Source of the DNA: Exiguobacterium profundum
GTDB taxonomy: Bacteria; Bacillota; Bacilli; Exiguobacteriales; Exiguobacteriaceae
Reading direction: 5' to 3'
Assembly (NCBI RefSeq): GCF_001909285.1
Contig: NZ_MRSV01000001.1
Coordinates: forward strand, 1,537,680-1,601,679
DNA: 64,000 bases
In this document: positions 1 through 64,000 of the stretch, in pieces
Layout of the letters: each line of letters starts with the position of its first letter
How positions within the stretch are numbered: position 1 is the stretch's first letter
Notes under the pieces: generated by a model
Database searches by the model: none
The model's input: only the letters and a program-made list of their open reading frames with translations
What the model was told of the DNA's origin: nothing
Made by a program: the position numbers and the translations under genes

Positions 1-288
1 GTGGAGACATTGAAGTCGAAGGACATGATGCAAAACCATAAGCTCGCCAAGTCCATTGGGGATGTCAGCTGGCATGAGTTCGTCCGTCAACTCGAGTACA
101 AATCAAACTTCTACGGACGGACGCTCATTAAGGCGGACCCCTGGTACGCATCGACGCAGATCTGTTCTTCTTGTGGCGTGAAAGGCGAGAAGAAGGCGAT
201 GGATGTCCGTGAATGGACGTGTGCCTGTGGCGCGAATCATGACCGTGACATCAACGCGAGCATCAACCTGTTGATGTTGGCTGACTGA
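1..288 (+). CDS. tnpB: TnpB (IS200/IS605 OrfB) nuclease, C-terminal part
   Basis: This is the last 95 codons of a TnpB-type RNA-guided nuclease; the reading frame is open to the window edge, so the beginning lies outside. It carries the zinc ribbon (CSSCG near residue 55, then CACG near residue 75) followed by the HDRDINAS segment that holds the last RuvC aspartate of the family. TnpB proteins are usually about 370-400 residues, so about three quarters are missing here. The right end of the element follows directly downstream. No TnpA (Y1 transposase) is visible, so whether the element is autonomous cannot be judged. The family call is confident; intactness is unknown. Confidence 0.9.
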   Translation: METLKSKDMMQNHKLAKSIGDVSWHEFVRQLEYKSNFYGRTLIKADPWYASTQICSSCGVKGEKKAMDVREWTCACGANHDRDINASINLLMLAD

Positions 289-410
289 CAAATCCTTCAG
301 GGCAGGGACTGCCCGACGAGCTTGGTCCATAACCGTGGCTAGTAAAAGTACGGTCTTCCCAAGAAGCTCCCACTTCAATTTGTGAAACAGATAAGTGGCG
401 AGTAGTTCAT
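289..410 (+). ncRNA. Putative omega-RNA scaffold and IS605-type right end
   Basis: Downstream of tnpB lies a compact series of stems: GGGCA/TGCCC (300-304 with 310-314), then a nested pair CTTGG/CCAAG (321-325 with 359-363) enclosing ACCGT/ACGGT (332-336 with 350-354). An imperfect terminal hairpin follows at about 366-402, ending in GTAGTTCAT near 410. This arrangement is typical of IS200/IS605 right ends, whose transcripts overlap the tnpB 3' end and act as guide RNA scaffold. The exact element boundary is inferred from the hairpin and was not confirmed by comparison with an empty site. Confidence 0.6.
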
Positions 411-437
411 CATTTGGCTAGATGAAACCGGTCTTGC

Positions 438-466
438 TTGAAGGTATGCGTGATATTCTGTATAAT
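438..466 (+). promoter_or_regulatory. Sigma-A promoter for the zinc uptake operon
   Basis: TTGAAG at 438-443 and TATAAT at 461-466 are separated by 17 bases, a good vegetative promoter. The predicted start falls about 10 bases upstream of the Zur operator, so bound Zur would block transcription at the start region. Confidence 0.65.
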
Positions 467-483
467 ACAAACGCCTAGAAAGT

Positions 484-501
484 AGAAATGATTACGATTT
501 A
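484..501 (+). promoter_or_regulatory. Zur operator
   Basis: The bases AGAAATGATTACGATTTA match most of the B. subtilis Zur box, whose right half reads ATTACGATTT. It lies between the promoter and the first gene of an operon that encodes a Fur-family protein of the Zur type, so autoregulation by zinc is the natural reading. A Fur or PerR box is less likely because of the ACGATTT half-site. Confidence 0.75.
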
Positions 502-522
502 ACATATGAGAGAAGGGATTAG

Positions 523-1284
523 ATGACTACATCTGTCGTCAAATTAAACGAGGTGTCTTACTTCTATGATGGGACACCAGCCTTACAAAACGTATCGATT
601 GATATTCGACAAGGGGACTTTGTCGCAATCGTTGGAGAAAACGGTTCTGGGAAGTCGACTTTGATTCGAACCATTCTTGGATTACTGAACCCGCAACAAG
701 GGTCGGTCGAATTGTTCGGCAAGCCCATTTCGCAGTTTAAAGACAAGTCTCGTATCAGTTACGTTTCCCAAAAAGCGGCTTCCTTTAACTCGGGATTCCC
801 GGTTACCGTCGAAGAAGTTGTTGCGATGGGCAGATATGGACGTCTCGGTTTATTCAAACGTTTAAAAATGGAAGACCAGGCAGCGATTCAAAATGCGTTA
901 CAAACGGTCAACATGTGGCAGTTTCGTCATCGGAAAATTGGAGATCTGTCCGGTGGGCAACAACAGCGTGTCTTTATCGCTCGGGCGATGGTCAACCAGC
1001 CTGATCTATTGATTCTCGATGAGCCGACCGTCGGCGTGGACCAAAAACACTTACAAGATTTTTATGAAGTCTTGCATATGCTTCGTGAACATACGACTTG
1101 TACATTCGTCCTCGTCACCCACGATTTAAACGTGGTGACCGATCTTGTCACGAAAGTCGTCCATCTCGACCGCGGACGATTAGCATGCAATTGTGGACTG
1201 AGAGAATATAGCGAGCTCGGAGAACTCGCATCGTCCATCAAACCTTATCCTGTCAAAGTTCTTGTTCACGAGGGAACGACATGA
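523..1284 (+). CDS. znuC: Zinc ABC transporter ATP-binding protein
   Basis: This is a 253-residue ABC ATPase of the metal (Mn/Zn) uptake family. It has Walker A GENGSGKST at residues 38-46, the signature LSGGQQQR near 141-148, and Walker B LLILDEPT followed by the switch histidine in THD. It energises import by the membrane partner ZnuB, whose gene overlaps its stop codon by 4 bases (ATGA). The start ATG follows AGAAGGG. Zinc rather than manganese is inferred from the Zur box upstream and the zur gene at the operon end; the layout resembles Listeria zurAM-zurR. No substrate-binding lipoprotein gene is present in this cluster. Confidence 0.9.
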   Translation: MTTSVVKLNEVSYFYDGTPALQNVSIDIRQGDFVAIVGENGSGKSTLIRTILGLLNPQQGSVELFGKPISQFKDKSRISYVSQKAASFNSGFPVTVEEVVAMGRYGRLGLFKRLKMEDQAAIQNALQTVNMWQFRHRKIGDLSGGQQQRVFIARAMVNQPDLLILDEPTVGVDQKHLQDFYEVLHMLREHTTCTFVLVTHDLNVVTDLVTKVVHLDRGRLACNCGLREYSELGELASSIKPYPVKVLVHEGTT

Positions 1285-2138
1285 TCACAGATCTTTGGAC
1301 ATATAGTTTTTTACGTTATGCGTTCATTGCAGCACTTGTGATCGGGTTTACCGCACCGCTCATCGGTTCATTCATTGTAGTGAGACGGATGAGCTTGATT
1401 GCCGATGCATTGTCACACATGACGCTTGCCGGAATTTCGTTCAGTTTATTTCTCGGACAATATATCGCTCTATTCGCTGACCTGAACCCCCTGTATATGG
1501 GAACGCTCATCTCTGTATTGGCTGCGTTAGGACTCAATTGGCTTCGAGGTAAATATGTGCACTTCCAGGAACTATCCATTCCGATTATGATGTCCGCAGG
1601 AATGGGACTTAGTGCCATCTTTATCTCGCTATCACGAGGATTCTCGGTCGACTTGTCCACACTCTTGTTTGGATCGATTTCAGCTGTGAGTCAATCGGAC
1701 ATCACATTGATTGTCAGTGTGGCCGTCTTGACGGTCTTTGTGATTCTTATTTTCTATAAGCAGTTGCTGTTCTTGTCATTTGATGAAGAACAGGCAAAAG
1801 TGTCAGGATTACCGAGTACGATGCTTCACCTTTTATTCATGTTCATCGTAGCGCTTGTGATTGCCGTCAGCATGCGAATTGTTGGAACACTTCTCGTATC
1901 TAGTTTGATTACGTTACCCGTCGCAGCGGCGCTACGCTTTACTTCGAGTTTCAAACAGACCATTATGTGGTCCATCATCTTCGGAGAGGTCGCGACAATC
2001 GGTGGACTTGTCCTTGCGTATGATCTCGATGTCGCTCCGGGCGGTGTTATCGTATTGATAGCAGTCGGTATTTTAGCAGCAGTCATGGCGCTCGAGAAAG
2101 TCATGAGTTTTAAGAAAAAGGAGGTACAACATGAATGA
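1281..2138 (+). CDS. znuB: Zinc ABC transporter permease
   Basis: This 285-residue integral membrane protein belongs to the ABC-3 family, with about eight hydrophobic segments and the conserved early segment GSFIVVRRMSLIADALSH typical of ZnuB/AdcB/MntB permeases. It forms the translocation path for zinc together with ZnuC. It overlaps znuC by 4 bases and the downstream regulator by 8 bases, so the three genes are translationally coupled. The family is clear; the metal assignment rests on the regulatory context. Confidence 0.9.
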   Translation: MITDLWTYSFLRYAFIAALVIGFTAPLIGSFIVVRRMSLIADALSHMTLAGISFSLFLGQYIALFADLNPLYMGTLISVLAALGLNWLRGKYVHFQELSIPIMMSAGMGLSAIFISLSRGFSVDLSTLLFGSISAVSQSDITLIVSVAVLTVFVILIFYKQLLFLSFDEEQAKVSGLPSTMLHLLFMFIVALVIAVSMRIVGTLLVSSLITLPVAAALRFTSSFKQTIMWSIIFGEVATIGGLVLAYDLDVAPGGVIVLIAVGILAAVMALEKVMSFKKKEVQHE

Positions 2139-2556
2139 GACTGAACAATTGAATCGTCTTCGTGCATCTTCTTTAAAAGTGACGCCGAAACGTCTTGAAA
2201 TGTATGCTTATCTCTCTGAAGAAGACCGATATATCAGTGCGAAGGAAGTACTCGAGTACATGCGAGACAAACATCCGACGATGAGTTTTGATACGGTGTA
2301 TCGAAATTTGAAGTCGTTTGCGGAGGAAGGATTACTTGAAGCGACGGAACTCGATGGTGAGAAATCCTTTCGAGTCACCTGCAGTGCGGCACATCACCAT
2401 CATCATTTGATTTGTCGGAGCTGTGGAAAGACGAAACTGCTCGATTTATGTCCGATGCGCTTTGTAGAGGCGCTCGACCCTGAATTTGAAGTGGTCGATC
2501 ATAAATTTGAGATATATGGGTATTGTAAAGAATGTAAGCAAAAGGGATTGATTTGA
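2131..2556 (+). CDS. zur: Zinc uptake regulator, Fur family
   Basis: This 141-residue Fur-family repressor has an N-terminal winged helix (about residues 10-80), the histidine-rich metal region HHHHH at 88-92, and two CxxC pairs (C95/C98 and C132/C135) for the structural zinc. Its position in the zinc transporter operon, plus a Zur-type operator upstream at 484-501, supports Zur over Fur or PerR. AAAAGGAGG upstream of ATG 2131 gives a strong ribosome site although it lies inside znuB. The stop codon is embedded in a terminator hairpin. Confidence 0.9.
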   Translation: MNETEQLNRLRASSLKVTPKRLEMYAYLSEEDRYISAKEVLEYMRDKHPTMSFDTVYRNLKSFAEEGLLEATELDGEKSFRVTCSAAHHHHHLICRSCGKTKLLDLCPMRFVEALDPEFEVVDHKFEIYGYCKECKQKGLI

Positions 2557-2572
2557 TTCAATCCCTTTTTTG
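2541..2572 (+). terminator. Terminator of znuCB-zur
   Basis: AAAGGGATTGA pairs with TCAATCCCTTT and is followed by T residues. The stem includes the zur stop codon. Confidence 0.85.
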
Positions 2573-2591
2573 TATCGAAGGGGGAGGTTAG

Positions 2592-3980
2592 ATGATCTAT
2601 ACAGCTGCTGAGATTAAGCAGATCGATCGCACAGCGATTCAAAATGGGATGCCCGAAGAGGTGTTGATGGAGCGAGCGGCCTCGGCGATTGTGCCTCACA
2701 TTCGAATCGATTCGCAGTCTACCATTTTGGTGATTTGTGGCACAGGCAATAACGGTGGGGACGGTTGGGTCGTCGCTCGAGAGCTTGCTATGAAAGGGCA
2801 TGATGTCAGCGTGTGGTCACCGTTAGGGAAAAGTCAAACGGAGGCGGCTGCAATCCATGCTTCCTATGCATCTTCATTCCTTCGCCTTGTGGAACGGCCA
2901 ATCCAAACAGATATCATCATTGATGCCTTGTTTGGCGTTGGGTTGTCCGGTCCCGTGACTGGTCAAGCGCGGGAAGTGATTGAATGGGTGAATCGCCAAT
3001 CGACACCTGTCATCTCGATAGACGTACCGTCAGGCATACCGAGTGATCACACTCGAGACTTTGATGACTTGGCAATTCGGGCGACAAATACGTATTCGTT
3101 ACACGGTTTCAAGCGTTCGACATTCTTAAATCGGACGGCTCCGTTCTATGGCAAGGTGGAACGGGTTGACATCGGGCTCCCGAATACATCCGATTGGAAG
3201 GTGTTGACCGATGCTGACTTTGACCGATCTCTATTACAACGCGATCAATTCAGCCATAAGACGACATATGGACATGGGATGCTTATCGGGGGGAGTCGTC
3301 ATTTTCTCGGTGCGCCATTCTTGGGTGGTCGTGCTGCAACTCGTTCTGGTATCGGCTTATTACGTCTCTCCATTCCACGTGAAGCGATCCCGCTTATCTC
3401 AACACTGCCTGAAGCGATGTATCAGCAACACATCGATGTGGTGGAACAACCGTACGATGCACTTGCCATCGGTCCCGGTATGGTCGAAGGGGAAGCGTTG
3501 AATCTCATTTGGCAATACGCAAAACAGCAGTCTTGTCCTGTCATCTTGGACGCTGGGGCACTATCGACGAAACGATTGGAAACCCGGGGGCCGCTTACGC
3601 TGACACCGCATCCAGGTGAATTTTCAAGATTGACCGGAAAATCGGTTGAAGAGATCGAGGCAGATCGGTTTTCCATCGCTTGTGAGTTCGCGAAGCAACA
3701 CCGAGTCCATTTGATTTTAAAAGGAACGTATACGATCATCGTTACACCTGACGGAACAGGTGCCGTCAATACCGTTGAAGCATCGGCGTTAGCGAAAGGT
3801 GGAAGTGGGGACGTGTTGACCGGAATCCTACTTGCGCTATGGGCTAGAAGAAAAAAGCCTTCGGCACCGAACGAGCAAGCGGTGCTATGGCATGCGCTCG
3901 CTGCCAAGTCGATTAGCCAGAGTATACACCCCGCAAGTGTCCTCGCAAGCGATATAATCGAAGAGCTCGGACGAATTTAA
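2592..3980 (+). CDS. nnr: Bifunctional NAD(P)H-hydrate epimerase/dehydratase
   Basis: This 462-residue cytoplasmic repair enzyme has an N-terminal YjeF_N (epimerase) half and a C-terminal ribokinase-like dehydratase half. Visible motifs are GTGNNGGDGW near residue 50, IDVPSG near 140, and the C-terminal LTPHPGEF and KGGSGDVLTG. Together the two activities convert damaged R/S NAD(P)HX back to NAD(P)H. The length is somewhat below the 500 or so residues of the E. coli protein but both halves look complete. GGGGGAGG lies upstream of ATG 2592. It is a single-gene unit with its own terminator. Confidence 0.9.
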   Translation: MIYTAAEIKQIDRTAIQNGMPEEVLMERAASAIVPHIRIDSQSTILVICGTGNNGGDGWVVARELAMKGHDVSVWSPLGKSQTEAAAIHASYASSFLRLVERPIQTDIIIDALFGVGLSGPVTGQAREVIEWVNRQSTPVISIDVPSGIPSDHTRDFDDLAIRATNTYSLHGFKRSTFLNRTAPFYGKVERVDIGLPNTSDWKVLTDADFDRSLLQRDQFSHKTTYGHGMLIGGSRHFLGAPFLGGRAATRSGIGLLRLSIPREAIPLISTLPEAMYQQHIDVVEQPYDALAIGPGMVEGEALNLIWQYAKQQSCPVILDAGALSTKRLETRGPLTLTPHPGEFSRLTGKSVEEIEADRFSIACEFAKQHRVHLILKGTYTIIVTPDGTGAVNTVEASALAKGGSGDVLTGILLALWARRKKPSAPNEQAVLWHALAAKSISQSIHPASVLASDIIEELGRI

Positions 3981-4013
3981 AAGGCAAGCCCGATTGTGTC
4001 GGGCTTGCCTTTT
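3979..4013. terminator. Bidirectional terminator between nnr and the nucleotidase gene
   Basis: AAAAGGCAAGCCCGA pairs with TCGGGCTTGCCTTTT, giving A and T tracts on both sides, between convergent genes. Confidence 0.85.
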
Positions 4014-4596
4014 AACGTTGCTGTAGAACGATTTGTTTCTCCAATTGCGCGACATGGTGATACGCCTCACGCCATGTCGAAATGCGAGTTACGCCTTCAG
4101 GTAACGTCTTACGATTATAGGGTGCGTCGAATAGGAGTACTGGAATTGACGTTTCTTCATGAATCGAGATGGCATTCTCATACCGGTCTTCCATAAACAG
4201 TTCGAGTGACAAGTCTTTGACGACATTGATTTTATCGTGAGAACCGGTCATGACCAACGAATCAAGGGGCAAACGATGCTGTTTGATCCATTCTTCGGTA
4301 ACCGGTCGAACCGCCTCACTTCGGGCGGTGACGTAATGCAGGTGATGTTGCTGCTTTAATTCCCATAACACATCCAACACATCAGAGTGCGGAAGTGAAC
4401 GACGGTAAATCGCTTCTTCATGCCCCTCTTCAATCATAAACTTCCAAAATTCATGTTGCTCCATCGTCGTATACGTGTGCAACTCGTACTCGGTCGCACG
4501 ATGATAGTCAATCGAATAGCCGAGTGATTCATTCATATATAAAAAACAACTTTTAGGATCTGTAACGGTTCCATCCAAATCAATGCCGATTCGCAT
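4012..4596 (-). CDS. HAD-family 5'-nucleotidase-like protein (YqfW type)
   Basis: This 194-residue protein starts with the HAD motif GIDLDGTVTD (catalytic aspartates at 5 and 7) and later shows VTARSE (motif II) and the EDR segment of motif IV. It resembles the NT5C/YqfW group of putative nucleotidases; the substrate is not known. The chosen start is the ATG at 4596 because AGGAGGAG lies about 6 bases upstream, whereas an upstream GTG lies inside that ribosome site. B. subtilis yqfW also sits between zur and ispG, which supports orthology. Confidence 0.75.
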   Translation of the reverse strand: MRIGIDLDGTVTDPKSCFLYMNESLGYSIDYHRATEYELHTYTTMEQHEFWKFMIEEGHEEAIYRRSLPHSDVLDVLWELKQQHHLHYVTARSEAVRPVTEEWIKQHRLPLDSLVMTGSHDKINVVKDLSLELFMEDRYENAISIHEETSIPVLLFDAPYNRKTLPEGVTRISTWREAYHHVAQLEKQIVLQQR

Positions 4597-4631
4597 CTCA
4601 TCACTCCTCCTCACATGCCCTCTATTCTATC

Positions 4632-4660
4632 AAAAACCCGTACGGTTGCAACCGTACGGG
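4632..4660 (-). terminator. Terminator of ispG
   Basis: A perfect inverted repeat CCCGTACGGTTG/CAACCGTACGGG is followed on the minus strand by a T tract. Confidence 0.8.
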
Positions 4661-4671
4661 CATGAGATTCA

Positions 4672-5793
4672 TTAATTTGATTGGTTTGCGAGCTCTTGTT
4701 CTTCGCGCTCACGTTCCGCCATTTTTTCAGCAGCAATCGCATCGATTTCTTTTTTCAATTCTTCGACCATCGTCGCCTCAGGCACTTTACGGATGATCTT
4801 TCCGTGACGGAAGAGAAGTCCTTCATTACGTGCGCCTGCGATTCCGATGTCCGCTTCACGAGCCTCACCAGGACCGTTTACCGCACATCCGAGAACGGCA
4901 ACTTTAATGTTGACGTTGATGTTTTGGATGTATTCTTCTACCTCTTTTGCAATCGAAATCAAATCGATTTCAATTCGTCCACATGTTGGACAAGAGATCA
5001 AAGTCGCGGCATTTGCTGCAAGTCCAAATGACTTGAGCACTTCTTTCGCAACTTTTACTTCCTCAACCGGGTCGTCTGAAAGTGAAACTCGAACTGTTGA
5101 ACCGATTCCAAGAGAAAGAATCGCACCGAGTCCTGCAGCCGATTTAAGTGAACCGGAGAAGAGTGGACCTGACTCTGTGATCCCGACGTGAAGAGGATAA
5201 TCAAACGTCTTCGCAGCGAGTGTGTAGGCTTCAAGAGCAAGGTTTACGTCTGAAGCTTTGAGCGAGATGATCGTGTTATAGAAGCCGAGATCCTCGAGAA
5301 TCTTCACGTGATGCATCGCACTCTCGACCATACCTTGCGCGGTCGGATATCCATACTTTTCAAGGAATTGTTTTTCTAATGAGCCGGCGTTAACACCGAT
5401 TCGAATTGGAATCCCTTTTGCTTTCGCCGCATTGACGACGGCCTCTACTTTCTCACGACGACCGATGTTACCCGGGTTAATCCGGATTTTATCGACGCCA
5501 CTTTCAATGGCTTTTAAAGCAAGCTTGTAGTCGAAGTGGATGTCGACGACGAGCGGGATATTGATGCGGCTCTTAATTTCTGCAAGTGCGTCAGCTGCAC
5601 GTTCGTCTGGACAAGCCACGCGAACGACTTGGCAACCAGCTTCCTCAAGACGCTTGATTTCGGCAACTGTTGCCTCGACGTCATGCGTTTTCGTAGTGGT
5701 CATAGATTGAATAATGACTTCGTTCGATCCTCCGATAATCAAGTTACCGACGCGGACCGGACGTGTTAATGAACGATGCAAAATTTCTGACAT
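4672..5793 (-). CDS. ispG: 4-hydroxy-3-methylbut-2-enyl diphosphate synthase (IspG/GcpE)
   Basis: This enzyme of 373 residues catalyses the penultimate step of the MEP isoprenoid pathway, reducing MEcPP with a [4Fe-4S] cluster. The barrel part carries [16 protein letters not shown] and RINPGN; the C-terminal part has the cluster cysteines in CPTCGR and GCAVNGPGE. The start is the ATG at 5793, with AAGGAGA 8 bases upstream; an earlier in-frame start would precede that site. Two other MEP and prenyl genes, dxs and ispA, occur at 51-54 kb. The C-terminus is rich in Glu, as in other Bacillales. Confidence 0.95.
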
Positions 5794-5946
5794 ATACGTA
5801 ATCTCCTTCTTTTGGAAAGAATCCAATCGATTTAAGATGATAAGGTTTCTTCATTATCATAACGAAAAGAATGTGAAAAAGCATCTAGGATGCGTGACGG
5901 ATGTGTGCTCTTTACAAACTCTAACGCTATCTTAACATCTACTTCA

Positions 5947-5974
5947 TAATTTTCCACCGTCTCAAGACCGATAT
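5947..5974 (+). promoter_or_regulatory. Possible sigma-D promoter of the chemoreceptor gene
   Basis: TAAT at 5947-5950 and ACCGATAT at 5967-5974 with a 16-base spacer resemble the sigma-D pattern TAAA-N15-GCCGATAT used for motility and chemotaxis genes. The match is imperfect. Confidence 0.4.
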
Positions 5975-6006
5975 ATAGGCGAGATTAGAAAAAGAGGTGG
6001 CTTAAC

Positions 6007-7707
6007 GTGAAGATGAATTTCAAGCGAAATCAAATGAAGGGTACGGGACGAAACGCTCGACTAAATCGTCATTTTAAAATAGGGCACCGCCTCCAATGGA
6101 CGCTCATGCCAATCATATTACTTGTCTTTATCGTGACGTTTAGCTGGTTCGCCCTAAAGTCTGAACAACTATTGTCCGCAGAAATCGAGCAGCGCCTTAT
6201 GCGAGAAGTTACGGTCATGCGAGAATCGGTGAAGACGTCGTACAGTGCATATGTAGCAAACGAGAAGCAACTCAACCGGTCATTAAAATCTACTTATATG
6301 CAACAAGCTTCTATTCTATCGGGAGATGATTTTGAAGCAGCGCAATTTTTAGTACGTGGAGAGTCTGTTGAGCAATTGAGTGGGTCAAAAGGAATGAAAA
6401 CAGAGCAGATTGTAGGGATAGTTTCACAAACGACAACATCTGAAGTAGAAGAGAAAGATGGTTTACTAATGGCATCGGTCTCGATCCCTGAGCTAAAAGC
6501 AGATTACGTTCTCGTTGTCACGAAAGAATCTGCGCTTGGTCCAATGACTGAACTGCGAAAATATATCACGTTCATTTTATTCATTGCGATGATTGGGATG
6601 GCCATCCTCTTTTCGCGATTGATTCATCGTGAAGTCAAACCGTTGAGTGTATTGGCCCATTCATTGCGCCGTGCCGTTGAAACGCGTCGTTTCGATGACG
6701 TGGCACTTGGAGCGAAATCCAAAGAAATCCATATACTCGAAACCGAGTTCAACACGTTCATTCAATTATGGAATCAGTCCATGGATATGATGGGGAAGAC
6801 AGCGAGTGCATTTCATCAAAGTCTTCCAATCTTCCAACAAGAACTGATGAACAGCCATCATCAGGTTGAACAATTCCGTGAAGTTGCGGTTACGGTAGAA
6901 CATACGAGTCATTCATATCAGTCGGTGACAAGCGATTCTACATTCAAAATGAGAGAAGTGACACAACAAATCGAAATGCTGGAACATCAAATTTCGAGTG
7001 TGGACGACCGTGGCAATCGACTGAAATCCATATTACATGAAGAACTTGAAACGTTCTATTCTGTGAAAGAGGCGAGTGATTATGTTGAGCAACAAGTGGA
7101 GAGTATTCAACAAAAGCTTGAAGAGAGTGAGTCGAACTCTTCAAAAGCGGATGAGGCGCTAAAGAGTATCCTATCGGTGTCGACAGCTACGAAGATGTTG
7201 TCGCTTAACGCATCGATTGAGGCAGCCCGCGCAGGAGAACATGGTAAAGGATTTGCTGTTGTTGCCAATGAAGTTGGGAAGTTAGCAAAAATGACGAATG
7301 AAGCGACACTTCTCGCGGTAGATGCAATCGAAGCATTGAACGAAGAACGAAAGGACCTGTTGTTTGAAGTCAATGACTTTATCAAAGAAGTGCATCTATT
7401 AAAAGATGCTGTTTATCGAGTAGAGATTGGAATCGGAACAATCGACCATGAAATCAAAGTTCAGTTAGATGAGTTTCAGTCCATCTCGGATCAAACGTCA
7501 CATACGGGGAGACAGCTCTTGCAATTAATCGAATCGAATGAGCGGTTGCGAGAAATCAGTTCGTTACTCGAACGAAAGTTATTCGAGTTGAACGACGGTG
7601 TCGAACGATGGTCCAATGTGCAGTCTGCCTTACAGTCTGCAGGTACTGACTTGAGTGACCAAAGTGAAGCATTGAATCAGACGCTCGAGGAACTTTCTCC
7701 GGCATAA
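6007..7707 (+). CDS. Methyl-accepting chemotaxis-type transducer
   Basis: This 566-residue protein has a basic cytoplasmic N-terminus, a membrane helix at about 33-50, an extracytoplasmic sensor region of about 130 residues, and a second helix at about 187-204. A HAMP-like stretch and a long coiled-coil signalling domain follow, with the hairpin tip [16 protein letters not shown] near residue 405. That tip binds CheA/CheW in this family. The ligand cannot be predicted. The GTG at 6007 is chosen because AGAGGTGG lies 6-7 bases upstream. It is transcribed divergently from ispG and stands alone. Confidence 0.85.
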
Positions 7708-7752
7708 AAATAACGACAAGCGTTTACGAAGACGCTTGTCGTTATTTTTTTT
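7706..7752. terminator. Bidirectional terminator after the chemoreceptor gene
   Basis: AAAAATAACGACAAGCGTNTT pairs with its complement ending in GTCGTTATTTTTT, between convergent genes. Confidence 0.85.
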
Positions 7753-8182
7753 TTGGCACTTTCGTTAAAGGGTAGGTGATATATCCGAGTCCAATGATGA
7801 AACCAATCCATATAAGAGACGGGTTCATGTGGTACAACGCCACTAATATAACGGTAGGGACGAATGTCATCGCCACGGCATATGGCCAAGCTTGACGGTA
7901 GGCCCACATGTTTTTCGAGTAGACTTTTGTAACCAACTGAACGTATAAAGCCATGATGGCGACCCAAAGTAAATAGAAAAAGAAAATGGCGAATCCGTGT
8001 AAGAATAGCCACATCGGAACGAAAAAATCAGGACGAATCACAATAAAGTCCAAGACAGTGATCAGAAGCGTCAACACGAGAGTGGCTCCCATATAGGCAT
8101 GGAGCGGGGCTAAACGAAGACGCAATACTTGCTTAGATGGGAAAAGACTTGTTCGAAGAAACGACAAAATAGTGGACAACAT
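7742..8182 (-). CDS. Hypothetical membrane protein, four predicted helices
   Basis: This 146-residue protein has about four hydrophobic segments (about 29-50, 54-78, 96-117, 120-138) and a short basic C-terminus. GGAG lies 8 bases before the ATG. The N-terminal SLFPSKQVLRLR faintly recalls the DUF1189 family, but the protein is much shorter than that family, so no name is given. No partner genes are evident: the neighbours are a chemoreceptor gene (convergent) and a Na/Pi transporter gene (divergent). Confidence 0.6.
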   Translation of the reverse strand: MLSTILSFLRTSLFPSKQVLRLRLAPLHAYMGATLVLTLLITVLDFIVIRPDFFVPMWLFLHGFAIFFFYLLWVAIMALYVQLVTKVYSKNMWAYRQAWPYAVAMTFVPTVILVALYHMNPSLIWIGFIIGLGYITYPLTKVPKKK

Positions 8183-8255
8183 ACTAAAAACTCCAATCTG
8201 TTATATTACAGAAGTCAATAAGATGCATGAAGTGGTACAGTGTTTTAATAAAACT

Positions 8256-8283
8256 TTTACAATAAACGTGTTTACATGATACT
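8256..8283 (+). promoter_or_regulatory. Sigma-A promoter of the Na/Pi transporter gene
   Basis: TTTACA (8256-8261) and GATACT (8278-8283) are spaced by 16 bases, about 80 bases before the start codon. Confidence 0.45.
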
Positions 8284-8362
8284 GCCGATGAAGGCATAAT
8301 GAGTAGGGCATTAAAAACCAAGCAAATCCAACCAATTCTTAATTAAAAGGAGTACAAAAATC

Positions 8363-10006
8363 GTGGAATACAATTTGCAAGAAATGTTATTCATGTTTTT
8401 TGGAGGTCTAGGGATCTTCCTCTTCGGGATCAAATCGATGGGAGACGGACTCCAAAAGTCTGCAGGGAATCGCCTGCGAGACATCCTTGATAAGTATACA
8501 ACGAATCCATTCCTCGGTGTACTCGCCGGGATTATTGTGACAGTATTGATTCAATCATCTTCAGGTACAACCGTCATTACGGTCGGACTTGTTAGCGCCG
8601 GGTTCATGACACTCCGTCAAGCAATCGGGGTCATCATGGGGGCGAACATCGGGACGACGGTGACGGCGTTCATCATCGGATTCGATGTCGGAGAGTACGC
8701 GCTCCCGATTATTGCAATCGGTGCGGTACTATTGTTCTTCTTTAAAAAAGAAAAATTACAACACCTCGGTCAAATCTTCTTTGGCTTCGGGATGTTGTTC
8801 TATGGACTTGAATTGATGGGAAGTGGGATGAAACCACTTCGTTCAAGCGAATATTTCATCGACTTGACGCAATCAATGAGTGACAATCCGTTCCTCGGTG
8901 TCATCGTTGGTACAGTATTTACCGTGATTGTTCAATCATCGTCTGCGACGATCGGAATCTTGCAAGAACTATATGCTGGTGGATCGATTGATTTGGATGC
9001 TGCTCTTCCAGTATTGTTCGGCGATAACATCGGAACAACCATTACTGCAGTACTTGCTTCAATTGGTGCATCAGTTGCCGCACGTCGTGCAGCAGCTGCT
9101 CACGTCATCTTTAACTTGATTGGTACGACAATCTTTATGATCTTGCTAATTCCATTCACGAAATACATCTATTGGATTACAGAACTCTTGGTAATTGAAG
9201 ACAAGATGCAAATCGCATTCGCACACGGTACGTTTAACGTCGTCAACACATTGATCCAGTTCTGGTTCATCGGAACGATTGCTTGGATTGTGACGAAGTT
9301 GGTCCCAGGTGAAGACTCGATTGTCGATACGAAAGCACAACATTTAGACCCGATCTTCATTCAACAGTCGCCTTCGATTGCAGTCGAGCAAGCGAAATAT
9401 GAAGTCATCCGCATGGGAGATTTCGCAAAACTTGGTCTTGATGAAGCACGCAACTATTTGACGACTGGCGACAAGAAGCACGCTGAAAAGTCGGCACATA
9501 TCGAAGAAGCATTGAACTCGTTGAATGCGAAAATTACAGATTACCTCGTGAAATTGGCTGCTGTTGATTTGACAGAACAAGAATCTCAAGAACACAAAAC
9601 ACTCATGCATGCCATCAACGATATCGAGCGAATCGGTGATCACGTTGAGAACATCATCGAGTTGATTGATTATAAGACAGCTACGAAAGTGACGCTTTCG
9701 GCAGATGCACAAAAAGAATTGACTGAAATGTACGACCTCACACGTGCGACATTAGAGAAATCTCTTCAAACGTTGGGGAGCGGCGACATGATTGAAGCAC
9801 GTAAAGTCATTGAAATGGAAGCGAAACTCGACATGCTCGAGCGTCAATTCCGTAAGAACCACGTCGTTCGTTTGAACACAGGTGCTTGCGATGGACAAGC
9901 AGGTATGTTCTTCGTCGATATGCTTTCGAACTTGGAGCGAATCGGCGACCATGCTATGAACATCACGGAAATCACACTTGAAGATGCAAACGAAGTAACC
10001 GTATAA
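8363..10006 (+). CDS. Na+/phosphate cotransporter with C-terminal PhoU domain
   Basis: This 547-residue membrane protein has the duplicated Na/Pi-cotransporter II repeat, each with the hallmark QSSS stretch (IQSSSGTT near residue 65 and VQSSSATI near 192). A cytoplasmic PhoU-like helical domain follows from about residue 340 to the end. The family moves phosphate with sodium; the PhoU part is thought to control flux. The GTG start at 8363 follows AAAAGGAG at a rather long spacing of about 11 bases. A second phosphate system, pstSCAB-phoU, lies 5 kb downstream. The family is certain, the transported anion likely. Confidence 0.9.
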   Translation: MEYNLQEMLFMFFGGLGIFLFGIKSMGDGLQKSAGNRLRDILDKYTTNPFLGVLAGIIVTVLIQSSSGTTVITVGLVSAGFMTLRQAIGVIMGANIGTTVTAFIIGFDVGEYALPIIAIGAVLLFFFKKEKLQHLGQIFFGFGMLFYGLELMGSGMKPLRSSEYFIDLTQSMSDNPFLGVIVGTVFTVIVQSSSATIGILQELYAGGSIDLDAALPVLFGDNIGTTITAVLASIGASVAARRAAAAHVIFNLIGTTIFMILLIPFTKYIYWITELLVIEDKMQIAFAHGTFNVVNTLIQFWFIGTIAWIVTKLVPGEDSIVDTKAQHLDPIFIQQSPSIAVEQAKYEVIRMGDFAKLGLDEARNYLTTGDKKHAEKSAHIEEALNSLNAKITDYLVKLAAVDLTEQESQEHKTLMHAINDIERIGDHVENIIELIDYKTATKVTLSADAQKELTEMYDLTRATLEKSLQTLGSGDMIEARKVIEMEAKLDMLERQFRKNHVVRLNTGACDGQAGMFFVDMLSNLERIGDHAMNITEITLEDANEVTV

Positions 10007-10011
10007 ATCAG

Positions 10012-10045
10012 AAGCACTCCAAATGAAATTTGGGGTGCTTTTTCT
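10012..10045 (+). terminator. Terminator of the Na/Pi transporter gene
   Basis: AAGCACTCCAAAT pairs with ATTTGGGGTGCTT, followed by TTTCTT. Confidence 0.85.
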
Positions 10046-10065
10046 TATTCGGCAAGGAATACTCC

Positions 10066-10094
10066 TTGACACTCCAAGACATATTCAGTATATT
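10066..10094 (+). promoter_or_regulatory. tRNA promoter
   Basis: TTGACA (10066-10071), a 17-base spacer and TATATT (10089-10094) form a strong vegetative promoter 19 bases upstream of the first tRNA. Confidence 0.75.
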
Positions 10095-10112
10095 ATTACT
10101 GTATAACAACAT

Positions 10113-10186
10113 GGCGGTGTAGCTCAGCTGGCTAGAGCGTACGGTTCATACCCGTGAGGTCGTGGGTTCGACTCCCTCCGCCGCTA
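10113..10186 (+). tRNA. tRNA-Met (CAT), elongator
   Basis: A full cloverleaf is present: acceptor GGCGGTG/CGCCGCT, D-arm GCTC/GAGC, and anticodon stem TACGG/CCGTG with loop TTCATAC (anticodon CAT). The TTCGA-containing T loop has one T-T mismatch in its stem. The anticodon stem lacks the three G-C pairs of initiator tRNA, and the sequence is nearly identical to the B. subtilis elongator tRNA-Met as I recall it. CCA is not encoded. Confidence 0.93.
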
Positions 10187-10193
10187 TTTATAA

Positions 10194-10267
10194 GGACCCT
10201 TAGCTCAGCTGGTTAGAGCAGACGGCTCATAACCGTCCGGTCGTAGGTTCAAGTCCTACAGGGTCCA
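10194..10267 (+). tRNA. tRNA-Ile2 (CAT anticodon, read as k2CAU)
   Basis: The cloverleaf has acceptor GGACCCT/AGGGTCC and anticodon stem GACGG/CCGTC with loop CTCATAA. The anticodon is CAT, but the body matches the Bacillus Ile2 tRNA whose C34 is changed to lysidine by TilS so that it reads AUA. It is co-transcribed with tRNA-Met, 7 bases apart. CCA is not encoded. Confidence 0.88.
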
Positions 10268-10272
10268 TTCGT

Positions 10273-10305
10273 AAGCGACGTCACAATGTGAACGTCGCTT
10301 TTTTG
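10273..10305 (+). terminator. Terminator of the tRNA pair
   Basis: AAGCGACGT pairs with ACGTCGCTT and is followed by TTTTTG. Confidence 0.85.
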
Positions 10306-10380
10306 TTTTCAATTTAAAATTGCTGGGTAAATACTCGTTAGCATTTTGTTTTTTGAAAAATATGAAACGAGGCGGACAAA

Positions 10381-11853
10381 ATGGAACGAAACCACACCAT
10401 GATGCAATTTTTTGAATGGCATTTCGAGGCAGATCAAAAGCATTGGAAGCGACTAAAAGAGAGAGCAGCCGACTTAAATAAAGCAGGAATCACTGCACTT
10501 TGGCTACCACCTGTCACAAAAGGGCAAAGTGATCAAGATACCGGTTATGGAATCTATGACTTATATGATTTGGGTGAGTTCGATCAAAAAGGATCGATTG
10601 CCACGAAATACGGTACGAAAAAAGAACTACTTGAAGCGACAGCCTATTGCCAACAAGAACTCGGGATGCAGATTTATATGGATGTCGTCATGAACCATAA
10701 AGCCGGGGCGGATGCGACCGAGAAGTTTGAAGTGTTAGAAGTAGATCCCGACGACCGTACGAAAGTCCTTTCAGATGAAGCGTTCGAAATCGAGGGATGG
10801 ACAAAATTTGATTACGAAGCTCGTGATGGGAAATACTCTTCATTCAAATGGGACTTCACGCACTTTAACGGAACGGATTATGATGCGGCGACTGATCGTT
10901 CCGGTATTTTCTTTATTGTTGGAGAAAACAAAAGATGGAATGATAACGTCGACGATGAATTCGGTGTCTATGACTATTTAATGTTTGCGAACATCGATTA
11001 CCACCATCCCGATGTGCGTGAAGAAGTGTTGAATTGGGGGAAATGGTTCATCGAGGAGACGAAATGTGATGGATTCCGTCTTGACGCCATTAAACACATC
11101 AACTATGACTTTGTAAAAGAGTTCAGTCAGACGATGCGGGAAGAGAAAGGTGACCAATTCTATTTTGTCGGCGAGTTTTGGAAATCTGACCTTGATGCCT
11201 GTCGTGAATTTCTCGATAATATCGATTACCATGTCGATTTATTCGATGTCCCGCTCCATTACAAATTACATCAAGCCTCAGAGGAAGGGGCCGCGTTTGA
11301 CATGCGAACCATTTTTGATGATACGCTCGTTCAGTCACACCCGCTTCATTCCGTGACGTTCGTAGATAATCACGATTCACAACCCGAGGAGGCGCTTGAG
11401 TCATGGGTGAAAGATTGGTTCAAGCAAATCGCCTATGGTCTTGTCTTACTTCGTAAAGATGGTTATCCATGTGTCTTCTATGGCGATTACTACGGTATAG
11501 ACGGTCCTCACCCGACTGATGGGATGAAGCTCGCCATTGATACGCTTCTATATGCGCGCCGAGAGAAAGCGTACGGGGAGCAGGATGATTACTTTGATGA
11601 TGCAAACGTCATCGGGTGGGTACGAAAAGGTGTGGAGGAAATCGAACGTTCCGGATGTGCCGTCCTCATTTCAACTTCTGATGAATCTGAAAAGAGAATG
11701 TTTGTCGGGGAAGAACGTGCCGGTGAAACATGGGTCGATTTAACGAATACGTTGGATGATCGAATTGAGATTGATGAAGAAGGATTTGGGGTATTTAAAG
11801 TGTCGGCGGGGTCGATTTCAGTTTGGGCATTGCCAGAAGAAGATGTCGAATAA
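10381..11853 (+). CDS. Cytoplasmic alpha-amylase, GH13 subfamily 5 type
   Basis: This 490-residue glycoside hydrolase lacks a signal peptide, so it acts inside the cell on maltodextrin or glycogen. The TIM-barrel motifs are clear: DVVMNH near residue 102, GFRLDAIKH with the nucleophile D235, the acid/base E265 in VGEFW, and VDNHD with D332. The length and the opening HTMMQFFEW are typical of liquefying-type GH13_5 amylases. It is monocistronic, and no cre site was noticed upstream. It may work with the GH57 enzyme at 20.2 kb, though that is inference. Confidence 0.92.
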   Translation: MERNHTMMQFFEWHFEADQKHWKRLKERAADLNKAGITALWLPPVTKGQSDQDTGYGIYDLYDLGEFDQKGSIATKYGTKKELLEATAYCQQELGMQIYMDVVMNHKAGADATEKFEVLEVDPDDRTKVLSDEAFEIEGWTKFDYEARDGKYSSFKWDFTHFNGTDYDAATDRSGIFFIVGENKRWNDNVDDEFGVYDYLMFANIDYHHPDVREEVLNWGKWFIEETKCDGFRLDAIKHINYDFVKEFSQTMREEKGDQFYFVGEFWKSDLDACREFLDNIDYHVDLFDVPLHYKLHQASEEGAAFDMRTIFDDTLVQSHPLHSVTFVDNHDSQPEEALESWVKDWFKQIAYGLVLLRKDGYPCVFYGDYYGIDGPHPTDGMKLAIDTLLYARREKAYGEQDDYFDDANVIGWVRKGVEEIERSGCAVLISTSDESEKRMFVGEERAGETWVDLTNTLDDRIEIDEEGFGVFKVSAGSISVWALPEEDVE

Positions 11854-11863
11854 AGCATTACAA

Positions 11864-11892
11864 TTGAGTCGACCGTCACATATCTGTTACAT
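11864..11892 (+). promoter_or_regulatory. Sigma-A promoter of sodA
   Basis: TTGAGT (11864-11869) and TTACAT (11887-11892) are separated by 17 bases, about 47 bases before the start codon. Confidence 0.5.
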
Positions 11893-11938
11893 TTAAGACG
11901 AACGTTGTTCAAAACAATTTTTAAGGGGGATTTTAGTA

Positions 11939-12547
11939 ATGGCTAAATTTGAATTACCACAACTTGATTACGCATATGATGCACTCGAACCACACATTGA
12001 TGCACGCACGATGGAAATCCACCACACGAAACACCACAACACTTACGTCACAAACGTAAACAATGCACTCGAAGGAAAAGGTGTGGAGTACTCTTCACTC
12101 GAAGACTTGCTTCAAAAAATCGATTCGCTTCCTGCTGACATTCAAACAGCTGTCCGTAACAACGGTGGCGGTCATTGGAACCACTCGTTCTTCTGGAAGC
12201 TCTTGAAGAAAAATGAGAACGGCACACCGTCTGGCGATCTCGCTGCTGCAATCGATGAGTCGTTCGGTAGCTTTGATGCGTTCAAAGACGAATTCACGAA
12301 AGCTGCAACGACTCGTTTCGGTTCAGGATGGGCTTGGCTCGTCGTGAAGAACGGGAAACTCGAAGTCACGTCTACACCAAACCAAGACTCACCAATCATG
12401 GAAGGTGTTACGCCAATCCTCGGTCTTGATGTATGGGAACATGCTTACTACTTGAACTACCAAAACCGTCGTCCTGACTATATCAACGCATTCTTCCATG
12501 TCATCGATTGGGATTATGTGGCGAAATTATACGCTGACGCAAAATAA
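11939..12547 (+). CDS. sodA: Superoxide dismutase, Mn/Fe type
   Basis: This 202-residue cytoplasmic enzyme converts superoxide to peroxide. The metal ligands are seen in IHHTKHH (His near 28), [11 protein letters not shown] (His near 83) and DVWEHAYY (Asp and His near 165 and 169). GGGHWNH with the later WAW segment favours manganese, although Mn and Fe forms cannot be separated with certainty by eye. AAGGGGGA precedes the ATG. sodA followed by a class B PBP and the pst operon is the order found in B. subtilis. Confidence 0.95.
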
Positions 12548-12556
12548 GCTGGTCTT

Positions 12557-12590
12557 ACCCGGGGTTCTTATACGAATCTCGGGTTTTTTT
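12557..12590 (+). terminator. Terminator of sodA
   Basis: ACCCGGGGTTC pairs with GAATCTCGGGT (two G-T pairs), followed by seven T. Confidence 0.8.
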
Positions 12591-12704
12591 GTGTTTTTTT
12601 TTAATTTGTAAACAAATTATGATATAGTGAAAATCGGACAAAACGACAGGGATTCCTGTCCTCTATAATATAGAAGGAAATGAACGTGGAGGGAGTAAAC
12701 GGAC

Positions 12705-14768
12705 TTGGCAAAAAATCGGGTAAAAGTGCCGAAAAAACGGCGAAACCACTTACCGTTACGCTTAAATTTACTATTTTTCATCGTCTTCATTCTATTTGCG
12801 ACCCTCATTTTTCGTTTGGGTTTCGTACAAATCGTGAATGGTGAACTGATTGCTCGGGAAGTACAGAAAACGGAGTCGAGTAAAATCAAATATGAAGTGC
12901 CGCGAGGTAAAATCTACGACCGGAACGGTCAAGTGCTGGCGGATACGATTTCAAACTACTCGGTCATGTATCGCCGCTCTCAAGTGACAAAAACGGATGA
13001 ACGTTTAGACGTCGCGAAAAAATTGGCGGAAATCGTCGACATTCCAAAAGAAGACCGTAAAATGACGGAGCGAGATCGAAAGGATTACTGGATTGCAACG
13101 AATCCGGAATTGGCGCAAGAACGGACTCAAGCGTTATTGGAAGAATTATCGGAAGAGGAGCGAGCCGCATTGTCTAACCAAGACGTGGACCGGCTTTTGC
13201 TTGATTCAATCACCGAAGAAGAGATCACGTTTGATGATGCGACAGAAGAAATCATCGCCATTAAACACAATATGGAGAGTGGCTATGCACTCGACCCACA
13301 GGTCATCAAAATCGGTGCAAGCCCGAAAGAGATGGCGGTCATCGAAGAGAACTTAGAGCAGTTGCCTGGAGTGAGTGTCGAACCTTACTATCAACGGGAT
13401 TATCCTTATGATGAGACGTTCAAAAGTTTTCTAGGAAGTTATCGTCAAATTCCGGCGGAACAACGTGCATCTTATCAGGCGAAGGGTTACGGGTTGAACG
13501 ACCGGGTTGGTACCTCCTACTTGGAACAACAGTATGAAGACGTCCTTCGGGGAACGCCGGCCTATGATGTGTTCACGACGTATAAAGGGGAGCCGGTCGG
13601 TGAACCGACACGAGTGAGTGGGAATCCAGGCAAAGACATCGTCTTATCGACCGACATCGAGTTCCAAAAAGAAATCGATGAGATCTTGAAAAAGGCGATT
13701 CGCGCAGGGCGCTCTGGAAGTCCTCATTTCGACCGAGCATTCGCTGTCGTCATGAATCCACAAACGGGTGAATTGCTCGCCTTATCGGGACAAGAACTCG
13801 ATTTGGAAACGAACGAATTCAAGGATGTGTCGACCGGAACGGTTCTTCGCGCCAGCCAAATCGGATCAACCATCAAAGGGGCGACGGTCGCCTATGGATT
13901 CGAAGAAGGCGTCGTGAAACCGGGAGAATATATTTATGATGCTCCGATTCGGATTGGTTCGTCAGTGAAAGCTTCCTACCGGAATATGGGGAACATCAAC
14001 GACTTAGATGCACTCGCGATGTCATCGAACATTTATATGTTCCAAATTGCTTTGCGTCTAGCTGATTATTACTCGACAGGTCAAATTGTCGGGGAAAATG
14101 TCACGCAGGCGTTCGAAACGATGGAACACTACTATAAACAATTCGGTCTCGGAATCGAAACAGGGATCGACTTGCCGTTTGAGTCGACCGGATTCCGTAG
14201 CATCCCGGACCGCGTCACGCTTCTAATGGATATGTCGATCGGACAGTATATTTCTTATACTCCGATTCAATTGGCGCAATATACGTCAGCATTGGCGAAC
14301 GGTGGCTATCGTGTACAACCACACTTGCTGAAAGAAATCATTGAGCCGGGTTCGCTTGATGAGAACAATAAGCAAGTCGTGAGCACGTTCCAACCGAATG
14401 CGTTGAATAAAGTCGATATCCAGGATGAATACATTCAACGTGTCCGTGAAGGATATCGTCAAGGGGTTGAATCTGCGTCCGGTTCGTCTCGCATTTTACA
14501 GGAGACCGGTATGACGGCTGCAGGTAAAACCGGAACTGCTCAAGCAATCGCGGAAGGGGCAGATGGTCAGGCGAAACGAAATGCGAACGGAGAACCGATT
14601 AAGACATTGAACTCAAACCATGTCGGTTGGGCACCGTTCGATGATCCGGAAATCGCTTGGGCGATCATCATGCCTGGACTTGAGGCGGAAGGAATCAATA
14701 CGCGTGTCGCGCACGACATCATGAAAGCTTACTTTAATCTAGAAGACGTCAATGCAATGCTTCAGTAA
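12705..14768 (+). CDS. pbpA: Class B penicillin-binding protein (PBP2a/PbpA type transpeptidase)
   Basis: This 687-residue protein has a short basic N-terminus, one membrane anchor (about residues 20-42), a dimerisation/pedestal domain starting with the RG(K)IYDRNG motif, and a transpeptidase domain. The active-site motifs are S388-TIK, S440-S-N and K608-TG. It crosslinks peptidoglycan outside the membrane, and by synteny with B. subtilis pbpA it probably serves cell elongation. The TTG start at 12705 is supported by GGAGGGAG 9 bases upstream. No glycosyltransferase domain is present. Confidence 0.9.
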   Translation: MAKNRVKVPKKRRNHLPLRLNLLFFIVFILFATLIFRLGFVQIVNGELIAREVQKTESSKIKYEVPRGKIYDRNGQVLADTISNYSVMYRRSQVTKTDERLDVAKKLAEIVDIPKEDRKMTERDRKDYWIATNPELAQERTQALLEELSEEERAALSNQDVDRLLLDSITEEEITFDDATEEIIAIKHNMESGYALDPQVIKIGASPKEMAVIEENLEQLPGVSVEPYYQRDYPYDETFKSFLGSYRQIPAEQRASYQAKGYGLNDRVGTSYLEQQYEDVLRGTPAYDVFTTYKGEPVGEPTRVSGNPGKDIVLSTDIEFQKEIDEILKKAIRAGRSGSPHFDRAFAVVMNPQTGELLALSGQELDLETNEFKDVSTGTVLRASQIGSTIKGATVAYGFEEGVVKPGEYIYDAPIRIGSSVKASYRNMGNINDLDALAMSSNIYMFQIALRLADYYSTGQIVGENVTQAFETMEHYYKQFGLGIETGIDLPFESTGFRSIPDRVTLLMDMSIGQYISYTPIQLAQYTSALANGGYRVQPHLLKEIIEPGSLDENNKQVVSTFQPNALNKVDIQDEYIQRVREGYRQGVESASGSSRILQETGMTAAGKTGTAQAIAEGADGQAKRNANGEPIKTLNSNHVGWAPFDDPEIAWAIIMPGLEAEGINTRVAHDIMKAYFNLEDVNAMLQ

Positions 14769-14769
14769 A

Positions 14770-14797
14770 AGAAGTCACTTCGGTGACTTCTTTTTTT
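14770..14797 (+). terminator. Terminator of pbpA
   Basis: GAAGTCACT/CGGTGACTTC forms a stem followed by seven T. Confidence 0.85.
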
Positions 14798-14800
14798 GTC

Positions 14801-14839
14801 TTTACAATTCTTTTACGTTCCGTTTATTTCTCGTTAATA
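14801..14839 (+). promoter_or_regulatory. PhoP box array upstream of pstS
   Basis: Four hexamers TTTACA, TTTACG, TTTATT and TTAATA start at 14801, 14812, 14823 and 14834, an exact 11-base period. This is the B. subtilis PhoP box arrangement (TT(A/C/T)ACA-like repeats on one helix face). A -10-like TATTAAT follows at 14854. Activation under phosphate limitation is inferred. Confidence 0.8.
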
Positions 14840-14921
14840 GAAGTTCATTAGGATATTAATTGTAGGACAGAACAACAAATCCACAACAAAAATCAAAGCA
14901 AACTCAAGGAGGACGTCACAA

Positions 14922-15860
14922 ATGTCTTGGATGAAAAAATCAGCTTTACTCGCTTCAATCACTTCAGTCGCACTCGTAGGTGCTGCTTGTGGGAACAATG
15001 AAGAAGGTGGCGCTGCTGAAGGCGGCGATGCGCTCTCAGGAAAAGTGGTCATGGATGGATCATCAACTGTATTCCCAATCATGGAAGCAGTCGCAGAAGA
15101 ATTTTCAGCTGAACAACCAGAAGTTGAAGTGACAGTCGGTGTCTCTGGTACGGGTGGTGGCTTCAAACGTTTCGTGACGGGAGAGACAGACTTCTCGAAC
15201 GCATCACGTGAAATCAAAGAAGAAGAAGCAGCCGAAGCTGAGAAAAACGGTGTGGAATTCACGCAACTCTCGGTTGCACTTGATGGACTTTCGCTTGTTG
15301 TTAACCCAGCGAACGATTGGGCACAAGATATCACGATTGAAGAATTGAATAAGATGTGGACGGACACAAGCATCAAGACATGGAAAGACGTTCGTTCAGA
15401 CTGGCCAGATGAGGAGATTTCATTCTTCGCACCAGGTAAAGACTCAGGTACATTTGACTTCTTCAATGAAGCCGTCCTTGACGATACGGACATTCGTGAA
15501 GACGCACAATTGTCAGAGGATGACAACGTCCTCGTCACGGGTGTAGCTGGAACAGAAGGTGCAATCGGATTCTTCGGATATGCATACTACATCGAAAACC
15601 AAGACACGCTTCGTGCCATGGCAGTCGAGGGTGTAGAGCCAACTCCAGAAACAATCAATGACCTTTCTTATCCACTCTCACGTGAAATCTACACGTACGT
15701 CAACAACGCTTCGTTGAAAGACAAAGAGCAAGTTGCAGAATTCGCACGCTTCATGAACGAAAACGCAGGTGCGCTCTCTGAAGAAGTAGGATATGTCGGT
15801 ATGGAACAAGCGCGTTACGACGAAAACATGAAGATGATCGACGAAATCGCTGGAGAATAA
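14922..15860 (+). CDS. pstS: Phosphate ABC transporter substrate-binding lipoprotein
   Basis: This 312-residue protein has a lipoprotein signal with cleavage before the cysteine in VGAAC (residue 23). Phosphate-binding segments follow: DGSSTVFP, SGTGGGFKRF, and SNASREIKEEE. It captures phosphate outside the membrane for PstCAB. AAGGAGG lies upstream of ATG 14922. A PhoP box array precedes the gene, and a strong hairpin follows it before pstC, which would favour higher pstS expression. The mature protein is acidic (many Glu and Asp residues). Confidence 0.95.
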   Translation: MSWMKKSALLASITSVALVGAACGNNEEGGAAEGGDALSGKVVMDGSSTVFPIMEAVAEEFSAEQPEVEVTVGVSGTGGGFKRFVTGETDFSNASREIKEEEAAEAEKNGVEFTQLSVALDGLSLVVNPANDWAQDITIEELNKMWTDTSIKTWKDVRSDWPDEEISFFAPGKDSGTFDFFNEAVLDDTDIREDAQLSEDDNVLVTGVAGTEGAIGFFGYAYYIENQDTLRAMAVEGVEPTPETINDLSYPLSREIYTYVNNASLKDKEQVAEFARFMNENAGALSEEVGYVGMEQARYDENMKMIDEIAGE

Positions 15861-15873
15861 GATGATAGGTGGC

Positions 15874-15900
15874 AGAAGGTGAGACGCGGTCTCGCCTTCT
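15874..15900 (+). other. Intercistronic stem-loop in the pst operon
   Basis: AGAAGGTGAGAC pairs over 12 bases with GTCTCGCCTTCT around a GCG loop. No T tract follows, so it is more likely an mRNA-stabilising or processing hairpin than a terminator. Confidence 0.6.
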
Positions 15901-15943
15901 CGCCATGCTTTCTAGTATGAAGAGGTAGGGAGCGATACACGAG

Positions 15944-16888
15944 ATGAATGAACCGAACAATAAGCTTTCGATTCGAGAGATGATTCAACAAAATAAACAA
16001 AAGAAATATAGTACGACGAACGTGTTTGATAAAATCATGCCGTTCTTATTATTCTTGAGCGCATTCGTATCGGTCGTCACGACCATTGGTATTGCGTTCA
16101 CACTAGGCTTTGAGCTATTCAAGTTCTTTGAACGAGTCCCTGTCGCAGAATTTTTAGGATCGACAGAATGGTACCCACTTAGTGCAGATCAGCGCTTCGG
16201 GGTATGGGCCCTTGTCATGGGAACACTCCAAATTACTGTGATTGCGATGATTGTAGCCGTCCCACTCGGTTTGGCGTCTGCGATTTATTTAAGTGAATAC
16301 GCCTCTGAACGGGCACGACGTGTATTGAAACCAATTCTAGAAGTGTTGGCCGGTGTGCCGACCATCGTATTCGGTTTCTTCGCCTTGTCATTCATTACAC
16401 CGATTCTGCAAGCACTCATCCCAGGACTTCAAATTTACAATGCACTAAGCCCAGGGATTGTCGTCGGGATTATGATTATTCCGATGATTGCCTCGATTTC
16501 TGAGGATGCAATGAGTGCTGTTCCGAAGAAAATTCGGGACGGTGCGCTCGGTTTAGGTGCGACACGTCTTGAAGTGGCGACAAAAGTTGTCATGCCCGCA
16601 GCGACGTCTGGAATCATTGCCTCCATCGTTCTCGGTATGAGCCGTGCGATTGGGGAGACGATGATTGTAACCATCGCTGGTGGTTCACAGCCAAACTTCG
16701 AGTTCAATCCGCTCAATGCGATTCAGACGATGACAGCGTATATCGTTCAAATCGCCAAAGGTGATGCAGGTTATGGCACAATCGAATATTACAGTATCTA
16801 TGCGGTCGGTGCGCTGTTGTTCGTCTTCACTCTATTGATGAACTTGCTCGCAAACTGGGTGACGCGCCGCTTCAGAGAGGAGTACTAA
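15944..16888 (+). CDS. pstC: Phosphate ABC transporter permease PstC
   Basis: This 314-residue permease has about six membrane helices and the binding-protein-dependent transport motif around ALGLGATRLEVATKVVMPAA. It forms the channel with PstA. AGGTAGGGAG lies upstream of ATG 15944. Its stop is followed after one base by the pstA start, indicating tight coupling. Confidence 0.93.
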   Translation: MNEPNNKLSIREMIQQNKQKKYSTTNVFDKIMPFLLFLSAFVSVVTTIGIAFTLGFELFKFFERVPVAEFLGSTEWYPLSADQRFGVWALVMGTLQITVIAMIVAVPLGLASAIYLSEYASERARRVLKPILEVLAGVPTIVFGFFALSFITPILQALIPGLQIYNALSPGIVVGIMIIPMIASISEDAMSAVPKKIRDGALGLGATRLEVATKVVMPAATSGIIASIVLGMSRAIGETMIVTIAGGSQPNFEFNPLNAIQTMTAYIVQIAKGDAGYGTIEYYSIYAVGALLFVFTLLMNLLANWVTRRFREEY

Positions 16889-16889
16889 T

Positions 16890-17801
16890 ATGGCTTTACC
16901 GAACAGTGAGTTCAAGAATACGAAGAACTTGATGAATCGTGAGACGGTGTCTCAACGAATTAAACGACGTTTACAATTGAATGAAATATTTAAGTACATC
17001 TTTTTGGCGGGACTTTTCTTTGCGCTCGTTGTCTTATCGACGTTGATTTATGACATCGTGTCCAAAGGGGCAGGGTGGGTCAATCTCGATTTCTTGCGCA
17101 ACTTCCCGTCGCGCCGTCCTGAACAGGCTGGATTATATCCTGCGTTGATTGGGTCGTTATGGCTCATGCTATTGATCGTACCGATGGTGTTTGTCATCGG
17201 TGTTGGAGCGGCAATTTACTTGGAAGAATACGCTCCAAAAAATCGCATGACTTCGTTTATTGAAGTCAACATTTCAAACTTGGCTGGCGTCCCATCAATT
17301 GTGTTCGGATTGCTCGGTTTGACGATTTTCGTACGTGTCATGGAATTAGGAAACTCGATTATGGCCGGGGCTTTGACGCTCGGTCTCATGAGTTTGCCGA
17401 TTGTTATCGTGGCCTCACAGGAAGCGCTACGAGCAGTCAAAATGGAATTACGACACGCTTCGCTAGCACTCGGGGCATCGAAGTGGCAGACGACATTTAA
17501 CGTCGTGTTACCTTCGGCGTTACCAGGAATCATCACGGGGATTATCCTAGCGGTTTCCCGTGCAATTGGTGAAACGGCTCCACTCATCATGGTCGGAGCG
17601 GCAACATTCATTTCAACGACACCGAGTAACATTTTCTCTGACTTCACGGCCCTCCCGATCCAGATTTACAACTGGACGAGCCGACCACAAGCAGAGTTCC
17701 AAAACTTAGCGGCAGCAGGGATCATCGTACTTATGACGATGCTCATCGCGATGAACTCGGTTGCAATCTATATTCGAAACAAATATACAAATCGACACTA
17801 A
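16890..17801 (+). CDS. pstA: Phosphate ABC transporter permease PstA
   Basis: This 303-residue permease is the PstC partner, with about six helices and the EAA-type loop [29 protein letters not shown] within the end of pstC serves as ribosome site. It lies between pstC and pstB in the standard order. Confidence 0.93.
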
Positions 17802-17836
17802 GTCTTTTTTGCAGATGTTTGAGGAGGAAGCTCGAG

Positions 17837-18673
17837 ATGATGAAACAACAAGAGCTCAACAAAGGAGATCAAAACGTGAATACAACTACGACAGAACCGA
17901 CAACGACTGAGATGAAAAAAGATAGCGCCTATGTCGTCAACAATTTGAACTTGTGGTATGGAGAAGACCAAGCTTTGATTGACGTCAACCTCGATATTAA
18001 AAAGAATGAAGTCACGGCAATCATTGGACCATCTGGGTGCGGGAAATCGACGTTCATTAAGACTCTAAACCGTATGGTCGAACTCGTTCCATCGGTTCGG
18101 ACGAACGGTGAAATCTTGTATCATGGTCGTAACATCTTCGACCGTGGATATAAAGTAGAAGACTTGCGTACGTCGGTCGGGATGGTATTTCAACAACCGA
18201 ACCCGTTCCCAAAATCGGTCTATGACAACGTGGCATACGGACCGCGGACGCACGGAATCAAAAATAAGAAAGTACTCGATGAAATTGTCGAGCGTTCATT
18301 ACGTGGTGCGGCAATCTGGGATGAAGTAAAAGATCGATTGAATGAGAATGCGTACGGACTTTCAGGTGGACAACAACAACGTCTCTGTATCGCGCGTACG
18401 TTAGCGATTGAACCGGATGTCATCTTAATGGACGAGCCGACGTCTGCCCTTGATCCGATCTCTACATTGAAAGTGGAAGAATTGGTACAAGAGTTGAAAG
18501 AACAATATTCAATCATCATCGTGACACATAACATGCAACAAGCTGCCCGTGTTTCGGATAAAACGGCATTCTTCTTAAATGGAGAAGTTGTCGAGTTCGA
18601 TGTAACAGATAAGATTTTCTCGAATCCATCTGACAAACGGACGGAAGACTATATTTCTGGCCGTTTCGGTTAA
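17837..18673 (+). CDS. pstB: Phosphate ABC transporter ATP-binding protein
   Basis: This ATPase of 278 residues has Walker [10 protein letters not shown], signature LSGGQQQR, Walker [14 protein letters not shown] and the switch His in VTHNM. An N-terminal Thr/Glu-rich tail of about 30 residues precedes the conserved fold. Two starts are possible: ATG 17837 with GAGGAGG upstream, chosen here, or GTG 17876 with AAAGGAG upstream, which would remove 13 residues of the tail. Only one pstB copy is present, whereas B. subtilis has two. Confidence 0.93.
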
Positions 18674-18689
18674 GGAGGAGACTGGATTG

Positions 18690-19352
18690 ATGGCACAAAA
18701 CCGCACATTTTTTGATACGAAGTTGACTGAATTAGAAGATAAAGTTGTACGATTGGCAAACTTGACGATGCGCCAAACGGCGACGGCAATCGAAGTGTTG
18801 GAAAAACATGATCTCGAATTGGCTAAAACCGTGATTGATAACGATAACGAGTTAGACGAGTTGGAGTTGACAATCAATGACGAAGCGATTCTATTGATTG
18901 CAAAACAGCAACCAGTCGCGACTGACTTACGACGTCTGATTGTGACCATGAAATCAGCGACAGATCTTGAACGCATTGCGGACTATGCGACAAACATCGC
19001 AAAAGCAGTGACACGAATCGAGCACGTTCCTTATGTACTTGACATCCAACCGCTCAAGAAGATGGCCGAGCAGTTGATTGACATGCTTGAACTGGCGACA
19101 CGTGCCTATCGTAAAGGTGAAGTGAGCCGTGTTCGTGAACTCAATGAGATGGACCGCGTGATTGATGACATCAATCTAACGGTGATTAAACAATATATCG
19201 GTTCTCTTCCGGCCATGACGGTTGGGACGAACGATGTATACGAATTCTCGAACATTGCTCGATACCTCGAACGGATGGGCGATCATGTGACGAACTTCGG
19301 AGAACATTTAATTTTCCTCGAAAAAGGGAAACATTATGATTTGAATCAATAA
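18690..19352 (+). CDS. phoU: Phosphate signalling regulator PhoU
   Basis: This all-helical protein of 220 residues has two PhoU repeats, each with the metal-binding E/D-rich helix (DLERIADYATNI near residue 92 and YLERMGDHVTNF near residue 195). It links PstSCAB transport to PhoR/PhoP signalling. ATG 18690 is preferred over the adjacent TTG because AAGGAGGAG is 9 bases upstream. It is the last gene of the pst operon and is followed by a terminator. Confidence 0.93.
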   Translation: MAQNRTFFDTKLTELEDKVVRLANLTMRQTATAIEVLEKHDLELAKTVIDNDNELDELELTINDEAILLIAKQQPVATDLRRLIVTMKSATDLERIADYATNIAKAVTRIEHVPYVLDIQPLKKMAEQLIDMLELATRAYRKGEVSRVRELNEMDRVIDDINLTVIKQYIGSLPAMTVGTNDVYEFSNIARYLERMGDHVTNFGEHLIFLEKGKHYDLNQ

Positions 19353-19362
19353 GATTAGTGGT

Positions 19363-19397
19363 AAAGAACAACAGTGCTGTTGTTCTTTATTTTTTTG
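19363..19397 (+). terminator. Terminator of the pst-phoU operon
   Basis: AAAGAACAACAG pairs with CTGTTGTTCTTT, followed by ATTTTTTT. Confidence 0.88.
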
Positions 19398-19466
19398 GGC
19401 AGGTTTACAAACTCAAGGAGCGAATAATAGTCTACATGGATTTTACATGAAGGGAGCCATATAGAG

Positions 19467-20216
19467 ATGGAAGAGAAAATCGTATCCTTGAAACAACAAG
19501 GTCTTACGTTAAAACAGATTGCGGCAGAATTAGACGTCCCGATTGGCAAAGTCCAATACGCATGGCGTAAATGGAGAAATCAGCAACAGGAAGTGGAGGC
19601 GGTTGCCCCTGTGAAACAAAAGCGTGAAACGAAGAAAGCGAAGACGTCGGTGACGACCTCACGCAAACAAGTGGCATCAGCGAAAGAGACGGCCAACGTG
19701 TCGACTTCTCCACTTCTTGAAAAGGGTCCGGAAGGATACTGGAAGCTACCCGATCGGTACAACGTGGACTTTATGCATGCGGTCGTACAGTCTCCAAACT
19801 CAGTGTATGTATGCTGGGAAGTATCTGATCTCGTGAAAGAAACGTTAGCGCTTCAATTTATGCGACGCTGGGAAGAATTGCCGAAGGCGTTTCGCATCCT
19901 TGATGTTACGTTACTTGATTACAATAGCGGTCACGCAAACCGCTCCTATACATTCGATCTTCCTGAAATGACGAACAGCTGGTTCGTTCGCCCTCTCGAC
20001 CCGAATACGACATATGTGTTTGAATTTGGGATTCGGACGATGGAAGGGGAGTTTCTCCCAATCGTCGCATCAAATCCGCTTGATACGCCGCGGGCAGAAC
20101 CAGTAGGAGTCGGACGATTCGCAGAACCGGTCCGACGTTGGCAATACGGGGAAGTTGATTCTCCAGAACTACTTGATACGTTACCAAAATATGCAGCATA
20201 CCGACTCGTGCGTTAA
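19467..20216 (+). CDS. DUF4912 protein with N-terminal helix-turn-helix-like segment
   Basis: This 249-residue protein opens with a short segment that looks like a resolvase or sigma-like helix-turn-helix (LTLKQIAAELDVPIGKVQYAW, about residues 13-33). A basic Lys/Thr linker follows, and then a DUF4912 domain (about 85-235) with YVCWEVSD and the Y-F-E-F-G-I strand. The function of DUF4912 is unknown; family members are often found next to GH57 genes. The GH57 gene starts 15 bases downstream, so the two are surely co-transcribed. A carbohydrate-binding role for the beta domain is only a guess. Confidence 0.75.
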   Translation: MEEKIVSLKQQGLTLKQIAAELDVPIGKVQYAWRKWRNQQQEVEAVAPVKQKRETKKAKTSVTTSRKQVASAKETANVSTSPLLEKGPEGYWKLPDRYNVDFMHAVVQSPNSVYVCWEVSDLVKETLALQFMRRWEELPKAFRILDVTLLDYNSGHANRSYTFDLPEMTNSWFVRPLDPNTTYVFEFGIRTMEGEFLPIVASNPLDTPRAEPVGVGRFAEPVRRWQYGEVDSPELLDTLPKYAAYRLVR

Positions 20217-20231
20217 GGAGGACTTTTTATT

Positions 20232-22433
20232 ATGAAACCTGGGTACTTTTCACTCGTCCTTCATGCTCATTTACCGTACGTTAGGCATGAAGAGAAACAC
20301 CGTTTAGAAGAAAGATGGGTTTACGAGGCCATCTCTGAGACATATCTTCCGATTCTATGGCAAGTCGATCGCTTGAAGCGTCCCTTGCATTGGACGGTTA
20401 GTATTTCCCCACCTGTCGTTGAAATGCTTGCCGATCCTCTCATTCAGGATCGCTATGTGGAGCACTTAGACGATATGCTCGAATTGATTGCCCTCGAATT
20501 GTCTGAGGACCGAACAGACGAAGAAACAGCGACGTTACATTTTTATCGTCAACGATACCACGAAAAAAAAAATACGTTCCTTCATTGGAATAAAAATTTG
20601 AATGAGGCGTTCCGTACATATCGTGAGGCAGGTTATATTGACATGGTGACATGTACGGCAACCCATGGCTTTAATCCACATCTCTTCACGGAACAGGCGG
20701 CGCGCGCTGAAATTCGCACAGGTTTGAACTGTTTCGAACGTCATTATGGGTTCCGTCCAACAGGCATCTGGTTACCAGAGTGTGCTTATACACCAGGAGT
20801 TGATCGGATTCTTTATGAAGAAGGAATTCGCTACACATTTGTCGATGAACATGCTCTTCTCGACGCAGATCCGACGCCAGAGAAAGGAATTGGAGCCCCT
20901 GTTTATTCACCACATGGCGTCGCATTGTTCCCTCGGGATCAAATCATCTCAGGTAAAATTTGGAGTTCAATGATCGGATATCCAGGCCATCCGGATTATC
21001 GTGAGTTTTACCGCGATTTGGCATACGATCGGGACTGGGACTATATCCAGTCCTTCATGCATCCGGAAGGAATTCGTTTTGATACGGGTTTAAAAATGCA
21101 CCGGATTACAGGTGATACGGATCAAAAGGATTTCTACGTGCGCGAATGGGCGGAACATCAAATTGAAAACCATGCGACCGATTTTGCCAAAACGTTAGAA
21201 TCACATCTTGAAGCGCACGGTGCTCAGACATTCCCACCATTTTTAGTCACGGCTCCGTTCGATGCGGAGTTGTTCGGTCACTGGTGGTTTGAGGGGCCAG
21301 AGTTTCTTGGGAAAGTAGCAGAGAGACTTGCTGAATTTGGAATTGAAACCATCACGCCAGCGCTCTTCCTTGAACGTCACTTTAAAGATTTACAGACGGT
21401 CCACGTATCGATGAATACATGGGGGCGTAAAGGTTATGGTGAAGTTTGGATTAACGAAAGAAATGAGTGGATGCTTCGTCATTTGCACATGATGGAGATG
21501 CAACTCGTAAAAGATGTGGCGGACTATCGTAATCAATCGGAAGCGACGAATCGCGCCTTGAAACAATTAATCCGTCATTACGTATTGGCTGTGTCGAGTG
21601 ACTGGGCGTTCATCTTGGATGGGCAAACGACGGCGCAATATGCCGCCGAACGGTTCCGTGAACACACACGACTCTTTGCGGAACTTGAAACGGCACTCTA
21701 TCAGGATGGAGTATCGGAACAGTTGCTACATGATCATTATGCTGCATATCCATTCCTTCAAGACGAAGACATCGATATTGATTCGTTCTTATCTCCTCAC
21801 GATTACTATGTGACAATCGAGCGCGAAAAAAAAAAATCAGCTATTTTAGTACTCACGCCTGAATATCACGGTCATATCGTAGGGGGACTCGGAAGACGGG
21901 TCGTCGATGAAATCGAGGCGAGAGCGGACGATGGCGAAGTCGTCTATGTATTAACGCCATATCATAACGAGTTGCCTGAGTATGAACGTCAAGGAAACAT
22001 ACATGTGTATCGTGTTCGCCCAACTAGCCCATTTTTAGAGCATGTTATGAACCAGGTGGCTACACAAAATATCGCCTATGTAAAACTAGTACATGAACTT
22101 TCGAAACGTGTTTCCTTCAAAGTGATTCATCACTTCGATTGGATGACAATTCCTGCTGCAAGAGAACTTGCGCAATCCCTTGCGATTCCGTTATACTCAA
22201 CTATGTTGTCCTTTGAAGCGACTCGCAATCCGCATGGTCACGGTGGTTTGTTCGATGCGATCCATCGAATCGAAAACAGCGTGTTTTCTGCATCAGAACG
22301 CGTTTATGTCGGTGAAGAGATCTCGATTCACGACCTGAAACAATGGTATAACGTGAGTGAGAACGTCAACACATGCCTACCTCTCGAGACTTCTCCGTAT
22401 GGACAGGAATCAATGAAAAAGAACGTGAAATAA
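20232..22433 (+). CDS. GH57 alpha-glucan branching-type enzyme fused to an N-terminal half of a GT-B glycosyltransferase
   Basis: This 733-residue protein has a GH57/DUF1957 catalytic part (about 1-530). It shows HAHLPYVRH near the start, the nucleophile E183 in WLPEC, and the second acid D344 in FDAELFGHWW. After a lysine-rich junction (about 532-535) comes a segment resembling the first Rossmann half of glycogen/starch synthases: LTPEYHGHIVGGLGRRV, HHFDWMTIPA, and a LEATR-like segment. The protein stops before the nucleotide-sugar-binding second half. The reading frame contains a run of 11 A at 21826-21836, exactly at the domain junction. Branching or amylomaltase-like activity inside the cell is likely; the role of the GT half is unknown. 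AAGGAGG precedes the ATG. Confidence 0.8.
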   Translation: MKPGYFSLVLHAHLPYVRHEEKHRLEERWVYEAISETYLPILWQVDRLKRPLHWTVSISPPVVEMLADPLIQDRYVEHLDDMLELIALELSEDRTDEETATLHFYRQRYHEKKNTFLHWNKNLNEAFRTYREAGYIDMVTCTATHGFNPHLFTEQAARAEIRTGLNCFERHYGFRPTGIWLPECAYTPGVDRILYEEGIRYTFVDEHALLDADPTPEKGIGAPVYSPHGVALFPRDQIISGKIWSSMIGYPGHPDYREFYRDLAYDRDWDYIQSFMHPEGIRFDTGLKMHRITGDTDQKDFYVREWAEHQIENHATDFAKTLESHLEAHGAQTFPPFLVTAPFDAELFGHWWFEGPEFLGKVAERLAEFGIETITPALFLERHFKDLQTVHVSMNTWGRKGYGEVWINERNEWMLRHLHMMEMQLVKDVADYRNQSEATNRALKQLIRHYVLAVSSDWAFILDGQTTAQYAAERFREHTRLFAELETALYQDGVSEQLLHDHYAAYPFLQDEDIDIDSFLSPHDYYVTIEREKKKSAILVLTPEYHGHIVGGLGRRVVDEIEARADDGEVVYVLTPYHNELPEYERQGNIHVYRVRPTSPFLEHVMNQVATQNIAYVKLVHELSKRVSFKVIHHFDWMTIPAARELAQSLAIPLYSTMLSFEATRNPHGHGGLFDAIHRIENSVFSASERVYVGEEISIHDLKQWYNVSENVNTCLPLETSPYGQESMKKNVK

Positions 22434-22532
22434 CCTTGCTTTTTCACAAGAAACTTGGTAGGATAATTGAGTATGCTTAGACTGTAAAGCAAAAGCACTT
22501 GATACAACATCATTAAGATGGGAGTGAAAGAA

Positions 22533-22682
22533 ATGCGCGTTAAAATTACATTAGCTTGCACAGAAACAGGCGATCGCACGTACATCACGAAGAAAAACAA
22601 ACGTAACAACCCTGAGCGCCTCGAGTTGCGCAAATACAACCCACGTCTCCGTCGTCACACGCTTTACCGCGAAGTGAAGTAA
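22533..22682 (+). CDS. rpmG: 50S ribosomal protein L33
   Basis: This short gene of 49 codons reads [11 protein letters not shown]..., with [16 protein letters not shown] in the middle and HTLYREVK at the end, a full-length bL33. Only one cysteine remains (residue 9). The partners of the zinc-binding pairs are Thr or Asn, so this is a zinc-independent (C-minus) form. GGGAG lies upstream of ATG 22533. rpmG next to the formyl-THF cycloligase gene is the B. subtilis order. No Zur box was found upstream. Confidence 0.93.
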
Positions 22683-22692
22683 TGAGGGACCG

Positions 22693-22719
22693 GCCGTCAC
22701 ATATGTGGCGGCTTTTTTT
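22693..22719 (+). terminator. Terminator of rpmG
   Basis: GCCGTCAC pairs with GTGGCGGC around ATAT, followed by seven T. Confidence 0.85.
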
Positions 22720-22736
22720 GTAAGGAGGTATACGTT

Positions 22737-23291
22737 GTGGAAGAGAAAACAGCGCTCCGGCGCACGATTCATCAATACATCAAACAAATGGCGGATCGAC
22801 ATCATGCGGACGAAGTCATTCACCAATCATTATTTGCCTCGGACTTATGGATTGAAAGTCAAACAATCGCGCTAACGTTGTCACTCCCTCTAGAAATTGA
22901 TACGTCCCCGATTATTCATATGGCCTTTAAAGAAGGAAAAACAGTCTGCGTCCCGAAAGTAACTGAGCGGGGACTTACGTTTCACATCATTCATTCATTT
23001 GATGATTTGGAAGAGGGAGTCATGAATATTTTAGAGCCGACCACTCCAGCGACTACGCAAGTGATCGACCTTTGTCTTGTTCCGGGGCGTGTTTTCGATC
23101 GAACCGGTTATCGCATCGGTTGGGGTGGGGGCTATTATGATCGCTTTTTAAAAACCTATTACGGTAGAACGCTTGCTTTGGCATATACCGTTCAGATTGT
23201 CGATCATGTACCAACTGAGCCGCACGACCTACCCGTTCAATGGATCGTGACAGAGAAGGAGATGATTCAGTGTTCGCCATATTCGCTGTAA
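22737..23291 (+). CDS. 5-formyltetrahydrofolate cyclo-ligase (YqgN type)
   Basis: This 184-residue cytoplasmic enzyme converts 5-formyl-THF to methenyl-THF using ATP. The family motif RIGWGGGYYDRFL is near residue 125, and the basic N-terminal ATP region is present. GTG 22737 is supported by AAGGAGG 9 bases upstream. Its end overlaps the start of the DUF92 gene by 22 bases. It may feed the folate pool used by FolD (48.9 kb) and the glycine cleavage system (37-41 kb). Confidence 0.9.
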   Translation: MEEKTALRRTIHQYIKQMADRHHADEVIHQSLFASDLWIESQTIALTLSLPLEIDTSPIIHMAFKEGKTVCVPKVTERGLTFHIIHSFDDLEEGVMNILEPTTPATTQVIDLCLVPGRVFDRTGYRIGWGGGYYDRFLKTYYGRTLALAYTVQIVDHVPTEPHDLPVQWIVTEKEMIQCSPYSL

Positions 23292-24040
23292 GTTGTTTCG
23301 TCGCCTATCTCGGTTATCGGTTACGCTCGTTGACTCGTTCTGGGGCACTGTTGACGATAGTGACCGGTACGGTGATTGGATTCTCCTTCGGATGGTTCGG
23401 TCTATACTTGCTTGGGGTGTTTTTTTCGACTTCTTCTCTCGCTTCGAAATATCGCTCTCGCGATAAAGAAGGAGTAGATGAGATTGTCGAGAAGACGGGG
23501 GCTCGTGATGCCATGCAAGTGTTGGCTAACGGTGGGGTCGGGATTTTATGTGCACTCGGTTATCAGTTTACAAATGATCCGGTCTACCTCTATATGTATG
23601 TCGTGTCCATCGCGGCAGCGACGAGCGATACGTGGGGATCTGAATTTGGTGTCCTCTCGAAGCGGAAACCTCGATTCATGTTTACCTTTAAGCGAGTCGA
23701 ACCGGGAACGAGTGGGGCCGTCTCGACATTCGGTACCGTCATGTCGATGTTTGGTGCAATGTTGATTGTCATATCCTCTCTTGTTTTCATTGACTTAAGC
23801 ATCACGCTTCTTCTTTTATTATGGGTGATTGGATTAACTGGTAGTATGATTGATACGCTACTTGGTGCGACCGTCCAACGAACGTTTCGTTGTGCTGTTT
23901 GTGGAAAATTGACCGAGCAAAAAATACATCACGACGTGCCGACGACATACGTGTCGGGATGGCGTTTTCTCGGAAATGATGCGGTTAATTTTCTTTCGGT
24001 TTGTGGGGCGACGATGATTTGTTTTTTTGTGTTTGTATGA
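23270..24040 (+). CDS. DUF92 family membrane protein
   Basis: This integral membrane protein of 256 residues belongs to the DUF92/TIGR00297 family, recognised from SGALLTIVTGTVIG near the start, ASKYR, the SDTWGSEFG segment, and VSTFGT. About six helices are predicted. The family includes plant phytol/phosphatidate-type enzymes, but bacterial members have no fixed role. The GTG at 23270 is chosen because AAGGAG lies 8 bases upstream. The overlap with the folate gene indicates translational coupling. Confidence 0.8.
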   Translation: MFAIFAVSCFVAYLGYRLRSLTRSGALLTIVTGTVIGFSFGWFGLYLLGVFFSTSSLASKYRSRDKEGVDEIVEKTGARDAMQVLANGGVGILCALGYQFTNDPVYLYMYVVSIAAATSDTWGSEFGVLSKRKPRFMFTFKRVEPGTSGAVSTFGTVMSMFGAMLIVISSLVFIDLSITLLLLLWVIGLTGSMIDTLLGATVQRTFRCAVCGKLTEQKIHHDVPTTYVSGWRFLGNDAVNFLSVCGATMICFFVFV

Positions 24041-24073
24041 GGGTAGTACAGAAAATGAAGGTGTTCCAAATGA

Positions 24074-24091
24074 ATGTGAATATTGTCACAA
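24074..24091 (+). promoter_or_regulatory. Rex or CRP/FNR-type operator upstream of ldh
   Basis: ATGTGA-N6-TCACAA is one base off the Rex consensus TTGTGA-N6-TCACAA, and also fits the CRP/FNR core TGTGA-N6-TCACA exactly. Which protein binds cannot be settled from sequence alone. Confidence 0.6.
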
Positions 24092-24102
24092 TATCGCCAA
24101 AG

Positions 24103-24116
24103 TGAAAACGGTTTCC
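24103..24116 (+). promoter_or_regulatory. cre site (CcpA) upstream of ldh
   Basis: TGAAAACGGTTTCC differs from the ideal palindromic cre TGAAAACGGTTTCA only in its last base. It lies between two Rex-like sites. Confidence 0.7.
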
Positions 24117-24130
24117 GCTGTAGTTAGAGT

Positions 24131-24149
24131 TTGTGAATGATGTTACAAT
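24131..24149 (+). promoter_or_regulatory. Promoter-proximal Rex box with extended -10 of ldh
   Basis: TTGTGA-N6-TTACAA (24131-24148) matches the Rex consensus at 11 of 12 fixed bases and overlaps the extended -10 TGTTACAAT (24141-24149). Binding here would block RNA polymerase until NADH rises. Confidence 0.65.
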
Positions 24150-24209
24150 CTATTTGTAACAGAGATAACAAAAACATGAAACAGATTGTTTGAAGGGTGG
24201 AGAATCATT

Positions 24210-25166
24210 ATGGAAACATTAAATCATGCTAAAGTAACACGAGTCGCACTTGTAGGGGCAGGGGCAGTAGGTGCGAGTTTTGCTTACCAGTTGACGACAG
24301 CTAGTCTATGTGAAGAACTTGTCATCATCGATATTAATAAAGCCAAGGCAGAAGGAGAAGCGATGGACTTGAACCATGGGGTTTCATTCGCTTCATCACC
24401 AATGCGCGTCTGGGCAGGGGACTATTCGGATTGTGGCGTCGCTGACATCGTAGTCATCACGGCTGGCGCACCACAGCGTCCAGGTGAAACACGTCTTGAT
24501 CTCGTTGAAAAAAATGCGAAGATTATGAAATCTATGATTTCAGACATCATGGACTCTGGTTTTGACGGAATTATCATTATTGCTTCAAACCCGGTCGACA
24601 TCATGACACATCTCGCATGGAAATATTCTGGTCTTCCGAAACATCGTGTCTTTGGTTCAGGAACAGTGCTTGATACGTCTCGCTTGCGTTACATGCTCGG
24701 AGACTATTTCAACGTCGACCCGCGTAACTGTCACGCCTACATTATGGGTGAGCATGGTGATACTGAGTTTGCTGCCTGGAGCAACGCTCGTATATATGGA
24801 AAATCGGTCGAGCAACTACTTGAAGAGCATGATGAGTATAGTTGGGAAGACCTTGAAGACATTTATGTCAACGTTCGTGACGCAGCATATCATATCATTG
24901 AACGTAAAGGTGCGACGTACTATGCGATTGGACTCGGTCTCCTTCGGTTGGTCAAGGCTGTCCTTCGTAACGAGAATACGTTGTTGACAGTCGGTGCCCA
25001 TCTTGATGGTGAGTATGGATTGCACGATATCCATATCGGTGTACCAGCGATTATCAACCGTCAAGGCGTTCGTGAAGTCGTTGAGATTGAGTTGTCACAA
25101 GAAGAGCATGAGAAAATGCAACATTCTGCGAACGTACTCATGAAAACGATGGAACCTGTCTTGTAA
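24210..25166 (+). CDS. ldh: L-lactate dehydrogenase
   Basis: This NAD-dependent enzyme of 318 residues reduces pyruvate to L-lactate. It has the Rossmann motif [11 protein letters not shown] near residue 18, the substrate-loop arginine in [19 protein letters not shown] near 160, and the catalytic histidine in MGEHGDTE near 187. The start is ATG 24210 because GGGTGGAG is 7 bases upstream. The control region carries two Rex-like sites and a cre, fitting induction under low oxygen or high NADH. It is followed by its own terminator. Confidence 0.95.
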
Positions 25167-25179
25167 TCTCCATCCATTT

Positions 25180-25211
25180 AAAACCCGTAGCCATATGGTT
25201 ACGGGTTTTTG
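25180..25211 (+). terminator. Terminator of ldh
   Basis: AAACCCGTAGCC pairs with GGTTACGGGTTT around ATAT, followed by T residues. Confidence 0.85.
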
Positions 25212-25289
25212 TACATATAGAACGAATCATCGTTTGGTCGTCTGTCGTCTCGTGATTTACAATAGAATTGAGAGAGAGGAGGGGTTTCG

Positions 25290-26342
25290 TTGGCGACAAC
25301 TTGTTTTTGGGAAGATATATATCGAAAGGTCGAAAACGGTGGGCGAATTGAAGGCATACTCGAACCCTCCCGTGCGGTCATCTTGTTCGATACAAAAGCA
25401 GGTGATCGGTATGATTTGTTCATTCAGACTGAAAAAGCATGGGCGAATCATGTTGGGACGGATATAGACGCGATTTTGAACGCATTTCGCTTATCTCGTA
25501 TCGGGCGGAAGCGATTGACCATTCATGTCTATGGCGAGCGTCTTGTGGATGAAGAGCGTGTGGACTCGTTGACGTTCCAAATCCCTGCGAAAGTGACATT
25601 GTCTCGTTCGATTTGCACACCGACTATGGAAGAGGACCGGTTCCGAATGCTAGCGGTCTCCCTCGACAAAAAAAAGAAAGCAGAGCTGAAGAAACGATTT
25701 TCCTTTGGGAAACCACAAGTGGTATATGGGCTACTGTTCATCACTTTTTTAGTCATGTGTTTAGCGGAATCGTTCGGTTCTACTCTTGATCCAAACACGT
25801 TAATCGCATTCGGGGCCAAAGTGAACCCGTTGATTGAACAAGGGGAATGGTGGCGTTTGATTACACCGATGTTCCTGCATATTGGTTGGTTCCACTTTGC
25901 GATTAATATGTTTGCACTCTGGTCGCTCGGTCCGCTCGTTGAACGGATGTATGGCTCCATACGATTTTTAATCATCTATCTGCTAAGTGGAATATTAGCG
26001 ACATCCGCATCGTTTGCATTCAGCGAATCGATATCAGCAGGCGCTTCAGGAGCACTATTTGGTTTGGTCGGTGCGCTCTTATATTTTGGGTTACGTGATC
26101 GTTCTCTCTTCATGAAGACGCTCGGACCTCCGCTCTTTATTATGTTAGGATTAAATGTAGGACTTGCCTTTGTATTAGGTGCAGGTCTTGATCATTTCGC
26201 ACATGCGGGTGGTCTGATTGGTGGTTTTGTCGTTTCTGGAGTCGTCGGGCTGCCGGATGAGAAGAACCGCGTACAACGAATCTTATTTTCCGTACTCACC
26301 ATCTCGCTGTTTGGACTATTCGTCGGGTACGGATTTTGGTAA
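25290..26342 (+). CDS. Rhomboid-family intramembrane serine protease (YqgP/GluP related)
   Basis: This 350-residue protein has a cytoplasmic N-terminal domain of about 145 residues and then a rhomboid core of six to seven helices. Visible motifs are WWRLITPMFLH and the HxxxN segment (HFAINMFAL), the catalytic serine in GASGALFG, and the histidine in HFAHAGGLIGG. It cleaves membrane proteins within the bilayer. B. subtilis YqgP is about 500 residues with C-terminal TPR repeats; those repeats are absent here. The TTG start at 25290 follows GAGGAGGGG. The syntenic position (yqgN-yqgP-yqgQ-glcK) supports orthology. Confidence 0.88.
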   Translation: MATTCFWEDIYRKVENGGRIEGILEPSRAVILFDTKAGDRYDLFIQTEKAWANHVGTDIDAILNAFRLSRIGRKRLTIHVYGERLVDEERVDSLTFQIPAKVTLSRSICTPTMEEDRFRMLAVSLDKKKKAELKKRFSFGKPQVVYGLLFITFLVMCLAESFGSTLDPNTLIAFGAKVNPLIEQGEWWRLITPMFLHIGWFHFAINMFALWSLGPLVERMYGSIRFLIIYLLSGILATSASFAFSESISAGASGALFGLVGALLYFGLRDRSLFMKTLGPPLFIMLGLNVGLAFVLGAGLDHFAHAGGLIGGFVVSGVVGLPDEKNRVQRILFSVLTISLFGLFVGYGFW

Positions 26343-26354
26343 GGGGAGAATTCA

Positions 26355-27377
26355 ATGATTGAAACATTAAAAACACTCGTTAACATCCCGAGTCCTTCCG
26401 GTATGACGGAAGAGGCCATCCGTTTCGCTGAGCAAGAATTGAATGCATTGGGTGTCAAGACGTCACGTCTACATAAAGGGGCACTACTGGCCACGTTTTC
26501 AGGTCGCTCTGGCAAGGCACGTCTGTTGACGGCACACGTGGACACTCTTGGTGCGATGGTCAAAGACATCTTACCGAGTGGGCGTCTCCGTTTGACTCAA
26601 GTAGGAGGATATGCATGGACGGCGATTGAAGGAGAGAACTGCCTCGTCCACCGAGAAGAAGGAGAGGCGATTGAAGGCACAATCTTGATTCATCAGTCGA
26701 GTGTTCACGTCTATAAAGACACGAACTCAGCGGAGCGATCTGCATCAAACATCGAAGTCCGATTGGATGCAAAAGTACATTCTCGTGAAGACGTGACAGA
26801 ACTAGGGATTGAAATCGGAGACTTCGTTTCATTCGATCCTCGCTTTCGAGTGACATCTTCAGGATACGTGAAATCACGTCACTTGGATGATAAGGCTTCT
26901 GTCGCCATTCTATTGGACCTTGCGAAAGACTTGGTCCGTTATGACTTACCGCATACCGTTCATTTCTTGATTTCGAATTATGAAGAGGTCGGATTTGGAG
27001 GAAACGCGGGTATCCCGGAAGACGTCGTAGAATACATTGCCGTTGATATGGGCGCGCTTGGGGATGGACAGCATTCGGATGAGTATACAGTCTCGATTTG
27101 TGCCAAGGATTCGTCCGGACCGTATGATATCGGATTACGACGGAAGTTCACGTCGTTGTGTAAAACTCATGAGATCGCATATAAGGTAGATATTTACCCG
27201 TATTATGGTTCAGATGCTTCGGCAGCGATTCGAGCAGGGTATGATGTGCGACATGCTTTGGTTGGGCCAGGAATCGAATCGAGCCATAGTTATGAGCGAA
27301 CGCATGTGTCATCAATGGAAGCAACACGAGAATTGTTAAATCGTTATGTACAATCAACGATGGAGGAAGAAGCATGA
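26355..27377 (+). CDS. M42 family metallopeptidase
   Basis: This 340-residue cytoplasmic aminopeptidase-type enzyme has metal ligands in TAHVDTLGAM (His near 61), HLDDKAS (Asp near 177), NYEEVGFGG (catalytic Glu and ligand near 212-213) and AVDMG, plus the late HSYERTH. M42 members are tetrahedral aminopeptidases acting on peptides released by the proteasome or other proteases; substrate preference is not predictable here. The gene starts 12 bases after the rhomboid gene and overlaps the next gene by 4 bases (ATGA), so it is part of an operon. Confidence 0.88.
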   Translation: MIETLKTLVNIPSPSGMTEEAIRFAEQELNALGVKTSRLHKGALLATFSGRSGKARLLTAHVDTLGAMVKDILPSGRLRLTQVGGYAWTAIEGENCLVHREEGEAIEGTILIHQSSVHVYKDTNSAERSASNIEVRLDAKVHSREDVTELGIEIGDFVSFDPRFRVTSSGYVKSRHLDDKASVAILLDLAKDLVRYDLPHTVHFLISNYEEVGFGGNAGIPEDVVEYIAVDMGALGDGQHSDEYTVSICAKDSSGPYDIGLRRKFTSLCKTHEIAYKVDIYPYYGSDASAAIRAGYDVRHALVGPGIESSHSYERTHVSSMEATRELLNRYVQSTMEEEA

Positions 27378-27568
27378 AAAACTTTTATGATGTCCAACAG
27401 TTTTTAAAATCGTTCGGTACCATTATTTATATCGGAGAACGGGATGCTGAAATCTCACTCATGATGATGGAACTCGACGAATTGTATGAAGGGGGCATCA
27501 TCGAACAACGTGTGTATGATACGGCCAAAATCATTTTGACCCACGAATTAAAAAATTCAACAGATTGA
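27374..27568 (+). CDS. YqgQ family protein (DUF910)
   Basis: This 64-residue acidic protein opens MKNFYDVQQFLKSFGTIIY, typical of the small helical YqgQ family, possibly a nucleic-acid-binding fold; its function is unknown. It overlaps the M42 gene by 4 bases and precedes glcK as in B. subtilis. Confidence 0.85.
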   Translation: MKNFYDVQQFLKSFGTIIYIGERDAEISLMMMELDELYEGGIIEQRVYDTAKIILTHELKNSTD

Positions 27569-27573
27569 CAGAA

Positions 27574-27607
27574 ATCCCCTTAGTGCAAAGGGTTGCACTA
27601 AGGGGAT
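27574..27607 (+). other. Perfect 15-bp inverted repeat without T tract
   Basis: ATCCCCTTAGTGCAA pairs perfectly with TTGCACTAAGGGGAT. The bases after it are AATAGTG, so it is not a standard terminator. Its right arm contains TTGCAC, which can act as the -35 of the glcK promoter (TACACT at 27615-27620). Confidence 0.6.
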
Positions 27608-27623
27608 AATAGTGTACACTATT
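27593..27623 (+). promoter_or_regulatory. glcK promoter region with 16-bp palindrome
   Basis: TTGCAC (27593-27598) and TACACT (27615-27620) are spaced by 16 bases. The -10 lies inside the perfect palindrome AATAGTGTACACTATT (27608-27623), a possible operator. Confidence 0.45.
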
Positions 27624-27661
27624 CAATGAAAGCGATTTAGTTGAGATGAGGAGTGAACGGT

Positions 27662-28624
27662 ATGAAATGGTTATTAGGTATCGACATCGGTGGTACGACG
27701 GTGAAGATGGCTGTTTTAGACATGAACGGCATCATTTCGGATAAGTGGGAAGTCAAAACGGATATTCGAGAGAATGGTGTACATATTCCAAAAGACATCG
27801 CAGCTTCTTTTGAAACATACTTACAAACATCAGGTAAGAAGAAAGAAGACTTTGCGGGTGCGGGAATCGGGGCACCAGGATTCGTCAACTTCTCAGAAGG
27901 AGTTGTCGAATATTCTCCGAACATCGGGTGGAAAGATTTTGCTCTCGTGAGTGAGTTCGAAAAAGCAGTCGGTCTTCCGGCCGTGCTCGAAAATGATGCG
28001 AACGCCGCGGCCCTTGGTGAGATGTGGAAGGGCGCGGGCGAAGGGGCTTCAGAATTATTGGCGATCACGCTCGGTACAGGTGTCGGTGGTGGCGTGATCA
28101 CGAACGGGAATATCGTTCATGGGACGGCAGGAATGGCTGGAGAAATCGGGCATATTACCGTGGAACGAGACGAGTCGAAAGCTGTGAAGTGTGGTTGTGG
28201 GCGCCTCGGGTGTATCGAGACGATTGCTTCGGCGACCGGCATCTCACGTCTGGCATTACAGAAGCGTAAGAATCAAGATACTTCATTAAACGAGTTGAAA
28301 GAAGTGACAGCACGTGACGTGTTTGAAGCATATAAAGCCGGTGACTCAATCGCCACAGAAGTCATTGAAGAGATGACTGAATACCTCGGCTTGACCATCT
28401 CGAACATCGCGAACACGCTCAACCCGAAAATGATTGTCATCGGTGGAGGTGTCTCAAAAGCTGGCGACGCGTTATTGGATCCGCTTGATGCACAGTTCAA
28501 ACGGTTTGCGCTCGAGCGCGTTTACGATTCGACAACATTCAAAATCGCTGAACTTGAAAACGATGCCGGTGTGATTGGATGTGCGTGGCTGGCACGGAAA
28601 CACTTCCTTCCGACACGGGTATGA
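27662..28624 (+). CDS. glcK: Glucokinase, ROK family
   Basis: This cytoplasmic enzyme of 320 residues phosphorylates glucose with ATP. It has the phosphate motif GIDIGGTTVK at the start, catalytic ENDANAAALGE near 105, LGTGVGGG near 135, and the ROK zinc-binding signature CGCGRLGCIE near 180. ATG 27662 is chosen since GATGAGGAG lies about 9 bases upstream, while an upstream GTG overlaps that site. It matches B. subtilis glcK (yqgR) by position. Confidence 0.93.
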   Translation: MKWLLGIDIGGTTVKMAVLDMNGIISDKWEVKTDIRENGVHIPKDIAASFETYLQTSGKKKEDFAGAGIGAPGFVNFSEGVVEYSPNIGWKDFALVSEFEKAVGLPAVLENDANAAALGEMWKGAGEGASELLAITLGTGVGGGVITNGNIVHGTAGMAGEIGHITVERDESKAVKCGCGRLGCIETIASATGISRLALQKRKNQDTSLNELKEVTARDVFEAYKAGDSIATEVIEEMTEYLGLTISNIANTLNPKMIVIGGGVSKAGDALLDPLDAQFKRFALERVYDSTTFKIAELENDAGVIGCAWLARKHFLPTRV

Positions 28625-28627
28625 AAC

Positions 28628-28660
28628 GGACGCGTCTGCACATTGCAGGCGTGTTTTTTT
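28628..28660 (+). terminator. Terminator of glcK
   Basis: ACGC-GT-CTGCA pairs with TGCAGGCGT (with a small bulge), followed by seven T. Confidence 0.7.
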
Positions 28661-28848
28661 GTGGGAAATGGTATGGGATATTGTAAAATTTGTAACGTCA
28701 CAGTTGATTTTTTATTAAAAAATTGGTAAGATTTGGACTTGATACTGGACGTGTACTATTCAATCCGAATTGTACAATGAATGAACAAATATAAAAAAGA
28801 ATGGCAACTAAAACATGCCGAAAACTGAAAAGAGGAGGAGACCGTCAG

Positions 28849-30765
28849 ATGAATTCATCTCAACGCTTTTCGAAGCTATCGACGAGACTGAACGACACGG
28901 TCCGCGCTTCGTTTCAAGAATATCGTCTATTTTGGATTTTTACGTTATTGCTTTGGACGAAGACGTATATCGTCTATCAATTTTTCTTCAACATTCCGAT
29001 TGAAAACACCGCACAAGCTTTTATCTTACTGATTAGCCCAATCAGTTCGACACTATTCTTGTTTGCCTTCCATTTCTTCTTTAAAGAAAACAAAAAAAAA
29101 TGGGTGCTCTACACGCTCTATGCGATTGCATCGTTTATCTTGTTTGCGGACGCCGTGTATTATCGGGAATTCACGGACTATTTGACAATGCCTGTCATCA
29201 TGCAACCATCGAACATGGAGACGTTATCGACATCATTCACTTCGCTTCTTGAATGGAAAGATTTAATCATCCTTGGTGATGTGTTTATCCTTCCGTTTAT
29301 CTTATGGCGAATGAACTTGAAAGAGAATACGGCTTCACATCGACGTGCGCTCGTCACGTTCGTTGTAGCGGTCTCTGTCTTCTTGTTCAACCTTTCGTTG
29401 GCCGAAACGGAACGACCTGAATTATTGACTCGTTCATTTGACCGTGAACTGTTAGTGAAAAACATCGGAACATTTAACTTCCATGTGTATGATGCGATGC
29501 TTCAGACAAAAACATCGGCTCAAAAAGCGATGGCGGATGAATCAGAGCTCGCAACGATTGAGCAGTTCACCCGTCAAAACTATGCGGCACCGAATCCGGA
29601 TTTATTCGGAAAATATAAAGGGAAAAATGTCATCGTGGTTTCATTCGAATCGGCGCAGAATTTCACTCACAATATGAAGGCGCCGAATGGAGAGTACATC
29701 ACGCCGAACTTGAACAAGCTGATTGAAGAGTCTCACTACTGGCCGAACTACTACCATACGGTCGGTCAAGGGAAGACTTCTGATGCTGAGTTCGCACTCG
29801 ATAACTCACTATATGGACTCCCGCGTGGTGCTGTATACTTTACGAACGCCGATAACGAATATCAAGCGCTTCCTGAGTTGGTCAAGGATGAAAATTATTA
29901 CTCAGCCGTGTTCCATGCGAATAACAAATCGTTCTGGAACCGCGATCAAATGTACAAAAATATTGGGGTCGATCAATTCTTTGATGAAAAGAGTTATGAC
30001 CTCGGGAATCCTGAAGATATGACAGAATGGGGTCTCTTAGATGATAGCTTCTTCGAGCAATCCATTCCAATGCTTCAAGAATTGCCTGAACCGTACTATG
30101 CGAAGTTCATCACATTGACGAACCACTTCCCGTACACGATGCCAAGTGAAGACTATGAGCTTGTACCAAAATTTGAGACGAGCTCAACTACGTTGAACAA
30201 CTTCCCGCAAGCACTAGCTTATCAGGATTACGCACTCGGTCTCTTCATCGACCAGTTGAAAGAGAATGGAATGTGGGAAGATACAATCTTTGTCGTCTAC
30301 GGTGACCATTATGGTATTTCGACGAACCACAACAGTGCGATGGCAGAGCTACTTGGGAAAGATGAGTTGACACCATTCGACGTGGCGAAATTGCAACAAG
30401 TTCCGTTTGCCATTCACTTGCCTGACCAGAAAGAAGGGGAAGTTCATGAAACGATCGGTAGTCATGTAGACATGAAGCCGACCATCCTGCACTTACTCGG
30501 AATCGACACGTCAGATACGATTGGATTCGGAAACGACTTATTCTCTGAAAATCGAAACAGCCGCGCGATTTTCCGCGACGGAACGGTCGTGACGGATGAA
30601 TATGTTTGGACACAGTCGACATGTTATAACGCGACTTCTGGTGAAGTAGTCGAAGATACGTCGTTATGTGGTCCGATGACGGAAGAAGCGGAAAAAATCT
30701 TGCAAATGAACGATGATTTGATTTACTCCGACTTACTCCGTTTCAAAGAACAAACTGAAGAATAA
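28849..30765 (+). CDS. ltaS: Lipoteichoic acid synthase family protein
   Basis: This protein of 638 residues has five N-terminal membrane helices (about residues 25-190) and a large extracellular sulfatase-fold domain. Metal and active-site elements are VVSFESAQN (Glu near 268), the nucleophile T310 in QGKTSDAEF, and YGDHYG near 485. It polymerises glycerol phosphate from phosphatidylglycerol onto a glycolipid anchor. ATG 28849 is chosen because AGAGGAGGAG is 8 bases upstream. The 200 bases before it contain only weak promoter-like sequences. It is monocistronic. Confidence 0.92.
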   Translation: MNSSQRFSKLSTRLNDTVRASFQEYRLFWIFTLLLWTKTYIVYQFFFNIPIENTAQAFILLISPISSTLFLFAFHFFFKENKKKWVLYTLYAIASFILFADAVYYREFTDYLTMPVIMQPSNMETLSTSFTSLLEWKDLIILGDVFILPFILWRMNLKENTASHRRALVTFVVAVSVFLFNLSLAETERPELLTRSFDRELLVKNIGTFNFHVYDAMLQTKTSAQKAMADESELATIEQFTRQNYAAPNPDLFGKYKGKNVIVVSFESAQNFTHNMKAPNGEYITPNLNKLIEESHYWPNYYHTVGQGKTSDAEFALDNSLYGLPRGAVYFTNADNEYQALPELVKDENYYSAVFHANNKSFWNRDQMYKNIGVDQFFDEKSYDLGNPEDMTEWGLLDDSFFEQSIPMLQELPEPYYAKFITLTNHFPYTMPSEDYELVPKFETSSTTLNNFPQALAYQDYALGLFIDQLKENGMWEDTIFVVYGDHYGISTNHNSAMAELLGKDELTPFDVAKLQQVPFAIHLPDQKEGEVHETIGSHVDMKPTILHLLGIDTSDTIGFGNDLFSENRNSRAIFRDGTVVTDEYVWTQSTCYNATSGEVVEDTSLCGPMTEEAEKILQMNDDLIYSDLLRFKEQTEE

Positions 30766-30770
30766 TGAGT

Positions 30771-30804
30771 ACGGACCGAGTCACATAGTGATTTGGTCCG
30801 TTTT
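30771..30804 (+). terminator. Terminator of ltaS
   Basis: CGGACCGAGTCAC pairs with GTGATTTGGTCCG around ATA, followed by TTTT. Confidence 0.8.
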
Positions 30805-30835
30805 ATGTAACAGAGGGAATGAAAAAAAAAAAAGG

Positions 30836-30861
30836 CATAAAAAAAGCGACCGAAGTCGCTT
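30836..30861 (-). terminator. Terminator of the DUF2759 gene
   Basis: On the minus strand AAGCGAC-TTCG-GTCGCTT is followed by a T tract. Confidence 0.85.
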
Positions 30862-30882
30862 GATGATTGCATATGCGAATCA

Positions 30883-31062
30883 TTAACCTGGAATTCCACC
30901 GTAGATCAACGTGGCGACACCAAAGAATCCGAATACGAGTACAGTTAAACCTGCAAAAACGAGCGGAAAGAATTGGCGTTTTTGGAATGAACGAAGCATT
31001 CCCCAAATAGCCACAATCGCGACGATGACGGAAATCCATCCGAACGGTTCATACAAATGCAT
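30883..31062 (-). CDS. Small membrane protein, YqgW/DUF2759-like
   Basis: This 59-residue reading frame begins MHLYEPFGWISVIVAIVAIW and contains two hydrophobic helices (about 9-24 and 34-56) separated by a basic turn (RSFQKRQ). AAAGGGGG lies 8 bases upstream of the ATG, and a terminator follows its stop. Size, topology and position next to the YqgX-like hydrolase match B. subtilis yqgW. The function is unknown. Confidence 0.75.
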   Translation of the reverse strand: MHLYEPFGWISVIVAIVAIWGMLRSFQKRQFFPLVFAGLTVLVFGFFGVATLIYGGIPG

Positions 31063-31219
31063 GACGAGTTCCCCCTTTAATTATACGTCATGAAATTCAT
31101 AAAAATTTCACTGAAATATCATTATTATTTTATCCGATTATAGAGTCGCTGTCGAGCAAAGGTTGACATCGAAACAATTTTGCCACAATATTGTTTTGAA
31201 TAAGAAGGGGATGAATCCT

Positions 31220-31837
31220 ATGCAAAACAAAAAGATTACGTCTGGCTTGGCACAAGAGAACGGCTATGTGATTGAAAAAGGCGGCACTGTCGTCGTCATT
31301 GACCCCGGAACGGATGACCCGAGGTTCTTCGATACAATCGAACGTTTCGGTACACTTTCAGCAATCTTGTTGACTCATGCACATTTCGATCATATCGGAG
31401 GAATCGATGCGCTCCGTGAACGTTACCAGGTGCCAGTCTATGTACACCGCTTAGAAGCGGATTGGCTGACAGATGGAGAAAAGAATGGCGCTTCTGCGTT
31501 CAACTTGCCGATACCATCGATGAAACAAAAAGAAAAAACCTACGAAGGTGATGTATTAGAAATTGGGAACATCGTATTTCGAATCTATCATACGCCGGGT
31601 CATTCCCCAGGGAGTGTCGTATTGTATATGGATGATGAAAGAATCGCCTTTTGTGGTGACTTGATCTTTAAGCAATCCGTCGGACGGACAGACCTGTTCG
31701 GTGGAGACCAGTCGACATTAATGGGGTCCATCGATCGGATGAAGCAGCTCCTTTCCGATGAGACGACGTTATACTCGGGGCACGGTCCTATGACGACGCT
31801 AGAAGAAGAAAAGCGGACAAATCCGTTCTTCACATAA
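31220..31837 (+). CDS. MBL-fold metallohydrolase (YqgX type)
   Basis: This 205-residue cytoplasmic metallo-beta-lactamase-fold enzyme has the dinuclear metal motif THAHFDH near residue 55 and later ligands in HTPGHSPGS (near 135) and CGDLIF. It belongs to the glyoxalase-II-like YqgX group; the natural substrate is uncertain. ATG 31220 is chosen because GAAGGGG lies 9 bases upstream, whereas an earlier ATG directly abuts that site. The neighbours match yqgW-yqgX-yqgY-yqgZ of B. subtilis. Confidence 0.88.
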   Translation: MQNKKITSGLAQENGYVIEKGGTVVVIDPGTDDPRFFDTIERFGTLSAILLTHAHFDHIGGIDALRERYQVPVYVHRLEADWLTDGEKNGASAFNLPIPSMKQKEKTYEGDVLEIGNIVFRIYHTPGHSPGSVVLYMDDERIAFCGDLIFKQSVGRTDLFGGDQSTLMGSIDRMKQLLSDETTLYSGHGPMTTLEEEKRTNPFFT

Positions 31838-31873
31838 AAAAAGATTGTCTCCGGCGAGACAATCTTTTTTTAC
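31836..31873. terminator. Bidirectional terminator between yqgX-like and DUF2626 genes
   Basis: AAAAGATTGTCTC pairs with GAGACAATCTTTT around CGGC, with A and T tracts on both sides. Confidence 0.88.
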
Positions 31874-32133
31874 ATTTGGAAGTTGCTCCAATACGTAAAG
31901 ACAACGAAGAAAATTGTCAAATACGCGCCGAAGACATATACATACGTTTTTTCATTTATTTTTAAGTAACCAAGAGCGACGAAGAAAATCGTTTGTGCTA
32001 AGAAGACAAGTCCCATAACGATAAAGTCGCCAGTATGTTCACTACTACTTTGGTCGCCGCCTAGTGCGCCTACGAAAGCAAGTGCCGCTACTAGTCCAGT
32101 CCAAAAGCCTAGGACACGAAACATTCTTGCCAT
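31870..32133 (-). CDS. DUF2626 family membrane protein (YqgY type)
   Basis: This 87-residue protein begins MARMFRVLGFWTGLVAALAF and has three hydrophobic helices (about 7-24, 38-56, 63-82) with a polar DQSSSEHTGD loop. GGGGGGAT precedes the start. It matches the conserved YqgY family by size and position; the function is unknown. Confidence 0.85.
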   Translation of the reverse strand: MARMFRVLGFWTGLVAALAFVGALGGDQSSSEHTGDFIVMGLVFLAQTIFFVALGYLKINEKTYVYVFGAYLTIFFVVFTYWSNFQM

Positions 32134-32267
32134 GTTAATCCCCCCATACGTGCATTATTCCATTCTCATTCACTATTTTACCAACACATTCAAAAAAATG
32201 CTATGGAAACGTGATAATTGAGCAAAATAATCGTGAAAAATATGTGAAATCATTTCGGTAAATAAAG

Positions 32268-32344
32268 TTGTACAAAATATATAAAAAAGTTGCACAAAAC
32301 ATGTACAAACGGGGTATAGAGATGTATAATCAACTTATACAAAA
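32268..32344 (+). promoter_or_regulatory. Promoter of the spx/mgsR-like gene with reiterated TTGTACAAAA motif
   Basis: TGTACA (32302-32307) and TATAAT (32325-32330) are 17 bases apart. Copies of a TTGYACAAAA-like motif begin at 32268, 32290, 32301 and 32335, with spacings of 22, 11 and 34 bases, so they lie nearly in helical phase. The first contains the palindrome TTGTACAA. A repressor or activator array is inferred. Confidence 0.5.
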
Positions 32345-32382
32345 TGAGCGAAGTGAAAGTTGAATGAGGGAGGAACATAAAA

Positions 32383-32769
32383 ATGGCATCAGAACTAATG
32401 TTTTACACGTATCCAAGCTGTACTTCTTGTCGGAAGACGAAAGCGTTTTTACAAGAACAAGAACTTCAAGTGAGTGAGCGTCACATTTTCAGAGATGCAC
32501 CAACAGTTGACGAATTGTTGCAGCTCCTTGCTATTAGTGAGGAAGGAGTCGACTCTCTCCTTGCGACGCGAAGCCAGGCCTTCAAGCAACTCGATGTTGA
32601 CGTGGAGGATTTGAAATTAAGTGAGCTTCTTAAGTTGATGAGCGAAAATCCAAAGCTTTTGAAGCGTCCGATCTTAACTGATGGAAAAGAAGTGATTGTC
32701 GGATATGACAAGGTTTCAATCGAAACATATGCTCGTCGCCACAACACTGCAGCGGTTCAAGTTTCATAA
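32383..32769 (+). CDS. Spx/MgsR-family regulator (ArsC-like)
   Basis: This 128-residue protein has the ArsC/Spx fold with a redox CxxC at CTSC (residues 13-16), followed by RKTKAFL, and later RPILTDG near 105. Spx-family proteins bind RNA polymerase and switch stress genes; the syntenic B. subtilis yqgZ (mgsR) controls part of the general stress response. Being an orthologue of MgsR rather than Spx is inferred from position. GAGGGAGGA precedes the ATG. A terminator follows, after which comGA starts within 60 bases. Confidence 0.85.
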   Translation: MASELMFYTYPSCTSCRKTKAFLQEQELQVSERHIFRDAPTVDELLQLLAISEEGVDSLLATRSQAFKQLDVDVEDLKLSELLKLMSENPKLLKRPILTDGKEVIVGYDKVSIETYARRHNTAAVQVS

Positions 32770-32772
32770 AAC

Positions 32773-32804
32773 AAGTCCACTTTCAACATAGTGGGCTTTT
32801 TTTT
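32773..32804 (+). terminator. Terminator after the spx/mgsR-like gene
   Basis: AAGTCCACT pairs with AGTGGGCTT, followed by a long T run. Confidence 0.75.
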
Positions 32805-32827
32805 ATGCTTGTCTCGAGGTGAACGAG

Positions 32828-33634
32828 ATGAAGGAACTCATTGAAGATTTACTAGATGGAGCACGTCAAATCGGTGCGAGTGATCTTCATTTTATACCCG
32901 ATGCAAACCAAGTAAAGGTTCAAGTTCGCTCTGCTAGTAAGCTTGCTGCACTTCAATCGATGGATGTCGAGCTGTATGATCGACTTACACTTCATATGCG
33001 ATATTGGTGTTCACTACCTGAATCTAATCAACGTATTCCACAATCAGGTGTCTATGAATTGAATCAGGATGTCATCCGGGTGACCTTTCTCCCGTCGTTC
33101 GCCCAGACGTCAATGTCTTGGCGCATTCCCCATGACACGTTTGAACTCCAGCATCTGTTACGATCACACGATGTAGAACGATTTCAGAAAGTGGTGGCAT
33201 CACATCATGGTCTTTTCTTTATAGGGGGTTCTACCGGAGCGGGCAAGACGACGGTACTGTATGCCCTTTTAAATCAGCTGAAGCATGAGCGGATTGTGAC
33301 GATTGAAAACCCTCCTGAACAAATGGTCGATGGTGTCATTCAGTTGGAAGTGAATGCTAAAGCTGGACTTAGCCATCGACACTTGTTGAAAGAGACGCTT
33401 CGTGCCGACCCGGATATTATCGTGATTGGTGAGGTGCGGACAGATGAAGAATTGATGGTCGCATACGATGCCGCGCTCAGTGGTCATTTGACGATTACAA
33501 CCTTTCATACCGCATCGATTCAAGATGGAGAAAAGCGGCTGACACAACTTCTTGGTATGGCGACCGTGGAAAGACATTGGTGTGTACTGACTCGAAATCA
33601 GGAGGTGACTTGCGAATGGTCAACGTTCCGATAA
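32828..33634 (+). CDS. comGA: Competence pseudopilus ATPase ComGA
   Basis: This type II secretion-type ATPase of 268 residues powers assembly of the DNA-uptake pseudopilus. It has Walker A GGSTGAGKTT near residue 137, an Asp box, Walker B DPDIIVIGEVR near 198, and the His box GHLTITTFHTA. It is shorter than B. subtilis ComGA (about 356 residues), with reduced N- and C-terminal parts and no tetracysteine zinc module. The ATG at 32828 follows GAGGTG. It overlaps comGB by 19 bases. No ComK-type AT-box is visible in the short upstream gap. Confidence 0.88.
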   Translation: MKELIEDLLDGARQIGASDLHFIPDANQVKVQVRSASKLAALQSMDVELYDRLTLHMRYWCSLPESNQRIPQSGVYELNQDVIRVTFLPSFAQTSMSWRIPHDTFELQHLLRSHDVERFQKVVASHHGLFFIGGSTGAGKTTVLYALLNQLKHERIVTIENPPEQMVDGVIQLEVNAKAGLSHRHLLKETLRADPDIIVIGEVRTDEELMVAYDAALSGHLTITTFHTASIQDGEKRLTQLLGMATVERHWCVLTRNQEVTCEWSTFR

Positions 33635-34593
33635 TCCCATCGATTCGAATGATTCATCGTTTTCTTCGTCTACAATCACGAGGTGTGTCATTGAAGGTGA
33701 CCATGGAGACGCTTGAACTTCATGAGAAGGGAAAAATGAAAGACTGTATTCGAGAGATGAGGGTACGTCTAGAAGCGGGCGTGAGTTTGTCTGAAGTATT
33801 TTCCATCTTGATCACGAATCGGCAAATGCAAGAGATTTTACATACGGCGGATCGCAACGGACGATTCATGGATGGATTGTCGCAAGTTGCAATGGTACTC
33901 GAGATGCGACAACGATTAAAGCAGGAGTTGCGGAGGCTAATTCGCTATCCGTTGATTATCTTTTTCATCCTACTTGCATTAGGCATGATTTATGCCTTAT
34001 ACATTTTCCCGAAATTAATGGGGATGGTTGATGTCTCGTCGCATGACGGCATAGAGTCGATTCTATTGTCGAATTGGTTCTTTCCTATGTTGTTTTCTAT
34101 ATTCGTGGTAATCGCGGTTCTCATATATGAATTTCATCGTCGAGGAGGAGAGCTCCCTTTTTACGTATGGAGACGTGGGAAAACACTCTATATGACCTAT
34201 GTATTTGTCAGTGAATTATCCTTGCTCCAACATACTGAAACAAATATTAGGCAGATTATGAGTCGGCTAGCTGAGGAAGAGGGGGAAATGGCAGAGATGG
34301 CCAAGCGAATTCACCATCGCATGTCTGAAGGTGAAGGAATTGAAGCGGCGACAAGGTGTGAACCGTTTATCGATCATGAGGTTGTGAGTCTATTAGGTGT
34401 GGGTTCGATGAGTGGGGAACTTGGTAAATTGATGTCTCTTCATCGAGATCTAGTATTCGAAGAGATGGAGCAATATAGTCGGGGTTTGATTGAGAAAATT
34501 GAACCGTCTTTATACGGCATCCTCAGTGTCATGGTTGGTGTTCTTTTTTACACACTCTATTTACCGGTCAAACTCATTATGGCTCAATTGTGA
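33616..34593 (+). CDS. comGB: Competence pseudopilus membrane protein ComGB
   Basis: This polytopic inner-membrane platform protein of 325 residues belongs to the GspF/PilC family. It has two repeats and three helices (about 110-140, 160-180, 296-318), with the LLGVGSMSGELGKL segment typical of the second GspF domain. It anchors the ComG pseudopilus. ATG 33616 is chosen because AGGAGGTG lies 8 bases upstream, inside the end of comGA. Confidence 0.88.
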   Translation: MVNVPIIPSIRMIHRFLRLQSRGVSLKVTMETLELHEKGKMKDCIREMRVRLEAGVSLSEVFSILITNRQMQEILHTADRNGRFMDGLSQVAMVLEMRQRLKQELRRLIRYPLIIFFILLALGMIYALYIFPKLMGMVDVSSHDGIESILLSNWFFPMLFSIFVVIAVLIYEFHRRGGELPFYVWRRGKTLYMTYVFVSELSLLQHTETNIRQIMSRLAEEEGEMAEMAKRIHHRMSEGEGIEAATRCEPFIDHEVVSLLGVGSMSGELGKLMSLHRDLVFEEMEQYSRGLIEKIEPSLYGILSVMVGVLFYTLYLPVKLIMAQL

Positions 34594-34608
34594 AAGGAGA
34601 AAGATGAA

Positions 34609-34911
34609 ATGAAGGAAGAGCGTGGGTTCACATTAGTTGAGATGGCGGCAGTATTACTCATTATATCAGTTCTTCTCTTGTTACTTGTCCCTTCTTTGTC
34701 GGACGGGAAATCTCGTGCTGATCAAGTGAGTTGCGAAGGTAGTGTTCGAATCGTTGAATCTGAAATCAATTTGCATTACGCGGAACATAAAGCCTATCCT
34801 GAAACGTTAGAAGTGATTAAGCGTGCGTCGGCTGCAGACCCACTCGTTTATAGTTGTCAATCCTCCGCCTATACGTATTCACCGACTGACGGCTCCTTAA
34901 AAAAACAATGA
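34609..34911 (+). CDS. comGC: Major pseudopilin ComGC
   Basis: This 100-residue prepilin has a short leader KEERG cleaved before FTLVEM, with the conserved Glu at +5, and a hydrophobic helix to about residue 30. The C-terminal part has two cysteines that could form a disulfide. ComC peptidase would process it. AAAGGAGA precedes the ATG. It overlaps comGD by 4 bases. Confidence 0.9.
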   Translation: MKEERGFTLVEMAAVLLIISVLLLLLVPSLSDGKSRADQVSCEGSVRIVESEINLHYAEHKAYPETLEVIKRASAADPLVYSCQSSAYTYSPTDGSLKKQ

Positions 34912-35339
34912 AAGGCTACACCTTGGTCGAAATGACTTGGGTACTTGTCGTGCTGTCGTTCTTACTATTGATCAGTGCACCGAGTACGAGACCGTTCGAA
35001 CGAATGGAGCTCTACAATTTTACGGACTCATTGGTAGCAAATATTCAAGAAGCTGGGCAATTTCCCTATATTTCAGAAGAGGGAGATTGTGTACCACGAT
35101 TGATTTGGATTTCGAAACAACAAACTTATCTGATTGTGTGTGGGCGAGAGGTAGTCAGGGAGGTTGATGTTCCTGATAGTGTGGATGTATATCTTCCGAC
35201 GTACAACACTTTGACCTTTTCACAAGCGACAGCTTCTTATGCGGGACAGTGGAAATTCGTCAGTGGAAAGACATCGGTGACGCTCAAATTTCGAATCGGG
35301 ACTTATGAACCGGAGGTGATTATTCGTGAAAGTGGATGA
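34908..35339 (+). CDS. comGD: Minor pseudopilin ComGD
   Basis: This 143-residue protein has the prepilin start KG/YTLVEM and a hydrophobic helix at about 5-25. A variable beta-rich domain with two cysteines follows. Identity as ComGD comes from its place after comGC. It overlaps comGE by 14 bases. Confidence 0.82.
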   Translation: MKGYTLVEMTWVLVVLSFLLLISAPSTRPFERMELYNFTDSLVANIQEAGQFPYISEEGDCVPRLIWISKQQTYLIVCGREVVREVDVPDSVDVYLPTYNTLTFSQATASYAGQWKFVSGKTSVTLKFRIGTYEPEVIIRESG

Positions 35340-35562
35340 ATCGGGTTTCTCATTATGGGAGCTAAGTGTCAGTCTTGCGGTGGTCATGGGGTGGATTTTC
35401 ATTCTGACATCATTTGTCATGCAGGGGAACGAACGAATCCAACGGTTGAGTGATACGCTGTTCATCTATGAACGATTACAAGGGGAGGTTCTGCTTGAAG
35501 CCACTGAACCGACAGGGCGTGAGCAAGTGTGTGAGAAAGGATTTTGTCTGCCGACATTATGA
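35326..35562 (+). CDS. comGE: Minor pseudopilin ComGE
   Basis: This 78-residue protein has a prepilin-like SG/FSLWEL start and one hydrophobic helix. It is shorter than the B. subtilis protein (about 115 residues). The call rests mainly on operon position. Its end overlaps the start region of comGF. Confidence 0.7.
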   Translation: MKVDESGFSLWELSVSLAVVMGWIFILTSFVMQGNERIQRLSDTLFIYERLQGEVLLEATEPTGREQVCEKGFCLPTL

Positions 35563-35992
35563 AAAAGGCTTTACGATGATTGAAATGACGTTCGTTTTGC
35601 TGATCCTTCCCATGTTTCTTTTTCTTTTAGTGGAACTGCTCACGCTCGGTCAACATCTTTATGAACAGCCTAAATGGAATCATCATACGACACCTCAACT
35701 GATTGTGCGCCGTCTGATGGATAGCGAGAACTGTCGTGTTGACGAAGGGCGGTTACGGGGTGATTTCGTCAAATCGGATGAGGAGCGATGGTCATGGACG
35801 ATCAAACAAGTAAATGGCAATTTGGTTATGGTCGGAGATGGAGGAGGAAACTTACTCTTTTTAAGAGGAATCGACCAGTATCATGTCGAAACGGTCGGAA
35901 AGGGATTTCGAATCTCATGGAAAGATTCATCGTTCAGAAGAGAGCGGCATGTCATGTGCATGAAGCAGGCTTCTTTCTCGTCATCACCTTGA
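35519..35992 (+). CDS. comGF: Minor pseudopilin ComGF
   Basis: The frame encodes a prepilin-like EKG/FTMIEM segment with a hydrophobic helix, followed by a domain of about 120 residues containing GDGGGNLLFLRGIDQYHV, which resembles ComGF. No ATG with a good ribosome site is available; GTG 35519 or GTG 35531 are the plausible starts, probably coupled to comGE translation. The start is therefore uncertain. Confidence 0.7.
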   Translation: MSKCVRKDFVCRHYEKGFTMIEMTFVLLILPMFLFLLVELLTLGQHLYEQPKWNHHTTPQLIVRRLMDSENCRVDEGRLRGDFVKSDEERWSWTIKQVNGNLVMVGDGGGNLLFLRGIDQYHVETVGKGFRISWKDSSFRRERHVMCMKQASFSSSP

Positions 35993-36255
35993 CCATTGTT
36001 GTTTGGTTACTCGGCGCCGCGTTATTTTGGTATACTGATGTGGAACGAACGACGAGGCGACTGTCAGAGGAAATCTTAGCGATTCGTTTTGAATCGCATT
36101 TGTTACTGGCGAAGGAGCGTTGCGCTGAACGACCGTTAACGTTGCATAAACCGACGGGAACTCTGACGTGTCGTCCGATTGCACCTAATCGTACTGAAGT
36201 GGACATTGTGTTAACATCCGGCGAACGGCATAAAGAGGTGATGGTTTATGAATGA
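35917..36255 (+). CDS. comGG: Minor pseudopilin ComGG
   Basis: This protein of about 112 residues has a leader rich in basic residues ending HEAG, then a hydrophobic helix FFLVITLTIVVWLLGAALFW, and a charged C-terminus. It overlaps comGF and the following aroK. ATG 35917 is the likely start, with GGAAAGGGA about 12 bases upstream. The identity is based on order and topology. Confidence 0.7.
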   Translation: MERFIVQKRAACHVHEAGFFLVITLTIVVWLLGAALFWYTDVERTTRRLSEEILAIRFESHLLLAKERCAERPLTLHKPTGTLTCRPIAPNRTEVDIVLTSGERHKEVMVYE

Positions 36256-36736
36256 TAACCCGTTTTATATCGTGGGGTTTATGGGTACAGGTAAATCTAC
36301 CTTATTCTCGTTTCTAAAAGAATATGGGGAGGTCATCGATCTTGATTTAGTCATTGAGTCCATGACTGGAATGGATATCGCTACATATTTTGACCGTTTT
36401 GGTGAGTCTGCGTTTCGTGATGTTGAATCAACAGTACTGCAACAAGTCACTGCTGACTATATCCTGACAGGTGGCGGAGTGGTGGAGCGCTCTGAAAATA
36501 TACGTTGGATGCGAGAACGTGGTACGATGATCCATTTAAATCTTCCGTTCGACATGTGTTGGGAACGAATCAAAGATTCTGCACGACCACTTGTTAAAAA
36601 AGGACGGGAGGATGTTCAGACGTTGTTTCAACGACGCGATCGATTATATCGAACAGCGAGTGTATCCATCGATGCATCTCAACCGCCTGAAGACATCGCC
36701 AAGCAAATCATCCGTATAAAGGGGGAAAAAGTATGA
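36248..36736 (+). CDS. aroK: Shikimate kinase
   Basis: This 162-residue cytoplasmic kinase phosphorylates shikimate in the chorismate pathway. It has Walker A GFMGTGKST at 10-18, the substrate Asp in DLDLVIE near 32-38, FRDVE, GGGVV near 77, the RPL lid Arg near 116 and RDRLYR near 133. It overlaps comGG by 8 bases and the next gene by 4 bases, so a metabolic gene rides in the competence operon. Confidence 0.92.
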   Translation: MNDNPFYIVGFMGTGKSTLFSFLKEYGEVIDLDLVIESMTGMDIATYFDRFGESAFRDVESTVLQQVTADYILTGGGVVERSENIRWMRERGTMIHLNLPFDMCWERIKDSARPLVKKGREDVQTLFQRRDRLYRTASVSIDASQPPEDIAKQIIRIKGEKV

Positions 36737-37071
36737 TCTGGATTAATTTCGCCATCATCGTATTTTCATTAATCGGACTTGGGATATACGGTTATCTCTT
36801 GTTCAAAAACAAGATGAAACCAGAATTTGGTCGTTTGAATCGTCTGACGGAACGTTTTAAAATTCGGGCAGACGTGATTGGTCAACAGGTCAATGAAATC
36901 AAGGGACACGTAGATGCGGTCAATCGATCTGTTACTCAAATAAAAGAGTTTGGGATCAATGCGAAGAATGAATCGATTGAATTAAAGCAAGCTGCCGTTG
37001 AGCTAACCCATGAAATCAAACGGACAGCTGGAATTGAACGTTCTGACGTTTCCACCGAGTCGAAAATATGA
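36733..37071 (+). CDS. Hypothetical membrane-anchored coiled-coil protein (DUF948-like)
   Basis: This 112-residue protein has one N-terminal membrane helix (about 3-24) followed by a heptad-like helical region with VNEIKGHVDAVNRSVTQIK. This recalls DUF948 proteins, but the match is weak. It overlaps aroK by 4 bases and ends the comG transcription unit. The function is unknown. Confidence 0.6.
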   Translation: MIWINFAIIVFSLIGLGIYGYLLFKNKMKPEFGRLNRLTERFKIRADVIGQQVNEIKGHVDAVNRSVTQIKEFGINAKNESIELKQAAVELTHEIKRTAGIERSDVSTESKI

Positions 37072-37077
37072 AATAAT

Positions 37078-37112
37078 GAGGATGAAAACGTTTTCGTTTT
37101 TCATCCTTTTTC
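37078..37112 (+). terminator. Terminator of the comG-aroK operon
   Basis: AGGATGAAAACG pairs with CGTTTTTCATCCT around TTTT, followed by TTTTC. Confidence 0.82.
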
Positions 37113-37219
37113 TTTTTCGCCTTTTTACCTATGCAGAAGGAATAAAAATTGTTAAAGTGGAATGGAAAACGAAAGATTTCAAAAACAAAAGCATTTTATG
37201 TTCGGGATTGGGGGATATT

Positions 37220-38296
37220 ATGGAAAAGGTTACTTTGAAACGTACGCCTTTGTTCGAATTAATCGAACCGAAGGCGAAGATGGTTGATTTTGCGGGATTT
37301 GAAATGCCGATTATGTTCTCTTCGATTAAAGAAGAGCATTTGGCTGTACGTCAAAACGTGGGGATGTTTGATGTATCTCACATGGGAGAAATTCGAATCG
37401 AAGGGCCGGACGCGCTTGAGCAAGTTCAAAACTTGGTGACGAATGATATCTCGAAGATTAAAGTTGGTCAAGCCCAGTATAATCTTCTCTGTCTAAAAGA
37501 CGGCGGTGTGGTGGACGATTTGCTTGTCTATCGATTGGATGAGGACGCTTATTGGCTCGTCGTCAATGCTTCAAATATTGAAAAGGATGAAGCGCACATT
37601 CGTCGACACGTTAAGGGAGACGTGGTTGTGACAAATGAATCTGATGAGTATGGTCAGATTGCGATTCAAGGACCGAATGCACAATCTGTTCTTCAAAGCA
37701 TCACAAATGTTGCACTCGACGAAATCGGGTTCTTCAAATTCATGAACGGTGACGTGGCGGGTGTGCCATCGATCATCTCTAGAAGTGGGTATACTGGGGA
37801 AGATGGCTTCGAGATTTATGCTCGAGCAGAAGCAATTTCTGCCATCTGGGAAGCGCTTGAAGCCGAGGGTGTTACCCCATGTGGGCTGGGCGCACGCGAT
37901 ACATTACGTTTCGAAGCGTGCTTGCCGCTTTACGGTCATGAGTTGGATGAGTCAATCACACCATTCGAAGCGAATCTCAACTTTGCCGTCAAGCTAGATA
38001 CTGACTTTGTTGGTAAGGAAGCACTCGTCACTCAAAAAGAGAACATTCCGAATCGATTGATTGGATTGAGATTGTTAGGTCGTGGGATTGCCCGTCAAGG
38101 GGCGCAAGTCGAATTGGATGGGAATGTAATCGGCGTTGTCACGACCGGTACGATGCCTCCGACTGTAAATGAATCAATCGCATGGGCACGAGTCGATGCA
38201 CGTTACAAAGATGAAGAGCGTTTTGTCATCGACATCCGTGGCAAAAAGATTGAAGCCGAACGCGTACCGACACCTTTCTATAAACGAACGAAATGA
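37220..38296 (+). CDS. gcvT: Glycine cleavage T protein (aminomethyltransferase)
   Basis: This enzyme of 358 residues moves the aminomethyl carbon from the H protein to tetrahydrofolate. Visible elements are FAGFEMPIMF near the start, DVSHMGEI near 53, the catalytic Asp near residue 97 in LVTNDISK, GYTGEDGFEI and the C-terminal PPTVNESIAWARVD. ATG 37220 follows TTGGGGGAT. It heads the gcvT-gcvPA-gcvPB operon. The 105-base leader shows no glycine riboswitch. Confidence 0.95.
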   Translation: MEKVTLKRTPLFELIEPKAKMVDFAGFEMPIMFSSIKEEHLAVRQNVGMFDVSHMGEIRIEGPDALEQVQNLVTNDISKIKVGQAQYNLLCLKDGGVVDDLLVYRLDEDAYWLVVNASNIEKDEAHIRRHVKGDVVVTNESDEYGQIAIQGPNAQSVLQSITNVALDEIGFFKFMNGDVAGVPSIISRSGYTGEDGFEIYARAEAISAIWEALEAEGVTPCGLGARDTLRFEACLPLYGHELDESITPFEANLNFAVKLDTDFVGKEALVTQKENIPNRLIGLRLLGRGIARQGAQVELDGNVIGVVTTGTMPPTVNESIAWARVDARYKDEERFVIDIRGKKIEAERVPTPFYKRTK

Positions 38297-38312
38297 TACA
38301 GGGGGATTCAGA

Positions 38313-39659
38313 ATGAACAGAATGGAATTTCGTTATTTACCGATGACCGAACAAGATGAACGAGACATGTTAGAGACAATCGGCGTCGATTCAATCGAAG
38401 CGCTTCTTTCAGATATTCCAGAAACACTTCGCGAACAAGCATCATTAGCGGCAATCGGGGCTCCGCTTCCGGAAGTCGATCTCGTTCGTCATATGACGAA
38501 GCTAGCTGATAAAAACAAACATACGAAATCATACCCGAGCTTCCTTGGAGCAGGGATGTATGACCATCTTTCGCCGAGTGTGATGAACCACATGCTTTTG
38601 CGTTCTGAATTCTATACGGCGTATACGCCATATCAACCTGAGATTTCACAAGGTGAACTTCAGGCGATGTTCGAATTCCAAACAATGATTTGTGAATTGA
38701 CAGGGATGGACGTCGCGAACTCTTCGATGTACGACGGGATCACGGCTCTCGCTGAGGCGACTTACCTAGCGAGCGCGCAGACGAAGAAAAAACGTGTCGT
38801 CGTCTCTGGTGCAGTGCATCCTGAAGCAAAGGATGTAATCCGTACGTATGCTGACGGACCAGGTCTATCCGTTGATTACACAGATGTGGAGAACGGGGTG
38901 ACGGATGTATCTGACCTCGATTTGACGGATGCATCGTGTCTTGTCGTACAATATCCAAACTTCTACGGTCGTATTGAAGACTTAGAAAAATTAGCAGAAT
39001 TGGCTCATGAAGCCGGCGCGCTATTCGTCGTTTCGAGCAACCCGCTCGCCCTCGGGATTCTTGAGTCACCAGGAGCACTCGGTGCGGACATCACGGTCGG
39101 AGATGCACAGCCATTCGGTATTCCGCAAAGTTTTGGTGGACCGTCATGTGGATACTTCGAGGTAAAAAAATCTTTGATGCGTAAACTACCGGGCCGACTA
39201 GTCGGTCAAACGGTCGATGAGGACGGCAAACGCGGATTCGTGTTGACGCTTCAGGCGCGGGAACAGCACATTCGCCGTGATAAAGCGACATCCAATATCT
39301 GTTCAAACCAAGCACTTAATGCATTGGCTGCTTCAATCACGATGTCCGCTCTAGGGAAATACGGAATTCGTGATATGGCTGTTCGGAATATTCAAACCGC
39401 TCATTATATGAAAGAAGCGTTAAAAGCTGCAGGATTCAACATCGTGGACGAAGGACCAATGTTCAATGAGTTCGTCGTGGATTTTGGACGTGATGCAGAA
39501 GAAGTATCGCGCCATCTACTCGAGCGCGGCATGATCGGTGGTCTACCGCTTGGTACGTATGAAGGGGAGCGTCAGACACAAATGTTGGTTTGCGCGACGG
39601 AATTGCGCACGAAAGAAGAGATTGATCAGTTTGTCGAAGTGGTTGGGGGGATGAAATAA
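38313..39659 (+). CDS. gcvPA: Glycine dehydrogenase (decarboxylating) subunit 1
   Basis: This 448-residue subunit is the N-terminal half of P protein, which decarboxylates glycine with PLP. Segments typical of the family are [30 protein letters not shown] and [18 protein letters not shown] lies 6 bases before ATG 38313. Its stop overlaps the gcvPB start (TAATG), ensuring equal synthesis. Confidence 0.95.
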
Positions 39660-41134
39660 TGCAACACGAGCAAACGCTAATTTTTGAAGTATCACGTGAA
39701 GGACGAACTGGATATAATTTGCCGACACCGACTGTCCCGGAGGTTGACCTTGAGACGTTGTTACCGGCTACGATGATTCGGAAAGAGGCGGCGGAACTTC
39801 CAGAAGTGTCTGAACTTGATGTCGTTCGCCATTACACGTCTCTGTCTACTCGAAACCATGGGGTCGATTCAGGCTTCTATCCGCTCGGTTCGTGTACGAT
39901 GAAATATAATCCGAAAGTGAACGAAGATATGGCTCGTCTTCCTGGATTTGCACATATTCACCCATTGCAACCGGTTAAGACGATTCAAGGTGCGCTCGAA
40001 CTCATGGTGGACTTACAGGAGCAACTCGCTGAAATCACGGGGATGGACGAAGTCACACTCCAACCAGCGGCAGGTGCCCATGGGGAATGGACGGGGCTTA
40101 TGTTGATTAAAGCGTTCCATGAGCGTAATGGGGATACGGCTCGTACGAAAGTACTCGTCCCAGATTCGGCGCACGGGACAAACCCGGCGTCCGCAGTCGT
40201 TGCTGGATTCGAGACGGTGACCGTCAAGTCGGATGAGCGCGGTCTCGTCGATTTGGATGATTTGAAGTCAAAAGTTGGAGCGGATACGGCTGCTCTCATG
40301 CTGACAAACCCGAATACGCTTGGACTATTTGAAGCGGATATCCTTGAAATCTCAAAAGTCGTTCATGAAGCTGGCGGGAAGCTGTATTATGATGGCGCGA
40401 ACTCAAACGCGATTCTTGGAATCGCACGTCCTGGGGACATGGGCTTTGACGTCGTCCACTTGAACTTGCATAAGACGTTCACGGGGCCTCACGGCGGTGG
40501 AGGTCCAGGCTCAGGTCCAGTCGGGGTGAAGCGTGACTTGATTCCATTCTTACCGACTCCAATCGTGACGAAAACAGATGATGGATATGGTCTCGATTAC
40601 GACCGACCACATTCAATCGGGCGAATCAAACCATTCTATGGAAATTTCGGGATCAATGTTCGAGCGTACAGCTATATCAAGACAATGGGCGCAGAAGGAT
40701 TGACGCGGGTATCCCGTGAAGCGGTCTTAAACGCCAACTATATGTTTGCGCGACTAAAAGATGCGTTCGACGTGCCATATGATACGTATTGCAAACACGA
40801 ATTTGTCTTGTCAGGGAAGCGTCAAAAAGCCCTTGGTGTTCGTACACTCGATATCGCTAAACGCCTTCTTGACTTCGGTTACCACCCACCGACAATCTAT
40901 TTCCCATTAAATGTCGAGGAATGTATCATGGTGGAACCGACAGAGACAGAATCAAAAGAAACACTCGATGCGTTCTGTGATGCGATGCTCCAAATTGCCA
41001 GAGAGGCGGAAGAAAATCCGGAAATCGTTCAGACTGCTCCTCATACGACGGTCGTTAAACGGATGGACGAGACACTCGCTGCCCGTAAACCGGTCTTGAA
41101 ATATGAACGTCGTGAGGCGTCATCTGTAAAATAA
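39659..41134 (+). CDS. gcvPB: Glycine dehydrogenase (decarboxylating) subunit 2
   Basis: This 491-residue C-terminal P protein half holds the PLP lysine in [19 protein letters not shown] near residue 275. [10 protein letters not shown] is near 78 and HGTNPASA near 172. It forms the P protein with GcvPA. The H protein gene is not in the window. It is the last gene of the operon, followed by a terminator. Confidence 0.95.
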
Positions 41135-41139
41135 AGAAA

Positions 41140-41177
41140 GGGCGAGTCGATGATTGTATCGACCCGCCCGTTTTTTT
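41140..41177. terminator. Terminator of the gcv operon
   Basis: GGGCGAGTCGAT pairs with ATCGACCCGCCC, followed by seven T. It also lies at the end of the convergent rhodanese gene. Confidence 0.85.
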
Positions 41178-41556
41178 ATGTTTTTTTAATCTTGCCCTTC
41201 CAGTTCTTGAAGCCGCCTTCGAGCATGTAGATATTGTTGTATCCGTTCTTCATCAGGAGTTTAGCCGCCTGGTTTGAACGTGAACTACCTTGACAGTAAA
41301 TTAAAATCGGTTGATCTTTACGCAGTTCTTTCATGCGTAGTTTCATTTGGCCGACCGGGATATTCCGGGCACCAACGATATGTCCACCTTTGTATTCGTT
41401 CGGTTCACGCACGTCAATTAACTGACCTTTACGGAGTGAGGCACGGAATTCTTCTTGTTTCATTTTTTTCAACCCGCTTGCTGGCATGAAACGCCATACG
41501 ATGTAGGCGATCAAGGCAACCCATAGGAGGATGACGAGGATTGTTTCGAGTCCCAT
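41176..41556 (-). CDS. Membrane-anchored rhodanese-like protein (YqhL type)
   Basis: This protein of 126 residues has one N-terminal membrane helix (about 5-23) and a rhodanese domain with LIDVREPNEYKGGHI and the active-site loop YCQGSSRS (Cys near 88). It may transfer sulfane sulfur; the acceptor is unknown. ATG 41556 is chosen since AGAAGGGAAG precedes it. It matches B. subtilis yqhL, which lies beside gcvPB and mntR. Confidence 0.87.
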   Translation of the reverse strand: MGLETILVILLWVALIAYIVWRFMPASGLKKMKQEEFRASLRKGQLIDVREPNEYKGGHIVGARNIPVGQMKLRMKELRKDQPILIYCQGSSRSNQAAKLLMKNGYNNIYMLEGGFKNWKGKIKKT

Positions 41557-41719
41557 AGATGTTCTTCCCTTCTCTTTCAAAGTTACCATATCTCATTATA
41601 ATGAAATTAAGGTCATGAGACAATGATTGACTCAATCAATCGGGGCTTTCCCTTTCGATTTCATTCTAATTAGGATAAAATAAGGAATGGAAACCGGAAC
41701 ATTAGGGGAGGTCGTGCCC

Positions 41720-42147
41720 ATGCCGACGCCGAGTATGGAAGATTATTTAGAACGTATTTATTTATTGATGTCAGAGAAAGGCTATGCGCGTGTATCTGAT
41801 ATTGCGGAACATTTAGGGGTCCATCCCTCCTCTGTCACCAAAATGGTTCAAAAGTTGGACCGTGAAGAATATCTTGTGTATGAAAAGTATCGTGGTCTCA
41901 TGCTACAAAAAAGGGTCAAAAAGTAGGGAAGCGATTGGTCGAGCGTCATGCGATGCTCGAGTCTTTTTTACGTCTAATCGGAGTAGATGAAGCAGATGTG
42001 TACGAGGATGTCGAGGGTATCGAACACCATCTCAGTTCGAACACGCTCGACTGCATGACACAGTTTGTGGAATTTTTTGAAGATAAGCCTGAACTCATGA
42101 ATCAATTTAGAGAATTTCGGGAACAAGAACGAGCTTCAGAAGAATAA
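41720..42147 (+). pseudogene. mntR: Manganese transport regulator MntR, frameshifted
   Basis: The first frame encodes 69 residues matching the MntR winged helix ([31 protein letters not shown]) and then runs into TAG at 41923. The rest continues in the -1 frame with [27 protein letters not shown] and GIEHHLSSNTLD, the metal-binding/dimerisation domain. Changing the A6 run at 41907-41912 to A7 restores one frame of 142 residues, the exact size of B. subtilis MntR. The gene as given would make only a DNA-binding stub. A natural mutation, slippage rescue and sequencing error are all possible. GGGGAGG precedes ATG 41720. Confidence 0.88.
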
Positions 42148-42151
42148 TATG

Positions 42152-42187
42152 TGAAAAGCATCAATCTAACTCGATTGATGCTTTTTA
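42152..42187 (+). terminator. Terminator of mntR
   Basis: AAAAGCATCAATC pairs with GATTGATGCTTTT, followed by T residues. Confidence 0.87.
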
Positions 42188-42292
42188 TTTTGCTCAATAT
42201 CGCTAAAATACGAACAAAACATTCATATTTATCGTAGAATGTATATTTTTTAGTCGTCTTTATGTTAAGATGAATCGTGGATTGAATAGATT

Positions 42293-42321
42293 GGGGGTGA
42301 CGGCGAACATTCGCCGGATAA
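42293..42321 (+). promoter_or_regulatory. Ribosome site of the hpt-like gene with a hairpin in the spacer
   Basis: GGGGGTGA (42293-42300) lies 21 bases before the ATG, too far for normal initiation. The perfect hairpin CGGCGAA-CA-TTCGCCG (42301-42316) sits between. If it folds, the effective distance becomes 5 bases (GATAA). Confidence 0.55.
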
Positions 42322-42849
42322 ATGGAGATTCAAATTAAAGGAAAACTGTTTGATGAACAGCAGATTCAAACACGTGTGAAAGAGTTGGCTGAAGAAATTG
42401 AGAACGATGCAGAGGGAACACCGATCGTGATCGTCGCCGTGTTAAAAGGCTCGATGGTCTTTGCGGCAGACTTGATGCGATATATGAAAGGCAGCGTTCA
42501 GCTCGATACGGTCGCGACGTCTTCTTACGGGAAAAAGACGGTCTCGAGTGGGAGTGTACAGCTTCGAAAGGACTTGGATTTAGATGTGGAAGGGAAGTAT
42601 GTCGTCATTATCGAGGACATCATCGACACGGGACAGACGTTGAAATTCTTATGTAAACATATGGAGCTCCATCAACCGAAACAGTTGAAAATTTGTACGC
42701 TTCTCGACAAGCCGGCGCGTCGACTCGTTCAGTTGGACGCAGACTATGTCGGATTCGAGATTCCTGATGAGTTCGTCATCGGGTATGGGATCGATTACGC
42801 GGAACAATATCGGAATCTGCCATATATCGGATATGTAGAAACAACATAA
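42322..42849 (+). CDS. hpt: Hypoxanthine phosphoribosyltransferase-like protein
   Basis: This 175-residue purine salvage enzyme has the PRPP-binding motif VVIIEDIIDTGQTL near residue 95 and VLKGSMVFAADL near 41. Also present are SSYGKKTVSSG (flexible loop) and YVGFEIPDEFVIGYG near 140. It would convert hypoxanthine or guanine to IMP or GMP. In Bacillus the main hpt sits between tilS and ftsH, so this location suggests a second copy. The ribosome site is separated from the ATG by a hairpin. Confidence 0.88.
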   Translation: MEIQIKGKLFDEQQIQTRVKELAEEIENDAEGTPIVIVAVLKGSMVFAADLMRYMKGSVQLDTVATSSYGKKTVSSGSVQLRKDLDLDVEGKYVVIIEDIIDTGQTLKFLCKHMELHQPKQLKICTLLDKPARRLVQLDADYVGFEIPDEFVIGYGIDYAEQYRNLPYIGYVETT

Positions 42850-42874
42850 AAAGGAGCGCCGTGGCGCTCCTTTT
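42847..42874. terminator. Bidirectional terminator after the hpt-like gene
   Basis: AAAAGGAGCGCC pairs with GGCGCTCCTTTT around GT. Confidence 0.87.
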
Positions 42875-43283
42875 ACATGTTTGCTTTCTTTTTCTTCTTC
42901 CCTTTTTTTCTTTTATTCACTGTTAGGTGTGGAGGATTGCTACGATGTACGGTTGAACGTTTAGATAACTTGGTGACGTTCAAACCAGGTTTCTTCCCTT
43001 TCCGGTTTTTAGCGGAAGCGGAAGGTTTGACTTGAGGACCACGACTTCCCTGCATTCGTTTTTTTGAGGCTTTTTCGGTTTTACGATAGCGTGCATCTTC
43101 TGCAGACATACGTGGTGCCATGAAGACGCGATAGATCACATAAAAGACTAACCCGAATATCCCGATGAACAACAATTGTCTAAACAGGTGACCTGGATCG
43201 GTGGCAAGCATATGCCCGACCCCGATGAAGCCAAGGATAAACACGATTGTTGCAGCGATCGAACCGACTCTTTGTCTGATCAT
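42873..43283 (-). CDS. YqhP/SA1362-like small membrane protein
   Basis: This 136-residue protein has two N-terminal membrane helices (about 9-28 and 34-53) and a very basic C-terminal tail ending in KRKKGKKKKKANM. The tail suggests contact with nucleic acid or anionic lipid. Size and position before the DUF1385 gene fit the YqhP family. The function is unknown. It is probably co-transcribed with the DUF1385 gene upstream (14-base gap). Confidence 0.75.
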   Translation of the reverse strand: MIRQRVGSIAATIVFILGFIGVGHMLATDPGHLFRQLLFIGIFGLVFYVIYRVFMAPRMSAEDARYRKTEKASKKRMQGSRGPQVKPSASAKNRKGKKPGLNVTKLSKRSTVHRSNPPHLTVNKRKKGKKKKKANM

Positions 43284-43297
43284 GGTGCTTCCTCCTC

Positions 43298-44239
43298 TTA
43301 TCCCTCTCTATGAATGACCGATTCTCCTAACTCTTTTCGTTCCCATGTCTCAAATGCTTCAATCGCGACTTGAATCTGCTCATCATTTGGCTCTCGTGTC
43401 GTCAATAATTGGAGCGACAGGCCCGGTTTGCCAAGGAATGACAGAAAGCGATGGTCGCGGAAACGATTGGTAAACTGCAGGACTTCAAATGAGATTCCGA
43501 TGACGACCGGCAATAGCGCGATTCGGCTGATGAGTCGCAACCAGAGCGGATCGATTGGCACAATCATGTAAACGCCAATCCCGACGAAGACGGTGAATAA
43601 AATGAAGCTTGAGCCACAGCGATAATGCAATCGCGAGCTTTGGCGTACTTGTTCAACCGTGACCGGACGCCCGGACTCATAGCAATTGATGACTTTATGC
43701 TCAGCGCCGTGATATTGGAAGACACGCTTAATGAGTGGCGTCAATGATATCAAGTAAAGGTAGCTGAGTAACAATACTAATTTTATTCCCCCTTCAAGGA
43801 GGTTTTGAATCACATGTCCGGAAAATAAAGGTACGTCTTGAAACATGGCCGCGAGAAGTGCTGGCGTCACATTGAAAATCAATTTACCAAAAACGTACGA
43901 GATGACACCGACGATTGCGATGAAGGCAATCATCCATATGCTCTGTTTTTGGTTTTTTTTCGTGTTCGTATCTTCACTTGGATCGACATCATATCGATCG
44001 CTCGCAAAGTTCATATGTGCAGAACCGTTCTTTAACGATTCATACAGCGCGACAATCCCTCTCAAGAAAGGTACTTTTTTTAAAGATTTTACCCAAGGGA
44101 CAAGAATACGTGCTTGCTCGAATGTTTCAATCGAGCCATCTTTTCGCCGGATGGCAGATGCGCTTTCAGAGCGGCCTTGAAACATGACGCCTTCCACGAG
44201 CGCCTGTCCCCCGACTGGGATGGTTGGTTTGGAATTCAT
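43298..44239 (-). CDS. DUF1385 family membrane protein (YqhQ type)
   Basis: This 313-residue protein starts with the family signature GGQALVEGVMFQGRS. It has about four membrane segments between residues 100 and 260, and the conserved FQYHGAEHKVINCYE region near 178. DUF1385 proteins are of unknown function. It is divergent from aroQ and probably heads a two-gene operon with the YqhP-like gene. Confidence 0.88.
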   Translation of the reverse strand: MNSKPTIPVGGQALVEGVMFQGRSESASAIRRKDGSIETFEQARILVPWVKSLKKVPFLRGIVALYESLKNGSAHMNFASDRYDVDPSEDTNTKKNQKQSIWMIAFIAIVGVISYVFGKLIFNVTPALLAAMFQDVPLFSGHVIQNLLEGGIKLVLLLSYLYLISLTPLIKRVFQYHGAEHKVINCYESGRPVTVEQVRQSSRLHYRCGSSFILFTVFVGIGVYMIVPIDPLWLRLISRIALLPVVIGISFEVLQFTNRFRDHRFLSFLGKPGLSLQLLTTREPNDEQIQVAIEAFETWERKELGESVIHREG

Positions 44240-44318
44240 TCACTTTCCTCGATTCTTCAAATGTTGTACTTGAATTATACCGTGATTTGTAAAAAAAACG
44301 AAAGGGCAGAAGGCTCGA

Positions 44319-44348
44319 TTCACGTTCTTTCGATAAATTTGTTACAAT
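44319..44348 (+). promoter_or_regulatory. Promoter of aroQ
   Basis: TTCACG (44319-44324) and TACAAT (44343-44348) are separated by 18 bases, just upstream of the aroQ ribosome site. Confidence 0.45.
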
Positions 44349-44380
44349 AGATGAGACTTGACGAACGAGGGGGAAGAAGG

Positions 44381-44818
44381 TTGCGGATTTTAGTTTTAAA
44401 TGGACCGAATTTAAATCTACTGGGTCGTCGTGAACCGAATGTATATGGCGAGATGTCGTTGAAAGGTTTGGCGGCAGAACTGATGCTGCGCGCTCCAGAA
44501 GACGTCGAACTCACCTTTAAACAATCGAATCATGAGGGAGATTTAATTGATGCGCTACATGACGCTTTTGATTATGAGGGTGTCATATTGAATGCAGGTG
44601 CCTATACGCATACATCAATCGCGATCCGGGATGCCATATCCGCTATCGCTGCCCCAGTCGTTGAAGTACATATCTCGAACGTGCATGCACGCGAGGCTTT
44701 TCGGCATGAGTCGAAACTTGCTGCCGTCTGTATCGGTGTCATTACCGGTTTTGGACTCACGAGCTATACGTTAGCGCTGCATGCACTAATCGAACATTGG
44801 AGGAATCGACATGATTGA
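44381..44818 (+). CDS. aroQ: 3-dehydroquinate dehydratase, type II
   Basis: This enzyme of 145 residues performs the third step of the shikimate pathway. It has the N-terminal VLNGPNLNLLGRREPNVYG (Arg and catalytic Tyr), QSNHEGDL near 47, NAGAYTHTS near 72 and HISNVHAREAFRHES near 98. The TTG at 44381 gives the usual family length and has GAGGGGGA 6-7 bases upstream; the in-frame ATG 30 bases earlier precedes that site. It overlaps the next gene by 8 bases. Confidence 0.93.
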   Translation: MRILVLNGPNLNLLGRREPNVYGEMSLKGLAAELMLRAPEDVELTFKQSNHEGDLIDALHDAFDYEGVILNAGAYTHTSIAIRDAISAIAAPVVEVHISNVHAREAFRHESKLAAVCIGVITGFGLTSYTLALHALIEHWRNRHD

Positions 44819-45881
44819 ACGCGTAAACAAACTGCAAGCACAGTTAGAAAAAAACGAGATTGATGCATTACTCGTCACAAAACGTGAGAATATCCGCTAC
44901 TTATCTGGTTTCACCGGGTCGAGCGGTGTCATCGTCATCACGTCGAATTCGGCAAGTTTCATCACGGACTTCCGTTACACGGAACAAGCGAACGATCAAG
45001 TAAAAGGGTACGACATCATTGAGCTTGATACATCACTCATCAAGTCGGTAGCAGATGTCGTGTCCCGTGAATCCATCAAGCGCCTTGGCATCGAGCAGGA
45101 TGCGATGACAGTGGGGCAATATCGTGCCTATGAAAAAGATGTCGACGCTCAACTTATCGAAACGTCTGGAATCGTAGAAAAACTGCGCTTGATTAAGGAT
45201 GAATCAGAGATTAAGATTATGAAGGAAGCTGCGGCAATCGCTGATGCGGCGTACGCCCATATCCAGACGTTCATTCGTCCTGGTCGTACCGAGAGAGAAG
45301 TCGCGAACGAACTCGAAATGTTCATGCGTTCAAAAGGTGCTGACTCGTCATCGTTCGACATGATTGTCGCCTCGGGTCTCCGTTCGGCGCTACCACACGG
45401 TGTGGCAAGTGATAAAGTCATCGAATCTGGAGAATTGGTTACGCTTGATTTCGGTGCTTACTATAAAGGGTACTGCTCAGATATCACGCGTACGCTTGCA
45501 ATCGGTCCGATTTCGGATGAGTTGCGTCAAATCTACGATACGGTACTTCGTGCCCAACTTGCTGGTGTAGAAGGCACACGTGCCGGAATCACTGGCATTG
45601 AAGCAGATGCATTGACACGCGATATTATTAAAGAAGCTGGATATGGCGAGTACTTCGGCCACTCGACAGGACATGGTCTTGGAATGGAAGTGCATGAGGC
45701 CCCAGGATTATCGTTCCGTTCGGAAACGGTGCTCGAACCTGGTATGGTCGTAACGATCGAGCCGGGTATTTACATCAACGGTGTCGGTGGTTGCCGGATT
45801 GAAAACGATGTCGTCATCACAGAAGACGGATGCTACCGTCTGACACAGTCGCCAAAAGAGTTAATTACGATCGAGGCATAA
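44811..45881 (+). CDS. Xaa-Pro dipeptidase (M24 family, YqhT type)
   Basis: This 356-residue aminopeptidase P-type enzyme has an N-terminal creatinase domain (1-130) and an M24 pita-bread domain. The dinuclear metal ligands are seen in TLDFGAYYKGYCSDITR, GHSTGHGLGMEVHE and TIEPGIYI. It removes N-terminal residues before proline. It is coupled to aroQ and precedes efp, which makes ribosomes handle proline runs; the pairing is conserved in Bacillales. Confidence 0.9.
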   Translation: MIERVNKLQAQLEKNEIDALLVTKRENIRYLSGFTGSSGVIVITSNSASFITDFRYTEQANDQVKGYDIIELDTSLIKSVADVVSRESIKRLGIEQDAMTVGQYRAYEKDVDAQLIETSGIVEKLRLIKDESEIKIMKEAAAIADAAYAHIQTFIRPGRTEREVANELEMFMRSKGADSSSFDMIVASGLRSALPHGVASDKVIESGELVTLDFGAYYKGYCSDITRTLAIGPISDELRQIYDTVLRAQLAGVEGTRAGITGIEADALTRDIIKEAGYGEYFGHSTGHGLGMEVHEAPGLSFRSETVLEPGMVVTIEPGIYINGVGGCRIENDVVITEDGCYRLTQSPKELITIEA

Positions 45882-45910
45882 GCTTCATCTGAATTTAGGA
45901 GGAAATCAAT

Positions 45911-46477
45911 ATGGTATCAGTTAACGATTTAAAAACAGGATTGACGGTCAAAACGTCTGACGGTTCGATTTGGCAAGTCATCGAGTTCCAACACGTAAAA
46001 CCGGGTAAAGGAGCGGCATTCGTTCGTACGAAAATGCGTAACTTGCGTAACGGTGCAATCCAAGAAACGACGTTCCGTGGTGGAGAAAAAATCGAACGCG
46101 CACACATCGAGCGTAAACGCATGCAATATCTTTATCCAATGGGCGACACGTATGTCTTCATGGACAATGAATCATACGAGCAACTTGAATTGACAAGCGC
46201 TCAAGTCAAATCAGCACTTCCATATTTGCTTGAGAACATGGAAGTCAGCATCGCGGACTACGAAGGGGAGATTCTTGGAATCGAGCTTCCAACGAGCGTT
46301 GTCTTGACAATCGTCGAAGCAGACCCAGGCGTAAAAGGTGACACGGCATCGAACGTGAAGAAAAACGCGACAGTGGAAACAGGACATGTCATTCAAGTGC
46401 CACTTTTCATCGAACCAGGTGAAAAAGTGACAGTCGATACACGTACTGGAGAGTTCATGGGTCGTTATAACGGTTAA
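45911..46477 (+). CDS. efp: Elongation factor P
   Basis: This three-domain factor of 188 residues relieves stalling at polyproline stretches. The N-terminal loop reads KPGKGAAF, with the modified Lys near residue 32; [15 protein letters not shown] marks domain II and the C-terminus ends [21 protein letters not shown] precedes ATG 45911. A terminator follows. In sporulating Bacillus the spoIIIA operon lies between efp and accB; here it is absent. Confidence 0.95.
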
Positions 46478-46484
46478 TCCTTAC

Positions 46485-46520
46485 GAGTGCTCATTCGAAT
46501 GAATGGGTGCTCTTTTTTTC
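46485..46520 (+). terminator. Terminator of efp
   Basis: GAGTGCTCATTC pairs with GAATGGGTGCTC through several G-T pairs, followed by seven T. Confidence 0.75.
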
Positions 46521-46594
46521 TCGTTTTTTTCATTGGTCTGACCAGTTATAGTGAAGGAGAGATTAGTACCAGGTATAAACAGGGGGTAAGAAAG

Positions 46595-47044
46595 ATGCAA
46601 ATCGATCAAATTAAAGAGCTTATTCAATTATTGGACCAATCATCAGTCCATGAAATGGAGCTTGAAACATCTGATTTCAAACTGTCATTAAAGAAAGAAG
46701 CGCAACAAACAGTGAGCGCGCCTATCATGCAGACACAAGCATTCGCACCGCCTGCGCCTGCTCCTCAAGTAAATGAACAAACAGAAGAACCGACGCAAGA
46801 AAAGGCGTCTTATCGTACTATCACCTCGCCGATGGTTGGAACGTTCTATTCACGTCCGGCCCCGGATAAAGAAGCGTTCGTGAACGTCGGCGACCGTGTC
46901 GAGTCAGGACAAATCGTTTGTATTCTAGAGGCGATGAAACTGTTTAACGATGTCGAAGCGGAAATCAGTGGCGAAATCGTAGAGGTGTTAGTCGCCGATG
47001 GCGATCTCGTCGAATTCGGTCAACCGCTCTTCAGCGTGAAGTGA
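46595..47044 (+). CDS. accB: Acetyl-CoA carboxylase biotin carboxyl carrier protein
   Basis: This protein of 149 residues has an N-terminal helical region, a Pro/Ala/Gln-rich linker (about 45-70), and a biotinyl domain with the biotin lysine in EAMKLFN near residue 115. The usual sequence is AMKLMN; Phe in place of Met is a mild variant. It carries CO2 for fatty acid synthesis. ATG 46595 follows AGGGGGTAAG. accC starts 7 bases after its stop. Confidence 0.93.
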
Positions 47045-47051
47045 GGTCGTT

Positions 47052-48395
47052 ATGAAATTATTAATTGCTAACCGCGGGGAAATCGCGGTTCGAATCATAC
47101 GTGCAGCAAAAGAATTGAATATTCCGACGGTCGCTGTCTTCTCTGAGGCAGATCGTGAAGCGTTACATGTTCATCTGGCTGACGAGGCTTATTGCATCGG
47201 TCCGAATCCATCGAAAGACTCCTATTTGAATATCCCAAATATTTTATCAGTCGCCTGCGCCGTGGATGCGACGATGGTACATCCGGGTTACGGCTTTTTG
47301 GCTGAAAATGCCGAGTTCGCTGAGATGTGCGAGGCGTGTGGAATTCAATTTGTCGGCCCAAGCAGCTATGCGATTCGCAAAATGGGAATCAAGGATGAAG
47401 CCAAACGAACGATGATCGAGTCAGGGGTTCCTGTCGTTCCAGGTTCAAGTGGTGTCGTCACAGACGAAGAAGCGATGGAACTCGCGCGTGAGATGGGTTA
47501 TCCGGTCATCATCAAGGCGACAGCCGGCGGTGGAGGACGTGGCATTCGCGTCGCTCGAGACGAGGACGAACTCGTTTCAGGATTGGTCGCGACACGTAAA
47601 GAAGCGAAGCAGGCGTTCGGGAATGGTGACGTGTATCTCGAAAAGTTCATCGAGTCGTTCCGTCACGTCGAAGTGCAGGTTCTTGCCGACCAATTCGGTA
47701 ACGTCATTCACTTAGGTGAACGTGATTGTACAATCCAACGTCGCATGCAAAAACTAGTTGAAGAGGCGCCATCACCTGCGATTGATGAAACGACACGTCA
47801 ATTGATGGGGGATGCGGCCGTCAAAGCGGCAAAAGCCATTCAGTACTCGGGAGCGGGAACAATCGAGTTCATTTACGTTCCAGAATCAAACGAGTTTTAT
47901 TTCATGGAGATGAATACCCGGATCCAAGTCGAGCATCCCGTCACCGAGATGATCACAGGATTCGATCTCGTTCAAGCGCAGCTTGAAGTGGCGCTCGGAC
48001 ATCCACTTGCCATCTCACAAGAGGACATTACGTTCTCAGGACATTCCATCGAATGTCGAATCAACGCGGAGGACCCATTTATGGACTTCCGTCCGATGGC
48101 AGGGAAGATTGACCAATATATCGTTCCAGGCGGTATGGGTGTCCGTGTCGATAGCGGACTCTATGCAGGAGCGATGATCCCGCCGTTCTATGACTCTATG
48201 GTAGCGAAGTTGATTGTTCATGCACCAACGCGTGATGAGGCCATTCTGAAAATGTTGCGTGCTTTGGATGAGTTTACGGTTTCGGGAATTAAAACGACGA
48301 TTCCGTTTCATCAACAAGTCATGGCACATGAGCAGTTCCGCATCGGTACGTTCGATACGAAATTCGTTGAAAAAGAAATGTCATTGGCAAAATAA
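47052..48395 (+). CDS. accC: Acetyl-CoA carboxylase biotin carboxylase subunit
   Basis: This 447-residue ATP-grasp enzyme carboxylates biotin on AccB. It has the start [26 protein letters not shown] near 77, the Gly-rich ATP loop [10 protein letters not shown] near 162, and [14 protein letters not shown] near 288. It is complete and coupled to accB. YqhY, which follows accC in B. subtilis, is absent; a terminator and nusB follow instead. Confidence 0.95.
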
Positions 48396-48399
48396 CGTG

Positions 48400-48441
48400 A
48401 ACCAGGAAGCCCGAACATTATTTCGGTTTCCTGGTTTTTTG
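48400..48441 (+). terminator. Terminator of accBC
   Basis: AACCAGGAAGCCCGAA pairs with TTCGGTTTCCTGGTT, followed by six T. Confidence 0.85.
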
Positions 48442-48507
48442 TACTGAATTTATGAGTGCTTTATGCTAAACTATCACAATGAAAGCATGTAAAAGGAGAG
48501 TAACTGA

Positions 48508-49083
48508 ATGAAACGTCATGAAGCACGAGAGAAAGCGATTCAAACGCTTTTTCAAATCGAATTATCTAAATTAGAGGTGGACGAAGCAATCGAGTTCGCA
48601 TTGGATGGAGAAGAGTCTGATCCGTTTTACGAACAACTCGTCACAGGGACGCTAGAACATATTGAAGATATCGATGCGTTACTAGTTGAAAACTTGAAAA
48701 ACTGGCGGTTAGATCGCCTCGGAAACGTCGAGCGTACGATTCTTCGAATGGCAACGTTCGAATTGTTATACGTCGAGACGATTCCAGAAAACGTCACCAT
48801 CAACGAAGCGGTCGAACTCGCGAAATCGTTCGCGGACGAAGAAGCCGGCAAACTCGTGAATGGCGTACTCGGTAACATCATTAAAGAAGACAAAAAAAAT
48901 AGAGATAAGACACCAGACCAACTACAGAAAAACCTAAAGACAACGGGGGATGAGAGAGATGGCAGTAGTGATCGACGGGAAACAAGTGGCAGCATCATAT
49001 CGAGAAACGTTAAAAGAACGTGTGGCAGCACTTCGCGCACGTGGCATCGTACCGAAACTGAAAGTCGTGTTGATTGGGGATGA
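48508..49083 (+). CDS. nusB: Transcription antitermination factor NusB with abnormal C-terminal extension
   Basis: The first 130 residues form a complete NusB (MKRHEAREKAIQTLFQIE, NVERTILRMATFELLY, INEAVELAKSF, VNGVLGNI), which binds boxA RNA with NusE for rRNA antitermination. The frame then continues for about 60 residues, most of them overlapping folD out of frame. In the A8 run at 48892-48899, one more A would create AAA-TAG and end the protein at 131 residues, the normal NusB length. The extension KNRDKTPD... has no family features. A lost A, in nature or in sequencing, is the likely cause. Confidence 0.85.
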   Translation: MKRHEAREKAIQTLFQIELSKLEVDEAIEFALDGEESDPFYEQLVTGTLEHIEDIDALLVENLKNWRLDRLGNVERTILRMATFELLYVETIPENVTINEAVELAKSFADEEAGKLVNGVLGNIIKEDKKNRDKTPDQLQKNLKTTGDERDGSSDRRETSGSIISRNVKRTCGSTSRTWHRTETESRVDWG

Positions 49084-49795
49084 CCCAGCAAGTCATAGCT
49101 ATGTACGCGGGAAGGAACGGGCGGCAGAAGAAATCGGAATCGATTCACAAGTCCTCCGTTTTGATGAGACGATTAGCGAGAAGGAATTGCTTGACTTGAT
49201 TGACTTGATGAATGCGGATGAAGAAGTTCACGGGATTCTCGTGCAACTCCCTCTGCCGAAAAACATCGACGAATCACGAGTCATCATGCGCATCTCCCCA
49301 GAAAAGGACGTCGATGGCTTTCATCCTGAGAATGTTGGGAAGATGATGCTCGGACTTGATACGCTACTCCCGTGCACGCCGCACGGCATCTTGCATCTCG
49401 CAAAAACACAGACCGAGATCGCCGGAAAGCACGTTGTCGTCGTCGGTCGTAGTCAGATTGTCGGTAAACCGGTAGGCATTTTGTTCTTGAATGAATCAGC
49501 AACGGTCACATATTGTCATTCAAAAACAGCTGACCTCGGTGAGATGACACGACAAGCGGACATTTTGATTGTCGCGGTCGGACGCGCTGGTTTAGTCACA
49601 GCAGACATGGTCAAACCAGGCGCGCTTGTCATCGATGTCGGAGTCAATCGGGTCGAAGGTCGTCTAGTCGGTGACGTGGACTATGAAGCTGTTAAGGAGA
49701 AGGCGAGTGCCATCACCCCTGTTCCGGGTGGTGTCGGTCCGATGACCATCACGATGCTCATGCATAATACGGTCGAGGTTGCATCACGTGGCTAA
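48959..49795 (+). CDS. folD: Bifunctional methylene-THF dehydrogenase/methenyl-THF cyclohydrolase
   Basis: This enzyme of 278 residues interconverts one-carbon folates. It has the catalytic YVRGKERAAEEIG near 50-60 (the Tyr/Lys pair), QLPLPKNI near 98, PCTPHGI near 138 and GRSQIVGKPVG near 163, and ends PVPGGVGPMT. ATG 48959 is chosen because GGGGGA lies about 8 bases upstream; an ATG three codons earlier lies in that site. Its start lies inside the extended nusB frame. It overlaps xseA by 8 bases. Confidence 0.95.
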   Translation: MAVVIDGKQVAASYRETLKERVAALRARGIVPKLKVVLIGDDPASHSYVRGKERAAEEIGIDSQVLRFDETISEKELLDLIDLMNADEEVHGILVQLPLPKNIDESRVIMRISPEKDVDGFHPENVGKMMLGLDTLLPCTPHGILHLAKTQTEIAGKHVVVVGRSQIVGKPVGILFLNESATVTYCHSKTADLGEMTRQADILIVAVGRAGLVTADMVKPGALVIDVGVNRVEGRLVGDVDYEAVKEKASAITPVPGGVGPMTITMLMHNTVEVASRG

Positions 49796-51134
49796 TCCAC
49801 TTCCGGTTTCTGAAGTTGTTCGATATGTGAAGCGACAACTTGATGATGATGTATTGCTTCGACAAGTCGCGGTCATCGGTGAAATCTCAAATTTCAAACG
49901 TTATTCATCCGGTCATTGTTATTTCACGTTGAAAGATGACGCGTCTCGGATGAAAGCTGTCATGTTTTCTCGCGATGCCAAACAACTTCAATTCGAACCG
50001 AAAGATGGAATGAAAGTCATCGCCGTCTCAAAGGTGACGATGTATGAGGCTACGGGAGATGTCCAACTATATGTCGAATTGATGCGACAAGACGGAATCG
50101 GTCTATTGTTTGAACGATATGAGGCGAGAAAGCGTGAATTAGAGGAGATGGGATGGTTCGACGAGGAGCGGAAGCACCCGCTCCCGACGTTTCCAGAGCG
50201 CGTTGGAATCGTGACGTCTCCAAAAGGTGCGGCGCTCCACGATATCGCAACCACACTTCGACGTCGTGCACCACATGTGGCGATTACGTTCGCCCCTGTT
50301 GCTGTACAGGGCGAAATGGCGGCTCCACAAGTTGCTTCTGCCATTCGCTGGATGAACGAACGCACCGATTGTGATGTACTCATTGTCGGGCGCGGTGGTG
50401 GTTCCATCGAGGAACTTTGGGCATTTAATGAGGATGTTGTGGTGGAGGCAATCTATGCGTCCACGATTCCCATCATTTCTGCTGTCGGTCACGAGACAGA
50501 CTTTACGCTTTCGGATTTCGTTGCCGATGTTCGGGCTGCGACTCCGACAGCGGCGGCTGAACTCGCTACCGCGATGATTGATGCGCAGCGAAAAGATGTA
50601 GAACGTTTGGATAACCATCTGCACAAAGCCGTCAGAGACCAATTGGATGATTCGCGAACCCGTGTGGAACGGATGATCAATAGCTATGGATTAAAATCAC
50701 CGAGGTACACGATATCTCAGAAACGGGAACGATTCGCCCAGTCGGAAATCCGTCTCGAGCAAGGGATGAGGCGACATCTCACCCAAGCCACTCATCAGCT
50801 CCGTCAGTTGTCACAGCAGCTAGATGTAAAACGATTTTCAAAAACGTTGTCCAAGCAAGGGGAAGAAGTCAATCATATGGTCGAGCGACTCCGTCGAACG
50901 AAACCATTAGAACAAGCAACGCTTCAATTTGCGCAACAGGTTGGACGATTGCATGCAGTCAGTCCACTCGCCGTCTTGTCACGTGGATATACGTTCATCG
51001 AACAAGATGGGACCTATGTGCAGAACGTGAAACAATTACGCGATGGTGACGTCTCGATTCGTTTTCGGGATGGTCATGCGATCGCTGAGGTGAAGGAGAG
51101 GATTGTCGGTGACAAAGAAAGAACAGACATTTGA
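49788..51134 (+). CDS. xseA: Exodeoxyribonuclease VII large subunit
   Basis: This protein of 448 residues has an N-terminal OB fold (VIGEISNFKRYSSGHCYFTLKD), a catalytic part with GIVTSPKGAALHDI, GRGGGSIEELWAFN and ISAVGHETDFTLSD, and long C-terminal helices. With XseB it degrades single-stranded DNA from both ends. GTG 49788 is chosen because GGTCGAGG is about 9 bases upstream. Its end overlaps xseB by 26 bases. Confidence 0.93.
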   Translation: MANPLPVSEVVRYVKRQLDDDVLLRQVAVIGEISNFKRYSSGHCYFTLKDDASRMKAVMFSRDAKQLQFEPKDGMKVIAVSKVTMYEATGDVQLYVELMRQDGIGLLFERYEARKRELEEMGWFDEERKHPLPTFPERVGIVTSPKGAALHDIATTLRRRAPHVAITFAPVAVQGEMAAPQVASAIRWMNERTDCDVLIVGRGGGSIEELWAFNEDVVVEAIYASTIPIISAVGHETDFTLSDFVADVRAATPTAAAELATAMIDAQRKDVERLDNHLHKAVRDQLDDSRTRVERMINSYGLKSPRYTISQKRERFAQSEIRLEQGMRRHLTQATHQLRQLSQQLDVKRFSKTLSKQGEEVNHMVERLRRTKPLEQATLQFAQQVGRLHAVSPLAVLSRGYTFIEQDGTYVQNVKQLRDGDVSIRFRDGHAIAEVKERIVGDKERTDI

Positions 51135-51333
51135 GGCGGCGCTCGAGCGCCTCGAACAGATCGTCGCGCAACTCGAGAGCGGTGATGTCCCATTAGAGGA
51201 AGCGATGACCCTATATGAGGAAGGTGTCCGCTTGTCTGCATTGTGCCAGACAAAACTCTCTGCCGCAGAGAAAAAAATGGATGAAATTTTAGAACTTGAT
51301 GGGACGCTTCGTGAAAAAGGAGGATCCGCATGA
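51109..51333 (+). CDS. xseB: Exodeoxyribonuclease VII small subunit
   Basis: This small helical protein of 74 residues reads FEAALERLEQIVAQLESGDVPLEEAMTLYEEG, the standard XseB pattern. GTG 51109 is preferred because AAGGAGAGG lies about 10 bases upstream; TTG 51103 is too close to it. It overlaps both xseA and ispA. Confidence 0.93.
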   Translation: MTKKEQTFEAALERLEQIVAQLESGDVPLEEAMTLYEEGVRLSALCQTKLSAAEKKMDEILELDGTLREKGGSA

Positions 51334-52208
51334 ACCGTACCGATGACTTGAACAAGTGGAAACGGACCGTCGAACTGGCGATGCAGGAACTCATTGAGTC
51401 GAGTGAGATGCCGAAACGATTACGAGACGCAATGACGTATTCTTTAGAGGCTGGCGGGAAACGCATTCGTCCTGCTCTCGTCTATGCCGTCCTTGAAACG
51501 TATAGCATGTCACTCGAGCGAGGACGAGAGGTGGCGGCGAGTTTAGAGATGGTTCATACATACTCACTCATCCATGATGATTTGCCGGCCATGGATGATG
51601 ACGATCTTCGTCGTGGACGACCGACCAATCATCGTCAGTTTGATGAAGCGACCGCTATTTTGGCTGGGGACGCATTATTGACGGACGCATTCCGTATTCT
51701 CACACAGATGCCACTCCCAGCGCTAGATGTCGTCGAGATTATTCGTATTTTCGGATTGGCGGCCGGTAGCTCAGGTATGGTAGGTGGGCAGTTGGATGAT
51801 ATGCTGGCTGAAAAGCGGAACGACGTCACACTTGAAGAGCTTCAATCCATTCATGAACGCAAGACAGGTGCGCTACTCGTCTATGCACTTGAAGCCGGTG
51901 CGATTTTGGCAGGGGCATCGGTGGAAGATCGGATGCACCTCAAACAGTTCGGACGTCATCTTGGCATCGCTTTTCAGATTCAAGACGATATCCTCGATGT
52001 CGTCGGAGATGAACAAACAATCGGAAAACGCGTCGGCTCAGATGAATTGAATGATAAGACGACTTATCCGAAGCTTCTCGGCTTGGAGGGAGCGAAGCAA
52101 GCTCTTGAGCAAGAAGTGGGAGCGGCACACGCTGCAATTGAATCACTTTCAGTTCCAGCGCCGTTGCTTCTTGAGATGCTATCATTTGTAGTGAAACGAA
52201 ATCATTGA
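51330..52208 (+). CDS. ispA: Short-chain polyprenyl diphosphate synthase (farnesyl/geranyl diphosphate synthase)
   Basis: This 292-residue prenyltransferase has the first Asp-rich motif DDLPAMDDDDLRRG near residue 83 (long bacterial type II form) and the second motif DDILD near 225. GGKRIRPALV is near 45. It condenses IPP and DMAPP to C10-C15 products. It overlaps xseB by 4 bases and precedes dxs after a terminator. The chain length (FPP) is inferred from family and context. Confidence 0.93.
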   Translation: MNRTDDLNKWKRTVELAMQELIESSEMPKRLRDAMTYSLEAGGKRIRPALVYAVLETYSMSLERGREVAASLEMVHTYSLIHDDLPAMDDDDLRRGRPTNHRQFDEATAILAGDALLTDAFRILTQMPLPALDVVEIIRIFGLAAGSSGMVGGQLDDMLAEKRNDVTLEELQSIHERKTGALLVYALEAGAILAGASVEDRMHLKQFGRHLGIAFQIQDDILDVVGDEQTIGKRVGSDELNDKTTYPKLLGLEGAKQALEQEVGAAHAAIESLSVPAPLLLEMLSFVVKRNH

Positions 52209-52212
52209 CCTC

Positions 52213-52248
52213 GGTGACACGATGAGCACATCGTGTCACCTTTGTTTT
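52213..52248 (+). terminator. Terminator of ispA
   Basis: GGTGACACGATG pairs perfectly with CATCGTGTCACC, followed by TTTGTTTT. Confidence 0.82.
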
Positions 52249-52322
52249 GGGGAATGTGTGGCATATGCCGTCACATTCTTGTAAAATGTAAGGTACGAAT
52301 CAGTAAAATGTGAGGAGAAAGG

Positions 52323-54224
52323 ATGGTCATTATGGACTTGACATCCATTCAAGACCCGTCGTTCCTGAAACGGATGTCTGTATCAGAGCTCGAATCGCTC
52401 GGTTCAGACATTAGACGATTCTTGATTGAAAAATTGGCAGTGACGGGAGGGCATTTGGCGCCAAACTTGGGAGTTGTAGAGTTGACGCTTGCCTTGCACC
52501 GTGTATTTGACAGTCCGAAAGACCAACTCGTATGGGACGTCGGTCATCAAGCATACGTTCATAAAATTTTGACAGGACGTACGAACCAGTTTGATACTCT
52601 CCGACAATACAATGGGTTATGTGGTTTCCCGAAACGTTGTGAGAGCGAGCATGATGTGTGGGAAACAGGGCACAGTTCGACTTCCCTCTCTGCAGCCATG
52701 GGGATTGCGATTGCGAATGAATTGAAAGGGCGCGCCAACGATCGTGCCATCGCCATCATCGGGGACGGTGCTTTGACTGGGGGGATGGCACTTGAAGCCC
52801 TCAATCACATCGGTGCCGAGAAACAGAACGTGATTGTCATTCTAAATGATAACGAGATGTCGATTGCGCCGAACGTAGGAGCGATGCATAATATGCTTGG
52901 TCGTATCCGGGCATCGCGCAAGTTGAAGCATGCTCGAGAAGAAATGGAGTCACTCATCAAACACATCCCGCTCGTCGGGAGTTCACTTGAACGGAGCGGG
53001 GAACGGGTGAAGGACCTCTTAAAATCTGCTCTCATTCCGGGAACGTTCTTTGAAGAACTTGGCTTCACTTACTTTGGGCCGACAGATGGGCATGATTTGA
53101 AAGACTTGCTCGAAACGCTTGAGTACGCGAAGAAAATCGACGGTCCGGTTCTCGTCCACGTCATTAAAAAAAAAGGGAAGGGATATCGTCCGGCTGAATT
53201 GGACGGTGTCGGAACATGGCACGGTCTTGGACCTTATAAAATTGAATCCGGTGAAGTCATCAAAGGCAAACCGAAAGGACCAAGCTATTCGAAAGTCGTC
53301 GCGGAGACAATCACGAAAGTGGCTGAGTCAGACGAACGGGTGACGTTGATCACACCAGCGATGAGTGTCGGTTCGAAACTCGATTGCTTTACGAAGAAAT
53401 TCCCGGAGCGTATGTTTGATGTCGGAATTGCCGAGCAACATGCGGTCACCCTCGCTGGGGGACAGGCGACGCAAGGGTTGAAACCGGTCGTCTCGATTTA
53501 TTCGACCTTCTTCCAACGCGCGTATGATCAACTAGTCCATGACATTTGTCGTCAAAACTTGAACGTCGTGTTCACGATTGACCGATCTGGACTTGTCGGA
53601 GCGGATGGAGAGACGCACCAAGGTGTGTTCGATATCGCCTTCATGCGTCACGTGCCAAACATTCGAATTTTGATGGCGAAAGATGAAGAAGAATTACAAC
53701 AACTCGTCTATTCTGCACTCCGTTACGATGGTGGACCGATTGCGATTCGTTTCCCGCGTGGTGAAGGTATCGGTGTTCCGATGAGTGAGACGCTTCAAGA
53801 AATTTCACTCGATGATTGGAAAGTCGAGGCAGAAGGGACAGATGTCGCTATCTTGACGTTCGGTCCCCAAGTGCAAGACGCCCTCGAAGTCCGAGCACTA
53901 TTAGAAGGTAAGCTCAGTGTGCGCGTCATCAACTGTCGTAGCATCAAGCCGCTCGATGATGCGATGCTGACTTCACTTTATGCAGAGGGGATTCCGCTCG
54001 TGACATTAGAAGAGGCTGCTCTCGCCGGTGGCTTTGGAAGTAGCGTGCTTGAACACGCGAATGAAGCCGGAGCGTTTCCACGGATTCAACGTCTCGGTAT
54101 TCCGGATCGATATATCGAGCATGGCGGTGTCAACCAGCTCCTAGAAGAGATTGGACTGCGACCTGCCCAAATGGCGGAATCGATTGAACGGTTCGTCATG
54201 GAGACAAATCGACAGAATGTGTGA
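52323..54224 (+). CDS. dxs: 1-deoxy-D-xylulose-5-phosphate synthase
   Basis: This 633-residue thiamine-diphosphate enzyme makes DXP from pyruvate and glyceraldehyde-3-phosphate, the entry step of the MEP pathway. It has [12 protein letters not shown], the ThDP motif [15 protein letters not shown] near 148, the Glu in [13 protein letters not shown] near 372, and [15 protein letters not shown] near 420. ATG 52323 (GAGGAG 5 bases upstream) or ATG 52332 could be the start. tlyA starts 6 bases after its stop. Confidence 0.95.
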
Positions 54225-54230
54225 GGGATT

Positions 54231-55046
54231 ATGGAAAAAAGAAAGAAAACTAGATTAGATGTATTGCTCGTCGAACGTGGACTTGCTGAAACACGGGAAA
54301 AGGCAAAACGGTCGGTCATGGCCGGTCTCGTCTATAGTGGGACAGAACGTCTAGACAAGGCGGGCGATAAAGTGTTTGATGATATCCCTCTCGAAGTGAA
54401 GGGTCAAGTTCTTCCTTATGTTGGACGTGGCGGCTTGAAACTCGAGAAAGCGCTCGACGTCTTCCCGCTTGATGTCTTTGGACGAGTCGGAATCGACATC
54501 GGCTCATCGACGGGTGGGTTCACGGACTGTGCGCTTCAAAACGGCGCGACTCAAATGTACGCGGTCGATGTCGGCTATAATCAGCTTGCCTGGAAACTAC
54601 GGAGCGATGATCGCGTCGTCGTCATGGAGCGGATGAACTTCCGCCACGCGACGGCCGATCAGTTCCCGATTAAACCAGATTTCGCAACGATTGACGTCTC
54701 TTTTATCTCGCTTCGTCTGATGGTGCCACCGTTGAAACAAATTTTGAAGCAAGACGGTGTCGTCATGGCGCTCGTCAAACCTCAATTTGAAGCAGGGAAG
54801 GCCGATGACGGGAAAAAAGGAATTGTTCGGGACCGTAACGTCCATGAACGAGTCGCAAGCGATATGGTCCGATACTTCGCATGGGAAGGCTTCTTTGTCG
54901 AAGCTTTGGATTACTCTCCGATCACTGGAGGGGATGGGAACATCGAGTTTCTTCTCTTCGCTCGGTACACAGGAGTAGGTGGCGTCTCGCCATCGCTACA
55001 AGTCGAAGAGGTCGTAAACGCGGCCCATGCCAAACTTAAGGGATAA
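54231..55046 (+). CDS. TlyA-family rRNA 2'-O-methyltransferase / hemolysin A homologue (YqxC)
   Basis: This 271-residue protein has an N-terminal S4 RNA-binding domain (TRLDVLLVERGLAETREKAKR) and an FtsJ-like Rossmann methyltransferase domain with GIDIGSSTGGFTDCAL near 87. DVSFISLR (near 158) and VKPQFEAG (near 184) complete the K-D-K-E-type site. By homology it methylates ribose in rRNA; the exact target site here is inferred. It lies in the order dxs-yqxC-ahrC-recN. Confidence 0.9.
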   Translation: MEKRKKTRLDVLLVERGLAETREKAKRSVMAGLVYSGTERLDKAGDKVFDDIPLEVKGQVLPYVGRGGLKLEKALDVFPLDVFGRVGIDIGSSTGGFTDCALQNGATQMYAVDVGYNQLAWKLRSDDRVVVMERMNFRHATADQFPIKPDFATIDVSFISLRLMVPPLKQILKQDGVVMALVKPQFEAGKADDGKKGIVRDRNVHERVASDMVRYFAWEGFFVEALDYSPITGGDGNIEFLLFARYTGVGGVSPSLQVEEVVNAAHAKLKG

Positions 55047-55052
55047 AATGAT

Positions 55053-55082
55053 GCTACAGACCTCGTCGTCTGTAGCTTTTTC
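55053..55082 (+). terminator. Terminator of tlyA
   Basis: GCTACAGAC pairs with GTCTGTAGC, followed by TTTTTCC. Confidence 0.82.
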
Positions 55083-55201
55083 CTTTACTCGTCTACTAGA
55101 TGGGGAATGGTGGAAACCCCACCTGGAATGCTAGACCTTTTTTCGACATTATTTTAGAATGATAATGTGTATGTGAAACAAAAAATGAGGTGTCAGCGCT
55201 T

Positions 55202-55651
55202 ATGAACAAAGGACAGCGATTGATTAAAATTCGAGACATCGTGACGAATCGAGAAATCGAGACGCAAGATGAGTTAGTGGATGAGCTACGTCGCTCGGGG
55301 TATCCGGTCACACAGGCAACCGTGTCTCGGGATATTAAAGAGTTACATCTGGTCAAAGTCCCATTGAACGATGGACGGTATAAATATAGCTTGCCTGCGG
55401 ATCAACGCTTTAATCCATACGGTAAAATGAAGCGAATCCTTAGTGACAGTTTCGTCTCGGTCGATTCTGCTCAAAATTTGGTCGTCATGAAAGTGCTTCC
55501 GGGGAATGCTGATGCAATCGGTGTCTTGATTGATCATCTATCATGGGATGAATTGATTGGAACGGTGTGTGGAGATGATACGATTTTAATGATTGCACGT
55601 GATGAAGAGAAAGCGAAGCAAATCATCGATCGACTACTCGGAATGTTATGA
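55202..55651 (+). CDS. ahrC: Arginine repressor ArgR/AhrC
   Basis: This protein of 149 residues has an N-terminal winged helix ([29 protein letters not shown]) and a C-terminal hexamerisation/arginine-binding domain with [14 protein letters not shown] and GTVCGDDT. It represses arginine synthesis and activates catabolism. ATG 55202 gives the exact AhrC length; the GTG 12 bases upstream lies within the ribosome site. recN follows after 13 bases. Confidence 0.93.
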
Positions 55652-55664
55652 GGTGAACGTACGT

Positions 55665-57362
55665 ATGTTAGCAGAACTATCAATCAAACAGTTTGCGATT
55701 ATTGACGAATTAAACATTCCGTTTAATCGAGGTATGACTGTGCTCACGGGTGAGACAGGTGCCGGTAAATCGATCTTGTTGGATGCGATTGGATTGCTTG
55801 TTGGAGGACGTGGCTCAAGTGAGTTCGTGCGATATGGTCAAGATAAAGCTGAAATCGAAGGTCTGTTCATGATTGAACCGGATCACCCGGTCATCGAAGC
55901 GGCCGAACAATATGGCATCGATGTTGAAGATGGGACAGTCATCTTACGTCGAGACCTACATAGTAGCGGGAAGAGCGTCTGCCGTGTGAACGGGAAAATG
56001 ATGCCGCTCTCGACGTTACGGGAGTTCGGACGGCTCCTAGTCGATATTCACGGTCAACATGAACATCAACATTTAATGGATGCGGAATTTCATCTTGGCA
56101 TATTAGACCATTTCGCCGAAAAAGAAATCAGTCCGTTAGTCGAGGAATATCAAACGGCATTTGCGGCCTGGAAACAAGTCGCCGATGAATTGAAGCGTCT
56201 TAGTCAAAGTGAGCAGGAGCTTGCTCAACGAATGGATCTTTTGTCGTTTCAAACGAAAGAAATCGAAGCGGCTGAATTAAAAGTTGGGGAAGAACAGGCG
56301 TTGACAGAAGAACGGGATGAATTGGCCAACTTTGAACGCATTCATCAACACATTCGTCTCTCGTATGAGGCGGTTGCCGAGGAGTCAAATGGACTCGATC
56401 AAATCGGAGTGGCGATGCGCGAGATGGAAGAGGCGTCACAGCTCTCTTCGTCTTTGACATCTGTATCGGAGACAATCTCTAACGCTTATTATTTGTTGGA
56501 GGATGCAAAGTTTCAACTCCGGGACCAGTTAGATTCGCTCGAATTTGACCCGATTCGATTGGATGAGATTGAGTCACGATTGGCTCTTTTCCAGCAACTG
56601 AAACGAAAGTATGGGACGACGATCGAAGAAGTCATCACCTATGGCGAACAAGTATCGGATGAATTGAAGTCGATGACGAACCGGGAGGAGCATTTACAGA
56701 CGCTCTCAGATGAGCTCATTCGATTAGAGCAGATTGCAAGAGATGCTGGTATGAGACTCTCTTCAGCGCGTAAGGTGGCTGCGGAGTCGCTTCAGCATGC
56801 GATTCATCGAGAGTTGAAAGAACTATATATGGAAAAAACAGCGTTCGAGGTCCGTTTCAAAACCACATCGCTTAAACAAGATGGTTTAGATGACGTAGAG
56901 TTTTATATGATGACGAACGTTGGAGAACCGTTCAAACCACTCGCAAAAGTCGCTTCAGGAGGAGAGCTTTCCCGTGTCATGCTCGCACTCAAATCAATCT
57001 TCTCAAGAACGGTGGGAGTGGCCTCCATTATTTTTGACGAGGTCGACACAGGGGTCTCTGGACGTGTCGCGCAGGCGATGGGTGAAAAAATCTTCCGACT
57101 TTCTGTCGGCTCTCAAGTCCTCTGTATCACGCACTTGGCACAAGTTGCTGCGATGGCAGACCAACATCTTTACATTACTAAAACCGAAACGAATGAACGG
57201 ACGAAAACAAATGTGACGTCCCTCGACCGTGAAAGTCGAATCGACGAATTGGGTCGCATGATTGCTGGCGCTCAAATGACAGACTTGACGAAGCAACACG
57301 TCGAAGAATTACTTGAGATGTCACAACAAGTAAAACAGAAGTTCATCAAAGGAGTGTCATAA
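55665..57362 (+). CDS. recN: DNA repair protein RecN
   Basis: This SMC-like ATPase of 565 residues helps process double-strand breaks. It has Walker A GETGAGKS near 29-36, a long central coiled coil (about 150-380), the signature VASGGELSRVMLALK near 428, and Walker B IIFDEVDTGVSG near 457. ATG 55665 is preferred with GAGGTG upstream. Its stop is directly followed by the spo0A start; in spore formers spoIVB lies between. Confidence 0.95.
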   Translation: MLAELSIKQFAIIDELNIPFNRGMTVLTGETGAGKSILLDAIGLLVGGRGSSEFVRYGQDKAEIEGLFMIEPDHPVIEAAEQYGIDVEDGTVILRRDLHSSGKSVCRVNGKMMPLSTLREFGRLLVDIHGQHEHQHLMDAEFHLGILDHFAEKEISPLVEEYQTAFAAWKQVADELKRLSQSEQELAQRMDLLSFQTKEIEAAELKVGEEQALTEERDELANFERIHQHIRLSYEAVAEESNGLDQIGVAMREMEEASQLSSSLTSVSETISNAYYLLEDAKFQLRDQLDSLEFDPIRLDEIESRLALFQQLKRKYGTTIEEVITYGEQVSDELKSMTNREEHLQTLSDELIRLEQIARDAGMRLSSARKVAAESLQHAIHRELKELYMEKTAFEVRFKTTSLKQDGLDDVEFYMMTNVGEPFKPLAKVASGGELSRVMLALKSIFSRTVGVASIIFDEVDTGVSGRVAQAMGEKIFRLSVGSQVLCITHLAQVAAMADQHLYITKTETNERTKTNVTSLDRESRIDELGRMIAGAQMTDLTKQHVEELLEMSQQVKQKFIKGVS

Positions 57363-58094
57363 GTGATTACATTATGTATTGCGGACGACAATCGAGAAAT
57401 CGTCGATTTGTTGAGCCGACAACTAGAATCCGAGCCTGATCTTCGTGTCGTAGGTACGGCACACGATGGAGAAACATGCTTGGATGTCGTCAAGACACAC
57501 CAACCGGATGTACTCTTACTCGATATTATCATGCCGCATTTGGATGGAATCGGAGTATTGCAACGCCTAAATGAAGAATTAGGTGATGACAAGCCGGAAG
57601 TGATCATGTTGAGTGCGTTTGGAAAAGATGAAGTGACGAAACAGGCCGTGCAACTCGGGGCCTCTTATTTCCTCGTCAAACCGTTCAATATCCAACAGTT
57701 ATTAACGAAAATTCGTGAATTGTCAGAAGGGACAAATCGAGAATTTGACGGAATGACGCCAGAAGAAATTGAAATCTCACTCCTGCTTCAGCAACTCGGA
57801 ATCTCTCCGCGCATCAAAGGGTTCAAGTATATTCGTCAAGCCGTCATCTACGTGCGAGAACGGCAAGATTTACTCGGACTCATCACGAAAGAATTGTACC
57901 CGATGGTCGCAAAAGAGCATGAGACGACATCCTCTCGTGTAGAACGAGCAATGCGTCATGCAATCAAGACGGCATGGGAGAACGGCATGCGTGATCATGA
58001 GATGTTCGAAGGGCGACCAGAGCGTGAACGAAGCCCGAAAAACTCGGAGTTCATCTCGTACTTTGTCACCTACGTATCGTTTAAAAATAATTGA
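57363..58094 (+). CDS. spo0A: Response regulator Spo0A
   Basis: This 243-residue protein has a receiver domain (acidic D8/D9, phospho-acceptor D54 in LLLDIIMP, Lys in LVKPFN near 105). A C-terminal Spo0A DNA-binding domain follows with SRVERAMRHAIKTAW as recognition helix. All key residues look intact. The GTG start directly follows the recN stop, with AAAGGAG 8 bases upstream. Spo0A controls entry into sporulation in Bacillus, but spo genes are missing around it here. It may control biofilm, competence or stationary-phase genes; that is inference. Confidence 0.95.
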   Translation: MITLCIADDNREIVDLLSRQLESEPDLRVVGTAHDGETCLDVVKTHQPDVLLLDIIMPHLDGIGVLQRLNEELGDDKPEVIMLSAFGKDEVTKQAVQLGASYFLVKPFNIQQLLTKIRELSEGTNREFDGMTPEEIEISLLLQQLGISPRIKGFKYIRQAVIYVRERQDLLGLITKELYPMVAKEHETTSSRVERAMRHAIKTAWENGMRDHEMFEGRPERERSPKNSEFISYFVTYVSFKNN

Positions 58095-58105
58095 ATCATT
58101 TCATG

Positions 58106-58138
58106 AAGACTAAGTCGTGATGGGACTTAGTCTTTTTT
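58106..58138 (+). terminator. Terminator of recN-spo0A
   Basis: AAGACTAAGTC pairs with GACTTAGTCTT, followed by TTTT. Confidence 0.85.
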
Positions 58139-58185
58139 GATTAAACTTTCACTTTTAGATTTATTTACTTTATGAAAGAAAGCGC

Positions 58186-58213
58186 TTGCAAAATGATGGA
58201 CCTTTGTTATAAT
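58186..58213 (+). promoter_or_regulatory. Strong sigma-A promoter of the post-spo0A RNA locus
   Basis: TTGCAA (58186-58191) and a perfect TATAAT (58208-58213) are separated by 16 bases. No protein gene follows on this strand before a terminator. Confidence 0.7.
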
Positions 58214-58219
58214 AAAGGT

Positions 58220-58747
58220 GTACCAAGTTACTTGGACAAGCGTCAGATGAACGCTTTTCAAACTTGTTCCGGAGCAACGTTTGAAGAAACCAAAATCATC
58301 TCGGTTCGCTATCCGATTATAGCTCAGAGGTGGGAACGACACCTCAAGTCGTTAATGTCCCGACGTGAGGTCGCGACAGTCGCTCATTCGCGAGGCGATT
58401 CTATTATCAACTCGAAGCTAGGGGTTGGTATAGGAAAAAACAATCGTTCAGTTAACCAAAAGGAGTGTTGTCAACCGTTGAACAGTTTATGGCAAGCGTT
58501 CGACTTCACGATGGATGGTTCGACATGATCCGATAAGTAAATCAGTTAGTAACTCGAATGGTAAGATTCCGTTCACGCAAGACGGCAGTTACTAAAGTTC
58601 TTTCATACTTCTTCATTAAGAAGACGTTGGATTTCATGTCAAAGTAAGTAACGTAGTTTGAAAGGAGATCATCCGTAGTGATCACAATTCAATATGAATA
58701 AAAGGTTCCGCACTTGAAATGAAGTCAAGTTAGGGAACCTTTTTTTG
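58220..58747 (+). ncRNA. Candidate structured noncoding RNA, about 530 nt, family not recognised
   Basis: The stretch from the promoter at 58186-58213 to a terminator at about 58700-58747 (AAAAGGTTCC/GGAACCTTTT plus T7) holds no convincing protein gene. It has many complementary segments. ACCTCA-A-GTCG (58341-58351) pairs with CGAC-G-TGAGGT (58361-58371). GAGGT at 58327-58331 could compete for the same ACCTC. TTAGTAACT (58546-58554) pairs with AGTTACTAA (58587-58595), and GTTACTT (58227-58233) could close the whole fold with AAGTAAC (58646-58652). A seven-codon frame MITIQYE with AAAGGAG upstream starts at GTG 58678. It does not resemble RNase P, tmRNA, 6S or SRP RNA by eye. OLE RNA occurs in this neighbourhood in other Firmicutes, but no oapA gene is present. 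Confidence 0.55.
58700..58747. terminator. Terminator between the RNA locus and the DUF2627 gene
   Basis: AAAAGGTTCC (58701-58710) pairs with GGAACCTTTT, with an inner CACTTGA/TCAAGT stem and a seven-T run. It can serve both strands. Confidence 0.8.
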
Positions 58748-58752
58748 TGTTT

Positions 58753-59001
58753 TTATGAGTCGAGGCGTTGTACTTTTCCTGTTTTTTTGTTTTTGTTAAA
58801 AATATAGCCAGCTACAAATCCGATCCCGCCCATGGCGAGCAGAAGCCCAAAGGTGCCCTGCAACATGGAGGCGGCAGCGAGTGAATCGAACCATGAAAAC
58901 GGTGCGCTCGTCTTCAAAAAGAAGCTATCGCGTAGCAATTTGATTCCGTAAACACCTAATAACCCAGGGACGATTAAGATTAGAAGCGCGATAAAACGCA
59001 T
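58753..59001 (-). CDS. DUF2627 family membrane protein (YqzF type)
   Basis: This protein of 82 residues has two membrane helices (about 2-22 and 42-66) and a basic C-terminus. It reads MRFIALLILIVPGLLGVYGIK, the typical opening of DUF2627. ATG 59001 is chosen because GGAGGA lies about 7 bases upstream. It sits beside bkdR as yqzF does in B. subtilis. The function is unknown. Confidence 0.82.
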   Translation of the reverse strand: MRFIALLILIVPGLLGVYGIKLLRDSFFLKTSAPFSWFDSLAAASMLQGTFGLLLAMGGIGFVAGYIFNKNKKTGKVQRLDS

Positions 59002-59135
59002 GCAATCTCCTCCTTTACCATACATTATTTTAACAGAAATCGATCTGTTCGACACGGTCTATTTTTGGGCAGCTTGCGAATCAGGTGAGGATTCAGTAGC
59101 ATAAAATAGAGAAGAATGATGATGGGGGAATATGT

Positions 59136-60773
59136 ATGAATAAACGATTGATGATTGTGGGGGCAGGAAAAGGGGGGACCGAAGTCCTTCATATGCTGAT
59201 GGATTCGCCGCTTGCAACGATTGTAGCGGTCGTAGATTCTGATACATCTGCAGAAGGAATAGCCCTTGCTAAAAGTTATGGCATATCTGTGGCGGACGAT
59301 TGGAAACAGTATGCGGATGCGACACTAGATTTTGTCATCGAAACGACGGGGAAACATCAAACGTTTGAACAATTAAAGGATCATTTCAAGGATGCGGTCG
59401 TCTTACCAGGGGAATTTATTCGGATTGTGGTTGAAAGATTGAAACAGAATCAACAAATGCTCGAGGCCATCATTGAATGTACGAGTGAGGCCATATCGGT
59501 CGCAGATCATCACGGTAACACGATTTTGATCAATCCGTCTTATACACGGTTAACCGGATTCAAAAAAGAAGATGTGGTCGACAAACCAGCGACGGCAGAT
59601 ATCGGAATGCAGGAAAGCGTCCATTTGAAAGTACTATCGACCGGGCAAGGCGTTCGAGACATTCGGATGCAAATTGGGGCGACGAGACGAGATATTCTTG
59701 TGAATGCAGAACCGATCATCGTCGAAGGTAAGTTGCGAGGCTCGGTTGGGGTCATCCGTGACGTATCTCAGATTCGTGCCCTACGTGATGAATTGCAGGA
59801 GGCAAAAACACGCATCCGGAATCTAGAAGCCAAATATCAGTTTGCCGATATCATTGCTACGAGTGACGCCATGCGATTTGTCATCGAGCAGGCGAAACTT
59901 GCCGCTGTGACCCCAGTGACGGTATTGATTCGTGGAGAATCGGGAACAGGAAAAGAACTGTTCGCCCATGCCATTCACGGGGAATCTCCTCGAAAATATA
60001 AAAAGTTCATTCGCGTGAACTGTGCGGCGATTTCACCTACCCTTCTTGAAAGTGAGCTATTCGGTTATGAAGATGGAGCCTTCAGTGGAGCTAAACGAGG
60101 CGGGAAAACCGGATATTTCGAAGAAGCGGATGGCGGATCACTCTTTCTAGACGAAATCGGAGAGCTCCCTCTTGATGTCCAAGTGAAGCTTTTACGTGTC
60201 CTCCAGGAAAATGAAATTGTCCGTGTCGGAGGGACGACGGCAATCCCAATCGATGTCCGAATCATTGCCGCAACGAATGCCGATCTCGAACAAAAAGTAG
60301 CAGACGGAACATTCCGGGAAGATTTGTATTACCGAATCAATCGGATGCCGATCCATATCCCACCATTACGTGAGCGACTGAATGAACTCGAGGCACTATG
60401 TGAACGGATGATCCGGAAACTGAATCAAGAATACGGTCGGAGTGTACGCGGCGTTGACGAAGATGCTTTAACATTACTGAAGAGCCAGCATTGGAAAGGG
60501 AATGTGCGAGAACTGGAGAATGTGATCGGTCGTGCGATGATTTATATGGCAAGCTCCGAACAGTGGATCGCCCCACATCATTTGCAGTTATCCAATCGTT
60601 CCACGAGTCAAAAAGTGGTCGAATCTGGAACGTTTCACGAGGCCGTTGCAAAATATGAACGCGATTTGATTGAACGAGCAATTGAAGAGGCAAGTGGCAA
60701 CAAATCAGAAGCAGCCCGCCGATTGAAGATTTCGATTCGAACATTATACAACAAGCTTGACACCATGCAATAA
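59136..60773 (+). CDS. bkdR: Sigma-54-dependent transcriptional activator BkdR
   Basis: This 545-residue enhancer-binding protein has an N-terminal Rossmann-like segment (VGAGKGGTEVLHML), a PAS domain (about 108-220) and an AAA+ domain with Walker A GESGTGKE near 269. The sigma-54 contact loop is GAFSGA (usually GAFTGA) and Walker B is GGSLFLDEIGEL. A Fis-type helix-turn-helix lies at the end (NKSEAARRLKISIRTLYNKL). It should activate the bkd operon downstream, where a -24/-12 promoter is seen. GGGGGAAT precedes the ATG. Confidence 0.92.
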   Translation: MNKRLMIVGAGKGGTEVLHMLMDSPLATIVAVVDSDTSAEGIALAKSYGISVADDWKQYADATLDFVIETTGKHQTFEQLKDHFKDAVVLPGEFIRIVVERLKQNQQMLEAIIECTSEAISVADHHGNTILINPSYTRLTGFKKEDVVDKPATADIGMQESVHLKVLSTGQGVRDIRMQIGATRRDILVNAEPIIVEGKLRGSVGVIRDVSQIRALRDELQEAKTRIRNLEAKYQFADIIATSDAMRFVIEQAKLAAVTPVTVLIRGESGTGKELFAHAIHGESPRKYKKFIRVNCAAISPTLLESELFGYEDGAFSGAKRGGKTGYFEEADGGSLFLDEIGELPLDVQVKLLRVLQENEIVRVGGTTAIPIDVRIIAATNADLEQKVADGTFREDLYYRINRMPIHIPPLRERLNELEALCERMIRKLNQEYGRSVRGVDEDALTLLKSQHWKGNVRELENVIGRAMIYMASSEQWIAPHHLQLSNRSTSQKVVESGTFHEAVAKYERDLIERAIEEASGNKSEAARRLKISIRTLYNKLDTMQ

Positions 60774-60815
60774 TTTGCAGGAAAATTTATGCACGGTGAG
60801 CATTAATTTGCATGG
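60763..60815 (+). promoter_or_regulatory. Inverted repeat, candidate BkdR upstream activating site
   Basis: CCATGCAA (60763-60770) and TTGCATGG (60808-60815) are inverted repeats 43-95 bases upstream of the -12 element. The first arm abuts the bkdR stop codon. Enhancer spacing fits a sigma-54 activator; binding is inferred. Confidence 0.45.
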
Positions 60816-60826
60816 TCATCCGCATT

Positions 60827-60840
60827 ATAAAGCGCTTACA
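60827..60840 (+). promoter_or_regulatory. cre-like site upstream of ptb
   Basis: ATAAAGCGCTTACA has the central AAAGCGCTTA of CcpA cre sites but deviates in the first two positions. It lies just upstream of the -24 element. Confidence 0.45.
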
Positions 60841-60844
60841 ATTT

Positions 60845-60860
60845 AGGAAACAAACTTGCT
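60845..60860 (+). promoter_or_regulatory. Sigma-54 (-24/-12) promoter of the bkd operon
   Basis: AGGAAACAAACTTGCT has GG (60846-60847) and GC (60858-60859) ten bases apart and a full TTGCT -12 box. The -24 box is weak apart from its GG. The sigma-54 activator gene lies directly upstream. Confidence 0.6.
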
Positions 60861-60891
60861 TATGATATAGTGTAGAGAGCAAGGGGGGACA

Positions 60892-61791
60892 ATGATGAAT
60901 TTTGAACGGATGCTGACGAACGCAAAAGAGTTAGAAGGCTGTACCGTGTCCATTGCGGGGGCAGCGGACGAAGAAGTCATCCGGGCCGTAAAACTCGCTA
61001 CGGATCATGGACTGTCACGCTTCATTTTGTTCGGTGAAGCTCGAGAGATCCGAAAGTTATGTGAACAGCATGGAATCGATGAGTCAGCCGTCGATATTTT
61101 ACATGCGAAAGGTGACGTTGAGATTGCGCGACGTGCCGCATTAGCTGTGAAAAATAAAGAGGCGGACGTCCTCATGAAGGGGATGGTGTCGACATCGACA
61201 TTTATGAAAGCCGTCCTTAATCGTGAAGCTGGACTCCGTACGAAGCGGACGCTCAGCCACATCGCACTATTCCAAATTCCGAATCGTGAAAAGTTGATTG
61301 GAGTGACGGATGCGGCGATTCATATCGCACCAACACTCGAAGAGAAGGTCGAAATTATTCACAATGCGGTAGAAGCGATGCATGACATCGGTTACGAATC
61401 GCCGAAAGTCGCAGCCATTGGAGCAGTCGAGGTAGTCAATCCACAAATGAATGCGACTCTCGATGCGGCACTACTTAGCCAAATGAATCGACGTGGACAA
61501 ATCAAGGGCTGTGTCGTAGATGGACCGCTCGCGCTCGACAACGCTGTCGACATGGTCGCAGAAAAGCAAAAAGGAATCAACAGTGAAGTTGCCGGTCAAG
61601 CCGATTTATTAGTCGTACCTTACATAGAGGTCGGCAACGTCCTTTATAAATCAATCATGTATTTCGCAGAGGCGAGCGTAGCGGCGATTGTCGTCGGCGC
61701 ATCTGCCCCTGTTGTATTGACAAGTCGTGCCGATACTGCCGAAGCGAAGCTATATTCCCTCGCATTCGCTTTGTTACATGCTAAACATTAA
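60892..61791 (+). CDS. ptb: Phosphate butyryltransferase
   Basis: This 299-residue enzyme exchanges CoA for phosphate on branched or straight short acyl-CoA, giving acyl phosphates for Buk. It belongs to the Pta/Ptb family (segments VDGPLALDNAVD near 205 and VPYIEVGNVLYKS near 238). AGGGGGGA precedes ATG 60892. It is the first gene of the bkd operon: ptb-bcd-buk, as in B. subtilis. Confidence 0.92.
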   Translation: MMNFERMLTNAKELEGCTVSIAGAADEEVIRAVKLATDHGLSRFILFGEAREIRKLCEQHGIDESAVDILHAKGDVEIARRAALAVKNKEADVLMKGMVSTSTFMKAVLNREAGLRTKRTLSHIALFQIPNREKLIGVTDAAIHIAPTLEEKVEIIHNAVEAMHDIGYESPKVAAIGAVEVVNPQMNATLDAALLSQMNRRGQIKGCVVDGPLALDNAVDMVAEKQKGINSEVAGQADLLVVPYIEVGNVLYKSIMYFAEASVAAIVVGASAPVVLTSRADTAEAKLYSLAFALLHAKH

Positions 61792-61816
61792 TCATACTTA
61801 ACAGGAGGAATTAATC

Positions 61817-62938
61817 ATGATGGAAACAAACACAGAGCCACGCTTCCGTATTTTTGATGTCTTATAATCTGAGGACTATGAGCAAATCGTATTTTGCCAA
61901 GACCAAGCGTCTGGACTAAAGGCGATCATCGCCATCCATGACACGACGCTCGGGCCAGCTCTCGGTGGACTACGTATGTGGAACTATGAATCAGAACAAG
62001 AGGCACTCACGGATGTGTTGCGTCTCGCAAAAGGAATGACATATAAAAATGCTGCAGCGGGTCTCAACCTTGGGGGCGGGAAGGCCGTCATCATCGGAAA
62101 TGCGAAGACAGATAAATCAGAGGCGCTCTTCCGTGCATTCGGACGATATGTTCAATCTCTTAGTGGTCGTTACATCACGGCTGAAGATGTAAATACAACA
62201 GTTGCCGACATGGACTTCATTCACATGGAAACGGATTACGTCACGGGCGTCAGTCCTGCATTCGGTTCAAGTGGTAACCCTTCACCGGTCACGGCATATG
62301 GTGTGTATCGTGGAATGAAAGCTGCTGCGAAATGGAAATTCGGGACTGAGTCGCTCGCAGGGAAAACCGTCGCTGTTCAAGGTGTTGGAAACGTTGCCTA
62401 CAACTTGTGCCGTCACCTCCACGAAGAGGGTGCTCATTTGATTGTGACCGACATTAATGAGGAAGCACTCAAACGTGCAGAAGCAGACTTTGGTGCGACG
62501 GTCGTCAAACCAGATGAGATTTATGCGGTCGAATGTGATATTTTTGCACCATGTGCTCTCGGTGCCGTCATCAACGACAAAACGATTCCGCAATTGAAAG
62601 CACAAATCGTCGCAGGCGCTGCCAATAACCAATTAGCAGAAGATCGTCACGGAGACGTGCTCGACGAGAACGGAATCCTTTATGCACCAGACTTCGTCAT
62701 CAATGCAGGTGGTGTCATCAACGTCGCGGACGAACTTGAAGGCTACAACCGTGAACGGGCAATGAAGAAAGTCGAACTCATTTATGACAACATGATGCGC
62801 GTCTTTGAGATCGCAGAACGTGATGGTGTACCAACGCATGTAGCGGCCGATAAGATGGCGGAAGAGCGGATTCACATGATGTCGCGTTCACGCAGCCAGT
62901 TCCTTAAAGTTGAAAAAAGCATTCTAGGGAGACGCTAA
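61817..62938 (+). pseudogene. bcd: Leucine dehydrogenase interrupted by an in-frame stop
   Basis: From ATG 61817 (AGGAGGAA upstream) the frame reads 16 codons and hits TAA at 61865-61867. It then continues without further interruption through [28 protein letters not shown], the catalytic [15 protein letters not shown] and the Rossmann motif GVGNVAYNL to 62938. A GAA-to-TAA change would explain it; Glu fits the family there. The next in-frame ATG (61976) would give 320 residues lacking the first 53, including conserved active-site strands. The full length, 373 codons, is normal. Leucine dehydrogenase deaminates branched-chain amino acids before BkdAB. Confidence 0.85.
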
Positions 62939-62939
62939 G

Positions 62940-64000
62940 ATGACAAAACGGCTAATTCTTGCAATCAACCCAGGGTCGACCTCGACGAAAGTTGGATTGT
63001 TTGATGGGAAGGAAGAAGTGATGACACGTACGGTCCGACATTCAATCGATGTGACGGGTCTCACACTTCCAGAGCAGTTGCCTCATCGTGAGCAAGAAGT
63101 ACGCGCCTTGTTAGAAGAGACGGGCATCGCGGTCAATGATTTGACCGCGATCGTCGGTCGTGGTGGCTTGCTTGCACCGATGACGTCTGGAACGTATACG
63201 GTCAATGAACTCATGCGTGAAGATTTGACGAGCGGACGTTTTGGGATGCATGCATCGAATCTTGGTGGTCTGATCGCTTCGAAAATCGGGGGAGCTGAAG
63301 GGATTCCTAGTTTCATTGTGGATCCGGTCGTCGTCGATGAGATGGGCGAATTGGCCCGAAAGACAGGCATGCCGGAAATCAATCGTCGTAGCATTTTCCA
63401 TGCCCTCAATCAAAAGGCTGTCGCGAAACGATTCGCGGCCGAAAATGGAAGCGATTACAATGAGTTGAATCTTATCGTTGCGCATCTTGGTGGAGGAATC
63501 ACGGTCGGTGCCCATACGGCAGGTCGAGTCATCGACGTGAATAATGGTCTCGACGGAGATGGACCGCTCGCGCCGGAGCGTGCTGGCTCGATTCCTGTTG
63601 GACAGGTAGTAGAACTATGTTATAGTACCAGGTATAAAGAATCGGAAATGAAAAAGAAAATTGTAGGTCAAGGTGGTCTGTTTGCTCATCTCGGTACATT
63701 CGATGCCATTGAAATCGAGCAACGGGTTGAATCAGGTGATGACGAGGCGAGACTGTTGTATGAGACGATGGCTTATCGTGTCGCTCAAGAGATTTCAAAA
63801 CACGGCGCGACATTATGTGGTCGTGTGGATGCCATCTTACTGACGGGCGGAATCGCATATTCCGAGTGGCTGACTGAAAAAATCAAGGAGCGTGTCACTT
63901 ATCTCGCGCCGGTACACGTGTATCCGGGTGAAGATGAGCTTAAAGCGTTGGCTGAAGGTGCACTTCGCGTCATCGAGAACGAAGAGACCGCACGAGTTTA
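62940..64000 (+). CDS. buk: Butyrate kinase (3' end at window edge)
   Basis: This acetokinase-family enzyme starts at ATG 62940, one base after the bcd stop, and runs for 353 codons to the window end, where the last two bases are TA, probably the start of the stop codon. It has the phosphate-binding start ILAINPGSTSTKVGLF, VGRGGLLAPM near 72, AHLGGGITVGAH near 182, and LTGGIAYS near 300. It makes ATP from butyryl or branched acyl phosphates formed by Ptb. The rest of the bkd operon would lie beyond the edge. Confidence 0.92.
   Translation, partial: MTKRLILAINPGSTSTKVGLFDGKEEVMTRTVRHSIDVTGLTLPEQLPHREQEVRALLEETGIAVNDLTAIVGRGGLLAPMTSGTYTVNELMREDLTSGRFGMHASNLGGLIASKIGGAEGIPSFIVDPVVVDEMGELARKTGMPEINRRSIFHALNQKAVAKRFAAENGSDYNELNLIVAHLGGGITVGAHTAGRVIDVNNGLDGDGPLAPERAGSIPVGQVVELCYSTRYKESEMKKKIVGQGGLFAHLGTFDAIEIEQRVESGDDEARLLYETMAYRVAQEISKHGATLCGRVDAILLTGGIAYSEWLTEKIKERVTYLAPVHVYPGEDELKALAEGALRVIENEETARV

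Follow-up and report, generated by a model that had tools for sequence, protein, structure and literature searches.

To our knowledge, few classes of large and complex bacterial RNA are known, and most of them are without a settled function. ROOL and GOLLD, two large folded RNAs without a known protein product, are often phage-borne, and both classes are represented in Rfam. OLE is a large RNA of Gram-positive bacteria, with 616 positions in its covariance model, and we take its usual position to be in the dxs-recN-spo0A neighbourhood. RNAIII of Staphylococcus and SR1 of Bacillus are structured RNAs that have their own promoter and terminator and contain a small open reading frame (ORF). OLE, ROOL and GOLLD are described as homo-oligomers in PMC12286853.

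The locus analysed here lies directly downstream of spo0A in a 64-kb window (the whole stretch of DNA that was analysed) of an Exiguobacterium-type genome, and it resembles each of these systems in part. Like OLE, it would encode a large RNA of a Gram-positive bacterium in the same dxs-recN-spo0A neighbourhood, but here the RNA lies after spo0A and has no match to the OLE covariance model. As with ROOL and GOLLD, the RNA is large, folded and without a known protein product, and a self-complementary CCGG loop could allow RNA-RNA association; however, it matches no Rfam family, and no match was found in plasmids and phages (blastn, E 1e-5) or, with one motif, in viral contigs. The combination of a structured RNA with its own promoter, a terminator and a small ORF is reminiscent of RNAIII and SR1, but the ORF has 7 codons, lies at the extreme 3' end and shows weak evidence of coding. 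The RNA is not described in the literature found, in which few subscription papers were covered; this includes the accessible parts of PMC10837837, in which predicted sRNAs of the genus were counted with PredGsRNA, of PMC5399880, which lists riboswitches, and of PMC8632094. We conclude that the locus represents a new family of large structured RNA. Our main reading, to which we give a probability of roughly 0.6, is that it is the gene for an independently transcribed RNA of about 525 nt that would act in trans as a folded molecule.

Results

A promoter-to-terminator unit downstream of spo0A

A sequence-only reading of this DNA had proposed a promoter-to-terminator unit after spo0A, and our analysis confirmed that the unit is real. 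It extends from about 58220 to 58747 on the plus strand, between spo0A and a convergent DUF2627 gene, and the region is organized as follows.

57363 to 58094, plus strand: spo0A, the upstream neighbour (Pfam PF08769 and PF00072).
58105 to 58135, plus strand: intrinsic terminator of spo0A, a 12-pair stem with a T tail.
58176 to 58190, plus strand: cre-like box AAGAAAGCGCTTGCA over the -35 element, with one mismatch to what we take to be the CcpA consensus.
58186 to 58213, plus strand: sigma-A-type promoter TTGCAA-16-TATAAT with a TG extension, kept in 38 of 38 homologues.
58220 to 58747, plus strand: structured RNA, its start estimated from the promoter position.
58700 to 58747, plus strand: intrinsic terminator of the RNA, with a T run after the stem formed by 58701-58709 and 58734-58742.
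58753 to 59055, minus strand: DUF2627 gene, the convergent neighbour (Pfam PF11118), found by motif in 37 of 38 loci.

The RNA is about 525 nt long in the window and 520-753 nt long across its relatives. The promoter recognized in the earlier reading consists of TTGCAA (58186-58191), a 16-nt spacer and a TG-extended TATAAT (58208-58213), and all 38 homologues have in common TTGCAN, the identical 16-nt spacer and TGNTATAAT, in which TGN precedes TATAAT. The promoter consensus alone occurs in the window at chance level (2 found versus 2.0 expected in shuffles). Transcription of the RNA would start from this conserved promoter. At the other end, the terminator that had been claimed is visible both in the sequence and in the fold, as the stem and T run given above, and was not listed by a simple terminator scan. 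The A tract on the other strand suggests that this terminator may also serve the convergent DUF2627 gene.

As the RNA lies directly downstream of spo0A and on the same strand, it might be regarded as a 3' untranslated region of that gene or as a cis-acting leader. However, the spo0A terminator, which separates the two, and the conserved promoter lie in between, and the gene that follows is convergent, which leaves the RNA without an evident cis target. Furthermore, L042 has a gene with a RibD_C domain (321-971) that separates the RNA from the end of spo0A, and L047, in which spo0A is outside the sequence stretch compared, has an integrase-core (IS3-like) gene (2141-2959) just upstream of the RNA. 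In both cases the RNA and its promoter are intact beside this gene, which shows that the RNA is an independent unit. A cis-acting role of this kind is thus extremely improbable.

In the first genus, all 19 loci have the cre-like box with a single mismatch, which suggests carbon catabolite control of the RNA there. In the second genus, a cre-like box with at most two mismatches is present in 10 of 19 loci, further upstream, and the best site has three or four mismatches in the other nine. These nine loci cluster on the RNA tree and include those of the repeat-bearing species described below.

Comparison with known RNA classes and protein genes

In a search with Rfam 15, no family reached its gathering score in the locus, and the seven sub-threshold matches found up to E = 10 between 58080 and 58800 were at chance level (E 0.88 to 5). 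The suggestion that the RNA might belong to another known class is therefore not supported, as there was no match at gathering score and nothing credible below it. Two adjacent tRNA genes at 10113-10267 are the sole Rfam matches at gathering score in the 64-kb window.

A divergent OLE had been put forward as well, and the RNA has a length similar to that of OLE and, with gene names assigned by eye, the same dxs-to-spo0A neighbourhood. However, OLE (RF01071) is not among the locus matches up to E 10, and it exceeds its cut-off in none of the 38 family genomes, a count that is without a positive control, since 14 control genomes also gave none. The sole OLE match below E 10 in the family genomes scored 9.4 bits over 18 positions and lies outside the RNA locus. 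Between dxs and the next gene of the window, which is presumably where oapA might be expected, there is a 6-base gap and no same-strand ORF (gene names again by eye). With no Rfam 15 match at gathering score, we consider it very unlikely that the RNA is a divergent form of some known large class, with OLE as the main candidate. The third option of the earlier reading, a new RNA, is supported.

A protein gene was also rejected, in agreement with the observation that the locus holds no credible protein. The longest plus-strand ORF (58172-58528, 118 codons) begins before the promoter and gave no match in Pfam. The 98-codon frame of the window that lies inside the RNA is open for at least 90 residues in 3 of 19 first-genus sequences, the window included, and has no match in any of the 19 second-genus sequences. 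Pieces of 36-80 residues of this frame do align in 16 of 19 first-genus sequences, an effect of the high similarity of the DNA; the relatives as a whole have no long conserved frame.

Conservation and distribution

The decisive support for the locus comes from its conservation. A homologue of the RNA is present in all 38 genomes of the family, which comprise two genera and are all the genomes of the order in the collection. In the first genus, blastn detected a near full-length homologue in 19 of 19 genomes, the other 18 being 85-94% identical to the window. In the second genus, all 19 genomes gave a match to the 5' end of the RNA and 18 of them also to the 3' end at the cut-off; the 3' end is present in the nineteenth as well. 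A covariance model of the 5' domain gave a match in 38 of 38, and the gap between spo0A and the downstream gene is conserved in all 37 relatives examined. The sequence-only reading had named an unconserved gap and a conserved coding frame as outcomes that would refute it; neither was observed, which speaks for a real RNA.

Within each genus, sequence identity is higher for the RNA than for its two flanking protein genes (Spo0A gene found in 28 of the 38 stretches, DUF2627 in 37). In the first genus, its mean identity is 0.899 (89.9%; 171 pairs), compared with 0.815 overall and 0.501 at four-fold sites for spo0A and 0.491 at four-fold sites for DUF2627 (153 pairs). The corresponding values in the second genus are 0.881 (88.1%) for the RNA, 0.819 for spo0A (36 pairs) and 0.801 for DUF2627, and within the genera the four-fold sites of the neighbour genes are 43-50% identical, so that the RNA is under strong constraint. 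In comparisons across the genera, identity of the RNA does not exceed that of the complete spo0A gene (0.594 versus 0.602, or 59.4% versus 60.2%); DUF2627 stands at 0.565, and the four-fold sites at 0.372 and 0.296.

Among genomes of Bacilli outside the family, model R1 gave no match at E <=0.01 in any of 360 (398 searched, of which 38 belong to the family). Model R2 reached E <=0.1 in 7 of about 272 (299 less 27 of the family), namely G158, G168, G073, G100, G084, G128 and G296. The best of these matches, in G158 (E 2.4e-5), is antisense inside an ORF that reads by eye like what we take, from its motifs, to be an ABC ATPase, and it was rejected as a homologue. The matches in G168, G073 and G100 (E 0.013-0.05) were rescored; in G073, R1 (17.4 bits) and R2 matched one and the same place, which a real RNA cannot do, and this match was rejected for that reason. 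At 26 spo0A loci of other Bacilli, three weak matches were found (E 0.09 to 0.78). In G007, a match that might be another copy of the 5' part (E 0.008) was judged by eye to be due to chance. A scan of 84,980 species genomes with an exact motif returned 20 stretches, all labelled Exiguobacterium; as the motif is strict, its absence elsewhere means that this motif alone is absent. Across these searches, of which those over 40 genomes used stricter filters and lost weak matches, the RNA appears to be confined to this family.

Secondary structure and covariation

The RNA of the window has a predicted minimum free energy of -152.6 kcal/mol (z -4.26), and 0 of 100 shuffles were as stable; the z values of two relatives are -2.81 and -2.98. 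The following elements were identified.

58223 to 58235, plus strand: hairpin H1, CCAAG/CUUGG, replaced by CCAAA/UUUGG in the second genus.
58239 to 58255, plus strand: hairpin H2 with the loop CAGAUGA; AGAUGA is kept in 38 of 38 and two stem pairs are swapped between genera.
58256 to 58286, plus strand: hairpin H3, with CCGG in its loop at 58269-58272 (38 of 38) and stems that change wholly, judged from folds.
58297 to 58332, plus strand: hairpin H4, with an outer stem CAUCUC/GAGGUG (weak in the second genus) and an inner stem GCUA/UAGC.
58347 to 58400, plus strand: three-way element, formed by P4b (58347-58353 with 58394-58400), H5 (58356-58378, with a C-C mismatch) and H5b (58380-58393).
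58408 to 58427, plus strand: core of hairpin H6 with the loop GAAGCUAG and repeated compensatory changes in the stem.
58522 to 58640, plus strand: helix P8 of the 3' domain, GACAUGA (58522-58528) with UCAUGUC (58634-58640), around a junction that P1 closes.
58546-58554 with 58587-58596, plus strand: junction helix P1, with three pairs swapped between genera.
58608 to 58623, plus strand: hairpin CUUCUU-CAUU-AAGAAG, replaced by CCUCUU-CAUU-AAGAGG in the second genus.
58667 to 58683, plus strand: 3' hairpin GAUCA-UCCGUAG-UGAUC, with one pair swapped, A-U for U-A, between genera.

As judged from the alignments, the hairpins keep their architecture and their loops while the letters of the stems change, both between and within genera. 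The stem of H2, for example, is AGCGU/ACGCU in one genus and GACGU/ACGUC in the other around the AGAUGA loop, and one pair of the CUUCAUUAAG hairpin is likewise swapped between genera. In H4, 84.8% of the cells are paired in the outer stem and 95.6% in the inner stem, where the pair 93-104 changes from U-A to C-G. For the three-way element (first genus, 19 sequences, 16 distinct), 98.7% of the cells are paired and four pairs are changed on both sides, compared with 20-46% and 0-2 pairs in slid controls; within it, 15 of the 16 inferred changes in P4b keep the pair. The H6 loop GAAGC[UA]AG occurs in 36 of 38 sequences, and over both genera (15 distinct) H6 is 81.1% paired versus 28-66% in slid controls, slides by +1 and -1 giving 64-66%. 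Double changes in H6 number five in the inner stem in the first genus and three over 13 positions in the second, and pair-breaking changes number six in the counted inner stem and six over 13 positions, respectively. The seven pairs of P8 are present in 19 of 19 first-genus sequences, where they are nearly invariant, and an analogue in the second genus was recognized by eye.

In alignment A3 (34 distinct sequences), 94.4% of the cells are paired and five pairs are changed on both sides, versus 26-42% and none in slid controls, and in alignment A4 (33 distinct) the values are 99.7% and five, versus 45-57% and at most one; the structures used with A3, A4, A5 and A6 come from these sequences themselves, a bias in their favour relative to the slid controls. 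For H3, a hairpin next to the 15-nt motif described below, the outer stem of H6 and P8 of the second genus, the assessment relied on folds and inspection by eye, without controls. Shuffles matched or beat the pair-type counts in A3, A4, H6 and P4b/H5/H5b, and the counts of pairs with double changes in A4 and H6. A phylogeny-aware covariation test, which is an approximation and not R-scape and had little power, found 2 of 68 proposed pairs significant (A3 93-104 and A6 21-44) and none over all column pairs. Most between-genus changes fall on one deep branch and are discounted by such a test. Plain alignments of each genus yielded 0 and 1 significant covarying pairs. With the covariation result as a caveat, a complex secondary structure is conserved over several hundred nucleotides, as is expected of a large structured noncoding RNA.

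Long-range helix and alternative pairings

Three further segments of the RNA are engaged in predicted long-range pairings.

58336 to 58345, plus strand: left strand of the long-range helix LR1 (ACGACA and CUC), pairing with 58463-58471.
58458 to 58472, plus strand: 15-nt motif AAAAGGAGUGUUGUC, identical in all 38 homologues, with its 3' part forming the right strand of LR1.
58598 to 58604, plus strand: UUCUUUC, pairing with GAAAGGA at 58660-58666 in a possible pseudoknot that would mask a ribosome site.

LR1 joins UGUUGU of the 15-nt motif to ACGACA (58336-58341), and CUC (58343-58345) is a possible partner for the GAG of the motif. Six pairs, the inner ones, are kept in 227 of 228 cells (114/114 and 113/114 by genus), and the first genus has lost the seventh; all seven together are kept in 246 of 266 cells, versus 55-153 of 266 in slid controls. 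The pair-keeping changes (C to U and G to A) are on the left strand only. LR1 is present in the RNAalifold structure of the first genus and in the fold of L042. This helix would close the middle domain, and it is a better candidate for such a role than the closing stem suggested in the sequence-only reading (58227-58233 with 58646-58652), which exists in the window but has all seven pairs in only 2 of 19 first-genus sequences and is thus not a conserved feature.

That reading also saw a switchable fold in mutually exclusive GAGGT/ACCTC/GAGGT pairings. One of these alternatives is possible in 19 of 19 first-genus sequences and the other in 18 of 19, but the second genus has no GAGGUG at this place, and ACCTC has a third partner besides the two GAGGT segments. 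The switch idea holds up in part only: exclusive pairings are possible, but the closing stem fails and no covariation proves both forms. AGAUGA of the H2 loop (58244-58250) and UCAUCUC (58296-58302), each kept in 38 of 38, are mutually complementary, and in the first genus UCAUCUC also pairs with GAGGUG (58327-58332), giving it two exclusive partners. These two partners are a possible switch, here again without proof from covariation.

The 5' part of AAAAGGAGUGUUGUC, AAAAGG (58458-58463), looks like a ribosome site without a well-spaced start codon.

Through exposed segments such as this AAAAGG, the RNA could instead act in trans by pairing with mRNAs, and a regulatory RNA of that type could look similar to a scaffold RNA. 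This explanation would account for a 15-nt segment that is invariant in 38 of 38 and whose 5' part is unpaired in many folds, and the cre-like box suggests regulated expression. However, conservation extends over most of the length and includes many paired elements rather than one seed, and the 3' part of the motif is explained by LR1. Ten loci with short secondary matches were inspected as candidate mRNA targets and rejected: two matches are antisense to an ORF, but in unrelated genes, and five fall into two gene neighbourhoods that genomes have in common, but run in the sense direction. Pairing with mRNAs is therefore a rather unlikely main function. Constraint over most of the length together with many loops, unlike the pattern of an antisense RNA with one seed, argues that the RNA works through its fold, as in our main reading of a folded RNA acting in trans.

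The 7-codon ORF

A short ORF just before the terminator had already been recognized, and it is conserved in its outline throughout the family.

58678 to 58701, plus strand: 7-codon ORF GTG-ATC-ACA-ATT-CAA-TAT-GAA-TAA behind GAAAGGAG; GTG, six codons and TAA are kept in 38 of 38.

The ORF is preceded by GGAG or GGGG 10-11 nt upstream. Its predicted peptide is VITIQYE in 19 genomes, VKPILYE in 9 and VKPTLYE in 7, with three singletons (VKTTLYT is among the variants). The 3' end sequence of 16S rRNA was not found in the draft genome, and a reading of ribosome-site complementarity was dropped. In the pairing of UUCUUUC with GARAGGA, 100% of the cells are paired, with differences (A or G opposite U) on one side only that prove little.

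These features raise the alternative of a dual-function RNA, in kind like RNAIII or SR1, from which the 7-codon peptide is made and in which the fold gates the ribosome site through UUCUUUC and GARAGGA. The constant GTG-6 codons-TAA frame with its upstream GGAG or GGGG and the fully kept ribosome-site pairing agree with it, as do the changes by codon position (3/6/12); however, 8 of the 12 third-position changes are at one Tyr codon, and the remainder split 3/6/4. In addition, the amino acids vary (VITIQYE, VKPILYE, VKTTLYT), and the stop lies inside a conserved A tract before the terminator, so that conservation of the ORF may not reflect coding. A dual function would also leave 500 nt of conserved structure unexplained. 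Translation of the ORF is possible on weak coding evidence, and we regard the dual-function explanation of the locus as improbable compared with that of an RNA acting as a folded molecule.

A tandem repeat in six related genomes

In six genomes of the second genus (L045, L046, L050, L054, L055 and L056), a 10-nt tandem repeat is present at one site of the RNA. The repeat of L046 (1289-1479, about 190 nt) consists of 19.1 copies of the unit AAGCAAGACC, and the copy number differs between species; the copies of L046 were computed and those of the other five counted by motif. The six genomes are neighbours on the RNA tree, and their RNAs reach 753 nt. Repeats rich in A and C are poorly structured, and the repeat would fit an exposed arm or peripheral loop.

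Discussion

Our analysis leads to a reading of the locus that keeps one part of the interpretation drawn from the sequence alone, the new RNA, finds no support for OLE and the other known classes, and retains the switch in part only. By analogy in kind, not in descent, with the large 'ornate' RNAs OLE, ROOL and GOLLD, the RNA may be a scaffold. Its conserved loops, AGAUGA, CCGG, GAAGC[UA]AG, AAAAGG, CUUCAUUAAG and UCAUCCG, may serve to hold partners, either protein or RNA, or to hold each other. In many species, the promoter would be subject to carbon catabolite control. As a guess, the 3' ORF, with its ribosome site paired to UUCUUUC, could tie the state of the RNA to ribosome binding.

The CCGG loop is both invariant and self-complementary, and it provides a lead for self-association, such a 4-mer being not unlikely by chance. 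A bolder proposal, which we put forward as a doubtful one, is that of an order-wide RNA machine of the grade of OLE, ROOL and GOLLD but unrelated to them. In such a machine, a body of many helices, with a long-range helix closing it, would self-associate through the CCGG loop and carry at its 3' end a 7-codon ORF masked by a pseudoknot, binding of the ribosome or of a partner would flip its states, and one subclade would have a lengthened, single-stranded repeat arm.

The 38-genome alignment, the two covariance models and the draft structure provide a ready start for further study, and the RNA is well suited for proposal to Rfam as a new family. For the family itself, the finding means that a large, complex bacterial RNA is kept in each of its 38 genomes, in organisms that can be cultured.
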